Assembly (NCBI GenBank): GCA_036374795.1
Contig: DASUTC010000094.1
Location: 1-53,827, forward strand
Direction: 5' to 3'
Length of the DNA: 53,827 nucleotides
Origin: Herpetosiphonaceae bacterium
GTDB lineage: Bacteria > Chloroflexota > Chloroflexia > Chloroflexales > Kallotenuaceae
Position 1 is the first letter of the stretch, and every line of letters starts with the position of its first letter. Positions 1 to 53,827 of this stretch are shown here, piece by piece. Position numbers and translations under genes: made by a program. The notes beneath the pieces are model-generated. The model saw only the letters and a list, made by a program, of their open reading frames with translations, searched no databases and was not told the DNA's origin.

Positions 1-483
1 AATGTACTTACAGAAATCGCCGGTCTGATGGGCGACCTGATTGATAGGCGGCACGAAGCTGCTATCGCAGGCCGCCGAGGAATTAGCGTAGGGGCCGGGG
101 CCGAGGACGGCGTTGGCGACGAAGTACTGGACGACCTTGCCGGTGTAGCCGTTGGCACGCAGGGTATTGCGGTAGGTAGTGCCGGTGCGCATCAGCACGA
201 CAAAGCTGGCTTTGGCCGCGACGGTTTCCACGCTCGTATCTTTCGGCGCGTTCACGAAGACGCCCTGCTTCACCGTTTTCCAGGTTGGCGCAGCGCGCAG
301 CGTCGAAACTATAGGGACGTAGAGGGTTCGGCCATCGCCCGCCGCCAGCGCAATCCGGTGGGGCAGGCTCAAGCTTGCAACGCTCAGGATGAGACAGGCA
401 AGCTTAATCAGGCTTGAAGAAATGTACCGCGAACGGGCGGTAACGAGAGAGTGATGCAACGCGGCTTGGCGTTGTGCTGACAT
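1..483 (-). CDS. Secreted protein, N-terminal part (possible glycoside hydrolase-like), cut by window edge
   Basis: An open minus-strand frame begins at an ATG at 481-483 and is still open at base 1, giving 161 residues. The start is supported by AAGGAG eight bases upstream. Residues about 25-48 form a hydrophobic segment ending in ALAA, read as a signal peptide. The mature part begins with a stretch like TLYVPIVS and then has a strand-rich section containing FVVLMRTGTTYRNTLR and the words VQYFVANAVLGPGP. The pattern recalls the N-terminus of bacterial putative glycoside hydrolases of the GHL15 type, where a short beta segment leads into a TIM barrel, but the barrel lies outside the window and this is only a resemblance. 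The reading frame, start and export signal are seen directly; function is a guess. Confidence 0.6.
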   Translation of the reverse strand, partial: MSAQRQAALHHSLVTARSRYISSSLIKLACLILSVASLSLPHRIALAAGDGRTLYVPIVSTLRAAPTWKTVKQGVFVNAPKDTSVETVAAKASFVVLMRTGTTYRNTLRANGYTGKVVQYFVANAVLGPGPYANSSAACDSSFVPPINQVAHQTGDFCKYI

Positions 484-522
484 AGGGCAGCTCCTTTTCC
501 AGCATGGGATTGAACAGCATTT

Positions 523-546
523 GAATACGGCATCCTGGCCGTATTC
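523..546. promoter_or_regulatory. 9-bp inverted repeat in the leader of the left-edge gene
   Basis: GAATACGGC and GCCGTATTC form a perfect inverted repeat with a six-base loop, about 40 bases upstream of the start codon at 483. It could be an operator or an mRNA hairpin close to the ribosome site. No known factor is recognised. Confidence 0.4.
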
Positions 547-1121
547 GACGTGTATGCGTTCTTCACTGTTGTACCACTCGCGACAAGGGGAATGGCACTT
601 CCAAACAGTAACGGGTCGATCCTACATGGTGCCGATACGTTCGGCAATCCTCGATTGTCCTTCTTATGTCTAGCCTGGCCGGAGAACGGCGGTCGGGCCT
701 ATGGTCATAGCGTATAGCCCCATTCGCCAGCACAAGCATGCAGCCCCGATCAAGCCGTATGCGCCATCAAGCGCGGCTGTTCGAGCCAGGAAGTTTGCGT
801 ATCCGAGCGGATGGAAGCGCCCGTCGAAGGCAGCGCGCCAGCGTCCGGCGTCGTCCTCGACGACCCGGCGCGAGTCTCGGTATAAGCGACGTAATCGCAG
901 CTTTGGAAGGCACCCAAAGGATTGGTAGGAGGCGGCTGGAGAAAAGAGAACCGGAAGGCAAGCCGCAAGGCTGAGTTTTGGCACAGACAAGGTACCGGGC
1001 AAAGTCGCGAATGTAAGCGCCAACGCACAGGGGCGTCGTGCAGACATAGGCTCATGTGCTCCTGTTTCGACACGGAAATAACACAACAACGCTACTACAT
1101 GGGAGCGTTATTATATCGAGC

Positions 1122-1150
1122 ATACTAACAACATTGACCGAAAAAGTCAA
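1122..1150 (-). promoter_or_regulatory. Promoter, minus strand
   Basis: Read on the minus strand, TTGACT (1145-1150) and TAGTAT (1122-1127) are separated by 17 bases. A perfect TATAAT (1110-1115) follows and could serve as a second -10 box. It drives transcription leftward into 484-1115. It is not placed to serve the helicase gene, which ends at 1183. Confidence 0.45.
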
Positions 1151-1182
1151 AGGTGGCATAACGACAGTCCATCGTATGACTC

Positions 1183-3477
1183 CTATGGCTGCGTGCTCTC
1201 GTCCTTGAGCGGCTCGGCAGGCGGCAGGCAGACGATCCGTGCGCTCGGACTGTCGCCTTGGCGCTGGACATGCTGCCATAGCTCATGGAAAAAATGCACC
1301 GCCTCGTCCTGCTTACCGGGCGCTGCTCCCTCGGCCTGGCGCGCGAGCTTCTCTGTGGCATCGGCGAAGCTCGTGCCGTCGAGCGGGCAGCCGCTGTGCA
1401 GAATGTAGAGACGCTCTTGTGCCCGCGTCAGCGCGACGTACCAGATCGAGCGCTCCTCGTTGCGCTTGCGGCGGCGCAGGTCATCGCGCAGCAGCGTCAG
1501 CGGGTCGGCATCGCCGCGCGTGGAGCCGGACCTGGCAGTGCTCGAATCGCCGATCACCAGCTTCCACTGCTCGTCCCACAGCACGCTGTCGACCTGCCCG
1601 GCCCGTCTGCTGGGCAGCGCCGTATTGAAGATCCAGACGACCGGCCACTCGCGGCCTTTGGCCTGATGCACCGTTGCGATCTCGACCGCGTCGAGGCTTG
1701 GCGCGGTCGGCAGCGCTACCCGTGGCTGCGTCTGCACGCGCTGCCGCAGGAGCGCGGTAAATCCGGCGATGCCGTCGGCGGGATGCGCCGCCGTGTAGTC
1801 GTCGGCGTCGCGTAGTAGTTGCTGGAGCGTCAGCTGGGCCTGCAGATCGTTCGTGGCGGCCAGATGGCGCAGCAGGCCACTGGCCTGCCAGAGCCACTCC
1901 AGGTAGGGCGCTGGCTGAAGCAGGCCCCGCCGCGACCGCGCGCTGCCGAAGAAGCGCCCAAACGTCTCAAGCCGCTCGACGATCGCGGCCCGCTCCGGCA
2001 CATCGGCGGGCACGGCGGTCGGATCGTCCAGCCAGGCGACGAACGCGGGCTGCCTCGCAGCGGTGTCTGCGCTGGCGTGCGCCGGATCTTGCAGCGCCAG
2101 GAGGTGTGGCGGTATCCCGATCAGCGGGCTTTCGAGCACATGCGCCAGTGCCGGACGATCCGCCGGATCGGCCAGCAGCCGCAGCAGCGACGCCGTGCTT
2201 CGAACGGCCCAGTGGAGATAAAAGCCGCTGCCGCCGCTGATCTCGAATGGCACGCCCGCCGCGTGGAGCGCGTCCATCAGGGCCGTGAGGTTGGTCCGCG
2301 AGCGCAGCAAGACGGCCATGTCGCGATACGCCACGCCGCGCTCGTGCAATCGTCGAATCTCAGCCGCGATCACCACGGCCTCGTCGGCGACGCCTGGCAC
2401 GAGATGCAGCGAAACCACCGGCTCAGCCGCAAGCGCCGGATGAGTGCGTGCCCGCCGATCGGAGGATGGGCTGAGCTCGGCCAGGCTGCCAAGCTCGCTG
2501 CCGTGGAGCGCCGCGTTGGCAATGGCGACGATCGCCGGATCGGAGCGGTAGTTCTCGCTCAGGCTGTGCTCGTTGCCGCTGCCGGTGAAGGGAAAGCGAT
2601 AAATGCTCTCGGCGCGCGCCGAGTTCCAGCCGTAGATCGCCTGACGCGGATCGCCGACCACCGTCGTGCGGGCAAAGGCTGGCTGAAGCTGCTCCAGCAG
2701 CGCAAGCTGCGGACGATTCGTGTCCTGAAACTCGTCGATCATCACCACGTCGAAGCGCGACCGGATCGTCGGCGTGGCGCGCAGCAGCCGGAGCGCGGCC
2801 TGCAAGAGCTCGTCGAAGTCGAGCACGCCGCGCCGTTGCAGAGAGCCGGTGTAGGCGCTGAAGCAGTGCTCGATCAGCGGCACAAGTTGCGCCCGGTGCG
2901 CGGCAAAGGTGCTGGTCTGCTGCGCGTAAAGCTGCGGATGCGGCTCTAGCTCGTCCGTCGTGCCGCCGCCGCGCCGCAGCGCCGTCACCACCGCCATAAC
3001 CTTATGCCAGGTTTCGTCGGTATCCCAGCGGTAGGCGCTGTGATCCAGCGGCACGTAGCCCGCTCCAAGCTGCGGCTCGGCCTCGACCGCCTCGCGGATC
3101 GTCTGCCAGATCTCCTGCTGATCGTCCTCGCTCAGGAGGCGCGGCGTCGGCGGCAGCCCAACCTCGAAGCCGTACTCGTGCAGCAGCCGCATCGCAAAGC
3201 CGTGGAACGTCGCGATCCACAGGTGCAGCAGCCGGTGCGGCGGCAGTATCAGCCCGGCCTCGTGCAGCCGCAGCATCACCCGTGCGCGCATCTCAGCGGC
3301 GGCGTCCTCGGTAAAGGTCAGCAGCACGATGCGCTCCGGCGTGATTCCCTGACGCACAAGCTGCACATAACGCCCGGCCAGCGTCTCGGTTTTGCCGGTG
3401 CCCGCTCCGGCGATAATCTTGAGCGGCGCGTCGTGCGCTGCTTGAGCGGCTGTCTGTTGCTGTGGGTTGAGCGGCAT
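1183..3477 (-). CDS. UvrD/Rep/PcrA-family superfamily 1 DNA helicase
   Basis: An ATP-dependent 3'-5' helicase of the UvrD/PcrA type, 764 residues, close to the family's usual length. All core motifs are visible in order: Walker A GAGTGKT (residues 24-30), motif Ia LLTFTEDAAAEMRARV, Walker B IDEFQD, motif III VGDPRQAIYGWN, motif IV LSENYRSDPAIVAIAN, motif V ATVHQAKGREWPVVW and motif VI WYVALTRAQERLYI. The first residues MPLNPQQQTAA match the Q motif at the normal N-terminus, which supports the start at 3477. It probably acts in repair or replication restart. It stands alone, with no nuclease domain and no AddB/RecB-like partner beside it. The family call is firm; the exact subfamily is not. 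Confidence 0.93.
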   Translation of the reverse strand: MPLNPQQQTAAQAAHDAPLKIIAGAGTGKTETLAGRYVQLVRQGITPERIVLLTFTEDAAAEMRARVMLRLHEAGLILPPHRLLHLWIATFHGFAMRLLHEYGFEVGLPPTPRLLSEDDQQEIWQTIREAVEAEPQLGAGYVPLDHSAYRWDTDETWHKVMAVVTALRRGGGTTDELEPHPQLYAQQTSTFAAHRAQLVPLIEHCFSAYTGSLQRRGVLDFDELLQAALRLLRATPTIRSRFDVVMIDEFQDTNRPQLALLEQLQPAFARTTVVGDPRQAIYGWNSARAESIYRFPFTGSGNEHSLSENYRSDPAIVAIANAALHGSELGSLAELSPSSDRRARTHPALAAEPVVSLHLVPGVADEAVVIAAEIRRLHERGVAYRDMAVLLRSRTNLTALMDALHAAGVPFEISGGSGFYLHWAVRSTASLLRLLADPADRPALAHVLESPLIGIPPHLLALQDPAHASADTAARQPAFVAWLDDPTAVPADVPERAAIVERLETFGRFFGSARSRRGLLQPAPYLEWLWQASGLLRHLAATNDLQAQLTLQQLLRDADDYTAAHPADGIAGFTALLRQRVQTQPRVALPTAPSLDAVEIATVHQAKGREWPVVWIFNTALPSRRAGQVDSVLWDEQWKLVIGDSSTARSGSTRGDADPLTLLRDDLRRRKRNEERSIWYVALTRAQERLYILHSGCPLDGTSFADATEKLARQAEGAAPGKQDEAVHFFHELWQHVQRQGDSPSARIVCLPPAEPLKDESTQP

Positions 3478-3539
3478 AGGTGTATCTCACGCTTAACTGG
3501 TGTTTGCATCGGGTCGGATCGATCCGCTACAATCGGCAG

Positions 3540-3665
3540 AAAGAACAAAGAACAAAGGAACAAAGGAACAAGGGAACAAAACGAGAACCAAGAACTGAGA
3601 ACCGAGAACCAGGGAAACTTGAAACTTGGAACTTGGAACGTGAAACTTGGAACTTTGAACCAAGT
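3540..3665. repeat. Purine-rich intergenic repeat, copy 1
   Basis: Tandem variants of AGAACAA/GGAACAA run into variants of GAACCGAGAACC and then AACTTGAAACTTGGAACTTG. The same two-part layout recurs at 10215-10395 and 44079-44250, always in an intergenic gap and in the same orientation. This copy lacks the palindrome found in the middle of the other two. It separates the divergent helicase and Nudix genes. Confidence 0.75.
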
Positions 3666-3764
3666 ATGGATCGAGCGCGCCGTTCCGTCAATCGCGCGGC
3701 GCTCGGCGGTAGGAGATCGATTATACGCTAAGATGTGGCGGAGACTACCGGAGGCAGAGGCACG

Positions 3765-4223
3765 ATGACGATCACACGGGACTGGGCCGCGACGACGTTT
3801 GTGGTGCATCAGGGCAAGACCTTGCTGCTGCACCATCGCAAGCTCGATAAATGGCTGCCGCCGGGCGGCCACATCGATCCCCACGAGCTGCCCGATATGG
3901 CCGCGCTACGCGAAGTCGAGGAGGAGACTGGCCTGATGGTCGCGCTGCTCGACGCCGGCGAGCCGCTGGGCACGGTTCGCCGCCTGGCGCAGCCGCTCTG
4001 CATGCTGCTCGAAACGATCGCGTCCGACCACGAGCATATCGATCTGATCTATGTGGCGCGCGTCCTCTCCGGCGATGTCAGTCACGCGCCTGAGGAGAGC
4101 CACGGCTGGCGCTGGTACGATTGGCAGGAGCTTGACGCGCCCGAAGTGTCGATCGATGTGCGCGATCTGGGCCGCCGCGCGATCGATCTGGTGACTCAGG
4201 TTGAGCGAGAGCTACCCGCATGA
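3765..4223 (+). CDS. Nudix hydrolase
   Basis: A 152-residue enzyme that should cleave a nucleoside-diphosphate-X type bond with a divalent metal. The Nudix box is complete at residues 35-57: Gly35, Glu41, then R49-E50-V51-E52-E53-E54-T55-G56-L57. I chose the ATG at 3765 because CGGAGG lies ten bases upstream; a GTG at 3735 is in frame but has no ribosome site. The substrate cannot be told from sequence. The stop overlaps the next start as ATGA at 4220-4223, so the two genes are translationally coupled. Confidence 0.88.
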   Translation: MTITRDWAATTFVVHQGKTLLLHHRKLDKWLPPGGHIDPHELPDMAALREVEEETGLMVALLDAGEPLGTVRRLAQPLCMLLETIASDHEHIDLIYVARVLSGDVSHAPEESHGWRWYDWQELDAPEVSIDVRDLGRRAIDLVTQVERELPA

Positions 4224-5002
4224 GCGCGTGGAGCGACATCACGGCGCTGCTCAACGCCGCGCCCGGTGACTATAGCGTGTGTGTCTGGAGCGCACGCGGC
4301 GCGCAGCTCTACGGCTACCAGGAAGACATCGTGCGCTCTGCCGCCAGTCTGATCAAGGTGCCGCTGGCGATGGCGGTGTACGCCGCCCAGGAGTCGATGC
4401 CAGCTTTCGCGATGCAGACAGCGCTCACGCTCAACGAGGCCGATCGGGTCGAAGGCGAGGGCTCGCTCGATCGCGCGCCCGCAGGAACGATCAAAACCGT
4501 GCGCGAGCTGGTAGCACATGCGCTGATCGAGAGCGATAACACCGCCTCGAATCTGCTGATCGACCGGCTGGGCTTCGAGCAGGTCAACCAGTTTATCGGG
4601 CAACTGGGGCTGGAAACGCGGCTGCGGCGCAAGTTCATGGACTTCGCGGCGCTGGCTGCCGGTCGCGATAACACCACCACAGCCCGCGAGATGTGCGCGA
4701 TCTTCTATCACCTGGTCCAGCAGCGCTACGCCGAGGTGCTGGAGTTCCTCGGTCAGTCCGTCGGCGATCAGAAGCTCGAAGCCGGTCTGCCGCCCGGTAC
4801 GCCGCTGGCGCATAAGGTCGGCGATCTACCCGGCGTCGAGCACGATGCGGGGATCGTCTTCGCGCCACACGAGCCGTATATCGTCGCGGCGCTGAGTGTG
4901 GAGCTGCCCGACGTGGAGAGCGGACGGCACACGATCGCGCAGGCGTCGCGGCTGATCTGGGAGTTGATGACGAGTGCCGTGCCGGATCAACCGGCGCAGT
5001 AG
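4220..5002 (+). CDS. Class A beta-lactamase-like serine hydrolase
   Basis: A 260-residue protein of the beta-lactamase/transpeptidase fold (class A type). Visible motifs are S43-L-I-K46 (SxxK), S105-D106-N107 (SDN) and a late HKVGDLPG segment standing where KTG usually lies. No signal peptide is present, so unlike secreted beta-lactamases it should stay in the cytoplasm unless the start is further upstream; it may be an esterase or peptidase rather than a resistance enzyme. It is coupled to the Nudix gene by a 4-base overlap. Confidence 0.82.
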   Translation: MSAWSDITALLNAAPGDYSVCVWSARGAQLYGYQEDIVRSAASLIKVPLAMAVYAAQESMPAFAMQTALTLNEADRVEGEGSLDRAPAGTIKTVRELVAHALIESDNTASNLLIDRLGFEQVNQFIGQLGLETRLRRKFMDFAALAAGRDNTTTAREMCAIFYHLVQQRYAEVLEFLGQSVGDQKLEAGLPPGTPLAHKVGDLPGVEHDAGIVFAPHEPYIVAALSVELPDVESGRHTIAQASRLIWELMTSAVPDQPAQ

Positions 5003-5052
5003 CCGTTCAGTCGGCGAGCGACCGGACGGCGATGTTCAATAGGAGTATCAAG

Positions 5053-5871
5053 ATGGAGCTACGTGTTGCGATCGGGCAAATGGATATTGCGCTGGGCGAT
5101 CCCGAAACCAATCTACGCACGGTGCAGAGCCTGGCCGCGCAGGCCGCCAAGCGAAACGCCGATCTGCTGGTGCTGCCGGAGCTGTGGGGCAGCGGCTACG
5201 ATCTTGAGCGCGCGCCGGAGCTGGCCGACGAGCTGAACACCGGCCTGTTTTCGGCGGTGGCCTCGCTGGCGCGTCATCACCGTCTGGCGATCTGCGGCTC
5301 GCTGCTGGAGTGGGACCCCGAAACCGAGCGGGCGTACAACACCGCGACGCTCTACGACGCCGATGGCGCGCTGCGTGGGACGTATCGCAAGATTCATCTG
5401 ATCGGGCTGATGGATGAGGATCGCTACCTGGGCGCGGGCGATGCCGCTCCCGTGCTCGATCTGCCGTGGGGCCAGGGCGCGCTGGCGATCTGCTACGATC
5501 TGCGCTTTCCTGAGCTGTTCCGCCGCTACGCGCTGGATGGCGCTGGCCTGGTGCTGCTGCCGTCTGAGTGGCCGGTCCAGCGGATCGAGCACTGGCGCAC
5601 GCTGCTCAAGGCTCGCGCGATCGAAAATCAGTGCTTTATCGTCGCCTGTAATCGCATCGGCGCCGATCGCGCCAATACGTTTGGCGGACGCTCGGCAGCG
5701 ATCGATCCGCGCGGCTCGGTGCTGGTTGAGGCAGACGACATGCCGGGGCTGCTCTTTGCGGCGCTCAACCTCGATCTGCTCGACGAGGTCCGCAGCTTCC
5801 TGCCGGTCTTCCGCGATCGACGACCAGAGGTGTATGCCCTGGATGCCATGCCGGTGATCCGCGACGAGTAG
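5053..5871 (+). CDS. Carbon-nitrogen hydrolase (nitrilase superfamily, omega-amidase-like)
   Basis: A 272-residue nitrilase-superfamily amidase. The Glu-Lys-Cys triad is in place at E43 (LPELW), K113 (YRKIHL) and C147 (ICYDLRFPELFR). The YDLRFPE context resembles omega-amidase/YafV-type proteins, which hydrolyse alpha-keto acid amides. The ATG at 5053 is preferred because AGGAG sits seven bases upstream; an in-frame ATG at 5032 has no such site. It lies 50 bases after the beta-lactamase-like gene in the same direction and may share its transcript. Confidence 0.9.
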   Translation: MELRVAIGQMDIALGDPETNLRTVQSLAAQAAKRNADLLVLPELWGSGYDLERAPELADELNTGLFSAVASLARHHRLAICGSLLEWDPETERAYNTATLYDADGALRGTYRKIHLIGLMDEDRYLGAGDAAPVLDLPWGQGALAICYDLRFPELFRRYALDGAGLVLLPSEWPVQRIEHWRTLLKARAIENQCFIVACNRIGADRANTFGGRSAAIDPRGSVLVEADDMPGLLFAALNLDLLDEVRSFLPVFRDRRPEVYALDAMPVIRDE

Positions 5872-5920
5872 CCCGGCTAGCAGGCGCTTTGGGATGCGAG
5901 CGGTCGCTTGCGCTGCTGAA

Positions 5921-6712
5921 TCATGGCGCGGCGACCGTTCGCTGGTGTGTGCCGCTCAAGATGCTCTGGAGGCTCATCGCGGTACGTAGCTCGGACAGAT
6001 TGATGCCCGCCGCAACAATCGCCTGTGCGACCTCTGGCCGGATGCCTGCCAGGATCGCCTCCACGCCCAGGAGCCTGGCCGCCTGCACGACGTTGATCAA
6101 TCCCTGGGCAACCTGGCTATCGACGACCAGCACGCCGGTAATATCCATGATCAAGGTGCGCGCGGATGTGCGCTCAACCGCTTGCAGCGCTTCTTCCTTC
6201 AGGATATGCAGCCGCCCGGTATCGAGTGCGCCGACGAGCGGCATAATCAGCGTGGTGGCATCGATCGGTATAACCGGCACGCTCAATTCACGAATGGTTA
6301 CGCGCTGCTGCTCGTTTTCTGCTAAGAGCTGCGCCTGGGCGCGAGCCTCGACTTCTGTGAGCGCCGTTTGTAGATCCGCAGTTCGCGTCATGATGCGCTG
6401 CTCGAGTTCGGCGTTGATGTTGATCAGTTGTTGCGCTGTCATCTCTGCGTTGCGCTGGGCTGTCATCGCAGTATGCAGGCTTTCGTCGATCGTCTTAGCG
6501 CCTAAAAAGCTGAGCAATGCCATAATGGCTAGTGTCAGGCTGTTGGAAATAAAGGTGCTAAAATTTCCGCCAGCGAATCTATCGGGCAGCGCGAGTGTGA
6601 TGGTCAGCGCCAGGCCCGCGCTGAGGATCGTAGCCAGGCGTGCCCGTCGCTGGATCTCTGTGTCTGATGATTGAATGGTGAAGAGCCAACTTAAGAATTG
6701 TGAAATAAACAC
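5921..6712 (-). CDS. Membrane-anchored RsbR-like STAS domain regulator
   Basis: 263 residues. Two hydrophobic helices at about 27-43 and 55-72 are followed by a coiled-coil-like stretch (about 80-140) and a C-terminal STAS domain (about 143-255) of the RsbR co-antagonist type, with landmarks such as ELSVPVIPI, IMPLVGALDT and LIMDITGVLVVDSQVA. The serine/threonine pattern after DITGV fits a partner-switching regulator of a stressosome-like pathway. The start is a GTG with a weak upstream AGAGG, so the N-terminus is uncertain. No switch kinase or phosphatase lies next to it. It converges on the amidase gene. Confidence 0.82.
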   Translation of the reverse strand: MFISQFLSWLFTIQSSDTEIQRRARLATILSAGLALTITLALPDRFAGGNFSTFISNSLTLAIMALLSFLGAKTIDESLHTAMTAQRNAEMTAQQLININAELEQRIMTRTADLQTALTEVEARAQAQLLAENEQQRVTIRELSVPVIPIDATTLIMPLVGALDTGRLHILKEEALQAVERTSARTLIMDITGVLVVDSQVAQGLINVVQAARLLGVEAILAGIRPEVAQAIVAAGINLSELRTAMSLQSILSGTHQRTVAAP

Positions 6713-7137
6713 TGTTCCAAATACCTCTAGGATCTCGCGTAGAAAATAGGATACCGTGGCTGCTGTCTCATACCATGCGTGGTGCCGTAGCCTGTCTGTG
6801 TTGATACGATGATCAGCACACAGAGCGTATCAATGCAGCCAGCCAGAGCACAGCACATCGTAGTGCAGCAGATGGGCTTGTGACAGCCTCAGCGGTACTG
6901 TTGATGAGGATGTAGATTGTCGTGGTAGGGCGGGCGGATAGCGCGCAAGATTGTGCATGCGGCTGATCGTCGGATCACGCCCTCGAAGGCATACCTCTTG
7001 CTAGCGTGATTGAGCCGTACCCATGAGTTGCCCCGCCCACAGATACGGCCCATCAGGTGTTGGGAAAAGTCCCGTCACACTTTTAATACAACGCAGGGTA
7101 CGTTACGATAGATACGTCCGATCATGTCTAGACTTGG
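6713..7137. other. 425-base gap without a gene
   Basis: It lies between two minus-strand genes. No family-like frame or clear promoter is seen. It should hold the control region of the STAS gene at 5921-6712. Confidence 0.5.
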
Positions 7138-7983
7138 TTAATCAATCCGCAGCGGGCCTCGCTCCACACGCGCTCGCAGCACATCGAGGTCGCTCGGCGG
7201 AACGTGCTCGATCCGCCAGGTTGCGCCCGCCTCGGCAGCGGAGCGGATGTAGGCGCGCTCCTGCTCCCAATCCTCGCTGCGCTCCCGCCCGCCGACCACA
7301 ATATCGAAGGGCGCTGATGCGCCGCGCTGACTCTCGACAAACGCCCGCAGCGCCCGAATGTCGCCGGGTGTCATGTCTTGCCAGGCGTCGGGCGCGTGCT
7401 TGTACATGCAACTGCCGTCCCAGCGCGCCGCGCGGCGCAGCGGCCCTTGAAGCGGATAGCCGCCGCCGACCCAGATCGGGATGCGCGGCTGCTGCACGGG
7501 CTGCGGCAAGAACGTCACATCATCGATCCGGTAGTGTGCGCCGTGATAGCTAAACGGCTGCCCGCTCCACAGCCCCGCCAGCACGTCGAGCGCCTCGTCG
7601 ACCATCTGGGATCGCTGTCTGGTATCGGTGATCTCGCCTAGCTTCGCGAAATCGGCGTCGCTGCCGTTGCCGATGCCCACGCCCACGATCAGCCGCCCAT
7701 GCGAGAGATGATCGATCGTGACGGCCTCGCGCGCCAGCTTCCAGGCTCGTCGCCGGGAGAGCGGCGTGACGGTGATGCCCAGCCGAATCCGATCCGTCCG
7801 CAGCGCCATCGCCGCCAGCGCAATCCACGGATCGTAGGTGATGTGATCCTGGTGCCAGTGAAAAATGTAGTCTTCGAGAAAGATGCCATCCCATCCTGTG
7901 GCTTCCGCCAGATGAGCCAGCTCGGCCAGTGTACGCGCGTCGCCATATGTGCCGGCACTTGCCAGGACAATACCGGAGCGCAT
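7138..7983 (-). CDS. LLM-class flavin/F420-dependent oxidoreductase
   Basis: A 281-residue luciferase-like monooxygenase-family TIM barrel. It shows the family's N-terminal barrel start, an AALAMALRTDRIRLGITVTPL-like strand (residues about 71-91), the SHGRLIVGVGIGN motif, and IPIWVGGGYP before the C-terminal part. The ATG at 7981-7983 is preceded by GAGGAGGT, so the in-frame codons further upstream were left out. Many such proteins in Chloroflexota and Actinobacteria use F420, but the cofactor cannot be assigned from sequence alone. It is monocistronic here. Confidence 0.88.
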   Translation of the reverse strand: MRSGIVLASAGTYGDARTLAELAHLAEATGWDGIFLEDYIFHWHQDHITYDPWIALAAMALRTDRIRLGITVTPLSRRRAWKLAREAVTIDHLSHGRLIVGVGIGNGSDADFAKLGEITDTRQRSQMVDEALDVLAGLWSGQPFSYHGAHYRIDDVTFLPQPVQQPRIPIWVGGGYPLQGPLRRAARWDGSCMYKHAPDAWQDMTPGDIRALRAFVESQRGASAPFDIVVGGRERSEDWEQERAYIRSAAEAGATWRIEHVPPSDLDVLRARVERGPLRID

Positions 7984-8166
7984 CTGTACCTCCTCGTGTG
8001 TTTTGGAGCGCGGCGAGTACGTCGAATCGCCTGAGGTCAAGACAGACCAGCTTAACGCCAGCCTGTGACAGCTACGGTCATAACGTGCTGATTCAACGGT
8101 GCGGCAGGAGGAAATTGGGCAAAGAAAAAGTCCTGGGCGATCTGCTCAGGACTACAGTCTACGTCT

Positions 8167-8243
8167 TGGCGACCCCGAGAGGGCTCGAACCTCCAACCTA
8201 CAGCTCCGGAGGCTGTCGCTCTATCCGATTGAGCTACGGGGTC
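8167..8243 (-). tRNA. tRNA-Arg (CCG)
   Basis: A complete cloverleaf on the minus strand: acceptor GACCCCG/CGGGGTC, D-arm GCTC/GAGC, anticodon arm ACAGC-CTCCGGA-GCTGT with anticodon CCG, T-arm with TTCGAGC, discriminator G and an encoded CCA. There is no integrase near it and no duplicated 3' end was seen. Confidence 0.95.
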
Positions 8244-8257
8244 GTAGAACGTCCTGC

Positions 8258-8286
8258 AATATACCACGCAACCGCGCTCGATGCAA
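8258..8286 (-). promoter_or_regulatory. Promoter of tRNA-Arg
   Basis: On the minus strand TTGCAT (8281-8286) and TATATT (8258-8263) are 17 bases apart, placing transcription start a few bases before the tRNA. Confidence 0.65.
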
Positions 8287-8417
8287 GTCTGTGCTCGACA
8301 GGTGCACTCATGCTCATCGCGGCATGCGCGCCACCAGCGCCGCGCCGCCCCGTAGCGCAGCAGCACGGCGCAGGGCTGGGCAGCAGGGTATGCGATTCTG
8401 CATCAGCAAGAGCAATA

Positions 8418-8435
8418 TTGGGGGGACTCCCCCAA
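8418..8435. repeat. G-run palindrome downstream of the XRE gene
   Basis: TTGGGGG and CCCCCAA form a 7-bp stem with a four-base loop. A related G-run/C-run element (GGGGGTGTGG...TCCCCC on the minus strand) occurs at 49074-49101, also at the 3' end of a minus-strand gene. It may act as a transcription or mRNA end signal. Confidence 0.5.
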
Positions 8436-8455
8436 ACTCCCGGCCTCACGCTGCA

Positions 8456-8770
8456 CTAGCGCGGCGGATGCTCGTCCGCGCCGTACTGCTGCTCCCAGCT
8501 CCTCACGATGTCGCGCGCATCGATCACGTCGGCGATACCCTCAGGCTCGGCGCTATAGCGGAATAGCTCGCCGGGAGTGCAGTGGAAATATTCGCACAGC
8601 TTCGCCAGTGCCTGGAGCGAAACCCGATCCGACTGGTTGTTGATCATTGCGGTCAGCGTGTTCGCCGAAATACCCGTCTCCTGAGCGACCTCGTTCAGGC
8701 GAATCCGGCGATCCAGTTGGTTCTCGCGTTGGGTCAGCAGCTCACGCAGGCGAAGTCTCATCGTAGCCAT
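8456..8770 (-). CDS. XRE/Cro-type helix-turn-helix regulator
   Basis: A 104-residue DNA-binding protein with a Cro/C1-type HTH over residues about 20-72 (RIRLNEVAQETGISANTLTAMI, then LQALAKLCEYFHCTPGELF). The C-terminal tail of about 25 residues is acidic and has no recognised domain. AGGAG lies upstream of the ATG at 8770. It is divergent from the thiamine operon, with the promoters of both in the same 140-base gap, but nothing ties it to thiamine control, which the riboswitch explains. Confidence 0.88.
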   Translation of the reverse strand: MATMRLRLRELLTQRENQLDRRIRLNEVAQETGISANTLTAMINNQSDRVSLQALAKLCEYFHCTPGELFRYSAEPEGIADVIDARDIVRSWEQQYGADEHPPR

Positions 8771-8803
8771 ATACGCTCCTCGCTTATGTCTGTGCTACCG
8801 TCA

Positions 8804-8832
8804 AGTATACGAGGTTCTGGCTGTGCAAGCAA
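8804..8832 (-). promoter_or_regulatory. Promoter of the XRE gene
   Basis: On the minus strand TTGCTT (8827-8832) and TATACT (8804-8809) are separated by 17 bases, about 35 bases before the XRE start codon. Confidence 0.5.
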
Positions 8833-8838
8833 CTCGCA

Positions 8839-8868
8839 TTGACAGCGTAAGGCCACGTGTGCTACGAT
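8839..8868 (+). promoter_or_regulatory. Promoter of the thiamine operon
   Basis: A perfect TTGACA (8839-8844) and TACGAT (8863-8868) are 18 bases apart, so the transcript begins just before the TPP aptamer. Confidence 0.7.
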
Positions 8869-8892
8869 CACCGGCGACAAATCACCATGTGT

Positions 8893-8990
8893 GCTAGGGG
8901 GGCCGGAAGAGTCCGGCTGAGAGGTTGGCCCGCAATGCCAATGACCCTTTGAACCTGACCTGGGTTATACCAGCGTAGGGAAGCAAGAGG
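8893..8990 (+). ncRNA. TPP riboswitch (THI box)
   Basis: The conserved aptamer elements are present in order: GGCTGAGAGG, then ATGACCCTTTGAACCTGA, then CTGGGTTATACCAGCG and the closing TAGGGAAGC. This is the thiamine pyrophosphate aptamer. It is followed eight bases later by an intrinsic terminator, so control is most likely by premature termination when TPP is bound. Confidence 0.97.
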
Positions 8991-8997
8991 CAAAACT

Positions 8998-9030
8998 GCC
9001 GCTGCGTTTTCTTACGCGGCGGCTTTTTTT
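8998..9030 (+). terminator. Riboswitch expression-platform terminator
   Basis: GCCGCTGCGT and ACGCGGCGGC form a strong stem with a small TTTCTT loop, directly followed by seven T residues. It lies between the TPP aptamer and the thiB ribosome site (AAGGAG at 9040-9045). Confidence 0.9.
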
Positions 9031-9053
9031 ATGCTCGTTAAGGAGTAGCCACT

Positions 9054-10211
9054 ATGCTACGGAATATCATCGGGCTGCTGCTGGCGCTGCTGATTCTGGC
9101 GGGCTGCGGCGGCAGTGTGGGAACCGGCGCGGAGGGCGCGCAGCCGGGATCGACGGCTCAGGCCACGCAGACGACGGCGGAAACAACAGACAGCGGCCCG
9201 GCTGAGGCCCAGACGGTGACGGGCGAAACCTACCCCAACACGCTGACGGTTATGTCGCACGACAGCTTCAATCTGAGCACCGAGGTCATCGCCGAGTTCG
9301 AGAAGGCCAACAACGTCAAGCTTCAGTTCTTAAAGGCGGGCGATACCGGATCGGCGCTCAATCGCGCGCTGCTGACCAGGGGCAATCCGCTGGCGGACGT
9401 GTTCTTCGGCGTCGACAACACCTTTCTCAGCCGGGCGCTCAGCGCGGATGCCTTCGAGCCGTACGCGCCTCAGGGCCTCGACCAGATCCCCGCTGATCTG
9501 AGGCTGGACCCGCAGGATCGCCTGATCCCGATCGACTATGGCTTTGTCAATCTCAACTACGATAAATCCAGCGATCTCTTCAAAGATCAGGCGCAGCCGG
9601 AGCAACTGCCGCTTGAGGATCTGACCCGTCCCGAATTCAAGGGCAAGGTCGTCGTCGAGAATCCGGCGACCTCCTCGCCTGGGCTGGCGTTCATGCTGGC
9701 GACGGTCGACTACTTTGGGCAGGAGAAGTGGCTGGACTGGTGGCGGCAGATGAAGGAAAACGGTGTGGTGGTAGTCGATGGCTGGGAGACAGCCTACTAC
9801 ACCAACTTCAGCGGCTCGTCCGGCCAGGGGCCGCAGCCGATCGTCGTGAGCTACGCGACTTCTCCTGCCGCCGAGGTAGCTTTCTCCGAGGGCAAGCTCA
9901 CCGAGCCGCCGACCGGAAACATCTTGCCGCCCAAAGGCTCGTTCCGCCAGATCGAGTTCGCGGGCATTCTCAAGGGCACCAGGAACCGCGCGCTGGCCGA
10001 GAAATGGATGGACTACATGCTCTCGCAGCGCGTGCAGGACGACATCATGCCGCAGATGGTCGTCTATCCCGTGCTGCCCACAGCGAAGATCCCGGAGGTC
10101 TATCAGCAGTTCGCGCCGGTGCCGCAAGCGCCCGCCACGCTCGATCCTGAGACGATCGCCCAGAACCGCGATACGTGGATTCGGGAGTGGACCGAGGCCG
10201 TGCTGCGCTAG
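9054..10211 (+). CDS. thiB: Thiamine ABC transporter substrate-binding lipoprotein
   Basis: 385 residues. An N-terminal signal ends in the lipobox LAGC with Cys18, followed by a Thr/Gln/Ala-rich linker to about residue 60. The rest is a ThiB/iron-type periplasmic binding domain, with LTVMSHDSFNLSTEV at its start and LADVFFGVDNTFLSRAL and IPIDYGFVNLNYDK further on. It should bind thiamine (or a phosphate ester) outside the membrane and hand it to ThiP. The assignment rests on the family pattern plus the upstream TPP riboswitch. Confidence 0.93.
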   Translation: MLRNIIGLLLALLILAGCGGSVGTGAEGAQPGSTAQATQTTAETTDSGPAEAQTVTGETYPNTLTVMSHDSFNLSTEVIAEFEKANNVKLQFLKAGDTGSALNRALLTRGNPLADVFFGVDNTFLSRALSADAFEPYAPQGLDQIPADLRLDPQDRLIPIDYGFVNLNYDKSSDLFKDQAQPEQLPLEDLTRPEFKGKVVVENPATSSPGLAFMLATVDYFGQEKWLDWWRQMKENGVVVVDGWETAYYTNFSGSSGQGPQPIVVSYATSPAAEVAFSEGKLTEPPTGNILPPKGSFRQIEFAGILKGTRNRALAEKWMDYMLSQRVQDDIMPQMVVYPVLPTAKIPEVYQQFAPVPQAPATLDPETIAQNRDTWIREWTEAVLR

Positions 10212-10214
10212 CCG

Positions 10215-10395
10215 AGCGAAGAACAAAAGAACTGGGTGCCATGCGGGTGCCCTCTGGGCATGGGCACCCGCATGGCACCCGGCGCACCAAGAACCGAGAG
10301 GAAACTCTCTCCCCCTCTCCTGCCGCAGCGGGAGAGGGGCCGGGGGTGAGGGCCTGAACGTGAAACTGGAAGCGTGAAACTCGAAACTCGAAATG
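10215..10395. repeat. Composite intergenic repeat, copy 2
   Basis: Three parts in order. First, GAACAAAAGAACTG. Second, a perfect 19-bp inverted repeat (10234-10280) whose left arm is GGGTGCCATGCGGGTGCCC. Third, a C/T-rich then G-rich hairpin (about 10304-10352) containing GAGAGGGGCCGGGGGTGAGG, and a tail of GTGAAACT/CGAAACTCG units. The element fills the thiB-thiP gap and its tail runs into the start of thiP. The stem could slow or stop transcription between the two genes. Confidence 0.8.
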
Positions 10396-12086
10396 GGGAT
10401 CATCGGTGGCGACTCGCCGTGCGCGGCAGCCTGGCGCTGCTGCGCGTCGCGCTATCTGGCCTGCCGCTGATCTTCTTCGCGCTCTTCTACTTCTACCCGC
10501 TGGCCGCGATCCTGCGGCTCAGCTTCACCTCCGCCGAGCAATCGGTCGCTGGCATGGCGGCCCTGTGGCGCGACAGCTACTACCTGCGGGTGCTGTGGTT
10601 TAGCGTCTGGCAGGCCACGCTCTCGACCGCGCTGACGCTGGCTTTTGGCCTTCCGGCGGCGTATGTCTTCGCGCGCTACCAGTTTCGGGGCAAGACGCTG
10701 CTGCGGGCGCTGGCGACGGTGCCGTTCGTGCTGCCGACGGTCGTCGTGGCGGCGGCGTTCGCGGCGCTGCTGGGCCAGAACGGCCTGGTGAATACGGCGC
10801 TCGGCGGTCTGCTTGGCCGCGACGCGCCGCTCAGGCTCGACAACACGCTGACGCTGATTCTGATCGCGCACGTCTTCTATAACTTTACGGTGGTGCTGCG
10901 GATCGTCGGCGGCTTCTGGGCCAATCTCGATCCGCGCATCGCGGATGCGGCTCGCGTGCTCGGCGCGAATCGTCGGCGCGTCTGGTTCGAGGTAACGCTG
11001 CCGCTGCTGATGCCTGCCCTGGGCGCGGCGGCGCTGCTGATCTTTCTCTTCACCTTTACCGCATTCGGCACGATCTTGATCCTTGGCGGGCCGCGCTTCG
11101 CGACAGTCGAGGTCGAGATCTACCGGCAGGCCGTCGATTTCTTCAATCTGCCGATCGCCGGAGCGCTGTCGGTGCTGCAAATCGTCGCTACGCTGGCGCT
11201 GACGATCGTCTACACACGCCTGCAGGAGCGCGCATCGCTGCCCCTCGATCTGCGGCCCCAGGCGACACTACAGCGTCCGGTGATCGGATGGCGGCGCAGG
11301 CTGCTGGTAGGGGTGGTGCTCGGCGTGATGCTGGTACTGCTGCTCGCGCCGCTGCTGGCGCTGGCCTACCGCTCGATCGCGCTCGGCGGCGAGTGGTCGC
11401 TGCGCTTTTACCGGCTGTTGCAGCAGAACCAGCGCAGCTCGTATTTCTTCGTGCCGCCGCTGACCGCTATGCGCAACTCGCTGATGTTCGCGAGCGCGAC
11501 CACGCTGCTGGCGCTGCTGCTGGGCGTTCCCGCAGCCTACTTGCTGACGCTCCGGCAACGTCTGCTGCGGGCGATCCTCGATCCGCTCTTCATCCTGCCG
11601 CTGGGCACGTCGGCGGTGACGCTCGGCTTCGGCTATATCATTGCGCTGGACGAGCCGCCGCTCAATCTGCGCACATCGCCGCTGCTGGTGCCGCTGGCGC
11701 ACACGCTGATCGCGCTGCCGTTCGTCGTGCGGGCGGTGCTGCCGGTGCTGCGCGGCATCGATCCACGGCTGCGCGAGGCCGCCGCCGTCCAGGGCGCTGG
11801 TCCGCTGCGGGTGCTGTGGGAGGTGGACGTGCCGATCGTAGCGCGCGCGATCGTGGTCGGGGCGGTCTTTGCCTTCACCGTCTCGATGGGCGAGTTCGGA
11901 GCGACGCTGCTGCTCTATCTGCCGGAGTATCCGACGATGCCGCTGGTGATCTATCGCTTCATCGGGCAGCCCGGCCTTGCCAACTACGGCCAGGCGCTGG
12001 CGATGTCCACGCTGCTGATGCTGGTGACGGCGCTTGGCTTTATCGCGATCGAGCGGCTACGCATCGGCGACATCGGCGAGTTCTAA
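10374..12086 (+). CDS. thiP: Thiamine ABC transporter permease, two fused MetI-type halves
   Basis: A 570-residue membrane protein with two binding-protein-dependent permease domains, about 12 transmembrane helices in all. The two EAA loops are visible: ADAARVLGANRRRVWFEV in the first half and REAAAVQGAGPLRVLWEV in the second. ThiP forms the channel of the thiamine importer with ThiB and the ATPase ThiQ. The GTG start at 10374 lies inside the repeat and has no ribosome site; a GTG at about 10419 is an in-frame alternative, so the first 15 residues are doubtful. No thiQ follows. Confidence 0.88.
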   Translation: MKLETRNGDHRWRLAVRGSLALLRVALSGLPLIFFALFYFYPLAAILRLSFTSAEQSVAGMAALWRDSYYLRVLWFSVWQATLSTALTLAFGLPAAYVFARYQFRGKTLLRALATVPFVLPTVVVAAAFAALLGQNGLVNTALGGLLGRDAPLRLDNTLTLILIAHVFYNFTVVLRIVGGFWANLDPRIADAARVLGANRRRVWFEVTLPLLMPALGAAALLIFLFTFTAFGTILILGGPRFATVEVEIYRQAVDFFNLPIAGALSVLQIVATLALTIVYTRLQERASLPLDLRPQATLQRPVIGWRRRLLVGVVLGVMLVLLLAPLLALAYRSIALGGEWSLRFYRLLQQNQRSSYFFVPPLTAMRNSLMFASATTLLALLLGVPAAYLLTLRQRLLRAILDPLFILPLGTSAVTLGFGYIIALDEPPLNLRTSPLLVPLAHTLIALPFVVRAVLPVLRGIDPRLREAAAVQGAGPLRVLWEVDVPIVARAIVVGAVFAFTVSMGEFGATLLLYLPEYPTMPLVIYRFIGQPGLANYGQALAMSTLLMLVTALGFIAIERLRIGDIGEF

Positions 12087-12183
12087 GTATCAGTTCCGCG
12101 AATGAAATCTTCAGAGCTGCTACGCCGCTACAGTCGAAATAAGCCTCCGTACAATGACAGGCTTAATCGCTTGCGTTTGATCA

Positions 12184-12189
12184 TATAAT
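12184..12189 (+). promoter_or_regulatory. -10 box of the 12227 gene
   Basis: A perfect TATAAT lies 38 bases before the start codon; no good -35 box is seen upstream. A 7-bp inverted repeat (TAAGCCT/AGGCTTA, about 12139-12165) just before it could be the end signal of thiP. Confidence 0.4.
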
Positions 12190-12226
12190 CGAGATTAGCT
12201 TGAAATCATGTAGTGGAGGTGTCAGT

Positions 12227-12982
12227 ATGGCCGATGGTAATAATATCCCACCTCAACGATCGATCTTTCAAGAGTATTTGGCGCTGGTCGTTAGCTTATT
12301 CTCCTTTGCGGTAATCGCAACTTTAGGAGGCATCACTATCTGGAATAGTGATAACACGTCTGAAACAGCCACAACGGTTTTTAATGCCGTCCTGCCGCTG
12401 CTTGGCACGTGGGTCGGGACGGTTCTAGCGTTCTATTTTACACGGGAGAATTTTGAGGCGGCGAATCGCGCTGTGACACAGGTCGTCAACCAGCTTACGC
12501 CGCAAGAAAAGCTAATGTCTATTCCGGTACGAGACAAGATGATCGGCAAAGCGGATATGCATGTTGAGGCAATCACCGCCGCGAATCCCGCGAATCAGAT
12601 CATCCTGATCGAGATGCTGAGCAGGCTGATCCAGGCCCAAAAGGGCAATCGTATTCCGATCTTGGATGAAAATGGCTGCCCCGAATATGTCGTCCACCGC
12701 AGCTTTATCGAGCGCTTCATTACCAATAAATCGCTAAGCGGGGGCGCTCAACCGCTCAACACGCTCACGTTACAGGATCTACTGGACGATCGCGACGTTG
12801 GCGAGAAGCTCAAAACAAGCTTCGCGCTCATCAGAGCAGACGGCACGCTGGCCGACGCGAAGGACGCAATGGGGAAGACGCCCAACTGCCAGGATGTGTT
12901 TGTAACGGCGGGCGGAACCAGGCACGAGCCGGTCGTGGGCTGGATCACGAACGTGATCATCGAAGAAAACTTGAAGGTTTAA
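12227..12982 (+). CDS. Membrane protein with a CBS-like cytoplasmic region
   Basis: 251 residues. Two hydrophobic helices lie at about 17-40 and 52-72, then a soluble region follows. Its segments MSIPVRDKMI, NRIPILDENGCPEYVVHRSFIERFI and a second VGEKLKTSFALIRADGTLADAK ... EPVVGWITNVII resemble a CBS-domain pair, which usually binds adenine nucleotides and regulates a linked function. The start at 12227 has GGAGGT six bases upstream. Base composition is lower in GC than the neighbours. No transporter domain is attached, so the regulated partner is unknown. Confidence 0.65.
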   Translation: MADGNNIPPQRSIFQEYLALVVSLFSFAVIATLGGITIWNSDNTSETATTVFNAVLPLLGTWVGTVLAFYFTRENFEAANRAVTQVVNQLTPQEKLMSIPVRDKMIGKADMHVEAITAANPANQIILIEMLSRLIQAQKGNRIPILDENGCPEYVVHRSFIERFITNKSLSGGAQPLNTLTLQDLLDDRDVGEKLKTSFALIRADGTLADAKDAMGKTPNCQDVFVTAGGTRHEPVVGWITNVIIEENLKV

Positions 12983-13074
12983 GCTCGTTGCAGACGCGCC
13001 GTTAGCATGCTGCTTGACGATCTAGTGCGCAGCGGACGTTGAGGCTGTACGCGGCGCGTCGCTCAGGTATCCTG

Positions 13075-13299
13075 CTACCTGCCGCGCTCCTGCTCGGCTT
13101 TCGCCTCCCAATCGCCGGTTTCCTCGTTCTTCTCGTACGTGTGCTTCACCGCCGCCCACGCCACGCGATGCGCGCGCTCCTCGTCGTGGTCGTACTCGTC
13201 CCACGCGCTGTTGTAGGCCGCGCGGTAGATCTCCTGCGCGTGTCTGGGTAGATGCTCGCGCACGCTCTCTGGTAGATCCCTGAGATGTTGATAGGGCAT
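13075..13299 (-). CDS. ChaB family protein
   Basis: A 74-residue protein that matches ChaB: PYQHLRDLPESVREHLPRHA, AYNSAWDEYDH, RAHRVAWAAVKHTYEKN. ChaB was named for a link to cation transport in E. coli but its molecular role is unsettled. The ATG at 13297-13299 sits after TAAGGAGGAGC, an excellent ribosome site. It is divergent from mutY. The family call is firm; no function should be inferred. Confidence 0.9.
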   Translation of the reverse strand: MPYQHLRDLPESVREHLPRHAQEIYRAAYNSAWDEYDHDEERAHRVAWAAVKHTYEKNEETGDWEAKAEQERGR

Positions 13300-13393
13300 G
13301 CCGCTCCTCCTTACCTGCCTCAAACAGTAGCACGACGCTTGCCGCGATTCGTCTCGGCTGCACAGACGAGCGGATTATTGGTACAATAGTTTT

Positions 13394-14380
13394 GTGAATA
13401 GCACTGAGCCCACGATGACATCCACGTCTGCGCCGCTCGTCCTCGACCGCGCGCAGCTTGCGCGCATCCAGCAACATCTGATCGCCTGGTTCGACGCGCA
13501 TGGCCGCGATCTGCCGTGGCGACGCACCCGCGATCCGTATCATGTGCTGGTTTCCGAGATCATGCTGCAACAGACACAGGTCGATCGGGTCAGGCCCAAG
13601 TATGCGGCGTTCTTGCAGCAGTTTCCCTCACTTGAGGCGCTCGCAGCCGCCACGCCCGGCGATGTTATTCGCGCATGGGCCGGTCTGGGCTATAACCGCC
13701 GCGCGCTCAACTTGCAGCGCACCGCGCAGGCAGTGCTCAGCGAGCATGATGGTCGCTTCCCCGACACGCCCGAAGCGCTGCGCAATCTGCCCGGCATCGG
13801 GCCGTATACCGCAGGCGCGGTTGCCTGCTTCGCCTTCGAGCGCGATGTGGCCTTCATGGACACGAATATTCGGCGCGTGATCCGGCGCGTCTTTGTCGGG
13901 CCGGATGAGTCGGCTGAGAGTAGCGATCGGGCGCTGCTGTCGATCGCCGAGGCTGCCGTGCCGCAGGGCCAGGGCTGGGCCTGGAATCAGGCGATCATGG
14001 AGCTGGGCGCGCTGATCTGCACCGCCGCCAGGCCGCGCTGCCAGATCTGCCCGCTCCGCAGCGAGTGCCGCGCCTACGCCGCGTGGCGCGCCGCAGATGA
14101 GGCGGTGTTTACCTACACGCCCGCGCCCAGACCCGCCCGCGCCGTGGCCGAGCGCCGCACGCCATTTACCAGCACATCGCGCTATTTCCGTGGCCGCGTC
14201 GTCGATGCGCTGCGCCAGCTTCCGCACCATGCGTGGCTGCCGCTGGCCGAGCTGGGGCCGCTGGTCAAGCCCGGCTGGACGCCCGACGAGCACGACTGGC
14301 TGATCACGCTGCTGCGGGGCCTGGCCGCCGACGGATTGATCGAGCTGGACGAAGCGGCGCAGCAGGCGCGTCTGCCCTAA
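13394..14380 (+). CDS. mutY: A/G-specific adenine DNA glycosylase
   Basis: 328 residues. MutY removes adenine mispaired with 8-oxoguanine. The HhH-GPD core is clear: LPWRRTRDPYHVLVSEIMLQ carries the catalytic Glu, LPGIGPYTAGAV is the helix-hairpin-helix, and MDTNIRRV carries the catalytic Asp. The 4Fe-4S cysteines follow as C-x6-C-x2-C-x5-C near residues 210-226. The C-terminal part is shorter than the Nudix-like 8-oxoG recognition domain of E. coli MutY. TACAAT at 13382-13387 lies only seven bases before the GTG at 13394, so the mRNA could be leaderless; an ATG at 13415 is the alternative start. Confidence 0.94.
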   Translation: MNSTEPTMTSTSAPLVLDRAQLARIQQHLIAWFDAHGRDLPWRRTRDPYHVLVSEIMLQQTQVDRVRPKYAAFLQQFPSLEALAAATPGDVIRAWAGLGYNRRALNLQRTAQAVLSEHDGRFPDTPEALRNLPGIGPYTAGAVACFAFERDVAFMDTNIRRVIRRVFVGPDESAESSDRALLSIAEAAVPQGQGWAWNQAIMELGALICTAARPRCQICPLRSECRAYAAWRAADEAVFTYTPAPRPARAVAERRTPFTSTSRYFRGRVVDALRQLPHHAWLPLAELGPLVKPGWTPDEHDWLITLLRGLAADGLIELDEAAQQARLP

Positions 14381-14458
14381 GCCTCCTTCGCTTATCCCTT
14401 CACCCCGACGAATCGACGAAACCCTGGCGCTTTTGTCGATATTCGGTATCCTAAGCAC

Positions 14459-15115
14459 ATGACAACAATCGTTCTTATTCGTCACGGCGAGACTGAGTGG
14501 AATCGGAGTGGACGCTGGCAGGGCCAGGCCGATGTGCCGCTCTCCGAAGACGGACGGCAGCAGGCACAAGCCCTGGCCCGTCGCCTGAAGCACGAGGGCA
14601 CGACCTTCGATCATCTGTATGCCAGCGATCTGAGTCGCGCACTTGAGACGGCTCAGGCGATTGGAGCGGCGCTGCGGATGCCGGTACATCCTTTTCCGGC
14701 GCTGCGTGAGATTAACGTCGGCTCATGGAGCGGCCTGACGCGCACTGAGATTATGGCGCGATTTCCCGGCGCGTTTACCGGCTTTTTTCATTCTCCCGAC
14801 GGCGAGAGCCTCGACGCATTCAGGGACCGCGTGGGCGAGGGGCTGGTGCATCTCGCGCAGCGGCATCCCGGCGAGCGGCTGGCGATCGTTACGCATGGCG
14901 GCACGATTCGGAGTATGCTCCAGTATGTGGCGCTGTTGCAGGGCCAGCCCGATCCGCCGTCGCTCCCTTTCATCGGCAATACCTCGCTGACGGAGCTGGA
15001 GGTACAAGGCGGCGTGTGGCGCATCGTGCGGCTCAACGATCTGGCGCATCTGGACGGCGATCAAGCGCCCGATATGCTGTCTCCACAAAACGAGAGCGCT
15101 GTCGTATCATCATAG
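14459..15115 (+). CDS. Histidine phosphatase family protein (phosphoglycerate mutase-like)
   Basis: 218 residues with the branch-1 histidine phosphatase signature LIRHGETEWNRSGRWQGQ at the N-terminus (catalytic His in RHG), the second-half VTHGGTIRSM motif supplying the other His, and an acid residue in REINVGSWSGLTRTEI. Members remove phosphate from sugars, nucleotides or alpha-ribazole phosphate; the substrate cannot be told from sequence. There is no cobalamin gene nearby to support CobC. It follows mutY by 78 bases. Confidence 0.9.
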   Translation: MTTIVLIRHGETEWNRSGRWQGQADVPLSEDGRQQAQALARRLKHEGTTFDHLYASDLSRALETAQAIGAALRMPVHPFPALREINVGSWSGLTRTEIMARFPGAFTGFFHSPDGESLDAFRDRVGEGLVHLAQRHPGERLAIVTHGGTIRSMLQYVALLQGQPDPPSLPFIGNTSLTELEVQGGVWRIVRLNDLAHLDGDQAPDMLSPQNESAVVSS

Positions 15116-15158
15116 AGCAGGGATTGCCTGGGCGGATTCCGTATGCTTGAGGTGCGAG

Positions 15159-15908
15159 ATGACGCGCAACATGTTTCCCGACTATGTTCACTGCATTGTG
15201 GCTGATGCAGACGCGGAGCGCTGGCCGATCCAGCAGCAGGGGATCAACGAGTGCGGCTGTACGGCTCCGGCCAATGCGCTCAATCTGCTAATCGGAGAGC
15301 GCCGCTACGACAAAGATCAATTTCTACGCGAGGCCGGGCTGTTCTTCCAGCGTAATCTCGGCGGCTCGCCCTCGCCGATCAGCGGCTGGCTGATCAAACG
15401 CCAGGGCTTTGGCACGCACTTCGGCTCGCTGCGCAAGACCGATGCAGAGGTGGTGCTGCGCGACCTGATCGATCGCCGTGTGCCGGTGATCGTGGAGCTG
15501 GGCGCGAACCAGTGGGGTCCGCTCAAGATCTACGGTCAGCATTCCGTGGTGCTGGTAGGCTACAGTAACCCCTACACCGATGCCAGCGGCCAGCAGCACG
15601 AAGAATATTACGTTGTCGATGCGCAGTACCCGACTCCGATCGATGCCAGCGCGTTTGGCCTGCACACCAACGATGTCGATCGTGATGGCGATGGCGTGGC
15701 CGAGCCGCATCCCGGCAATCGCACGATCCCGCGCGATCTGTTTCTGCTCGACTATCCAACCGGTATCTATTTTCCGGTCTTTCCCACGCAGGAAGAGCAC
15801 GATCGCTGGTATCGCGAGCATATCCGTCCGGCGGCACAGATTCCCGTGTTCGGCGCGGTTGTCTCCAGCCTGCTGACCGGCACGATCGATCTTTGGCGCG
15901 TGGTGTGA
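15159..15908 (+). CDS. C39-like (papain-fold) cysteine peptidase family protein
   Basis: 249 residues. WPIQQQGINECGCTAPANAL supplies the catalytic Cys in the Peptidase_C39_2 pattern, GQHSVVLVGY the His, and YYVVDAQYP the Asp. It has no signal peptide and no transporter domain. DVDRDGDGVAE looks like a calcium loop. The ATG at 15159 has GAGG upstream; a TTG at 15147 is the alternative. Its substrate is unknown. A TTGGCG/TAGAAT pair with 16-base spacing (15893-15920) lies over its stop and may serve the next gene. Confidence 0.75.
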   Translation: MTRNMFPDYVHCIVADADAERWPIQQQGINECGCTAPANALNLLIGERRYDKDQFLREAGLFFQRNLGGSPSPISGWLIKRQGFGTHFGSLRKTDAEVVLRDLIDRRVPVIVELGANQWGPLKIYGQHSVVLVGYSNPYTDASGQQHEEYYVVDAQYPTPIDASAFGLHTNDVDRDGDGVAEPHPGNRTIPRDLFLLDYPTGIYFPVFPTQEEHDRWYREHIRPAAQIPVFGAVVSSLLTGTIDLWRVV

Positions 15909-16077
15909 CGGTGGTAGAATGATCTCAATGGAGCATCAAGGATGATGTGCAGACAGACATGCGCTGATCTGGCCGTAGGAACAGGGAATGTGTGGAAGCC
16001 ACTCCTCCACCCCGGCCTGACGGCGCATGAGCCTGTGGCAGATGAGCCACCAGCGATTACGAGATGGTGTCGAAGCT

Positions 16078-16455
16078 ATGCAGCCATTACTGTTGCTTAT
16101 TCCCGACTTGTTCTTTAGCGTCAAAGTCGCCGATACGGCGCGGGCGCTCGGCTATCAGACGCGCGATGTGGCGAACGCCGATGCGCTGGTGGCGGCGGCG
16201 CGAGAGGGCACGGCTGGCGTGGTGCTCGACACGCAGGAGCGATCGGATTGGCAGAGCGCGGTGCGTGTGCTCAAATCCGATCCTGCGACGGCGCAGGTGC
16301 CGGTGCTGGCCTTTGGTTCGCATGTGGATGTCGCGGCATCGCGCGCGGCGGTCGCTGCTGGCTGCGACCGGCTGGTGACACGCGGCAAGCTCTCGCGTGA
16401 GCTGCCCGATCTGCTCCAGAGCTTGATCGGGGCCTCAGGCGATGGCAAGGTTTAG
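16078..16455 (+). CDS. Degenerate receiver-like domain protein
   Basis: A 125-residue single domain with the alternating strand-helix pattern of a response regulator receiver: PLLLLIPDLFFSVKVADTAR, GVVLDTQERSDW, VPVLAFGSHVD, AAVAAGCDRLVTRGKL. The acidic pair at the first strand is absent (IPD instead of DD) and the conserved Lys near the end is Arg, so normal phosphorylation is doubtful. The start at 16078 is chosen because the fold begins there, though it lacks a strong ribosome site. The stop overlaps an in-frame GTG of the next gene. Confidence 0.65.
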   Translation: MQPLLLLIPDLFFSVKVADTARALGYQTRDVANADALVAAAREGTAGVVLDTQERSDWQSAVRVLKSDPATAQVPVLAFGSHVDVAASRAAVAAGCDRLVTRGKLSRELPDLLQSLIGASGDGKV

Positions 16456-16472
16456 TGTACGAGGAGTTAGCT

Positions 16473-16856
16473 GTGCCTGGTCCTTTTCCTGCCATTATCG
16501 TCGTCGAGGACGCTCCCGACATTTTGATTGTGCTGCGGCGCGTCCTCCACGATCTTCAGCTGGAGCACGATATTATCACCGTCGACAATGGCCTGAGCGC
16601 GCTCGCCCAGGCGTCGCAGCATCCGTGCGCGCTGCTGATCACCGATTACATGCTGAGCGGCATTAATGGCCTTGAGCTGGCGCGCGAGTTTAAGGCGCGC
16701 TGGCGAAGCGCGGTGATCATGATTACCGCGTATGCGACGCCAGAGCTGCGCGAAGCCGCCAGGGCTGCCGGAGTGGATCGCTTCCTGTCTAAGCCGTTTA
16801 TGGTCGAGGCTCTGGAAGAAGCGGTCTACAGCATGCTACGGACGCAGCCATCCTGA
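16473..16856 (+). CDS. Single-domain response regulator (CheY-like)
   Basis: A 127-residue receiver with all key residues: acidic pocket VVEDAP, phospho-acceptor Asp in LLITDYML, Thr in VIMITAYATP and Lys in FLSKPF. No output domain is attached, so it works by protein contact or as a phosphorelay step. The GTG at 16473 has AGGAG six bases upstream; a GTG at 16455 overlapping the previous stop is less likely. It is co-transcribed with the degenerate receiver before it. Confidence 0.9.
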   Translation: MPGPFPAIIVVEDAPDILIVLRRVLHDLQLEHDIITVDNGLSALAQASQHPCALLITDYMLSGINGLELAREFKARWRSAVIMITAYATPELREAARAAGVDRFLSKPFMVEALEEAVYSMLRTQPS

Positions 16857-16977
16857 GCCTCTACCTCCCGCAGGCGCGGCGCATCTTTGCGTACTGGCTC
16901 TACAAGCCGCGCAAGCTCATCTTTCCACGTCTTTGGCTAGCCCGGAACGATCACGATCCCGCGTGCTGTGCGGTGGA

Positions 16978-17835
16978 TCAGGCGTGCTGTGCAAATGCCA
17001 CGCCGTCCTGGAGCGTGCTGAACGACCGGATACCGGTGAGCTGCACGCCAAGCGAGACGAGCGTTTGCGCGACATCGGGGCGGATACCGGTGAGCACGGC
17101 TCGCGAGCCTAGCAGCCGTACCGCTTGAGCGGCCTGGATCAGACTACTCGCGACCTGCGTATCGACAGCTGCAACGCCCGTAATATCGATGATCACGACC
17201 TTGGGCCGTCGCTCGCTCACGCCCTCCAGCAGCGCCTCCAAGATCTGCGCGGCACGCTGCGTATCGACCGCGCCGATGAGCGGCATGACCAGCACGGTGT
17301 CGCTGATCGGGATCAGCGGCGTTGATAGCTCTGCCAGCGCCGCCTGCTGCATCTGGATGATCCGCTGCTGCTGCTGGCTGACGAGCTGCTGCTGACCGAC
17401 CAGCTCGTTTTCGGCGTGCTTGCGGTTGGTGATGTCGAGAAAGCACCAGACTCGGTGGATTTCATGATCGGCGCCACGGCTGGGCTGCGAGGAGCGCTCG
17501 ATCACTCGCCCATCTTTCAGCGGCACCTCGTCGCGGATAACTGCGTGGGGATCGCTATTGATGGTGATAATTTTTGAGATAAAGTCATCGGGCTGCGTAA
17601 GCTGATCCAGAACGAACGACATCATTGCCTGGTTATCGTCTGCCAGAGCGCCGGGAATATGCCAGATATCCAGAAATTGCTTGTTGCAAAAGAGCGCCTG
17701 ACTCTGGGGATTTACGACAAGCACGCCTTGATCGATCGTTCCTACGACCGTTGTCAGGAGATCGATCGCAACCTGTGTGCCTAAACCGCTGATGGTGCCT
17801 TGAAAACGATCAACAACAGCCCCGTTAACTGACAT
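16978..17835 (-). CDS. PAS-STAS regulator (RsbR-like)
   Basis: 285 residues. A PAS domain covers about 25-130 (ends VWCFLDITNRKHAE), a Gln-rich coiled stretch about 135-162, and an RsbR-type STAS domain about 163-280 (ELSTPLIPI, VMPLIGAVDT, IIDITGVAAVDTQVA). It should sense a ligand or redox state and act in partner switching. Its STAS half is clearly akin to that of the gene at 5921-6712, so the genome carries paralogues. The ATG at 17835 follows AGGGGTGA. It converges on the response regulator. Confidence 0.88.
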   Translation of the reverse strand: MSVNGAVVDRFQGTISGLGTQVAIDLLTTVVGTIDQGVLVVNPQSQALFCNKQFLDIWHIPGALADDNQAMMSFVLDQLTQPDDFISKIITINSDPHAVIRDEVPLKDGRVIERSSQPSRGADHEIHRVWCFLDITNRKHAENELVGQQQLVSQQQQRIIQMQQAALAELSTPLIPISDTVLVMPLIGAVDTQRAAQILEALLEGVSERRPKVVIIDITGVAAVDTQVASSLIQAAQAVRLLGSRAVLTGIRPDVAQTLVSLGVQLTGIRSFSTLQDGVAFAQHA

Positions 17836-18497
17836 TGCCTTCACCCCTTGCTATTGTTACCTTTGTGAAAAGCCTAAAGTTTCGTGTTGCTTCGGGAGTC
17901 GTTCGTGCGATGGTCGATGCATGTGATGATAGTGAACGCATCGGCTATTCGACACGGCAGATAGCACGCGCTATTCAAGTGTTTAGAAACAACGATGGAT
18001 CAGTAACACCTGATTTCGAAAGGGGGGTGTGGTTATAATCGGCAATACGCCCATGTGGATCGACCCAGCGATGGTGATTCTACCCACCAAAGGTTTACCA
18101 CTATTGCCGTCAAGAATCCCTGGTACTATGGTCGTATTGAGACTCCGGCTGTTGGTCTATTCGTTACAGGATGATAGTGGTGGTAGGTAGGCTCGACGCA
18201 TGGCACTGCCCTGCCTGAAGATATTTCGACCCTGTGCTGGTGCGACCTACAGAAAGAATAATCGATCCTGGGTGGGCTCCTGCTAGATGGCAGTATGTCT
18301 TACACGACAAGTACTCGATGGGATATGCCCCCTGTGTGAGCGATGGCCGGATGATTCAAAGTGGCCCCACTAAGAAGAATGCATCATTTATTGCTTTTAT
18401 CACAGCCCCGAATCAAAGGAGCCTGCGTAGATTTGGTCGTCGCGCTGTGAGTAGAGCCTGCTTTAGTATATTTGTTTCTTTCACGCCGTCATCCAAC
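17836..18497. other. About 660 bases without a gene
   Basis: Lower in GC than the surroundings. No frame with family-like content is seen on either strand. A TATAAT occurs near 18034 but without a matching -35 box. The left end should contain the control region of the PAS-STAS gene. Confidence 0.5.
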
Positions 18498-19298
18498 TTA
18501 AGACAGAGGCTCGGCGGCAAAAATGGCGTTGAACTGTGCCAGCAGCCGCTCGACTCCGGCTACGCCCTCGACCATCATATCGGACAGCGCGTGCACGATC
18601 GGCGGTGTCTCAAGCGCGGCCACGCCCACGTTGAGCGTCTTACACGCGCCGCGTTCGCGCAGCTCGCGTAACACCTGAAACGCATCGGCATCGGTGCGAT
18701 CGTCGCCGATAAAGATCGCGCTGCGCAGCCCGTACTGCTCGACCAGCCAGCGCGCGGCGGTGCCCTTGTTGGTTGCCAGCGGTGGCCGAATCTCCCAGAC
18801 CATCCGCCCCTGCGTCAGCACGACATTGTGTTGCTCGGCAAGCGCGTGGAGCAGTGCGCCCAGCATCGTCTCCGCCAGCGCCGGATCGTCGGTCAGGCGA
18901 TAGTGGATCGACGCCGTCAGCCCTTTGTTCTCGAAGATCATGCCCGGCAGCGCGATACGCTCCTGAGCCGCGCGCAGTACGGCATCGACCGCTCGGGCAT
19001 AGCTCACGGCTTCGGGCAGTGGCTCGGCTGCGCCGCCACGCCAGATCTCCAGCCCGTGATTGCCGATATAGATCAGATCGGGCAGGTCGACGAGGGCTGC
19101 GGCATCGGCGGCGGCGCGTCCAGAAATCGCGGCGACCAGATCGAGCTTTTGGGCCAGCAGCCGCAACTCGCGGCGAGCCGCAGGCGTTACCCTGGCCGCC
19201 ATGGGCGTGGGCGCAATCGGGCTGAGCGTGCCGTCGATGTCGGTCAGCAGGCCGCAGGGCCGCCGTGCCACCATCTGCCTGAGCAGCGTCTCAGTCAT
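18498..19298 (-). CDS. otsB: Trehalose-phosphatase (OtsB-type HAD phosphatase)
   Basis: 266 residues. A HAD-superfamily Cof/OtsB phosphatase: motif I D20-I-D22-GT within LLTDIDGTLSPI, VAAISGRAA as motif II region, GNHGLE, FENKGLTASIHYR, and motif IV GDDRTDADAF. It should convert trehalose 6-phosphate to trehalose. AGGAGG lies nine bases before the ATG. The start overlaps the end of larC by eight bases, so the two are translationally coupled although their known roles are unrelated. No otsA is in view. Confidence 0.88.
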   Translation of the reverse strand: MTETLLRQMVARRPCGLLTDIDGTLSPIAPTPMAARVTPAARRELRLLAQKLDLVAAISGRAAADAAALVDLPDLIYIGNHGLEIWRGGAAEPLPEAVSYARAVDAVLRAAQERIALPGMIFENKGLTASIHYRLTDDPALAETMLGALLHALAEQHNVVLTQGRMVWEIRPPLATNKGTAARWLVEQYGLRSAIFIGDDRTDADAFQVLRELRERGACKTLNVGVAALETPPIVHALSDMMVEGVAGVERLLAQFNAIFAAEPLS

Positions 19299-20484
19299 GG
19301 CCGATCGCCTCCTGAGCTGCCGCATAGACCGCGCGTAGTGGGATGTTGTGCGCGCGCGCAATCCTGGCGCAATCGTCGTATTCGGGCGCAGCGCCAAGAA
19401 GCTGCTCCTGCCAGCGCTGCTCTTTGACCCGCACCGCTCCCCAGCGGGTCATGACCTGCCGCGCGGCCCGTGAGCAGATCCAGCGCTCAAGCGGCTGTCG
19501 GCGAATGCCAAGGCTGGTCGTTTCGCGGAAGATCGTCTCGACGGCGGCGGCCTCATCCGCCGGGCGGACCAGCGCCGATAGCATCAGCGCGCTGCGGCCT
19601 TTCTTCATGCCGATCGGCGTCCACCACACGTCGAGCGCGCCGCCGTCCATCAGGCGCTCGGCGACGTACGCCAGTTGCTCGGCGGGCTGATCGTCGATGT
19701 TGGTTGCCAGCAGCACCACCTGATCCTGCGCCTGCTCCGGCGCTGTCGGCTGTCTCTGCCGCTCGTCGCGTGCCTCGCCGATCCAGACGCGCACGGCGTT
19801 AAGCCGTCCAATGTCGCGCCCGCCGAAGCCGTAGCCGGTAGCGGTCAGCGTTAGCGCCGGACGCTCAAAGGTTGCCAGCTCGGCCAGCAGCGCCGCTCCG
19901 GTTGGCGTTACCAGCTCAAAGGGCGTCGCGTCGGGCTGGATCGGGGCCTGGACCGCTCCCAGAAGGCGCAGCACTGCCGGGCCGGGCACGGGGATCTGCC
20001 CATGCGCGGCCTTGACCCAGCCAGATCCCAGCGGCAGCGCCGAGGCATAGACCTTTTCGATGCCCAGGAGCTTCAGCCCGATCACCGCGCCGACGATGTC
20101 GACGATCGCGTCGAGCGCGCCGACCTCGTGAAAATGCACCTCGTCGCGGCTGGTCCCATGCACGGCAGCCTCCGCGTCAGCCAGCCGCGTGAAGATCGCC
20201 AGCGCCCGCCGCCGAACGTCCGATTCGAGAGCGCTGGCCGCGAGAATATCTGCGATGTCGCCGAGATGTCGGTGGATCTGCTGCTCCGTGGTGCTAACGT
20301 GCAGCCGGGTTCCGGCCATGCCATAGCGTACCACGCGCTCGGCGGCAATTTCCCAGCCTGGAACGTTCAGCTTGCGCAGCTCGGCCTCAAGCTGCGCGAG
20401 ATCCAGCCCTGCATCGACGATCGCGCCGAGAGTCATGTCGCCGCTAATGCCCGAAAAACAGTCGAAATATGCAATACGTGTCAT
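19291..20484 (-). CDS. larC: Nickel-pincer cofactor biosynthesis protein LarC
   Basis: 397 residues. LarC inserts nickel into the pyridinium bis-thiocarboxylate precursor of the lactate racemase cofactor. Family signatures are visible: IAYFDCFSGISGDMTLGAIV at the start, HFHEVGALDAIVDIVGA, SALPLGSGWVKAAHG, LVTPTGAALL, and LLATNIDDQPAEQLAYVAER. The protein appears to be a single frame, unlike the frameshifted larC1/larC2 of lactobacilli. LarA, LarB and LarE are not in the window. The ATG at 20484 is used; a GTG four codons upstream is possible. Confidence 0.92.
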   Translation of the reverse strand: MTRIAYFDCFSGISGDMTLGAIVDAGLDLAQLEAELRKLNVPGWEIAAERVVRYGMAGTRLHVSTTEQQIHRHLGDIADILAASALESDVRRRALAIFTRLADAEAAVHGTSRDEVHFHEVGALDAIVDIVGAVIGLKLLGIEKVYASALPLGSGWVKAAHGQIPVPGPAVLRLLGAVQAPIQPDATPFELVTPTGAALLAELATFERPALTLTATGYGFGGRDIGRLNAVRVWIGEARDERQRQPTAPEQAQDQVVLLATNIDDQPAEQLAYVAERLMDGGALDVWWTPIGMKKGRSALMLSALVRPADEAAAVETIFRETTSLGIRRQPLERWICSRAARQVMTRWGAVRVKEQRWQEQLLGAAPEYDDCARIARAHNIPLRAVYAAAQEAIGHD

Positions 20485-20511
20485 CGATCTTTCCACTTAG
20501 TAAGCGCGTGA

Positions 20512-20618
20512 GCGCTCGTCGCTGCTGCGGTGCTCATCAAACCGAGCTTGAATCCGGAGGCATGTGCCAGCTCTTCAAACAGCGCGGGCGCTCGTCGCTG
20601 CTGCGGTGCTCATCAAAC
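20512..20618. repeat. 31-bp direct repeat, two copies
   Basis: A 31-base unit starting GCGCTCGTCGCTGCTGCGGT and ending GCTCATCAAAC occurs at 20512-20542 and 20588-20618, identical and 76 bases apart. The 45 bases between also contain a CTCTTCAAAC that mimics the end of the unit. Both lie in the gap between divergent larC and the MBL gene, directly upstream of that gene's promoter. Confidence 0.85.
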
Positions 20619-20638
20619 GGTGTGCCAGCCGCTCCCGA

Positions 20639-20667
20639 TTGACACGATACCGCGCCGCTTTTATACT
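20639..20667 (+). promoter_or_regulatory. Promoter of the MBL-fold gene
   Basis: A perfect TTGACA (20639-20644) and TATACT (20662-20667) are 17 bases apart, 30 bases before the start codon. The ribosome site CAGGAG follows. Confidence 0.75.
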
Positions 20668-20696
20668 CGCTGGCATCCGTATCAGGAGCATCCGCT

Positions 20697-21473
20697 ATGA
20701 CTCAACGCTTAGTCATCTTGGGCGCGGGCACGGCATTGCCCGATCGCGACCGCGATAATACCTTTTTGGTCTGGGACTCGCCCGCCGGTGGGCTGCTGAT
20801 CGATTGCGCTGGCCGCGCCTACCAGCAGTTGCTCCGCGCCGACATCGATCCGAAGAGCTTGCGCGGCGCGCTGCTGACCCACAATCACCCCGATCATATC
20901 TATGGCCTGCCCGCCTTCTTGTTCCACCTGTGGCTGGCGCAGTATCCCGGCACGTTCGACGTGTACGCTAATCCGTCGACGCTGGCGATGGCGCGGCGGC
21001 TGTGCGAGGCGCTTGAGCTGGAGCAGCACGGCCATATGTGCGCCACGCGCTGGCATGAGCTGCCGGAAACCGCCGACCACGAGGTGCTCGTCACCGACGC
21101 CTACGCCGTCTCGACCACGCCGGTTCGGCATAGTCGGCCCACGCTGGCGGTGAAGATCGTCGATCGTGAGCAGCAGCAGACGGTGGTCTACTCGTCCGAT
21201 ACCGAGCCGTGCGCGGAGCTAGAGCAGTTCGCGCAGGGCGTCCATACGCTGATCCACGAGGCGACGGTGACTGATCCAGTCAACAATTATAATCACACGA
21301 CGCCGCATCAGGCGGGCGAGATCGCGGTGCGCTGCGGCGTTCGGCGGCTGGCGCTGATCCATTACAGCGCCGAGTACACGCTGCCGGAGGAGCAGACGGT
21401 CGCCGAGGTGCGCGCCGCTGGCTTCACCGGCGATGTGTCGCTGGTTCGTGAGCTTGAGGTGTATAGCCTGTAG
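20697..21473 (+). CDS. MBL-fold metallohydrolase (RNase Z-like)
   Basis: 258 residues. The zinc motif H62-x-H64-x-D66-H67 (THNHPDH) is intact, and later metal ligands are seen in YSSDTEP and near the end in LALIHYS. The layout (VILGAGTALPDRDRDNTFLV at the start) fits the beta-lactamase-fold group that includes RNase Z and arylsulfatase-like enzymes. The RNase Z exosite insert is not evident, so I leave the substrate open. The next gene begins nine bases after its stop. Confidence 0.85.
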   Translation: MTQRLVILGAGTALPDRDRDNTFLVWDSPAGGLLIDCAGRAYQQLLRADIDPKSLRGALLTHNHPDHIYGLPAFLFHLWLAQYPGTFDVYANPSTLAMARRLCEALELEQHGHMCATRWHELPETADHEVLVTDAYAVSTTPVRHSRPTLAVKIVDREQQQTVVYSSDTEPCAELEQFAQGVHTLIHEATVTDPVNNYNHTTPHQAGEIAVRCGVRRLALIHYSAEYTLPEEQTVAEVRAAGFTGDVSLVRELEVYSL

Positions 21474-21481
21474 GTGCTTTG

Positions 21482-21769
21482 ATGCTAACGCGGCTTGTAC
21501 GAATGTATTTTCAGCCCGATAAAGTCGACGAGTTTCTGGCCTTTTATGAGCAGCTTCGGCCCAAGATCGCGCAGCAGCCCGGCTGTATCAGCGTGCAACT
21601 GCTGCGGCAGGCCGATGATCCGGCGTCGTTCGCGACCTGGAGCGTGTGGGAAAGCAAAGCGGCGCTGGACGCCTACCGCACCAGCGATTTCTTCAATAGC
21701 TTCTGGCCGCAGGTCAGGACATGGTTTCGCCAGCGCGCCGAGGCGGTTTCGTTCGATCTGGTGGAGTAG
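21482..21769 (+). CDS. Antibiotic biosynthesis monooxygenase (ABM) domain protein
   Basis: A 95-residue dimeric alpha-beta barrel protein of the ABM type: VRMYFQPDKVDEFLAFYEQL, PGCISVQLLRQ, FATWSVWESKAALDAYR. Such proteins range from quinol monooxygenases to haem-degrading enzymes; the Asn/Trp haem ligands of IsdG are not evident. It sits directly behind the MBL gene and is probably co-transcribed. Confidence 0.85.
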   Translation: MLTRLVRMYFQPDKVDEFLAFYEQLRPKIAQQPGCISVQLLRQADDPASFATWSVWESKAALDAYRTSDFFNSFWPQVRTWFRQRAEAVSFDLVE

Positions 21770-21795
21770 GATGTCCTGACCCTATCGCTTGCGCG

Positions 21796-21829
21796 CTGCC
21801 CCGCTCCTCTCGCAGCAGGAGCGGGGCAG
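21796..21829. terminator. Hairpin between convergent genes
   Basis: CTGCCCCGCTCCT and AGGAGCGGGGCAG form a perfect 13-bp stem with an eight-base loop between the ABM gene and the glycoside hydrolase-like gene. It has only a weak T-run, so it may work in both directions as a barrier rather than a classical terminator. Confidence 0.6.
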
Positions 21830-21834
21830 TTATG

Positions 21835-23091
21835 TTACGACTCGTCGGGCGTTTGCCACTGCTGCCACAGCCGCCTGAAGTTCGCCGCCGGGTCCTGCCA
21901 GTAATCTTCGGTGTCGAGCAGCGGCAATCTGGCCTCCTGCTGGGTGCCCGGCTGCTGCCCAAAGCGCTGCACCGCTTTGCCGACCGGCAGCTCGTCGCCG
22001 CCGATGTCGAAGAGGCCCATCATCTGCTCGCGGCGGCTGTGTGCCTCGGCGGGCACGAACGGCTCGCCGTAGCAGAAGGCATGGCTCAACCACACGCCCG
22101 GCACGCCCGCTGCGCGTAGCTCCGGCAGCGCCGTCTCGACTAACGTGGCGTAGGCATCGGGATCGAGCAGCGGCTGCTCGACCGCGCGACCGTAGGCTCG
22201 ATCGGCGAAGACCTTGCCTGCGGCGTTGACAACTGCGGGCGCGCCTACGACCAGTACCGGCGCTGCGCGACCCAGCGAGTAGGTCAGCGCCGCAACGAAG
22301 CGCAGCAGCTCGATCGTGAGCGGCTGGCCGGTGAAGGCTGGCTCCGGGGGTACCAGGCTGATCGCGGGAGTGCCGCCCGCCTGCGTGATGGCTTCGGGAC
22401 GCGGCCCCTCGCGCCGCACCAGCGAGCGCAGCGGCGCGCTGTAGAAGAGCGCGCCGCGCGCGCCGTGCTGACGGGCAACGTCGAACGTTTCGCCCAGCCA
22501 CTCGGCAGCCGCATCCGACGACGAGGGCGTGCGGGCTAGCTCAATGCCGCTGCCCAGTTCCCAGCCGCGAATCACCGGATGGTCGGCGAAGTTGCCGATC
22601 ACCTCTTCGATCAGCTTGCGCTGCGCCGCGCGCATCGCCGGATTGGTCCACAGGTCGCGGACCTCTGTCTCGTGGCTGGTGCGCTCCCAGACCAGCGGCG
22701 GTCGCGTCTCGCTGCGCACGATCAGCAGCGGCCCGAACTTGGTTGCGAGCGTCAGGTCGGCGGCATAGCTGGCGGCGGTGGTCCAGGCGGGGAGGTGGAT
22801 CGCGCCCGCCACGCTCAGCGGGAAGAGCTGCGGCACTACGCGCAGCCGCGCATCGCTGGCCTGCGCCAATGTCTGCTCAAGCATCCGCAGCGCGCCAACC
22901 GCGACTCGTTCGGGCCGTGGCTGGAACTCTTCCCAGTGGAGCGGCAGGCGGATCGTGTTGAGGCCGATCGCCGCCAGTTGTTGAAACTCTTCTCGAATCT
23001 CGCCACGATCGAAGTTCGCCCACAGGAGCGAACCTTTGCGTCGCGGCCAGTAGGTTGCGCCTAAGCTAAAATCGTTCATAGCGGTTGTCAT
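21835..23091 (-). CDS. Glycoside hydrolase-like TIM barrel protein (GH5/GH42-like), possibly inactive
   Basis: 418 residues. The N-terminus GATYWPRRKGSLLWANFD and the stretch LAAIGLNTIRLPLHWEEFQP are typical of clan GH-A barrels. At the place where GH-A enzymes carry an Asn-Glu pair after WELG, this protein reads WELGSGIELAR, so the acid/base Glu may be shifted or lost. There is no signal peptide. The start is set at ATG 23091, eight bases before the remnant gene's end; a TTG at 23103 and an ATG at 23079 are alternatives, and none has a good ribosome site. Family placement is moderate and activity unknown. Confidence 0.65.
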   Translation of the reverse strand: MTTAMNDFSLGATYWPRRKGSLLWANFDRGEIREEFQQLAAIGLNTIRLPLHWEEFQPRPERVAVGALRMLEQTLAQASDARLRVVPQLFPLSVAGAIHLPAWTTAASYAADLTLATKFGPLLIVRSETRPPLVWERTSHETEVRDLWTNPAMRAAQRKLIEEVIGNFADHPVIRGWELGSGIELARTPSSSDAAAEWLGETFDVARQHGARGALFYSAPLRSLVRREGPRPEAITQAGGTPAISLVPPEPAFTGQPLTIELLRFVAALTYSLGRAAPVLVVGAPAVVNAAGKVFADRAYGRAVEQPLLDPDAYATLVETALPELRAAGVPGVWLSHAFCYGEPFVPAEAHSRREQMMGLFDIGGDELPVGKAVQRFGQQPGTQQEARLPLLDTEDYWQDPAANFRRLWQQWQTPDES

Positions 23092-23099
23092 GTGTTGAT

Positions 23100-23381
23100 T
23101 CAATGAAACTCGGCAATGATCTCGATCTTCCCGACGATATGCTTCCGGAACTCATTCAGGTCTTCGGCAGGAATCCTGTACTCCTGGTGCTGTGAGCTAC
23201 CGGCTACCTGAATATTATACCGATCCAGAAAGGCCGTGCGCACCTGAAAGCGCGTGACGTGGCCGACGTAGCCCGATGCGGTGTCTTTGGTGTTCCACTC
23301 CCTGACGATCTGCGTGGCGTACGCCTCGGTGAGCACCGGGTAAACGATCGGCTAGTGGGGCAGCAGCGCCGGAAAGGTGCC
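23100..23381 (-). pseudogene. Decayed small gene of the family often labelled ADP-ribosylation/crystallin J1
   Basis: The intact part (from 23336 down to 23100) reads EAYATQIVREWNTKDTASGY, VTRFQVRTAFLDRYNIQVAG and IPAEDLNEFRKHIVG, the C-terminal two thirds of a well-known family of about 110 residues. In the same frame just upstream, the codons read FPALLPH-stop-PIVYPVL, where relatives read about FPPRLPEQPIFYPVL. A TAG at 23352-23354 thus replaces the usual Gln codon (a single C-to-T change), and a second stop follows further upstream. The usual first 25 or so residues (RPVG...ELELI) are not found. This is a pseudogene unless translation restarts at an internal GTG (23334-23336). Confidence 0.7.
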
Positions 23382-23460
23382 GCGAGCTACCGGCTATCGA
23401 TCAAGCTCGCCTGCACCCATGTCCTCAGCAGCCGCCCGTGCAGCACATGATGGCTAATGT

Positions 23461-23847
23461 TCACGTCCGCTTCTTCGGTTTTGCTGCCTTTTCCAGATTC
23501 TCCTTGACCCTAAACTGCACAATTCTGCTGATCAGGTCGAAGGGAATCGGTTTATCTAAAGGAAACTGCACCGATCCCTTTCCTCCCTCATACACAGAAA
23601 GTTCATCCTTGAATGCCTCAATTCCGGTCGGCACAGGGTAAAACCCGATATGGTTTTTGAAAGCACCAAAATGAACCAGATTGCCGTTCAGCGTGAAGGT
23701 CGGCATCTGATACTTGATTGTCGCTTGCGCCTCGGGTGCCGCCTGTCTAATCGTCATCCGTATCTTTTCGAGAATAGCCTGCACATCCTCCGGAAAGCCC
23801 GCGATATATTCGTCTATTGTCTTGGGGGCTGTTTGATCGGTTTTCAT
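23461..23847 (-). CDS. DUF1801 family protein (YdhG-like)
   Basis: 128 residues. The family pattern is clear: TIDEYIAGFPEDVQAILEKI, IKYQMPTFTLNGNLVHFGAF, HIGFYPVPTGIEAF and SVQFPLDKPIP, ending in a basic tail KKRT. The fold resembles frataxin-like iron chaperone YdhG, but the biochemical role is not established. AGGAGAG precedes the ATG at 23847. The gene is visibly poorer in GC than its neighbours and lies beside a pseudogene, which suggests a recent arrival. Confidence 0.9.
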   Translation of the reverse strand: MKTDQTAPKTIDEYIAGFPEDVQAILEKIRMTIRQAAPEAQATIKYQMPTFTLNGNLVHFGAFKNHIGFYPVPTGIEAFKDELSVYEGGKGSVQFPLDKPIPFDLISRIVQFRVKENLEKAAKPKKRT

Positions 23848-23954
23848 AGCTCGCTCTCCTTTCATCAGAGTCCGAACTCATCCTGAACAGCCCAACTATA
23901 GCTTCTGCGTGGAAGCACGGTCAAGCGGTGAAAAATCAGCAGGTGCTCACGCTA

Positions 23955-25256
23955 TTATCCGGATCTCACCGTCCGATCTGGATCGAATGATGCAACCGGA
24001 CGGAGCAGCCGCCAGAGCGCCCAGCCGATGATTCCCAGGATGATCGCCTCGCGGAAGACCATCGACGGGATCATCACATCGGCGAAAAACCAGCGCGCCG
24101 CAGGGTTCTGCGAGGACGACAGGTGCAGCGACACAAAGCTGGTGGTGAAGTAGCCAATATCGGCGGCGGCAAAGGCGACGACCAGCGTCGGCGGCGCGGC
24201 GAGCAAGGCCATCAGCACGGCCAGCCACAGGCTGTACTGCGGGCTGTAGACCTTGTTGATGAAGAAGAACCAGCCGATCGCCGCCAGCGCCGCGGGCAGC
24301 AGCAGATCGCGGGCTTTTCCAGCGCCGCGCAGCCACGAGTAGCCCATCAGCAGCAGGATCGCGCCGACGCCGAGCGCCAGCAGGATCGCGCTGAACAGGT
24401 TGATCTCCTTGACGCTCAGTTGCAGCGAATCGAAAAAGTTCCAGAAGTTGACCTCGCGCGGACGCTGCTGGTTGAAGCGAAAGAAATGCAGCCAGCTATC
24501 GCGGATGTGCCAGCCCTGCGGCGTGATCTGGAGCGCGAAGGGCGCGTTGATCGCTACGCTGACGATGCCAAAGCCCGCGCCGATCGTGATCGCATCCCGC
24601 CAGCGTCCCTTGAGCACGCGCTCGAAGACGACCAGCGGCACCAGCACGATCGGGAAGAACTTGGTCCAGACGGCAGCCGCCAGCAGCAGCGTGCCCCACC
24701 CGTCGCGGTCGCGGCGAAACAGCAGCAGCGCGCCGATCGTCAGCAGGATGCCGAACATGTCCCAGTTGAGCACCACGTAGAGCGGCAGCGTCGGCGAGAG
24801 CGCCAGCAGCCAGAGATTGGCCTCATCGAACGCGCTGCCGAGCCAGAAGACCAGCAGCCCGCAGATGATCATCACCGCCGCCGTGGCGTAGAAGTACGGC
24901 ATCACGCCATGATGGACGAAGTTGATCAGCCAGACCAGCCAGCCCATGCCAACCGGATACTCGACGTAGTAGCCGAAGTACGGCACCGGATGCAGCCACA
25001 GCTTGTCGCGGAAATAGAGCGACGTAATATCCGAGTACGCGCCGGTAAACTGAAAAATATAGTTGTTGAAGCTGCGCTGATCGTGGGAGCCGGTGTAGTA
25101 GGCTGTCGGCAGGCGCATCAGCACGCCCACGACCATCATGATGGTGCCTACCAGCAGCGGCCAGACCAGCTTCGTGGCGGCGGCGATCCGGCGATCCGCA
25201 GCCTGGCGCGCAGCCAGCAGCGTGCGATCGGCGTGGGCGTCAGCCGAGCGATTCAT
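23955..25256 (-). CDS. Multi-span membrane glycosyltransferase (GT87/DUF2029-like)
   Basis: 433 residues with about 10-11 hydrophobic helices. The first loop reads GSHDQRSFNNYIFQFTGAY, with an acidic residue placed as in GT-C polyprenol-phosphate-mannose dependent transferases; later motifs include WDMFGILLTIGALLLFRR and INKVYSPQYSLWL. It should move a sugar from a lipid carrier to a glycan or lipid on the outer face. Its start overlaps the preceding gene's stop (ATGA), so it is coupled to the GT4 enzyme. Confidence 0.78.
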   Translation of the reverse strand: MNRSADAHADRTLLAARQAADRRIAAATKLVWPLLVGTIMMVVGVLMRLPTAYYTGSHDQRSFNNYIFQFTGAYSDITSLYFRDKLWLHPVPYFGYYVEYPVGMGWLVWLINFVHHGVMPYFYATAAVMIICGLLVFWLGSAFDEANLWLLALSPTLPLYVVLNWDMFGILLTIGALLLFRRDRDGWGTLLLAAAVWTKFFPIVLVPLVVFERVLKGRWRDAITIGAGFGIVSVAINAPFALQITPQGWHIRDSWLHFFRFNQQRPREVNFWNFFDSLQLSVKEINLFSAILLALGVGAILLLMGYSWLRGAGKARDLLLPAALAAIGWFFFINKVYSPQYSLWLAVLMALLAAPPTLVVAFAAADIGYFTTSFVSLHLSSSQNPAARWFFADVMIPSMVFREAIILGIIGWALWRLLRPVASFDPDRTVRSG

Positions 25257-26536
25257 GAGCGTTGCCTCTTTGCAAGCATCGATTCGTACTCCCGTTTGGT
25301 GCGCTTTGCGACGATCGGCCAGGCAAATGTTTTCTCGACGATGCCGACGCCGTCATTGCCCCAGCGCTGCCAGTGTGCGCGCAGATCCAGCGCCGTGCGG
25401 AGCGCCTGCGCCAGCGCGGCGACATCGCCGGGCGGCACGAGCAGCCCGTTGCGCCCCGGAAAGACCTTATCGGGAATGCCGCCCGCCGCGCTGGCAACGA
25501 TCGGCAGCCGGTGGATCATCGCCTCCAACGTCACCAGCGACGAGCCTTCGTACAGCGTCGGATGCACGAAGAGATCGACTTCTTCGTAGAGCGAGTGCAG
25601 CTCCGTATCGCTCAGCCCGCCGACGAAGACGACGTGCTCTGCGAGGCCCAGACGCGCAGCCTGCTGCTTGAGCGCCTCGGCCTCTTTGCCCGTACCCACC
25701 AGCAGCCACCTCCAGCGCTCTCCCAGCACGTCTCGCACCATCGCCAGCGCGTCGAGCAGGATGTGATAGCCTTTGTTGCGCTCAAGGCGGCTGACGCTCA
25801 GCAGCACGGGATCGGCGGCATCCAGGCCGAAGCGCGTGCAGAGCGCCGCGCGCTGCTGCGGATCGACAAAGCCCAGGCACTCATCCACATCGATCGCCGA
25901 GGGGATCACGACAACTTTGGCCGGATTGACGTTCAGATAGCGCGGCAGATCGTCCTGCGTACACGCATCGGTGGCGATCACCCGGTCGGCCTGCCGGTGG
26001 CCCCAGGAGTAGAGCGCCCGAAACGGAGCATAGGCCGCGCGCTTGCGCCAGTCGGGCGTGCGGTACTCTTCCAGGCCGTGCGGATTGGCGATGAACGGCA
26101 CCCGCCGCAGATCGGTATGTCGTCGCCGCTCGACGCCAAAGCCCAGCGCGCAGAGTCCCTGCGTATGCACCACATCCACCTGGCCCGCGTCGATCCGTGC
26201 CCGCGCAAGCCGACCCTCGTGGAGCGCAAAGAGCGGGTAGTTGATCTGCCGCCCGACGATCGCGTTGGGCCGCAGCAGCGGCGACGTGCGATCGTAGCGC
26301 AAAAAGGTTAGCGAGAGCGCCGTGGTGTCCAGCCTGGCGGCATCCAGAATCCGTTGCAGGCCCGTATGCTCGTCGTCGGGCGTGGGCGGCTCTCCGGCTA
26401 CCAGCATCACCTCGACGCCCTGGCGGACCAGATGCGTGACTAGATGGAAGACATGGCGCTCGATGCCGCCGAAGCCATGCAGCGGATAGACCGCGCGGGC
26501 CAGCATCAGCACGCGAATCGGCTGCTGTTCTCCCAT
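25253..26536 (-). CDS. Glycosyltransferase family 4
   Basis: 427 residues. A GT-B retaining glycosyltransferase: N-terminal VYPLHGFGGIERHVFHLVTH, central VVVIPSAIDVDECLGF, then the donor domain LLSVSRLERNKGYHILLDAL and the EX7E region LYEGSSLVTLEAMIHRLPIV ending AAGGIPDKV. It should transfer a sugar nucleotide-derived hexose on the cytoplasmic side. It is the middle gene of a three-gene operon with the GT87-like protein and a beta-propeller lipoprotein, probably for envelope or exopolysaccharide. Confidence 0.93.
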   Translation of the reverse strand: MGEQQPIRVLMLARAVYPLHGFGGIERHVFHLVTHLVRQGVEVMLVAGEPPTPDDEHTGLQRILDAARLDTTALSLTFLRYDRTSPLLRPNAIVGRQINYPLFALHEGRLARARIDAGQVDVVHTQGLCALGFGVERRRHTDLRRVPFIANPHGLEEYRTPDWRKRAAYAPFRALYSWGHRQADRVIATDACTQDDLPRYLNVNPAKVVVIPSAIDVDECLGFVDPQQRAALCTRFGLDAADPVLLSVSRLERNKGYHILLDALAMVRDVLGERWRWLLVGTGKEAEALKQQAARLGLAEHVVFVGGLSDTELHSLYEEVDLFVHPTLYEGSSLVTLEAMIHRLPIVASAAGGIPDKVFPGRNGLLVPPGDVAALAQALRTALDLRAHWQRWGNDGVGIVEKTFAWPIVAKRTKREYESMLAKRQRS

Positions 26537-26540
26537 GATG

Positions 26541-27926
26541 CTAGCGGCCCCAGCTCAGCGCAAGGCCATCTTCGCGATCAGGCCCCTTCCCGCCGAAGAC
26601 ATCCGGGATCAGGGCCGCAGGCTCGCTCCGGCCCGGCTGTGCGACGACCAGATCGCAGCGATCGGGCGGCTCGAACGAGCAGCGGAAGAAGGCCAGCGCG
26701 TCGCTGCCCGGCGACCACGCCGGAGCATCGCTGTTGGCAAGCTCCTGGTACTCGGCCCAGGCGTATTGCTGCTCGATGTTCGGGTCGAGCGACCGTGTGA
26801 GCAGTGTTATATCGCCGCGCGCGCTGCCGACCGTAAAAACGACCGCCTGGCGATTCGGCGAGGCGAAGGCATCCATGACGCCCGGCAGTTGGCCCAGGAA
26901 GGTCGAGCCGCCGTTGCGCGCGTCGGCGCGCTGCCAGATGCTGAAGTCGGTGAGCGCCTGGTAGCCGACAAAGGCGGGCGCGTAGATGAACGCGCCGGTC
27001 GCGTCCCACACGGGCGTGAAGAGCAGATGCTCCAGCCGATCGGGCGGGATCTCTTCGCCTGGAATGCCGATCGGCGGCAGGCCCGGCGGCAGCGATCGAA
27101 TCACGCCCCAGTCGTTCTGTCCGAGCCAGTTGGTGAGCCGCACCTGCCCGCGCCGGGGATCGCCGGTAGCCTCGGTGACGTATGCCAGCCGCTTGCTGTC
27201 GGGTGCCCACGCCGGATCGGCCCCCGTGGCGATCTTGAGCGGCGTGCCGCCTGGCAGCTCAACCGTCCAGATCTCGCCGCTGCCGCGCCGCGCGGGATCG
27301 TCACCCCGCTCAAACGCGATCTTCGAGCCGTCATCGGCCCACTGTGGCGAGACAATCCCCGATTGCTCTGCAATCCGCCGAATGTTGCTGCCGTCCGCCG
27401 CCGCGAGATACAGGCCATCGTCGCGGATGAACGCGATCTGGGTGCCGTCGCGCGAGAACTGAACATCACGACCGTTCTCGATCAGCCGCCGCACCGCGCC
27501 GGTCTGTGGCTGGTAGGCGTAAATATCGCCGTCGCGGACGAAGGCCAGCGTGCCGCTCAGGTCGGGCCGGATCGCGATGCCGTCCGGTGTGGTGCCTGGG
27601 GCTGGCAGCGGCGTGGGCTGCCCCGGCGTTGCGGTTGCCGAAGGCACTGCGGTGCTGGTGGCTGCTGCCGTCGGCTGGGCGGTCGGCGTGGCTAAGGCCG
27701 CTGTGGTCTGCGTCGCGGGCGCGGGTGTATCCGTCGCAACTGCCGCGACAGGCGTCGGCACGAACGTGGCGGTGGGAGCGTCAGGTGTCGCGGTCGGCTG
27801 CGTGGTGGGAGCGGCTCCTGTCGTCGCGCTGGGCGTCGCCGCCGCGCCGATCTCCGGGCCTGCACCACCGCAGGCCGTGAGCAGCGCGATCATGAGCAAA
27901 AGAATGATTGAACCGATTGGTTTCAT
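26541..27926 (-). CDS. TolB-like beta-propeller lipoprotein
   Basis: 461 residues. The signal peptide ends in LLTAC with Cys19, so it is a lipoprotein. Residues about 25-120 are a Thr/Ala/Pro-rich linker made of loose TATP/TAAP repeats. Then come WD40-like PD40/TolB propeller blades (SGTLAFVRDGDIYAY, VQFSRDGTQIAFIRDDGLYL, SPQWADDGSKIAFERG, DPAWAPDSKRLAYVTEA and others). It probably binds a protein or glycan outside the membrane. Start ATG at 27924-27926. It leads the operon; the GT4 gene begins four bases after its stop. Confidence 0.85.
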   Translation of the reverse strand: MKPIGSIILLLMIALLTACGGAGPEIGAAATPSATTGAAPTTQPTATPDAPTATFVPTPVAAVATDTPAPATQTTAALATPTAQPTAAATSTAVPSATATPGQPTPLPAPGTTPDGIAIRPDLSGTLAFVRDGDIYAYQPQTGAVRRLIENGRDVQFSRDGTQIAFIRDDGLYLAAADGSNIRRIAEQSGIVSPQWADDGSKIAFERGDDPARRGSGEIWTVELPGGTPLKIATGADPAWAPDSKRLAYVTEATGDPRRGQVRLTNWLGQNDWGVIRSLPPGLPPIGIPGEEIPPDRLEHLLFTPVWDATGAFIYAPAFVGYQALTDFSIWQRADARNGGSTFLGQLPGVMDAFASPNRQAVVFTVGSARGDITLLTRSLDPNIEQQYAWAEYQELANSDAPAWSPGSDALAFFRCSFEPPDRCDLVVAQPGRSEPAALIPDVFGGKGPDREDGLALSWGR

Positions 27927-28027
27927 GGCAATCCTTGTATCGCAGGATCGATCGTCGGCCTCTGAGCCCAACATGTCGATGTTCGACGTTGGCTTGAGCG
28001 AGATGAACATGCTGCGACATCATGGGC

Positions 28028-28056
28028 ATGGTAGAGCAAGCAAGGTTGACCGTCAA
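28028..28056 (-). promoter_or_regulatory. Promoter of the glycosyltransferase operon
   Basis: On the minus strand TTGACG (28051-28056) and TACCAT (28028-28033) are 17 bases apart, about 100 bases before the lipoprotein start. Confidence 0.45.
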
Positions 28057-28073
28057 GCGACCCGCCAATCGAT

Positions 28074-28102
28074 TTGACAACAGCGATGCCGCGTGATACA
28101 CT
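28074..28102 (+). promoter_or_regulatory. Promoter of the tRNA-Ala pair
   Basis: TTGACA (28074-28079) and TACACT (28097-28102) are separated by 17 bases, 20 bases before the first tRNA. Confidence 0.7.
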
Positions 28103-28122
28103 TCCATCCCGTCACGGGGCAA

Positions 28123-28198
<76 letters not shown>

Positions 28199-28225
28199 GA
28201 ACCCTTTACAGCGAAATGCATTTGT

Positions 28226-28301
28226 GGGGCTGTAGCTCAGCTGGGAGAGCACAACACTGGCAGTGTTGGGGTCAGGGGTTCGAGCCCCCTCAGCTCCACC
28301 A
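28226..28301 (+). tRNA. tRNA-Ala (GGC)
   Basis: Full cloverleaf: acceptor GGGGCTG/CAGCTCC, D-arm GCTC/GAGC, anticodon arm CAACA-CTGGCAG-TGTTG giving anticodon GGC, T-arm AGGGG-TTCGAGC-CCCCT, discriminator A, encoded CCA. It is co-transcribed with the tRNA 27 bases upstream. Confidence 0.96.
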
Positions 28302-28308
28302 CCGTAAG

Positions 28309-28346
28309 ACGATCAGGAGTTCCAACTCCTGGTCGTTTTTGTTTTT
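28309..28346 (+). terminator. Terminator of the tRNA-Ala operon
   Basis: ACGATCAGGAGTT and AACTCCTGGTCGT form a 13-bp stem (one G-T pair) with a CC loop, followed by TTTTGTTTTT. Confidence 0.92.
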
Positions 28347-28403
28347 ATGCGCGCCTGTGTAGAATAATCGGCACAGGCGCTTTTTCGTGTTCAGGAACGG
28401 ATT

Positions 28404-28550
28404 ATGGCCGATAGGCAGCTCTTATCGTTGAGCGAGGCGGCGGAAAAATATAACGTGCCGCTCGCCACCCTCAGGACGGCGGTGCAGCGTCTCGATCCGG
28501 CGCTACCTGGACGCACTGGCGCACGGACTGATCGCGCGAGGGGTAGGTGA
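28404..28550 (+). CDS. Short helix-turn-helix ORF, probably truncated
   Basis: A 48-residue frame starting at ATG 28404 after AGGAACGG. Residues 5-30, QLLSLSEAAEKYNVPLATLR followed by TAVQRL, match the N-terminal HTH of excisionase/MerR-type small DNA-binding proteins. After residue 30 the pattern breaks off into an Arg/Gly-rich tail unlike the usual wing and GGRW segment. I read it as a truncated or frame-disrupted remnant just behind the tRNA terminator; a small functional peptide cannot be excluded. Confidence 0.4.
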   Translation: MADRQLLSLSEAAEKYNVPLATLRTAVQRLDPALPGRTGARTDRARGR

Positions 28551-28627
28551 GATCAGGTGCGATCACCAGCCGCAACCATGACCCGGCTAACAGCGTCAGT
28601 ATGTCTATAGATCGCTCTGGCATAGCG

Positions 28628-28656
28628 TTGACGCCGCCTGGGGGGTACACTATACT
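28628..28656 (+). promoter_or_regulatory. Promoter of the peptide-type ABC transporter operon
   Basis: TTGACG (28628-28633) and TATACT (28651-28656) are 17 bases apart. The leader to the first start codon is about 180 bases and has no recognised riboswitch. Confidence 0.65.
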
Positions 28657-28841
28657 ACAGCCAATTCTTCTCAGCGATGAAATAACGTCGTCGCGTGGCC
28701 CCTGTCATAGCAAGGGAGAAATTCCTACGCCTCTTTTACGGCCAAAGCCCCGTGTCTTATGCTCCAAAGTTACCGTATACTCTTAGGTAGCTCTGGAAAC
28801 AACAGTCTGGTTGCCCTCGTTTGTGAAAGGGTTTTGCATCG

Positions 28842-30482
28842 ATGACCGTACCGCGTCTCCGCACATTTCACGCTGCATTGCTGCTCGTAGCAGCAGTACT
28901 GGTACTACTTACCGCATGTGGCACGCCAGCGCCCGCAGCCTCCAATGGAACTGGGCAGAAAACGTTGATCGTCGCGCTTCCCGGCGACATCGACACCTTC
29001 GATCCGGCGTTCACCGCAGGCAGCATCACATCGCAGACCACCATTCAGAACACATTCGACCAGCTGGAGCAGTATAAGCTCGTCGAAAAGACGACGGCGG
29101 ACGGCTATACATACTGGGTGGCCGATACCAACATGATCGAGCCGATGCTAGCGGCGAGCAGAACCGTCTCCGACGATGGGAAGACCGTCACCTGGAAGCT
29201 GCGCGACAACATTACCTATCACGACGGCAAGGCGGTTGCGGCCAACGATATTGTCGGCGGCTATCGACGAATCTTCGAGGCCGGAGGCAGCGCCTTTTTC
29301 CTGCTGAACATGGGCGGCGTCATGAGCGCCGACTACTTCTCGGCACCTGACGATAAAACGGTGACAATGCGCATGGACTCGCCCAACGCGCTGGTGTTCA
29401 TGAACAACACGATGCACAACACATCGTCGATCAGCCCCGACTACCTCAAAAAAGTTGCGCCGCAGAACGATCCCTGGGCCAAACAAGAGCTTAAGAAAAC
29501 CCTGGCTCCCGGTAATGGCCCTTTCGTCTTCGAGCAATACAACCCAGGCGATCGAGTCGTGCTGCGGGCGTATCCCAACTACTACCAGGGCAAGCCCAGG
29601 CTCGACCGGGTGATCCTCAAGATCGTGCCGGATGCGACGCAGCGGCTGCTGCTGCTGAAGACCGGTGATGTGGACATGGTGCAGGAGCCGCCGGTCAAAG
29701 AGCTGGACGCGCTGAAGCAAGATCCGAATATTCGCGTGCTCTCGATCGAGACGACGCGCTCGGTGCATCTCCAGCTCAACAACACGATCGCGCCGTTCGA
29801 TAACAAGCTGGTGCGGCAGGCCGTTGCCTATGCCGTGCCCTACGACTCGATCGTCAACGATGTGTACAAGGGCTACGCGATCCGCTCGATGTCGCTTGTC
29901 ACCAAGGGCATGCCCGGCCACGATCCGTCCTTCTGGACCTACAATACCAACCTGGATCGCGCCAAAGAGCTGCTGTCGCAGGCTGGCTTCGCCAATGGCG
30001 CGGGCCTGCCGCCGATCAAGCTGTCGGTGCGGATCGGCAACGAGGAAGACGAGCGGACCGCCGTGATCGTCGCCAATAACCTCAAGCAGATCGGCATGAA
30101 CGTAACGATCGAGAAGCTGGCCTTTGCCGCGTTCAACGAGCAGCAGCAAGCGGGCAAGCTCCAGTTCTTCGTCGACAACTGGATCTCGTGGGTCAACGAT
30201 CCCTTCTATCATCTCTCGTGGCTGGCGCGCTCCGACAGCCCGACCAACTACAGCCGCTACAAGAACGACCGCGTCGACGCGCTGATCAAAGAGCATACGC
30301 TGGGCACCGACCAGCAGGCGCGGCTGGAGGCGGCCAGCGAGATCCAGAAGATCCTGGCCGAGGAGGTGTCGCACGTGTATCTGGTGCAGCCCAACTGGAA
30401 CGTGCCGATGCGCAAAAACGTGCAGGGCTACGCCTACCTGAACGACGAGCTGCCGCGCTTCTTCTACATGGATAAGCAGTAG
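28842..30482 (+). CDS. ABC transporter substrate-binding lipoprotein, SBP_bac_5 (dipeptide/oligopeptide type)
   Basis: 546 residues. The signal ends in LLTAC with Cys26, making it a lipoprotein. The mature part is a family 5 binding protein: DIDTFDPAFTAGS near the start, VTWKLRDNITYHDGKAVAAN, GNGPFVFEQYNPGDRVVLRA and FDNKLVRQAVAYAVPYDSIV. Family members bind peptides, nickel, sugars or other small molecules. Here two metabolic genes for amide/hydantoin-like chemistry end the same operon, so the ligand may not be a peptide. Confidence 0.93.
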   Translation: MTVPRLRTFHAALLLVAAVLVLLTACGTPAPAASNGTGQKTLIVALPGDIDTFDPAFTAGSITSQTTIQNTFDQLEQYKLVEKTTADGYTYWVADTNMIEPMLAASRTVSDDGKTVTWKLRDNITYHDGKAVAANDIVGGYRRIFEAGGSAFFLLNMGGVMSADYFSAPDDKTVTMRMDSPNALVFMNNTMHNTSSISPDYLKKVAPQNDPWAKQELKKTLAPGNGPFVFEQYNPGDRVVLRAYPNYYQGKPRLDRVILKIVPDATQRLLLLKTGDVDMVQEPPVKELDALKQDPNIRVLSIETTRSVHLQLNNTIAPFDNKLVRQAVAYAVPYDSIVNDVYKGYAIRSMSLVTKGMPGHDPSFWTYNTNLDRAKELLSQAGFANGAGLPPIKLSVRIGNEEDERTAVIVANNLKQIGMNVTIEKLAFAAFNEQQQAGKLQFFVDNWISWVNDPFYHLSWLARSDSPTNYSRYKNDRVDALIKEHTLGTDQQARLEAASEIQKILAEEVSHVYLVQPNWNVPMRKNVQGYAYLNDELPRFFYMDKQ

Positions 30483-30493
30483 AAGGGAGTGCT

Positions 30494-31513
30494 ATGCGTT
30501 TCGCTGGCTATGCCGTCCGCCGTCTGCTGTGGGTGATCCCGGTGCTGCTGGGTATCACCTTTATTACCTTTTTCCTGACGCGGATTCTGCCCGGCAACCC
30601 GATCGATCGGGTGGCGGGGCCGTACGTCAGCGCCGAGCAGCGCGAGCAGATGAAGCGCGAGGCGCGGCTGGACCGGCCCGTGGTCGAGCAGTTCTACCTG
30701 TACGTGCGCGATCTGGTCGTGTACCAGGATCTGGGCGTCTCCTACACTACGGCGCAGCCGGTGGCGGAGGATCTGCGCGAGCGCCTGCCCGTCTCGCTTG
30801 AGCTGACCACGCTCGGCATGCTGCTGGCGATCGGCCTGGCGCTGCCGATCGGGATTGCCAGCGCGGTGGCGAAGGATACCTGGATCGATCAGCTTGGCCG
30901 CGTGATCAGCGTGATCGGCGTGTCGATGCCGGTCTTCTGGCTGGGCCTGATCCTGCTGCAAGTCTTCTTCGTCAACCTGGGCTGGGCACCCGCGCCGCTG
31001 GGCCGTCTCTCGACCAGCCTGGTGGAGCCGGAGCGGATTACCGGCTGGCTGCTGATCGACGCCGCGCTGGTGGGCGACTGGCAGGTCTTCGCCTCGGCGG
31101 CGGCGCATCTCACGCTGCCGGTGCTGATCATCGCGTTTACGGCGCTGGCTCCGCTGGCGCGCATGACTCGCGCCGCGATGATCGACGCGCTTGAGTCCGA
31201 CTATGTTCGCACGGCGCGGGCGCTGGGCCTGCCCCGGCGGGTGATTATCTTCCAGCACGCCCTGAAAAACGCCCTGATCCCGATCCTGACGATGATCGCC
31301 GGAGTCTATGGCTACGCGCTGGGCGGCGAGGTGCTGGTCGAGCTGGTTTTTGCCTGGCCGGGCCTGGGCACGTACTCGTACAACGCGATCTTGTCGAGTG
31401 ATTTTCCTGCAATTCAGGGCTTTATCCTGCTGATCACCGTGGCCTATGTGCTCATCTACCTGCTGGTAGACCTGCTGATCGCGGCGATCGATCCGCGCGT
31501 GGAGTACGCATGA
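30494..31513 (+). CDS. ABC transporter permease, DppB/OppB type
   Basis: 339 residues with six membrane helices. It starts MRFAGYAVRRLLWVIPVLLG and has ITFFLTRILPGNPIDRVAG, typical of DppB/OppB, and the EAA-type loop YVRTARALGLPRRVIIFQHA near residue 236. It pairs with the following permease. It begins 11 bases after the binding protein gene, and its stop overlaps the next start as ATGA. Confidence 0.94.
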   Translation: MRFAGYAVRRLLWVIPVLLGITFITFFLTRILPGNPIDRVAGPYVSAEQREQMKREARLDRPVVEQFYLYVRDLVVYQDLGVSYTTAQPVAEDLRERLPVSLELTTLGMLLAIGLALPIGIASAVAKDTWIDQLGRVISVIGVSMPVFWLGLILLQVFFVNLGWAPAPLGRLSTSLVEPERITGWLLIDAALVGDWQVFASAAAHLTLPVLIIAFTALAPLARMTRAAMIDALESDYVRTARALGLPRRVIIFQHALKNALIPILTMIAGVYGYALGGEVLVELVFAWPGLGTYSYNAILSSDFPAIQGFILLITVAYVLIYLLVDLLIAAIDPRVEYA

Positions 31514-32415
31514 GCAACATTAACACGCTGCCGGCCGCGCCGCCGCTGGACGAGGATGATCTCGCGCCGCAGCAGGAGCGCCTGGCCGACGCCTGGTGGT
31601 CGCTGCGCCACAACGCCACCAGCATGGTTGGCCTGGTGTTATTGAGCGTGATCGTGTTGGCCGCGCTGCTCGCGCCGCTGCTCGCGCCATACGATCCGTA
31701 CGCGCTCGACATTGCCCGCGCGAACCTGCCGCCGAGCGGCAGCCATCCGTTCGGCACCGACCAGTTTGGGCATGACATCTTCTCGCGGGTGCTCTACGGC
31801 GCGCGGCTCGACCTGCTGATCGCGGTCGCGTCGGTCGCGGCCTCCGCCACGATCGGCAGCGTCCTGGGCGGCATCTCAGGCTACGTCGGGCGGTACGTGG
31901 ACGAGGCGCTGATGCGCGTTATGGACATGCTTCAGGCGTTTCCGCGCTTTATTTTCGCGATGGGCATCGCGTTTGCGCTCGGCCCGGGGCTGACCACGGT
32001 GATCGTCGCAACGGCGGCGCTGAACATACCGGGCTACGCGCGGCTGATGCGTAACCTGATCCTGAGCCTCAAGCAGACGCAGTACGCGCTCTCAGCGGTG
32101 GCGGTTGGCAACTCAGGGCCGCGCGTGCTCTTTCGCCATCTGTTTCCGAACGCGCTCGCGCCGATTCTGGTAACATCCACGCTGCAATCGGGCTGGGCGA
32201 TTCTGGAGGCGGCAGGGCTTAGCTTTATCGGGCTGGGCGTGGCGGTGCCCACCGCCGAGTGGGGCGTGATGATCGCGATGGGGCTGCAAGAGTTTTTGCA
32301 GGGTCACTGGTGGGTCTATACCTTCCCCGGCCTGGCGATCGGCGTGACCGTGCTGGCGTTTAATCTGATCGGCGACGGGCTGCAAGATATACTCGACCCA
32401 CGACGTAGGTCATAG
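31510..32415 (+). CDS. ABC transporter permease, DppC/OppC type
   Basis: 301 residues. The DppC/OppC features are an N-terminal cytoplasmic tail, then HPFGTDQFGHDIFSRVLYGA, the family's periplasmic signature, and the coupling loop LSAVAVGNSGPRVLFRHLFP near residue 195. The gene overlaps the preceding permease by four bases. The ATPase gene follows seven bases after the stop, so subunit production is coupled. Confidence 0.94.
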   Translation: MSNINTLPAAPPLDEDDLAPQQERLADAWWSLRHNATSMVGLVLLSVIVLAALLAPLLAPYDPYALDIARANLPPSGSHPFGTDQFGHDIFSRVLYGARLDLLIAVASVAASATIGSVLGGISGYVGRYVDEALMRVMDMLQAFPRFIFAMGIAFALGPGLTTVIVATAALNIPGYARLMRNLILSLKQTQYALSAVAVGNSGPRVLFRHLFPNALAPILVTSTLQSGWAILEAAGLSFIGLGVAVPTAEWGVMIAMGLQEFLQGHWWVYTFPGLAIGVTVLAFNLIGDGLQDILDPRRRS

Positions 32416-32421
32416 GTGCTC

Positions 32422-33453
32422 ATGCTAGAGATCGATCGAATACCGGGCGCTGCGGCGGACACACTGCCCGCGCCTGCGCTAACCACCGCGCCGCTGCTGT
32501 CTGTCAGGGGCTTGCAGACGCACTTCGCGACGCGCCGGGGCATCGTCAAGGTGCTGGACGGCCTGAGCTTCGACGTGCTGCCGGGGCAGATCATGGGCCT
32601 GGTGGGCGAAACCGGCTCCGGCAAGTCAGTGACGGGCGCATCGATCTTGCGCATCCTCAAAAAGCCCGGCAAGATCGTCGGCGGCGAGATCTGGCTCGGC
32701 GGGCGCAACCTGCGGGCGCTCTCCGAGGCGGCGATGGACGAGGTGCGCGGCAAAGAGATCGCGATGATCTTTCAAAATCCGCGCGCGGCGCTGAATCCGC
32801 TGCTGACGATCGGCGAGCTGCTGACGCAGGTGGTGCGCTATCGCCGGGGGCTGGGCGCTGCCGAGGCGCGGCAGGAGGCGCTGCGGCTGCTGAACAGCGT
32901 TCACATCCCCGATCCTGCCTTACGAATGCGGGCCTATCCGCACCAGCTTTCGGGCGGCATGTGCCAGCGGGTGATGATCGCGCTGGCGCTCTCGTGCAAT
33001 CCGCAGTTGTTGATCGCCGACGAGCCGACGACCGGCCTGGACGTGACGACGCAGTATCAGGTCGTCCGCCTGCTGAAGGAGCTGCGCGAGACACGCGGCA
33101 CGGCGCAGATCGTGATCACCCACGACCTGGGCATGGCCGCCGAGCTATGCGACATCATTGCGGTGATGTACGCGGGCGAGATCGTCGAGCTGGCGACCGT
33201 GGCCGAGATCTTTTCGCAGCCGCGCCACCCGTACACCCAGGGATTGCTGCGCTCGCGTCCAAAGCTGGGCCAGACGGACATGCTGCCGGTGATTCCCGGC
33301 AACGTGCCCGATCCGCTGCGGCCTCCGAGCGGCTGCCGCTTCCACCCGCGCTGCCCGCTTGCAACCGAGGTCTGCCAGCGGACGGTGCCGCGCAAAGAGA
33401 CGATCGGCGCGGGTCACGAGGTGGCCTGTCATCACTGGGAGCGAGCCGCATGA
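32422..33453 (+). CDS. ABC transporter ATPase, DppD/OppD type
   Basis: 343 residues. Walker A GETGSGKS, signature LSGGMCQR, Walker [13 protein letters not shown] and the H-loop ITHDLGM are all present. The C-terminal oligo/dipeptide extension carries the cysteine motif [15 protein letters not shown], which in relatives can bind an Fe-S cluster. The ATG at 32422 is preferred over the GTG at 32416 only by codon type. Its stop overlaps the next ATPase start (ATGA). Confidence 0.94.
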
Positions 33454-34454
33454 TCGCAGCGCAGCCAGCGACGCAGACAGCCGAGGCGCTGCTCACGGTA
33501 GAGGGCCTGACCAAATATTATCCGGTGCGCAAAGGCATGCGTGCCAGGGTCTATGTGCGGGCCGTGGATGGCGTCTCGTTCACGATCCGGCCCGGCGAGA
33601 CGCTGGGCCTGGTCGGCGAGAGCGGCAGCGGCAAATCCACGATCGGGCGCTGCATCCTGCGGCTGGAGGAGCCGACGGCGGGCCGCATCTGGTTTGCGGG
33701 CCAGGAGGTGACGGGCCTCGCGCCACGAGCGCTCCGGGCGATGCGCCGTCATGCGCAGATCGTCTTTCAAGATCCCTACGACGCGCTCAACCCGCGCATG
33801 ACCGTGAGCGAGCTGGTGACGGAGCCGCTGCTGCTGCATAAGCTCTGCTCCCGCCGCGAGGCCAGCGAGCGCGCTAAAGATCTGCTCGCCAAAGTTGGCC
33901 TGAAGCAGGTCTACCTCAATCGCTACCCGCACCAGCTTTCGGGCGGGCAGAACCAGCGCGTCGGCATCGCGCGGGCGCTGGCGACCGGGCCGCGCCTGCT
34001 GGTGCTGGACGAGCCGACCTCGGCGCTGGATGTTTCGGTGCAGGCGAAGCTGCTCAATCTGCTGGGCCAGCTTCAGGCCGATCTTGGCCTGAGCTATCTG
34101 TTCATCTCTCACGATCTGGCTGTCGTCAACTATCTGGCTGCCCGCGTTGCGGTCTTGTATCTGGGCCAGATTGTAGAAATTGGTACTCGTAATGCATTGT
34201 TTGCCACCCCCCGCCACCCCTACACGCAAGCGCTTATGTCGGCGCTGCCGAGCGAGACACCGGAGCAGCCGCGCCAGCGGATCGTGCTGGCAGGTGAGAT
34301 CCCTTCGGCGATCAACCCACCCCAGGGCTGCCGCCTTGCTTCCCGCTGCCCGTACGCGACGAGCGCATGCCGCGAGCTGCCTCAGCCGCTCCGCCCAATT
34401 GAGGCCGAGCATCTGGTTGCATGCCACCGCGCGCTGGCAGGTGAGCTGCCATAG
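33450..34454 (+). CDS. ABC transporter ATPase, DppF/OppF type
   Basis: 334 residues. Walker A GESGSGKS, signature LSGGQNQR, Walker [13 protein letters not shown] and H-loop ISHDLAV are present, with the C-terminal [15 protein letters not shown] motif. Its frame stays open for 163 codons upstream inside the DppD gene, but the ATG at 33450 overlapping the previous stop is where family similarity begins. It completes a five-part importer. Confidence 0.95.
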
Positions 34455-34582
34455 CTCATTCGATTGGATCCCTCCAGCGATCCATAGCGAAGTGACATCG
34501 CCGCTCTATGCCGCCGATGATCCCGGTCATCTGCCAAGAACACACAGATCCGCTATACGCCGTTCCCAAAGGAGCAAGATAC

Positions 34583-36160
34583 ATGCGAATTGGTATTGAC
34601 GTTGGTGGCACGAACACCGACGCCGTTTTGATGCAAGGCAATCATGTACTGGCGAAGATCAAAACGCCGACGACGCCCGATGTGATGACCGGGATCGTCA
34701 CGGCGCTGCGATTTTTGATCGAGCGCGAGCCTGCTGCGCTGGACCGCATGAGCGCGGTGATGATCGGCACGACGCACTTTACCAACGCGATCATTGAGCG
34801 GCGTCGGCTCCAGCCGACAGCCGTGGTGCGGGTGGCATTACCCGCCACGGCAGCGCTGCCGCCGATGGTCGATTGGCCGACAGATCTGTGCGCGGCGCTC
34901 GGCGATCATCGCTTTCTGGTGCGGGGCGGCCACGAGTACGACGGGCGGCCTCTCGCGGAGGTTCAGGCCGATGAGATTCGCGAGGTTGCTCGCGAGATCA
35001 TGCGGCGCGGCATTCGCTCGGTAGCGATCTCGGCGGTCTTCTCCACGGTCAACAGCGCAGCGGAGCAGCAGGCGGCGGAGCTGATCCGCGAGGTGCTGCC
35101 CGATGCTGCGATCAGCCTGTCGCATGAGATCGGGCGGATGGGGCTGCTTGAGCGCGAAAATGCGGCGATCCTCAATGCCTGCTTGCAGGATCTGGCCGCG
35201 ACCACCATCGGCGCGTTCCGGGGAGCGCTGGTCGAGGTTGGGATTCGCGCGCCGCTCTACATCACCCAGAACGACGGGACGCTGATGAGCGCGGAGTACG
35301 CGGCGAGCTATCCGGTGCTGACCTTTTCGTCTGGCCCGACCAACTCGATGCGCGGCGCGGCGTTTCTGTCGGGCCTTAAAGATGCGATGGTGGTCGACAT
35401 TGGCGGCACGACCACGGATGTCGGCGCGCTGATCCAGGGCTTTCCGCGCGAGGCCTCGGTTGCGGTGCGCGTCGGCGGGGTGCGCACCAACTTTCGGATG
35501 CCGGATGTGCTGTCGATCGGGCTGGGCGGCGGCAGCATCGTGCGGGCAAAGCCGCTGGCGATCGGGCCGCAATCGGTGGGCTACGAGCTGCTGCAACAGG
35601 CGCTGAGCTTCGGCGGCGAGGTGCTGACGGCGACCGATATTGCGGTGGCTGCGGGCTACTTCGACCTGCCGACAATGGACGGCGCGCGCTCGAAGCTGGC
35701 TGCGCTCAATCGAAAGCTGGTGGCGGCTGCGGTGGAGCGGATTCATGTCATGACCGAGGACGCGATCGATCGGATGAAGGTCGTCGCCGACGATCTGCCG
35801 GTGGTGCTGGTCGGCGGCGGCTCGGTGCTGATCGACCGCCCGCTCAAGGGCGTGTCGCAGACGATCAAGCCGGAGCACTTCGAGGCGGCCAACGCGGTCG
35901 GCGCGGCAATCGGCCAGATCTCAGGCGAGGTCGATCGGATCTTTAGCCTCGACACGCTCTCCCGCGAGGCCGCGCTGGCGCAGGCCAAAGCCGAGGCGAT
36001 CAGCCGCGCTGTGGCCGCCGGAGCCTACGCCAATTCGGTGCAGATCGTCGATGTCGAGGACGTGCCGCTGGCCTATCTTCCATCCAACGCCACCCGCATT
36101 CGGGTCAAAGCCGCCGGCGATCTGGCGATTGTGCGCGAAGGAGTCTCATCATGCGAATGA
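34583..36160 (+). CDS. Hydantoinase/oxoprolinase family protein (HyuA-like)
   Basis: 525 residues, sized like the HyuA subfamily that pairs with DUF917 proteins. The ASKHA-type nucleotide motifs are seen in MRIGIDVGGTNTDAVLM at the start and VVDIGGTTTDVGAL at about 273-286, with GLGGGSIVR near 322. Relatives hydrolyse hydantoins or 5-oxoproline with ATP, usually as two-part enzymes. AAGGAG lies eight bases before the ATG at 34583. It overlaps the next gene by ten bases. A 128-base gap separates it from the transporter genes, with no terminator seen. Confidence 0.9.
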   Translation: MRIGIDVGGTNTDAVLMQGNHVLAKIKTPTTPDVMTGIVTALRFLIEREPAALDRMSAVMIGTTHFTNAIIERRRLQPTAVVRVALPATAALPPMVDWPTDLCAALGDHRFLVRGGHEYDGRPLAEVQADEIREVAREIMRRGIRSVAISAVFSTVNSAAEQQAAELIREVLPDAAISLSHEIGRMGLLERENAAILNACLQDLAATTIGAFRGALVEVGIRAPLYITQNDGTLMSAEYAASYPVLTFSSGPTNSMRGAAFLSGLKDAMVVDIGGTTTDVGALIQGFPREASVAVRVGGVRTNFRMPDVLSIGLGGGSIVRAKPLAIGPQSVGYELLQQALSFGGEVLTATDIAVAAGYFDLPTMDGARSKLAALNRKLVAAAVERIHVMTEDAIDRMKVVADDLPVVLVGGGSVLIDRPLKGVSQTIKPEHFEAANAVGAAIGQISGEVDRIFSLDTLSREAALAQAKAEAISRAVAAGAYANSVQIVDVEDVPLAYLPSNATRIRVKAAGDLAIVREGVSSCE

Positions 36161-37245
36161 TTACGGCAGCGGATCTGGAAGAGATCGCGCTGGGCGCGGC
36201 GGTGCTCGGCACGGGCGGCGGCGGCGATCCCTACATCGGCAAGCTGCTGGCGATCGAGGCGATCCGGCGGCACGGCCCGGTCAGGCTGCTCGATGTCGAT
36301 GCGCTGGATGACGACGATCTGATCGTGCCGACCGCGATGATGGGCGCGCCCTCGGTGATGGTGGAGAAGATACCGCGCGGCGATGAGATCATCCATGCGT
36401 TTCAGACCATGGAGCACTTCCTGGGGCGTAAGATCACGGCGACGATGTCGATCGAGGCCGGGGGCCTGAACTCGACCACGCCGTTCAGCCTGGCGGCGGC
36501 ACTTGGCCTGCCGCTGGTCGACGCCGACGGCATGGGCCGGGCGTTTCCCGAAATTCCGATGGTGACGCTGGGCATCGACGGTATCTCGGCGTCGCCGTTC
36601 ACGCTGGCCGACGAAAAGGGCAATACCCTGGTGATCAACACCAGCGATAACCACTGGACCGAGCGCTTCGCGCGCACGGCGTCGATCGAGATGGGCTGCT
36701 CGGCGATGCTGGCCTGCTTCCCGATGACCGGTCGGCAACTGAAGCAATCGGCGGTGCCGGGCACGATCTCGCTCTGCCAGCGGATTGGACGCGCGATCCG
36801 CGAGGCGCACCAGCGCAAGCACAATCCGATCGATGCCGTGCTGGGCGTGACCGGCGGGTATCGCCTGTTTCGGGGCAAGATCGCCGACATCCAGCGGCGC
36901 ACGGTGCGCGGCTTTACGCGCGGCGACGCGCTGATCACCGGCGGCGAGGGCTACGCAGAGCAGGAGTGCCAGATCCAGTTCCAGAATGAGTATCTGGTGG
37001 CGCGCACCGCGACGGATGTGCTGGCGTCGTCGCCCGATCTGATCACGATTCTGGACGCGGAGACGGGCGAGCCGATCACCACCGAGGCGCTGCGCTACGG
37101 CTTTCGGGTAGACGTGCTGGGCATTCCCTGCGACCGACGCTGGCGCACGCCCAGGGGCCTGGAGCTGGTCGGGCCGCAGTACTTCGGCTACGATTTTGCG
37201 TACGTGCCGCTTGAGGACCGCGTTGCCGCGCGGCGCGGGCAATAA
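36151..37245 (+). CDS. DUF917 family protein
   Basis: 364 residues, full length. Family landmarks are ITAADLEEIALGAAVLGTGG at the start, followed by GGGDPYIGKLLAIEAI, and later MSIEAGGLNSTTPFSLAAAL, DADGMGRAFPEIPM and GRQLKQSAVPGTISLCQRIG. The glycine-rich start may bind a cofactor, but the family's reaction is not established; it is often the partner of a HyuA-like subunit, as here. The ribosome site AAGGAG lies within the preceding gene, and the reading frames overlap by ten bases. Confidence 0.93.
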   Translation: MRMITAADLEEIALGAAVLGTGGGGDPYIGKLLAIEAIRRHGPVRLLDVDALDDDDLIVPTAMMGAPSVMVEKIPRGDEIIHAFQTMEHFLGRKITATMSIEAGGLNSTTPFSLAAALGLPLVDADGMGRAFPEIPMVTLGIDGISASPFTLADEKGNTLVINTSDNHWTERFARTASIEMGCSAMLACFPMTGRQLKQSAVPGTISLCQRIGRAIREAHQRKHNPIDAVLGVTGGYRLFRGKIADIQRRTVRGFTRGDALITGGEGYAEQECQIQFQNEYLVARTATDVLASSPDLITILDAETGEPITTEALRYGFRVDVLGIPCDRRWRTPRGLELVGPQYFGYDFAYVPLEDRVAARRGQ

Positions 37246-37249
37246 AAAT

Positions 37250-37279
37250 CCTTCGCGGTAGGATTAGCTACCGCGAAGG
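37250..37279. terminator. Bidirectional terminator hairpin
   Basis: CCTTCGCGGTAG and CTACCGCGAAGG form a perfect 12-bp stem with a GATTAG loop. On the minus strand it is followed by ATTTTTATT, so it is a good end for the minus-strand peptide/regulator transcript and can also end the plus-strand DUF917 operon. Confidence 0.75.
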
Positions 37280-37468
37280 CTACGTCATCGAGAGCAGAGG
37301 CGGGATTGTAGAACGAAAGGCGGGTCCGATCCGTGGATCGAGGGCTGAGGTTCAGCCACGCGGCGATCTCGCGCTCACTCGCCGCGTGCTGGTGATCGTC
37401 AGGAGTCGGGCTGCTCTCGTTCAGAATGGCGGGTGCAGGTGACTAGCTGATTAGGGTGCCGTGCGGAG

Positions 37469-37651
37469 CTAGAGATCGCCCATCGGCGCGGTGCTCATGG
37501 TGGTGTATGGCGCGCCGATAGCATCCAGATCCTCATCCGACAGATCGATCGTGCCGACAGGGCTGGCGGGCAGCAGCCCCAGCTGCTCCTCGCTCAAGCT
37601 CATCCGATAGTCTTCGTCTTTCCAGGCCCGAATAACGTTGATTGCCGACAT
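37469..37651 (-). CDS. Orphan RiPP precursor-like peptide, mersacidin/lichenicidin-type leader
   Basis: A 60-residue peptide with a strong ribosome site (GGAGG seven bases before the ATG at 37649-37651). Residues 4-46 match the type 2 lantibiotic leader pattern: INVIRAWKDEDYRMSLSEEQ, then LLPASPVGTIDLSDEDLDAI. The leader would end at Gly46-Ala47, leaving a core of PYTTMSTAPMGDL. The core has Thr and Ser but no Cys, so no lanthionine can form inside it. No LanM, protease or exporter is near. It lies 74 bases after the STAND regulator gene on the same strand and may share its transcript. Confidence 0.75.
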   Translation of the reverse strand: MSAINVIRAWKDEDYRMSLSEEQLGLLPASPVGTIDLSDEDLDAIGAPYTTMSTAPMGDL

Positions 37652-37725
37652 AGCTGTCCTCCGTGGATAATGAATGGAATCTGAATCTCCTGCTCTCGGA
37701 GATGAAGCGTAGCGTGTGTAGGGGC

Positions 37726-40380
37726 TCAATCCAGCTCTAGCAGCGCGGCGGCGATCGATTCGCTGGTATCTTCCAGCGCATAGACGATCGCCTGATCGAA
37801 CGACATCGCCCGGCCCTCGGCCCAGGCATCTGCCCAACTGGTATGGTCCAACTGTGCGCGGGTTGCGGCCAGATAGCGCTCGTAGTCCTTGCGGTCGGCA
37901 CCCTCCAGGCGGGCATCGATCAGCTCCAGCACGGTGATCGTCGCGCCCAGGAGGCGGACGGCACGCCGGGTCTGCGCCATCCCCTGCGCCACGCCAGCTA
38001 AGGCGATCAGGCACATCGCCACCCGTAGCTTATCGTTTAGCTCCTGGCACGCGCCGACGCACTGCATGAAGTATACCTGAGCCTCAGGAAAATTGCGCTG
38101 GCTGAGCGCGACACGTCCCAGCAGGTAGCGGGCTGTGATGATTTGAAGCGGCAGACCGAGCGCCTGGGCAAGCTGCAAGCTTTTGGCGTGGTAGGCGTGC
38201 GCCTGCTCGTAATCGCCATCGGCCAGCGCGACGGTGCCCAGCATATTGTAGGCGCTGGCGATGCTGCGCTGGTTTCCGACCATTTGAGCGAGCGTCAGCG
38301 CTTCTTCGGCCAACTGGATGGCCCGCCGATCTTGCTGCTGCGACCACAGTGCGTTGCTGAGATGGACGAGCACGTTGCTTATATTCCACGTGTCTCCGAC
38401 CATCCGCGACAGCGCCAGGCTCTCCTCCAACAGCGCACGGGCCTGCTGCGGGTCGTGGCCGAAGTAGTAGCAGTACATGCCCACGCGCCAGGCAACCCGC
38501 GCGATCAGCCAGGGATCGCCCACCTGACGGCTCAGCGCCAGGCTCTCCTCCAACAGCACGCGGCCCTGCTCTGGCTCGCAATCATGCCAGACCTGGACCC
38601 AGCCCAGATCGGCCAGCGAGTAGCACATGCCCCAGGTATCGCCCAGTTGGCGACACAGATGCAGCGTCTCCTGGTCCCAGACCATCGCCTGAGCGGAGTC
38701 GCCCTGCATGCTTGCCAGGATGCCTGCATAGCGCAGCGCCTTAGCCCGCACGACGTCCGGCGCACCACGATCCCCTGTCAGGAAGGCTTCGAGCCAGCTT
38801 CGTCCCAGCGAGAGGTAGCTGTGAATGGCCCAGAACTCGCCCAGCGCGCCCGCCAGGCGTAGCCCGGCCTCGGCCCGCTCCGGCGCTGCGCGGCACCACT
38901 CAAGCGCCGCCTGGAAGTTGTTATGCTCGTGCTCAAGCAGCGCAACACACGCCACCTGCTCCGTCCCGCGCAGGCATAGCTCGGCGCTTTCGGCGACGCT
39001 CAAGAAGTACTGAAGATGGCGCTCCTGCATATCGTGCGCCTGGTTGTCCGCCGCCAGCTTCTCGCGGGCATACTCGCGGATCGTGTTGAGCATCACGAAG
39101 CGCGACGTGCCATCGGGCATTTCTTCGCGCTGCAACAGGTTTTGGTCGACCAGAATCGAAAGCTGGTCGAGCAGGTTGTGTATAGCCTGCGCTCCGTCGT
39201 CGCAGACGGCCAGCGCCGCCTGAAGGGTACACCCGCCGTTGAAAACCGCCAGCCGCGCAAAGATATGCCGGGTCTGCTGATCGAGGAGGTTGTAGCTCCA
39301 GTCGATCGTGCTGCGGAGCGCCTGCTGGCGAGTTGGCAGATCGCGGAAGCCGCCGCTCAGCATGGCTGGCTTGCCACGGATTTGCTCCAGCATCTCGTGC
39401 GGCGAGAGCAGCCGCGTATGGGCGGCTGCCAGCTCGATCGCCAGCGGCAGGCCGTCGAGGTGGGCGCACAGCGCCACAACTGCGGGCGCGTTCTGCTCGG
39501 TGAGCGTCCAGCCGGGACGCGCGGCCTGCGCCCGTGCGCTAAAAAGCGCAACAGCGCCGAAGTGCTCCAACGCCTCGAAGTCTACGGTCTGCTGCGGCTC
39601 CGGCAACGGCAGCGGTGGTACGCTAAACTGGCGCTCGCCGCGCAGGTGCAGCGGCGCTCGGCTTGTAGTCAGGATATGCAACCACGGGCATGTTGTCAAG
39701 AGGTCTGTTACCAGGGGCGCGGCGGCGAGCAGATGCTCAAAGTTATCCAGCACGAGCAGCAGGTGTTTGTCGCAGAGGTGATCGAGCAGCCGCGCGCGGG
39801 CGGGCTGCGGGCTGGCGTCGACCATGCCCAGGGTTTGCGCGATGGTCGCGGCGACCTGGGAGGGATCGCTCAGGGTTTCCAGGGCGACCAGGAACACGCC
39901 GTCAGTGAAATCGTCGAGCAGATGGTAGGCCACCTCTTGCGCCAGACGGGTCTTCCCGATGCCGCCCGGCCCGGTGATCGTCAGCAGGCGCGCATCGCCA
40001 TGCAGCAAGAGCTGGCGTAGCGCTGCGATCTCCTGGGCACGAGCGATCAGCGGGTGAAGCGGGCGGGCAAGATTCGTCGGACGCTGCGATGCGCGCCACT
40101 GAGCAGGATGCCGCTGCTGGTCCGCTGGCTGCTCGGCGTGGCGTTGCTCGTCGGCCTCGCCGCGCGCAAACTGGAGAAATGCCGCACGGTCGCTCGGCGC
40201 AATCTCCAGGCGATCCGCGAGCAGCTCGGCGATCTGCCTGGATGGTCGCCGCTCGTTCGCCTCGATTTTGCGGATCGTAATCCCGGAGCAGTTCACCAGC
40301 CGGGCCAGGTCATCCTGGGTAAGTTCAAGAGCTTTGCGCCGCTGTTTCAGCCAGCGACCGAATGAGATTGGCCCTTGCAT
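37726..40380 (-). CDS. STAND-type regulator: XRE HTH, NB-ARC ATPase and TPR array
   Basis: 884 residues. An XRE helix-turn-helix lies at 8-60 (LTQDDLARLVNCSGITIRKI), the NB-ARC-type ATPase follows with Walker A G137-PGGIGKT and Walker B LLLVLDN (Asp212), and LTTSRAPLHLRGE and DGLPLAIELAAA are the usual sensor and GLPL motifs. From about 480 to the end there are tetratricopeptide-like repeats, many starting LLEESLALSR or similar. Such proteins couple a sensed ligand to transcription in an ATP-dependent way. It is divergent from sdhC. Its most likely local target is its own operon with the leader peptide gene. Confidence 0.9.
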   Translation of the reverse strand: MQGPISFGRWLKQRRKALELTQDDLARLVNCSGITIRKIEANERRPSRQIAELLADRLEIAPSDRAAFLQFARGEADEQRHAEQPADQQRHPAQWRASQRPTNLARPLHPLIARAQEIAALRQLLLHGDARLLTITGPGGIGKTRLAQEVAYHLLDDFTDGVFLVALETLSDPSQVAATIAQTLGMVDASPQPARARLLDHLCDKHLLLVLDNFEHLLAAAPLVTDLLTTCPWLHILTTSRAPLHLRGERQFSVPPLPLPEPQQTVDFEALEHFGAVALFSARAQAARPGWTLTEQNAPAVVALCAHLDGLPLAIELAAAHTRLLSPHEMLEQIRGKPAMLSGGFRDLPTRQQALRSTIDWSYNLLDQQTRHIFARLAVFNGGCTLQAALAVCDDGAQAIHNLLDQLSILVDQNLLQREEMPDGTSRFVMLNTIREYAREKLAADNQAHDMQERHLQYFLSVAESAELCLRGTEQVACVALLEHEHNNFQAALEWCRAAPERAEAGLRLAGALGEFWAIHSYLSLGRSWLEAFLTGDRGAPDVVRAKALRYAGILASMQGDSAQAMVWDQETLHLCRQLGDTWGMCYSLADLGWVQVWHDCEPEQGRVLLEESLALSRQVGDPWLIARVAWRVGMYCYYFGHDPQQARALLEESLALSRMVGDTWNISNVLVHLSNALWSQQQDRRAIQLAEEALTLAQMVGNQRSIASAYNMLGTVALADGDYEQAHAYHAKSLQLAQALGLPLQIITARYLLGRVALSQRNFPEAQVYFMQCVGACQELNDKLRVAMCLIALAGVAQGMAQTRRAVRLLGATITVLELIDARLEGADRKDYERYLAATRAQLDHTSWADAWAEGRAMSFDQAIVYALEDTSESIAAALLELD

Positions 40381-40639
40381 CGCGCCTCCGCGCTGATAGG
40401 GGTGACACCCTGCGAGGGAAGTTCACGGGTGCTTCAGGTTCAAGCTTCTGTCTACGCTGTGATCGGTCGCATGGTAAAGATGTATCGCTACTGTATCGCT
40501 CTATTGTACCGCTTAAACCTTACCCTGACACGGGATCTTTGCTTTAATACAGATGTCGGTTTGAGTAGGCACTTACAGTCTTGCAGGAGGTCTACTGAGC
40601 ATACGCGACACCCAAGACAGCAAGATCACCCCCCATCTT

Positions 40640-40931
40640 TGGTCTGTGTTACCTGGATGAGGAAGATGCGAGCAAGCGCATCGTCGGTTGCAGCATCGAG
40701 ACTCAGGAGCGGATCAGCGATCCGGTGATCGTGGCGGTTGATCGGAAGAGTCCGCCAGGGCGATTACGTGGATGATGCATGTTTAGCGCTGTGAGAAACC
40801 CATCATCAGTTTCTCGCACACCAACAGGAGGAGTTCTACGCCGGAGTGTCTGGCACGGAGACGCTCCACAATGAGAACTAAAAAGATGATGTGATGGAAC
40901 GTCTAGCACGGAGACGTTCCATCGTTTTTTT
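40640..40931 (+). ncRNA. Candidate structured RNA with five hairpins and a terminator
   Basis: This lies in an otherwise gene-free stretch (40381-41105). Successive hairpins are GATGCG/CGCATC (40665-40682), GGATC/GATCC (40711-40723), GAGAAAC/GTTTCTC (40793-40815), GGAGTGTCT/AGACGCTCC (40843-40867) and GATGGAACGTCT/AGACGTTCCATC (40893-40923). The last two share the loop [G/A]GCACGG and differ in the stem by compensated changes. There is no recognised RNA family and no clear promoter, so it is a candidate only. Confidence 0.35.
40893..40931 (+). terminator. Rho-independent terminator
   Basis: A 12-bp perfect stem GATGGAACGTCT/AGACGTTCCATC with loop AGCACGG, followed by a G and seven T residues. 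It has no protein gene upstream on the plus strand within 3.6 kb except DUF917, which has its own hairpin. Confidence 0.85.
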
Positions 40932-41105
40932 AAGTTTCGCGTGTGGCATTGCGGCCTTAGCCTCCGGCCCCTCTCCTACTGGCTCTCCCCTCTGTTCTTT
41001 GTCCTGTGTTCTGCTTCATCAACGAACTGATTTGTTACTCGCTGGCGTTACCATCGGAGAGCGCATTTTGCCATCTACAGCGTATACCTTAGGGCGCTGT
41101 GCGGT

Positions 41106-41134
41106 TTGTTCGCTGTGGAGCAGTGGAGTATAAT
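41106..41134 (+). promoter_or_regulatory. Promoter, probably of the sdh operon
   Basis: TTGTTC (41106-41111) and a perfect TATAAT (41129-41134) are 17 bases apart. The leader to sdhC would be about 230 bases. Confidence 0.55.
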
Positions 41135-41372
41135 TATCGATGTGCCGTTCAACTTCACATAAGTGATTGTGGCTAAGAATGCGGGCCACGCGCTGCTGGA
41201 TCGGCCACCACACCAGAACGGATAGCGCAGCCGCTCGCCCTGTGTTCCCGACAATCTGTGATCACGATTCACATAGTATAGTGCTACCAGCGACGTGCAT
41301 GCGCCGCTGCGCCGGTATCGATTCATCGGCATGGTGGGTCTTGTTCGTTCGCCTAGTACAAAGGAAGAAACG

Positions 41373-42077
41373 ATGGTTTCGGCACTCACGCTATATCGAA
41401 CGTCGATTGGCAAAAAAGTTGTGATGGCCGTCACAGGAATCATTCTGGTCGGCTTTGTCGTCGCGCATATGGTCGGCAATCTCAAGGTGTTTCTGGGCGC
41501 TGAGGCGATCAATGCCTATGCTGGCTTTCTGCGCGATGTCGGCGAGCCGCTCTTCCCGCGCGAGGCGCTGCTCTGGGTCGCTCGCATCGTGCTGCTGGTT
41601 TCGGTTGTGCTGCATATTACGGCGGCAACCCAACTGACGATACAGGATCGGGCCAGCCGTCCGCAGCGCTACGCCGTCCACAAGCCTGTGCAGGCCACGT
41701 ATGCATCGCGCACAATGCGCTGGGGCGGCGTCATCGTGCTGCTGTTCATCATCTACCATATTCTGCACCTCACGCTGGGCCAGGTGGGCTTTGCCGCGGG
41801 CCAGTATCTTCACGAAGATCCCAACAACGGCTTTCAGGTCTATGCCAACGTCGTGAACGGATTTCGGAATCCGCTGGTATCGCTCTTTTACATCGTCGCG
41901 ATGGGCGCGGTCGGGCTGCACCTGTACCACGGCGTGTGGAGCATGTTCCAGACGCTAGGCCTGAACAGCGTCAAGTTTAACAGCCTGCTGCGCGGTCTGG
42001 CGATGGTCACGGCGCTGGCGGTCGTTCTGGGCAATATTTCGATCCCGATCGCCGTGCTGACCGGCATTCTGCGCTAG
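41373..42077 (+). CDS. sdhC: Succinate dehydrogenase cytochrome b subunit (type B, single polypeptide)
   Basis: 234 residues with five membrane helices, the size of the b558-type anchor of two-haem enzymes. Conserved histidines lie in VVAHMVGN, VVLHITAAT, IYHILH and LHLYHGVWSM, as expected for two haem b groups. It anchors SdhA/SdhB and passes electrons to or from quinone. AAGGAAG precedes the ATG at 41373. sdhA follows 18 bases after the stop. Confidence 0.93.
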   Translation: MVSALTLYRTSIGKKVVMAVTGIILVGFVVAHMVGNLKVFLGAEAINAYAGFLRDVGEPLFPREALLWVARIVLLVSVVLHITAATQLTIQDRASRPQRYAVHKPVQATYASRTMRWGGVIVLLFIIYHILHLTLGQVGFAAGQYLHEDPNNGFQVYANVVNGFRNPLVSLFYIVAMGAVGLHLYHGVWSMFQTLGLNSVKFNSLLRGLAMVTALAVVLGNISIPIAVLTGILR

Positions 42078-42095
42078 CTTGGGAGAAGGATAGTC

Positions 42096-44078
<1,983 letters not shown>

Positions 44079-44250
44079 CGAACAAAGAACAAGGGATCAA
44101 GGGAACAAAGGAACAAAGGGGCGAGAACCAAACAAAGAACAAAGAACCGGGTGCCATGCGGGTGCCCTCTGGGCATGGCACCCGGCGCACAAAGGGAAAC
44201 CTTGAACTTTGAACTTTGAACTCAAAACCTTGAACTTTGAACTCGTTCGC
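44079..44250. repeat. Composite intergenic repeat, copy 3
   Basis: It opens with GAACAAA-type units, contains a shortened palindrome (44149-44183, GGGTGCCATG...CATGGCACCC) and ends with TTGAACTTTGAAC units. Compared with the copy at 10215-10395 about 12 bases of the right palindrome arm are missing and the C/T-rich hairpin is absent. It lies inside the sdh operon between sdhA and sdhB. Confidence 0.8.
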
Positions 44251-44263
44251 GGGAGCGAAATAG

Positions 44264-45019
44264 ATGAACCTGACACTACATGTATGGCGTCAAAAGAACG
44301 CAAAGTCCGAGGGCCGCTTCGTCAAGTACGATGCGCGCGATATTAGCCCGGACATGTCGTTCCTTGAGATGTTGGACGTGATCAACGAGGAGTTGATCGC
44401 CAAAGGCGAGGAGCCGATCGCGTTCGATCACGATTGCCGCGAGGGGATCTGCGGCATGTGCGGCCTGATGATCAACGGCGTGGCGCACGGCCCGGAGCGG
44501 GCGACGACGACCTGCCAGCTTCATATGCGGCACTTCAAGGACGGCGATACGATCTACATCGAGCCGTGGCGGGCCAGGCCCTTCCCGGTGATCAAAGATC
44601 TGGTCGTCGATCGCGGCTCGTTCGACCGGATCATCGAGTCGGGCGGGTATATCTCAGTCTCGACCGGCAGCGCGCCCGAAGGGAACTCGATCCCGGTGCC
44701 CAAGGAGAATGCGGATCTGGCGATGGATGCCGCCGCGTGTATCGCATGCGGCGCGTGTGTGGCGGCCTGTCCCAACGCCTCGGCGATGCTCTTCACCGCC
44801 GCCAAGGTGGCCCATCTCAACCTGCTGCCGCAGGGCCAGCCGGAGCGTCACAGCCGCGTGCTGAACATGGTGGAGCGAATGGACTCCGAGGGCTTCGGCG
44901 GCTGCACCAACATCGGCGAGTGCTCGTCGGTCTGTCCCAAGGAGATCAGCATGGACTTTATCGCCATGCTCAACCGCGATCTGCTCAAGGCGTCGCTGGC
45001 GAGCCGCAAGAAGCGCTAG
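44264..45019 (+). CDS. sdhB: Succinate dehydrogenase iron-sulfur subunit
   Basis: 251 residues. The 2Fe-2S ligands are in [16 protein letters not shown] and TTTCQLH; the C-terminal ferredoxin-like domain has [13 protein letters not shown] for the 4Fe-4S cluster and [15 protein letters not shown] for the 3Fe-4S/4Fe-4S set. Length and layout are those of the type-B enzyme. The ATG at 44264 follows a GGGAGCG sequence. It depends on read-through across the repeat for co-expression with sdhCA, unless it has its own promoter. Confidence 0.96.
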
Positions 45020-45061
45020 GTGTCGGGCCGGGGTTGCCGCAGCCGTGGCCGTGCCAGCAAT

Positions 45062-45300
45062 CAAGCGCTTCGATCGCTTGTCGGGGCGTATCATTGCATG
45101 CGCCCCGACGAAGTTAATCGGATTTTGACATGATTTTGGTGCAGGCCGTAACCTTTACGATCCGTACTGCGCTTATATAGGTGAGGGAGGCGCTGTTTAT
45201 GTGTTCTCTGCCATTGTTCAATTAACAGTTCTCCTCATCCTCCACACGGCGAGCCGCACCCGTCATCAGGGTGCGGCTCCTTGCTTGACCGGACATCGGC
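45062..45300. other. Gap with hairpins between sdhB and the cyclase gene
   Basis: GTCGGGGCG/CGCCCCGAC (45080-45109) is a 9-bp hairpin behind sdhB. GAGCCGCACCC/GGGTGCGGCTC (45251-45279) is a perfect 11-bp hairpin between the two converging genes. Neither has a long T-run. A TTGACA at 45125-45130 with TAACCT 18 bases later could start a short plus-strand transcript ending at the second hairpin. Confidence 0.5.
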
Positions 45301-45307
45301 GCGTGGC

Positions 45308-46078
45308 CTATTCCTCGTGAAACGCGACCACCCGGCAGAAGGCAGCCTCGCCGTCCTTGAACTTCCACGGAAACACGCCGATCGTGGTGCGCTGGTTGAG
45401 CAGCCTGCCGATCTCGCCGCCCAGGCACTCTACATGGATGATCCCCGACGGGAAGAGCTTGAAGTGCATGCCCTGGTAATCCTCGGTCGGGAAGATCTCT
45501 TCCAGGCTCCTGCCGTGCTTCTCGCGCAGGTAGGCATCGGCTTTGCGCGCCTCATCGGGCCGCCAGTCGCGGATCTTGGTGTTGAACGGATGATCCTGCG
45601 AGCCACAGTCGACGCCCAGCAGCTTGAGCCGCTTCTTCAGGCACCACTCCCAGAACTCGCGGGTCGGGCCGGGATGGCGCAGCATATAGCGCTGCTCGTC
45701 GGCGTCGGGCTGATCCCAGCCGTAGCGCGAGTAGCCGGTGTAGATGAAGAGAATATCGTCCTCGCGCACCTCGACGCGCGCCTCGATGTCTTTCGACGTG
45801 TAGATCCCGTAGTCCTCGGCCATATCGGAGAGATCGACGATCACGCCGGGGCCGTAGAGCCGCTCCAGCGAGATCGAGGCGATGTCCTGGCCTCCGGTGA
45901 CGAAGTGGCACTGGCCGTCGAGGTGCGTGCCGACGTGGTTCGAGGAGCGGATGATCTGCCCGTTCGCGCCGTTGAAGCTCAGCCGCTTGAAGTAGTGGAC
46001 TTGCAGCGGCTCGTAGCTCGGCCAGGCCGGCGTGGCGATCCCGGTTGGAATGCTCAGATCGTACAGTTTCAGCGCCAT
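45308..46078 (-). CDS. Cyclase family metal-dependent hydrolase
   Basis: 256 residues with the family's metal motif H48-x-GT-H52-x-D54-x3-H58 (HVGTHLDGQCH). Relatives include kynurenine formamidase and isatin hydrolase, which open an amide or lactam using Mn or Zn. Its length and the tail after about 210 (SGIIHVECLGGEIGRLLN) fit the long form of the family. AAGGAG lies eight bases before the ATG. It is the last gene of the minus-strand cluster, about 100 bases after DUF1116, with a repeat hairpin in between. Confidence 0.88.
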   Translation of the reverse strand: MALKLYDLSIPTGIATPAWPSYEPLQVHYFKRLSFNGANGQIIRSSNHVGTHLDGQCHFVTGGQDIASISLERLYGPGVIVDLSDMAEDYGIYTSKDIEARVEVREDDILFIYTGYSRYGWDQPDADEQRYMLRHPGPTREFWEWCLKKRLKLLGVDCGSQDHPFNTKIRDWRPDEARKADAYLREKHGRSLEEIFPTEDYQGMHFKLFPSGIIHVECLGGEIGRLLNQRTTIGVFPWKFKDGEAAFCRVVAFHEE

Positions 46079-46107
46079 GCTATCAGCTCCTTGGTTTGAG
46101 TTTTGCA

Positions 46108-46165
46108 AGCCCTCACCCCTCTCTCTTACCACAGTGAGAGAGGAGGAGAAGGAGACGGTGGGGCT
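46108..46165 (-). repeat. GAGAGGGGTGAGGGC-type repeat
   Basis: On the minus strand it reads CCTCTCTCACTGTGGTAAGA then GAGAGGGGTGAGGGC, matching the third part of the composite repeat at about 10304-10352 in the opposite orientation. It forms a hairpin in the DUF1116-cyclase gap. Confidence 0.6.
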
Positions 46166-46178
46166 ACCCGCCCCGGCC

Positions 46179-47570
46179 TCACGGCCTTTGCTCTTCTACC
46201 AGCGCCAGCAGCGCCTGCTCGAAGCACTCGCGGGGCGGATGCACCAGACCAGCGCCGACCATCCCGATGCCTGGCTCGCGATGGGCGATGCCGGTATTGA
46301 TGATTGGCAGGATGCCCGTCTCGACCACGCGCCGCACGTCGATGCCGGTGGGAGCGCCCCGGAAGTTGAGCGCGGGCAGCGTAAAGGCCGGATTCTCCGC
46401 CAGCGTCAGCTCGTACATCGACAGCGTGTAGCGCAGCGCGTCCGCCGCCGTGCCGCCCACGAAGCCGACGATCGCCGGAGCGTTGCCCATGCAGAGGCCG
46501 CCGATGCCGCCCGTCTCGGTGATCGCCGAGTCGCCGATGTCGGGGTTGGCGTCGGCCTCGGTGAAGCCGGGGAAGAACAGGCCCCTGATCGTCTGGGCGG
46601 GCGCGGTAAACCAGCGGTCGCCGGTGCCGCTCACGCGAATGCCGAACTCGGTGCCGTTGCGCGCCATCGTCGTCACCAGCGTCGAGCGGGGGATATTGTG
46701 AGCCGCGTCGAGGCTGCACTTCATCGCGGGCATCGACAGATTGAGGAAGAAATGATCGTTGCCGCTGATGAACGCGAACGCCCGCGCCACCGTCTCGCGG
46801 TCGGCGGAGCCTGCCAGCAGATGCGGCGTGATCGCGCGGATAAAGAGCGAGGTTCCGGCCCGGTTGCGATTGTGGCACTCGTCGCCCATATGTAGCGCCT
46901 GCGCGATGAGCGCCTGAAGGTCGAGCCCGCCGGAGCGCTCGATCGCCTCGCGCAGCGCCGGGTAGAAGCGCTCGGCGATCCACTTGAGCTTCTCGATCAC
47001 GTCGGGAGCGTACGCGCCGTAGCGCAGCACCTTGCCCAGGCCCTCGTTGACCGTGGCATAGGCGCGATTGCCCGCCGCGCGATTCTCGACGATAAAGACC
47101 GGCATCGAGGCGGTGATCACCCCGGCCATCGGCCCGACAGCGGCGCGCTCGTGACAGGGCACGAAGCGAATCGCCCCCGACGCCGCCAGCGCCGTCGCGT
47201 CCTCCTCGGACTGAGCCAGGCCCTCGTAGATCAGCCCGCCGATCACCGCGCCGCGCAGCGGCCCCGACATCTGATCCCACTGGATAGGCGGTCCCGCGTG
47301 CAGCACCGTCGTCTGCGTCATGCCGGGAATGATCTCGCCCGCGATGCCCATCCCGACGAGCACCGGCCTGGCCTGAAGCAGCCGCTCGATCGCCTGCCGG
47401 TTGGCCTGCTCCACGTCGGGCCGCTCCAGCGCCGCCAGCGCCGCTGCCAGCCGGGGATTGCCGCCGCCCGGCGGCTGCCAATCGACATGCAGGACGGTCG
47501 CGCCCTGAGCGGCGAGCGCGTCGGCAAACAGCGATGTCCCGATGTTCAGAATGCGCGGCTCGGCGATCAT
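46179..47570 (-). CDS. DUF1116 protein (YlbE/AllG family, oxamate carbamoyltransferase subunit-like)
   Basis: 463 residues, full length. Family landmarks: LNIGTSLFADALAAQGATVL, GMGIAGEIIPGMTQTTVLHA, CHERAAVGPMAGVITASMPV, HMGDECHNRNRAGTSLFIRA, ISGNDHFFLNLSMPAMK and GNAPAIVGFVGG. In E. coli the YlbE family (AllG) acts with FdrA (AllF) and YlbF (AllH) as oxamate carbamoyltransferase, which turns oxalurate and phosphate into oxamate and carbamoyl phosphate. It overlaps fdrA by four bases (ATGA). The true substrate here is not known. Confidence 0.9.
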   Translation of the reverse strand: MIAEPRILNIGTSLFADALAAQGATVLHVDWQPPGGGNPRLAAALAALERPDVEQANRQAIERLLQARPVLVGMGIAGEIIPGMTQTTVLHAGPPIQWDQMSGPLRGAVIGGLIYEGLAQSEEDATALAASGAIRFVPCHERAAVGPMAGVITASMPVFIVENRAAGNRAYATVNEGLGKVLRYGAYAPDVIEKLKWIAERFYPALREAIERSGGLDLQALIAQALHMGDECHNRNRAGTSLFIRAITPHLLAGSADRETVARAFAFISGNDHFFLNLSMPAMKCSLDAAHNIPRSTLVTTMARNGTEFGIRVSGTGDRWFTAPAQTIRGLFFPGFTEADANPDIGDSAITETGGIGGLCMGNAPAIVGFVGGTAADALRYTLSMYELTLAENPAFTLPALNFRGAPTGIDVRRVVETGILPIINTGIAHREPGIGMVGAGLVHPPRECFEQALLALVEEQRP

Positions 47571-49024
47571 CTGGTGGCCTCCCTGGCTTTCAAAATCAAC
47601 CCGGCCAGTCCGGCGGCCTCAAGATTCGACTCGGCGACGACCGCGCCTGCCGCCTGCAACTGCGCGACCTGGCGGCTGCGATGCTGCGGATCGGCGTCGG
47701 TGCCGCAGACGTAGACCACGACCGGCTGCGCGATCTCGCTGAGCGCGGGAGCCAGCGCGGCTGCCGGATCGGGATGCGCGCCGTGGCCCAGCACCACATC
47801 CAGCAGCAGAGCCGCCGTGCTTGGATCGGCGGCGGCCTCGCGCAGCTTGTGCAGCCGCAGCGTGAAATCGATCATCGGGTGGGGACGGCCCACGGTGTAC
47901 TGGTCGTCGCCATAGTCGATCAGCTCGGCCTGCTCGGTAAGGCCCATCTGCGCAAGCTCAAGCCTGGCCTCGTCGCAGAGCGTGCCGCCCGAAAAGAGGC
48001 CGCGCAGCCGCGTGCCGGTGGCCGGAATCTGCGCCGCCAGCGCCACAGCTACCTCGCCGAGCGCGGTGTCATCCTGAGGCATGGCGGCCTGTCCAACGGC
48101 CAGCGCCGCCGCATCGCGCAGATTGGTCGCCAGCTCGACGCCAGCGGGCGCGTCGCCCCGGTAGCCCAGGAAGCAGGCCAGCCCGCGCTTGCCGGAGCCG
48201 CGCAGCTCGTCGAGCACCGCCGCCGCCACATCGGGATGGGGCGGCTTCGAGATCAGCAGGATCGTCTCGGTTTCGTCGTCGCGCGCCAGCAGCTCAATGC
48301 CCGCGCGCATCATCAGCCCGCCGACCTCAGGCCAGAGATCGCGCCCGCCGGTGCCGATGATCTGGCTCACGCCGCCGCCGTAGCGGTCGATCAGCGTGCT
48401 GACCTCCTGCGCGCCCGTGCCGGAGGCGCTGACGATGCCGATCGAGCCGCGCCGCACGACATTGGCGAAGCACAGCCCAGCGCCGCCAAGCATCGCCGTG
48501 CCACAGTCCGGCCCCATGCAGAGCAGGCCGCTAGCGCGCGCAAGCTGCTTTAGCTCGATCTCGTCTTCGAGCGCGACGTTATCGGAGAAGAGCATCACGT
48601 GCAGGCCGCTGCGCAGCGCTTGCAGCGCCTCGCGTTTGGCGAACGGGCCGGGCACCGAGATAATCGCGAGATCGGCGTCCGGCAACTGCCTGAGCGCGGC
48701 AGTAATCGTGCGCGGCGCTGGCTGTGCGCCGGATTCGTTGCTCGTCGCATTGCTGCGGCTGAGCGTTGTCTCGACGGCTGCGAGCGCCGCCTGGAGTGCC
48801 GCCGCGTCCTGCGCCTGGATCGCGACGATCAGGTCGTCGGGCTGCGCGGCGCTGGCCTCGTCGGCGAGCAATCCAACGCCTGCCAGCAGCGCCTTGTTGT
48901 GGTCGGTGCCCATCACCACCACGGCCTGCTCGACGCCGCGCAGCGCGGAAATCTGCTGGCTGATGCGCATCAGCGTCACCGAGTCGTAGTACGAGTGGGG
49001 CTTGATCAGCAGGTGTTGCTCCAT
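47567..49024 (-). CDS. fdrA: FdrA family protein (AllF-like carbamoyltransferase subunit)
   Basis: 485 residues. FdrA is built like a succinyl-CoA synthetase fused alpha/beta unit: SYYDSVTLMRISQQISALRG at the start, VPGPFAKREALQAL, LCMGPDCGTAMLGG and SGTGAQEVSTLIDRYGGGVS in the Rossmann/ligase part, and GLFSGGTLCDEARLEL in the C-terminal half. In E. coli FdrA is a subunit of the oxamate carbamoyltransferase. It lies between DUF2877 (five bases upstream) and DUF1116 (four-base overlap), the order expected of one complex. Confidence 0.93.
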   Translation of the reverse strand: MEQHLLIKPHSYYDSVTLMRISQQISALRGVEQAVVVMGTDHNKALLAGVGLLADEASAAQPDDLIVAIQAQDAAALQAALAAVETTLSRSNATSNESGAQPAPRTITAALRQLPDADLAIISVPGPFAKREALQALRSGLHVMLFSDNVALEDEIELKQLARASGLLCMGPDCGTAMLGGAGLCFANVVRRGSIGIVSASGTGAQEVSTLIDRYGGGVSQIIGTGGRDLWPEVGGLMMRAGIELLARDDETETILLISKPPHPDVAAAVLDELRGSGKRGLACFLGYRGDAPAGVELATNLRDAAALAVGQAAMPQDDTALGEVAVALAAQIPATGTRLRGLFSGGTLCDEARLELAQMGLTEQAELIDYGDDQYTVGRPHPMIDFTLRLHKLREAAADPSTAALLLDVVLGHGAHPDPAAALAPALSEIAQPVVVYVCGTDADPQHRSRQVAQLQAAGAVVAESNLEAAGLAGLILKAREATR

Positions 49025-49029
49025 CCTGG

Positions 49030-49926
49030 CTATCCTTGAGTGTTCCTAACAAAACCTCTAGGGAAGGAAAAGATCGATGGGGGACACCCCACACCCCCGT
49101 GCTCGCTTCCGGCTTCGCCCATGCCCACCAGACGCAGCCCGATCATGATCCCGGCGAGCGTGTCCGCTCCGGAGCTTGCGCCGTAGTGTAGCACGGTTTC
49201 GATCCGGTCCAGCCAGGCGGGCGCGGGCTGAGTAAAAAGGTCGCGCAGCAGCAGCAGCGTAGGCTCGCGCGCCAGGCCGTCCGCAGCCCAGTGCAGCAAG
49301 GCACGACCGAGCCGGGTTGTGTAGGCGCTTCGGGCAAGCTCGCGGAGCGCCTGAGCCTGCGGATGCCGCGCGTAGTGCAGCGTCAGCAGCAGCCCGACGA
49401 GCAGATCGTCGCCTGCCGGAGTCGCGCCGGGGCCAAGGCCGATCAGGCTGCGCGCCGCATCAGGAGCGGGCAGCGCGGCGATCGACGGCCCAGCCTGTGC
49501 GGCCAGCGCGCGCTGCATCGGCGATGTCGGCGCTTTGCCAAGCACGATCGGCAGCAGCCCATGCTCGATCGGATAGCGCTCCAGGGCCGTCGCCAGCGCC
49601 GCAGCATTGTCGATCGTCGGCGGGGCGGAAGGGGCGGAGTCGGCGGCAGACCAGCGCCGCGCCTTGCTCCAATCGAGCGACGGCCCTGCCGCGAAGCGCA
49701 GGCCATGATCGAGCGGCGTGAAGCGCGTGCCGACCGGCCACGGACGCGGCGCGACGAGCACCGCGTTCGGGCCGTTGCCCAGCTCCGGCGCGGCAAGCGT
49801 GATCAGCGTGCCCGCCTCGGTTTCGAGTGTGCAGGTGCGGCGGTGTGTCGCGATCACCCTGCCGGGATCTCGTGCCGCATCCAGCCGCGCATCGATCGAC
49901 ACCGCACGCACGGTCCCTACCGACAT
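49030..49926 (-). CDS. DUF2877 protein (YlbF/AllH family)
   Basis: 298 residues. The DUF2877 signature is GLGPGATPAGDDLLVGLLLT near residue 195 with LDHGLRFAAG earlier and ASSGADTLAGIMIGL near the end. In E. coli the YlbF family (AllH) is the third subunit of oxamate carbamoyltransferase. I start it at ATG 49926; the frame is open further upstream but runs into the Tpx gene. Its last 25 or so residues, after VGMGEAG, are read from a G-run repeat and look unlike family sequence, so the natural C-terminus may be earlier. Confidence 0.88.
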   Translation of the reverse strand: MSVGTVRAVSIDARLDAARDPGRVIATHRRTCTLETEAGTLITLAAPELGNGPNAVLVAPRPWPVGTRFTPLDHGLRFAAGPSLDWSKARRWSAADSAPSAPPTIDNAAALATALERYPIEHGLLPIVLGKAPTSPMQRALAAQAGPSIAALPAPDAARSLIGLGPGATPAGDDLLVGLLLTLHYARHPQAQALRELARSAYTTRLGRALLHWAADGLAREPTLLLLRDLFTQPAPAWLDRIETVLHYGASSGADTLAGIMIGLRLVGMGEAGSEHGGVGCPPSIFSFPRGFVRNTQG

Positions 49927-49940
49927 TATTGCCGCCCGGA

Positions 49941-50471
49941 TCAGTCGGCAGCATCGCGCGCCGCAGCACACGCCGCTTCGTAGTCCGGCTCGCGCATCTG
50001 GTCCACGACATAATCGGCGTACACAATCCGATTCTCGCGGTCGATCACGAAGACAGCCCGTTGCAGCAGCCGCCACTCCTTGATCAGCACGCCGTAGTCC
50101 TGCCCGAACTTCTCGCTCTTGTGCGCCGAAAGCGACTGATGGTTGACGTTCTCGGCGATGTGCCAGCGGGCCTGCGCGAACGGCAGATCCATGCTGATCG
50201 TATAGACGACCACATCGGCGGGCAGATTGGCACGCAGCTCTTCCCAGCGGCGCGTTTCGACATGGCAGACCGGCGTGTCAAGCGAGTTGACCACGTTGAG
50301 CAGCCGGACCTTTCCCGGCGAGTCCGAGAGGCGCACGCTCTGCATCACCCCATCCTGAGGATCGAAGCGCTCCAGCGTGAAGTCGGGCGCGGTATCGCCG
50401 GGCTTGAGCTTGCTGCCGACGACCGTCAGGTGCTCGTTGAGTTCAAACGCGGCGTTGGTTCGCTCCTCCAT
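49941..50471 (-). CDS. Tpx-like peroxiredoxin without the resolving cysteine
   Basis: 176 residues. The Tpx pattern is clear: GDTAPDFTL, LLNVVNSLDTPVCHVETRRW with peroxidatic Cys69, and SMDLPFAQARWH. E. coli Tpx has Cys where this protein has His104, so it should act as a one-Cys peroxiredoxin using an external thiol. The tail reads GVLIKEWRLLQRAVFVIDRE, then NRIVYADYV and EPDYEAA, as in the family. AGGAGG lies six bases before ATG 50471. It sits inside the amidase-DUF2877 operon and could deal with peroxide made by the molybdenum hydroxylase. Confidence 0.88.
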   Translation of the reverse strand: MEERTNAAFELNEHLTVVGSKLKPGDTAPDFTLERFDPQDGVMQSVRLSDSPGKVRLLNVVNSLDTPVCHVETRRWEELRANLPADVVVYTISMDLPFAQARWHIAENVNHQSLSAHKSEKFGQDYGVLIKEWRLLQRAVFVIDRENRIVYADYVVDQMREPDYEAACAAARDAAD

Positions 50472-50524
50472 GACCATCCTCCTTGATTGGCGCGCTGTTA
50501 ATCAGGTTCATTGGCCTCGTACGC

Positions 50525-51922
50525 TCAGATCGGCGGCTGCCGCTCATGCCACTCCGTCGCCTGCTCGAAGGCCGCGCCCGCTCGCAGCACCGCAGCCTCG
50601 GCCCACGCCCGCCCGACGATCTGCAAGCCGATCGGCAGATTGTCGCCGGTGAAGCCGCACGGCAGCGAGAGCGCGGGCACGCCCGCCAGGTTGAATGGCG
50701 CGGTAAAGCTCACCAGCGAAGGCCGCGTCGATTTAGCCTCCTCCGACTCGTGAATCAACGGCGCAGCGACCGGCGTCGTCGGCGTCAGCAGGATCTCGTA
50801 GTCGGCAAAGAGACGCTCGATCTCCCGGCGAAACGTGGCCTGCATCCGCCGCGCAAGCGCATACTCGACCGCCGTGAGCTTCGCGCCGCTCTGGAGCGCC
50901 TCAAGCACATCCGCGCCGAAGTCGTCGGGCTGCTCCTGCAAGCGCTCCCGATGGTAGGCCGCTGCGTCGCCCACGATCATGTTGAGCGTCGACCGGGTGG
51001 CGGCCTGCGCCTCCGGCAGCGCGATCTCGCGTACCTGCGCGCCAAGCTGCTCGAAGACCTGAGCCGCGCGCCGTACCGCCTGGGCCACAGCGGGATCGAC
51101 GGGCTTTGAGGCCGAGGTAAAGCCATCCAGCGCCAGCGCCACGCGCCAGCCCCGGACGCCCGCCTCAAGCCGCGCCGTGTAGTCCTCGGCGGGCATATCG
51201 AGCGAAGCCGGATCGCCGGGATCGTCACCCGCGAGCGTCTGGAGCAGCAGCGCCACGTCACGCACCCGCCGCCCCATCGGCCCGGCGTGGTCCAGGTTCC
51301 AGCTTAGCGGCAGCCCGCCGCGCATGCTGACGCGCCCAAAGGTTGGCTTGAGGCCGACCACGCCGCAGAAGGAGGCGGGAATGCGGATCGAGCCGCCGGT
51401 ATCGCTGCCGAGCGCGCCCAGGCAGAGCCGCGCGCTCAGCGCCGCGCCCGATCCGCCCGACGAGCCGCCCGCGATATGCTCGCGGCTCCACGGATTGCGG
51501 CAGGTACCCCAGTGCGGATTAATCGAGGTCACGCTCATCGCCCACTCGTGCATATTCAGCTTGCCGAGCAGGATCGCCCCGGCGGCGCGCAGCCGCTCCA
51601 CTACGGCGCTATCGGCGGTGGAGATGTACGCGGCCAGATGCTTCGATCCGGCGGTAGTGCGCACGCCGCGCGTCTCGAAGAGATCTTTGATCGCCAGCGG
51701 CAGGCCATGCAGCGGCCCGCGATACGCGCCGCGCCCGATCTCGGCCTGGGCCTGCCGCGCCTGCTCAAGCGCTGCCTCGCCCGTGACGGTGATAAAGCTG
51801 TGCACCTGGGGATCGAGCCGCGCGATCCGATCGAGATGCGCCTCCGTCAGCTCCACGGGCGAGACGGCGCGGCGGGCAATCAGATCGGCGGCCTGCTTCA
51901 GCGTCAGCGCGGTCAGATCCAT
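50525..51922 (-). CDS. Amidase signature family enzyme (GatA/AtzF-like)
   Basis: 465 residues. The Ser-cisSer-Lys triad falls at K79 (LPLAIKD), S154 (GGSSGGSG) and S178 (GSDTGGSIRIPA), the same numbers as in GatA. The C-terminal region GVPALSLPCGFTGDNLPIGLQIVG is standard. The frame extends upstream into the hydroxylase gene but similarity starts at ATG 51922, one base from that gene's stop region. With no gatB/gatC beside it and catabolic neighbours, I read it as a catabolic amidase, for example one acting on a ureide or carbamoyl amide. Confidence 0.9.
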   Translation of the reverse strand: MDLTALTLKQAADLIARRAVSPVELTEAHLDRIARLDPQVHSFITVTGEAALEQARQAQAEIGRGAYRGPLHGLPLAIKDLFETRGVRTTAGSKHLAAYISTADSAVVERLRAAGAILLGKLNMHEWAMSVTSINPHWGTCRNPWSREHIAGGSSGGSGAALSARLCLGALGSDTGGSIRIPASFCGVVGLKPTFGRVSMRGGLPLSWNLDHAGPMGRRVRDVALLLQTLAGDDPGDPASLDMPAEDYTARLEAGVRGWRVALALDGFTSASKPVDPAVAQAVRRAAQVFEQLGAQVREIALPEAQAATRSTLNMIVGDAAAYHRERLQEQPDDFGADVLEALQSGAKLTAVEYALARRMQATFRREIERLFADYEILLTPTTPVAAPLIHESEEAKSTRPSLVSFTAPFNLAGVPALSLPCGFTGDNLPIGLQIVGRAWAEAAVLRAGAAFEQATEWHERQPPI

Positions 51923-51923
51923 C

Positions 51924-53827
51924 TCACGCTCCCACCTGCTGACGAGCCTGCTGCACCAGCTCCCACAGCTTGCTGGGACTGAGCGGAATCTCCAGAATCT
52001 CGATGCCGCTACCGGCCAGCGCGTCTTCCAGCGCCTGCGCGTAGAGCGGCCCGACCGGAATCGCGCCTGCCTCGCCCGCGCCTTTGACGCCCAGCGGGTT
52101 GAGCGGCGATGGCGTTTCCTCGTGTCCGATGTCGATACGCGGCACGTCCGTTGCGGTCGGCAGCAGGTAGTCCATGAACGAGGCGTTGAGCAGTTGACCG
52201 CTCTCGTCGTAGAGCAACTGCTCGTAGAAGGCGTTGCCGATGCCCTGCGCGACGCCGCCGTGAACCTGGCCCTCAAGGATCAGCGGGTTGATCACCGTGC
52301 CACAGTCGTGGACGACCACATAGCGATGGATCTTCAGGTTGAAGCTGTCGGGATCGACCTCGACGATCATCGCGTGCGCGCCGCTGGCGGTCGCGCCCAT
52401 TGGCGGGCCGAAGTAGGCCGTGGCCTCCAGGCCGGGCTCGGTGCCGGGCTGGACCGCGCCGCGCAGTGGGTTGGCCCGCGCCGCCAGCGTGGCGAGGCTG
52501 ATCCGCGCTTCGGGAGCGCCGCGCACCTGGGCGTAGCCGTCCACCAGCTCGATGTCCTCCGCCGCCGCCTCCAGCTCCTCCGCCGCCAGCCGCAGCGCTT
52601 TCTGGCGCACCTGCTGGGCGGCAGCATGAACCGCAGCGCCCGCGACGGTCGCGCCCCGGCTGGCGAAGGTGCCAGTGCCCCAGTTGAACTGCGCGGTATC
52701 GCCCGTCGAGACGAGCACCTGCTCGATCGGCACGCCCAGCGCGTCGGCGGCGATCTGCGCGAAGACCGTGTAGTGACCCTGCCCCTGCGTCCCGACTCCC
52801 GTCGCCACCGTGATCTTGCCGGTCGCCTCGACCTGCACGCGCGCGCCCTCGTACGGCCCGATGCCGGTGCCCTCGACGTAGAGCACCAGCCCGATCCCGA
52901 CCAGCCTGCCCTCGGCGCGCAGGCGCGGCCCTTCGCTCCGGCGAAACTCGTCCCAGCCGATCATCTGCTTCGCTTTGTCGAGCACCGGCTCATAGTTGCC
53001 GCTGTCGTAGGTCAGCTTGGTAAAGTCCTGAAAGATAATCTCATTGCACCACGGAAACTGGTCGGGCGGGATCAGGTTGCGGCGGCGCAGCTCAAGCGGA
53101 TCGATGCCCAGCTCTCTGGCGGCGATGTCCAGCAGCCGCTCGATCACGAACACGCCATGCTGGCGGCCAGCGCCGCGATAGGGCGTCACGATCATTTTGT
53201 TGGTAAAGATCGCCTTGAACTCGGTGTAGTAGTGCGGCACGACGTACGGCCCCAGCAGCGTACACTGCGTGTTGAGCGGCACGGTCAGGCCGTAGGGATC
53301 GTACGCGCCGGTGTCGTGAAGAAACACATCTTTGACGCCCAGGATCTTGCCGTCGCGGGTCAGCGCGATCTCGGCGTCGTGGACCTGGCCGCGCTCGTGG
53401 GTCATGGCGAGAAAATTCTCCAGCCGGTCCTCGATCCATTTGATCGGACGCTCAAGGCGCATCGCGGCCCACGGCACCAGCGTCTCCTCAGGGTAGAACA
53501 TCATGATCTTGGGTCCGAAGCCGCCGCCGACAAAGCGGGCGATCACCCGCACCTGCCGCTCCGAGAGGCCCAGCATCCGCGCCAGCCCATTGCGAATCGG
53601 AATCGGAGCCTGGGTCGAATCCCACACGGTAAGCTGGCGCGCCAGCGGCTCGTAGTGCGCGACGACGCCCCGGCCTTCCATCGGCGCTGCCGTGCCGCGA
53701 TCGTAGAGCATGCGCCGCGCGACGATCAGATCGGCCTGCGCGCGGGCGGCGGCGTAGTCACCCTTGGTCTGGATCACATGCGCCGCGACGTTCGAGCCAA
53801 GATCCTGGTGCACCAGCGTGCTGTCGG
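51924..53827 (-). CDS. Xanthine dehydrogenase family molybdopterin-binding subunit, N-terminus cut by window edge
   Basis: At least 634 residues; the frame is still open at base 53827. Molybdenum hydroxylase motifs are FVGGGFGPKIMMFYPEE, VTPYRGAGRQHGVF, GVGTQGQGHYTVFAQIAADA, and the catalytic Glu in GVKGAGEAGAIP. The active-site loop reads PYRGAGR, as in form II (CoxL-like) or general hydroxylases, and not the AYRCSFR of true form I CO dehydrogenase. It should hydroxylate an N-heterocycle or aldehyde using water. FAD and Fe-S partners would lie beyond the right edge. It leads the part of the operon seen here. Confidence 0.93.
   Translation of the reverse strand, partial: DSTLVHQDLGSNVAAHVIQTKGDYAAARAQADLIVARRMLYDRGTAAPMEGRGVVAHYEPLARQLTVWDSTQAPIPIRNGLARMLGLSERQVRVIARFVGGGFGPKIMMFYPEETLVPWAAMRLERPIKWIEDRLENFLAMTHERGQVHDAEIALTRDGKILGVKDVFLHDTGAYDPYGLTVPLNTQCTLLGPYVVPHYYTEFKAIFTNKMIVTPYRGAGRQHGVFVIERLLDIAARELGIDPLELRRRNLIPPDQFPWCNEIIFQDFTKLTYDSGNYEPVLDKAKQMIGWDEFRRSEGPRLRAEGRLVGIGLVLYVEGTGIGPYEGARVQVEATGKITVATGVGTQGQGHYTVFAQIAADALGVPIEQVLVSTGDTAQFNWGTGTFASRGATVAGAAVHAAAQQVRQKALRLAAEELEAAAEDIELVDGYAQVRGAPEARISLATLAARANPLRGAVQPGTEPGLEATAYFGPPMGATASGAHAMIVEVDPDSFNLKIHRYVVVHDCGTVINPLILEGQVHGGVAQGIGNAFYEQLLYDESGQLLNASFMDYLLPTATDVPRIDIGHEETPSPLNPLGVKGAGEAGAIPVGPLYAQALEDALAGSGIEILEIPLSPSKLWELVQQARQQVGA

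Follow-up and report, generated by a model that had tools for sequence, protein, structure and literature searches.

In Escherichia coli, AllFGH constitutes the oxamic transcarbamylase, whose activity on oxamate and oxalurate has been demonstrated, with a KM of 36.9 mM for oxamate (PMC11326118). The corresponding allFGHK operon lies beside allECD and carbamate kinase and serves allantoin breakdown (Kim & Kim, PMC11326118, PMC9843812). A paralogous FdrA/DUF1116/DUF2877 set is encoded in the E. coli cluster yahEFG–yahI (L008), together with the carbamate kinase-like YahI. AllFGH homologs outside allantoin loci are also found in the allFGHK clusters of nitrifiers, where they lie next to biuret/triuret genes; the available part of that report mentions no cyclase or hydroxylase (PMC12625717). 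The uric-acid cluster ygeW/yqeA/xdhD of E. coli combines a Mo-hydroxylase with phosphorolytic carbamoyl removal but belongs to a reductive purine pathway, with the unrelated carbamoyltransferase YgeW and other hydrolases (PMC12507026). The actinobacterial oxidative pyrimidine pathway consists of uracil oxidation, barbiturase, and ureidomalonase (Soong et al., as summarized in PMC3758960). Although on record since the 1950s, oxidative pyrimidine breakdown has been called rare because a survey of 6423 genomes found barbiturase homologs in only 3% of them (PMC3758960). A gene for the uracil-oxidizing step was not found in the openly licensed literature, so that this absence of description is not proof.

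The locus described here belongs to a Herpetosiphonaceae bacterium of the Chloroflexota and occupies one end of the window, i.e., the whole stretch of 53,827 nucleotides that was analyzed. Pfam and NCBIfam profile matches confirm seven minus-strand genes at 45308–53827, which continue on the adjoining contig C128:

45250–45279, no strand assigned: hairpin between the convergent sdhB and cyclase genes, possible shared terminator (−26.8 kcal/mol, z −3.9)
45308–46078, minus strand: PF04199 cyclase-family metal hydrolase, 256 aa, proposed ring-opening (barbiturate) hydrolase (Pfam, 116.5 bits)
46179–47570, minus strand: AllG (DUF1116), carbamoyltransferase subunit (PF06545, 331 bits)
47567–49024, minus strand: AllF (FdrA), carbamoyltransferase subunit (PRK06091, 454.1 bits, cut-off 433)
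49030–49926, minus strand: AllH (DUF2877), carbamoyltransferase subunit (PF11392, 83.8 bits)
49941–50477, minus strand: Tpx-like thiol peroxidase, probably accessory (NCBIfam PRK00522, 149.2 bits, cut-off 123)
50525–51922, minus strand: amidase-signature hydrolase, 465 aa, proposed malonamate (or ureidomalonate) amidase (PF01425, 409 bits)
51924–53825, minus strand: Mo-hydroxylase large subunit XL, 633 aa, lacking its N-terminus, proposed uracil hydroxylase (MoCoBD_1/2, 251/291 bits)
C128 (L204:1–441), minus strand: N-terminus of XL
C128 (L204:429–905), minus strand: Fe-S subunit
C128 (L204:935–1816), minus strand: FAD subunit

The AllH reading frame reaches 50076, and start refinement places its likely start at 49926. 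With refined starts, 1 bp separates the XL stop from the amidase gene, followed by gaps of 47 bp (amidase–Tpx), 14 bp (Tpx–AllH), and 5 bp (AllH–AllF), a 4-bp overlap (AllF–AllG), and a gap of 100 bp (AllG–cyclase); AGGAG/GGAGG ribosome-binding-like motifs lie 5′ of several starts. The closely packed arrangement and the gene identities given by the first-pass annotation are thereby confirmed. Because the window spans an entire contig (G000:C94), the XL gene is cut at the contig end. The annotation had advised looking beyond this edge for xanthine dehydrogenase (XDH)-type FAD and Fe-S subunits, and both are present, next to the missing XL N-terminus, at the start of C128. The window genes and the C128 subunits form a nine-gene operon: XM–XS–XL–amidase–Tpx–AllH–AllF–AllG–cyclase.

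All seven window genes recur in a congener in the same order and on the same strand with 63 to 93% amino-acid identity, with a small extra ORF between AllH and AllF. Loci of relatives were mapped with tblastn. The operon minus Tpx recurs in Chloroflexota, Bacillota, Spirochaetota, Synergistota, and other phyla. With the cyclase as sole bait, AllF/AllG is found in 61 and the Mo-hydroxylase in 43 of the 80 best loci, which span many phyla; in 51 of these 80, the cyclase gene lies directly 3′ of AllG. With AllG as bait, both cyclase and hydroxylase are found in 28 of 76 Chloroflexota loci. The DUF1116 neighborhood, whose comparison was proposed earlier as a check, is conserved. In relatives, the cyclase/AllFGH/hydroxylase set is accompanied by an NCS2 permease and sometimes by carbamate kinase, malonyl-CoA synthetase, a Na+-type biotin-dependent (methyl)malonyl-CoA decarboxylase, or cytosine deaminase, and cytosine-deaminase-like genes turn up repeatedly. 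The window genes hence represent the core of a widespread and apparently undescribed bacterial operon.

The three homologous carbamoyltransferase subunits are encoded together and share 42% (AllF), 48% (AllG), and 28% (AllH) identity with their E. coli counterparts, in agreement with the assignment of FdrA, DUF1116, and DUF2877 in the first-pass annotation; by this likeness, phosphorolytic carbamoyl transfer is presumed. AllF matches the FdrA structure PDB 3DMY with 267 bits, and AllG is 48 to 49% identical to both AllG and YahG of E. coli. In a tree, the window AllG falls into a cyclase-linked clade of 69 rows (SH-aLRT 85), and E. coli AllG is placed elsewhere. The locus differs from allFGHK in its neighbors, which are a Mo-hydroxylase, a cyclase, and an amidase, and from yahEFG–yahI, which has no adjacent cyclase or hydroxylase. 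The search for carbamate kinase anywhere in the genome, a further check suggested earlier, gave a negative result: the best candidate was a partial match scoring 20.8 bits, where the cut-off is 358, and the congener lacks the gene as well. In the phylum, 27 of 37 AllG-bearing genomes carry it. In its absence, carbamoyl phosphate would probably enter pyrimidine or arginine synthesis or be hydrolyzed. The amidase features the catalytic motifs GGSSGG and LAIKD and is 76% identical in the congener and 62% in genome G030. Among the loci examined, Tpx is found only in this genus; it was dropped as a pathway enzyme for want of support outside the genus and is probably incidental.

The Mo-hydroxylase consists of three subunits: the MoCoBD large subunit, an FAD subunit, and a 2Fe-2S subunit. 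XL is 68 to 72% identical to XL of other AllFGH–cyclase loci and lies nearest to CO dehydrogenase (CODH)/quinoline-oxidoreductase types. An assignment as XDH was rejected: XL scores 313 bits with the XdhA model (cut-off 780), and its motif GGGFGPKI carries Ile where the substrate-binding Glu of XDH is expected (GGGFGxKx), an imperfect marker since the comparison sequences, XdhA and XdhD of E. coli, carry Gln at this site. We take this position to be that of bovine E802. The best NCBIfam model is CODH group 5, but its score of 799.1 bits stays below the cut-off of 950, and the loop reads TPYRGAGR instead of what we take to be the form-I CoxL active-site loop, AYXCSFR; hence, aerobic CO dehydrogenase CoxL was rejected as well. 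The hydroxylases of the compared loci fall into two types of approximately 30% identity, so that one common reaction is an assumption.

The permeases of the related loci point to uracil. Glu occupies UraA position 290 in 37 of 40 permeases, and E241 and E290 occur together in 36 of 40; XanQ and UacT of E. coli have Gln at position 290. The permease reference set is itself uracil-like, so that divergent xanthine permeases may be under-counted. One related-locus permease passes the uracil-permease equivalog cut-off (617 versus 477). Linkage of a uracil-type nucleobase permease to the pathway genes is seen in relatives, whereas the organism's own copy lies outside the operon on contig C67; it retains each of the seven compared residues of the UraA site and shares 59.5% identity with the permease of the L055 operon. 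Gene content at two further loci suggests a malonate-like exit of the C3 unit. L118 unites in a single run AllG, cyclase, hydroxylase, permease, carbamate kinase, CN-hydrolase, CoA-transferase, and a biotin-dependent decarboxylase set (mmdA-type carboxyltransferase, OAD_gamma, biotin carrier, and OAD_beta), and in L211, the cyclase gene overlaps with that of an enzyme whose nearest solved structures are malonyl-CoA synthetases. A malonyl-CoA-synthase-like gene in L071 (553.9 versus a cut-off of 558) is given little weight because a 5′–3′ exonuclease gene separates it from AllH. The best match in the organism itself, C128:15863–17326 (382 bits), was rejected as an operon-linked malonyl-CoA synthetase because it is nearer to solved fatty-acyl/feruloyl-CoA ligases. 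The 229-aa partner of a thiolase cassette (k8) has no Pfam match.

As judged from sequence, the operon probably encodes an oxidative catabolic pathway for pyrimidines: uracil and possibly also thymine. From the observed gene content, homology, conserved linkage, and uracil-type permease residues, we infer each reaction and the order of the steps. The Mo-hydroxylase XL/XS/XM would add a water-derived oxygen to uracil, yielding barbiturate, the ring of which would be opened by the PF04199 cyclase-family hydrolase to ureidomalonate. This compound is one CH2 longer than oxalurate and would be phosphorolyzed by AllFGH to malonamate and carbamoyl phosphate. The amidase would hydrolyze malonamate to malonate and ammonia, and malonate would be converted via malonyl-CoA to acetyl-CoA by enzymes whose genes belong to the operon in relatives and lie outside it in this genome. 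Where a carbamate kinase gene exists, carbamoyl phosphate may yield ATP. The earlier route of ring hydroxylation, opening, and phosphorolytic carbamoyl transfer appears largely right in its chemistry, and its starting compound, then left unnamed, is now most likely uracil rather than a purine or hydantoin.

The exact step of the cyclase is the weakest link. Its H..THLD..H metal motif is invariant in nine relatives, homologs in many phyla are 60 to 94% identical, and a predicted model (mean pLDDT 68.7) matches the folds of isatin hydrolase and kynurenine formamidase with E values of 1e-5 to 1e-9. Within the same pyrimidine pathway, the cyclase might instead hydrolyze ureidomalonate or malonamate, with the ring opened by the AtzD family where present and by another enzyme elsewhere; we regard this division of labor as possible but rather unlikely. 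In other Chloroflexota, hydroxylase and cyclase lie beside an AtzD/barbiturase-family ring-opening amidase in place of AllFGH. The same Mo-hydroxylase (73–78% identical) is adjacent in 8 of 11 AtzD/barbiturase-family loci, and six of these retain, beside the hydroxylase, a cyclase 77 to 83% identical to the reference cyclases. This persistence means that the cyclase may act at another step. L077 and L080 feature hydroxylase, AllFGH, and permease without a cyclase; in G123, a relative of theirs, the gene for an AtzD-family protein lies at a separate site, next to a different Mo-hydroxylase. However, PF09663 (AtzD/barbiturase family) has no match in the organism's genome, is present in 18 of 400 genomes of the phylum, and is absent from 34 of 35 genomes searched and from most AllFGH loci, so that another ring-opener is needed; among the hydrolases, only the cyclase is nearly always present, and its relative isatin hydrolase acts on a cyclic amide.

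Other substrates were considered as well. The demonstrated activity of AllFGH on oxamate and oxalurate (PMC11326118) would suit a route in which hydantoin (or an imidazolone) is turned into parabanate by the hydroxylase, parabanate into oxalurate by the cyclase, and oxalurate by AllFGH, with consumption of phosphate, into oxamate and carbamoyl phosphate, the amidase then releasing oxalate and ammonia from oxamate. Dihydropyrimidinase/hydantoinase genes adjoin AllH or the cyclase in L085, L038, and L139, CoA-transferase k7 is nearest to CoA:oxalate CoA-transferase (NCBIfam), and parabanic acid is recorded as an oxamate transcarbamylase inducer in a title (Tigier & Grisolia 1965, cited in PMC3364942). 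Nevertheless, this route is improbable: the permeases are uracil-type, decarboxylase and CoA synthetase indicate a malonyl unit, the AtzD-family neighbors fit barbiturate, and no oxalyl-CoA decarboxylase exceeds the cut-off in this genome (207.8 versus 739). Still less probable is that the operon forms the tail of purine breakdown, with the hydroxylase as xanthine dehydrogenase and AllFGH acting on allantoin-derived oxalurate as in E. coli. The first-pass annotation saw no allantoin gene. This is true of the window, but elsewhere in the genome, contig C297 encodes an allantoinase with a score of 580 bits and an AllC-like protein (37%). Yet this purine locus has a separate XDH of its own (29% identical to E. 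coli XdhA), XL departs from XDH in the residue and affinities described above, AllG groups apart from E. coli AllG, and no allantoin genes were seen in the cyclase-linked loci examined. Chance adjacency of unrelated genes, to which the lack of an obvious pathway place for Tpx might point, is contradicted by recurrence of the set in many phyla and several arrangements and was rejected as scarcely conceivable.

The proposed uracil pathway shares substrate, barbiturate, ureidomalonate, and malonate with the actinobacterial pathway as summarized in PMC3758960. It differs in opening the ring with a PF04199 cyclase, either in place of an AtzD-type barbiturase or alongside one, in AllFGH phosphorolysis where the actinobacterial pathway hydrolyzes to urea, and in adding a candidate gene set for the uracil-oxidizing enzyme. 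If right, it would supply candidates for the genes behind uracil hydroxylation, barbiturate hydrolysis outside the AtzD family, and a carbamoyl exit that yields ATP. It would also give FdrA/DUF1116/DUF2877 a second role that can be tested, oxamic transcarbamylase being the only activity demonstrated for them so far. The operon further suggests that the oxidative uracil route is common in anaerobes. There is about an even chance that Bacillota, Spirochaetota, Synergistota, Thermotogota, and Chloroflexota share a widespread, undescribed, energy-conserving uracil fermentation comprising Mo-hydroxylase, cyclase-family barbiturase, AllFGH, ATP formation by carbamate kinase, and Na+-pumping malonyl-CoA decarboxylation, of which the window would hold the Chloroflexota version without carbamate kinase. 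Cultured carriers of the operon include Clostridium magnum, Carboxydothermus islandicus, Acidaminobacter hydrogenoformans, and Acetomicrobium hydrogeniformans, which makes the pathway directly testable.

The seven-gene cluster at the right end of the window is read here as part of an operon for oxidative uracil breakdown, which would run from uracil via barbiturate and ureidomalonate to malonamate plus carbamoyl phosphate and on to malonate. Profile searches of the window recovered all seven genes named in the first-pass annotation, with the identities it had given them. They form a tightly packed minus-strand block between a convergent sdhB and the right window end, with intergenic distances of 1, 47, 14, 5, −4, and 100 bp after refinement of the starts, and a strong hairpin beyond the cyclase gene, as judged by fold computation. 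Since the window is an entire contig (C94), the gene of the hydroxylase large subunit (XL) is cut at the contig end. In the same genome, contig C128 begins with the XL N-terminus (query residues 5–148 matched at 67% identity), followed on the same strand by both XDH-type subunits that the annotation had proposed to look for—[2Fe-2S] (XS) and FAD (XM)—and next by a divergent gene. No overlapping sequence joins C94 and C128; the split XL frame is judged to continue on C128 past a gap of a few residues. Because the XL N-terminus, XS, and XM sit on C128, the nine-gene operon order is XM-XS-XL-amidase-Tpx-AllH-AllF-AllG-cyclase. The congener features the same order of all seven window genes, its hydroxylase likewise cut by a contig end. 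Among the loci examined, the Tpx-like thiol peroxidase (window 49941–50477) occurs between AllH and the amidase in this genus only; in the congener, a further ORF of 153 aa, matching no Pfam family, separates AllH from AllF.

We infer all reactions of the pathway. AllFGH of E. coli interconverts oxalurate plus Pi and oxamate plus carbamoyl phosphate (PMC11326118). The homologue of oxalurate with one more carbon is ureidomalonate, so that malonamate and carbamoyl phosphate would be the natural product pair, and AllFGH would by analogy form them from ureidomalonate and Pi. The amidase, or the CN-hydrolase of other lineages, would hydrolyze malonamate. The cyclase shares its family with kynurenine formamidase and isatin hydrolase, and its predicted model matches both folds; its exact step is not certain, since the cyclase is kept where an AtzD-family enzyme is present. 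A weak point is that two hydroxylase types, about 30% identical, are paired with the same partners. The enzyme families are already known, as is the oxidative pyrimidine pathway in outline; none of the openly licensed papers searched describes the combination of Mo-hydroxylase, PF04199 cyclase, and AllFGH with a uracil permease.

Loci compared (L, fetched locus; G, genome; C, contig of the window genome G000)
L118:7328–20759: candidate fermentation operon, Carboxydothermus islandicus
L211–L218: AtzD-family loci of family f25, Chloroflexota; malonyl-CoA-synthetase- or permease-type genes mostly present as well
L210:7920–11531: AtzD-family gene with a different Mo-hydroxylase, G123
L069:10072–11745, L087:6944–8614, also L038, L066, L074, L092: fused tandem cyclase
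L123:3858–4550 and homologues in 16 loci: k8/k9/k13 cassette
C297 (L238:1–6044): purine locus, G000
L042, L044, L061, L067, L073: second AllFGH arrangement

The neighborhood comparison proposed in the annotation revealed a real gene set that is widely conserved and recurs across many phyla. AllG (PF06545) occurs in 71 of 400 phylum genomes and in three of the 60 nearest relatives searched; its 76 fetched neighborhoods contain a cyclase in 33 cases, a hydroxylase in 32, and both in 28. The window XL is 68 to 72% identical to that of loci such as L038, L071, L085, L086, and L087. With the cyclase alone as query, the best 80 loci (60–94% identity) stem from Bacillota, Synergistota, Spirochaetota, Thermotogota, Atribacterota, Elusimicrobia, and Chloroflexota. 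AllF or AllG is present in 61 of them, the hydroxylase in 43, and both in 37, and the cyclase immediately follows AllG in 51; among the 51 cyclase loci of at least 15 kb, AllF/AllG is found in 46 and the hydroxylase in 35. In the AllG tree, 69 cyclase-linked sequences including the window form one clade devoid of cyclase-less members, with modest support (SH-aLRT 85; some long branches are unreliable), and E. coli AllG lies elsewhere. In several Chloroflexota, the cyclase consists of two PF04199 domains fused in tandem (554–637 aa). Three genes (k8, k9, and k13) recur as a cassette in cyclase loci, mostly where CoA-transferase and nitrilase are absent: one for a 229-aa protein that matches no Pfam family, one for an SCP2-like thiolase, and one for a DUF35 zinc-ribbon protein.

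Four lines point to uracil as the substrate: the transporter, the exit, an alternative ring-opener, and cytosine-deaminase-like genes, which are also found in AllFGH loci. An NCS2 permease is present in most complete operons. At the positions of A31, S72, F73, E241, H245, G289, and E290 of UraA, which we take to be the uracil site, E290 is kept in 37 of 40 operon permeases and E241 together with E290 in 36 of 40; E. coli XanQ and UacT carry Q290. The Clostridium rhizosphaerae permease scores above the uracil-permease equivalog cut-off (617 versus 477 bits), and that of L043 is RutG-like (522 bits). All seven residues are also present in the permease of the window organism (contig C67), which clusters with Chloroflexota operon permeases (support 100/100); it is unlinked to the operon, a weak point of the uracil reading.

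Evidence on the exit comes from relatives. L118 features a co-directional run of AllG, class III CoA-transferase, cyclase, carbamate kinase, CN-hydrolase, and a nitroreductase-like protein, then mmdA-type carboxyltransferase, OAD_gamma, biotin carrier, and OAD_beta, followed by hydroxylase subunits and permease. This four-gene biotin-dependent Na+-type decarboxylase set fits malonyl-CoA decarboxylation, or methylmalonyl-CoA if thymine is used, and makes the run a candidate operon for energy-conserving uracil fermentation. In L211, the cyclase gene is overlapped by a gene whose product has malonyl-CoA synthetases as its five closest relatives of solved structure (321–258 bits versus 235 for oxalate-CoA ligase).

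Known AtzD/TrzD family members act on cyanuric acid and barbiturate (PMC3758960). The family occurs in 18 of 400 phylum genomes, and the same hydroxylase (73–78%) adjoins its gene in eight of 11 neighborhoods fetched. These eight contain FAD subunit and cyclase in six cases, an amidase in all eight, a cytosine-deaminase-like gene in four, and a permease in three; AllFG is absent from them. The AtzD-family protein of L211 scores above the family cut-off (329.9 versus 153.1) but below the cyanuric-acid-hydrolase equivalog cut-off (334.4 versus 360). By gene content, L211–L218 may offer a different exit from an intermediate that they would share with the AllFGH operons. In G123, the gene next downstream of a different Mo-hydroxylase (sharing 35% identity with XL) belongs to the AtzD family, and the hydroxylase–AllFGH–permease locus of this genome has no cyclase.

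The window genome also carries a separate purine locus, which encodes an AllC-like amidohydrolase, an allantoinase (580 bits), and a xanthine dehydrogenase of its own. With this locus present, AllFGH may have an oxalurate role in this organism, but the window hydroxylase is unlikely to be the xanthine dehydrogenase. Carbamate kinase was not found in this genus (window genome and congener searched). Its absence is compatible with carbamoyl-phosphate formation, as E. coli deleted for the catabolic kinase showed hardly any change in allantoin use (PMC9843812). In Chloroflexota, AllHFG also occurs in a second arrangement, with a PucR-type regulator, a carbamate kinase, and an isochorismatase-family hydrolase but neither hydroxylase nor cyclase; it probably serves a different ureide route, for biuret or oxalurate.
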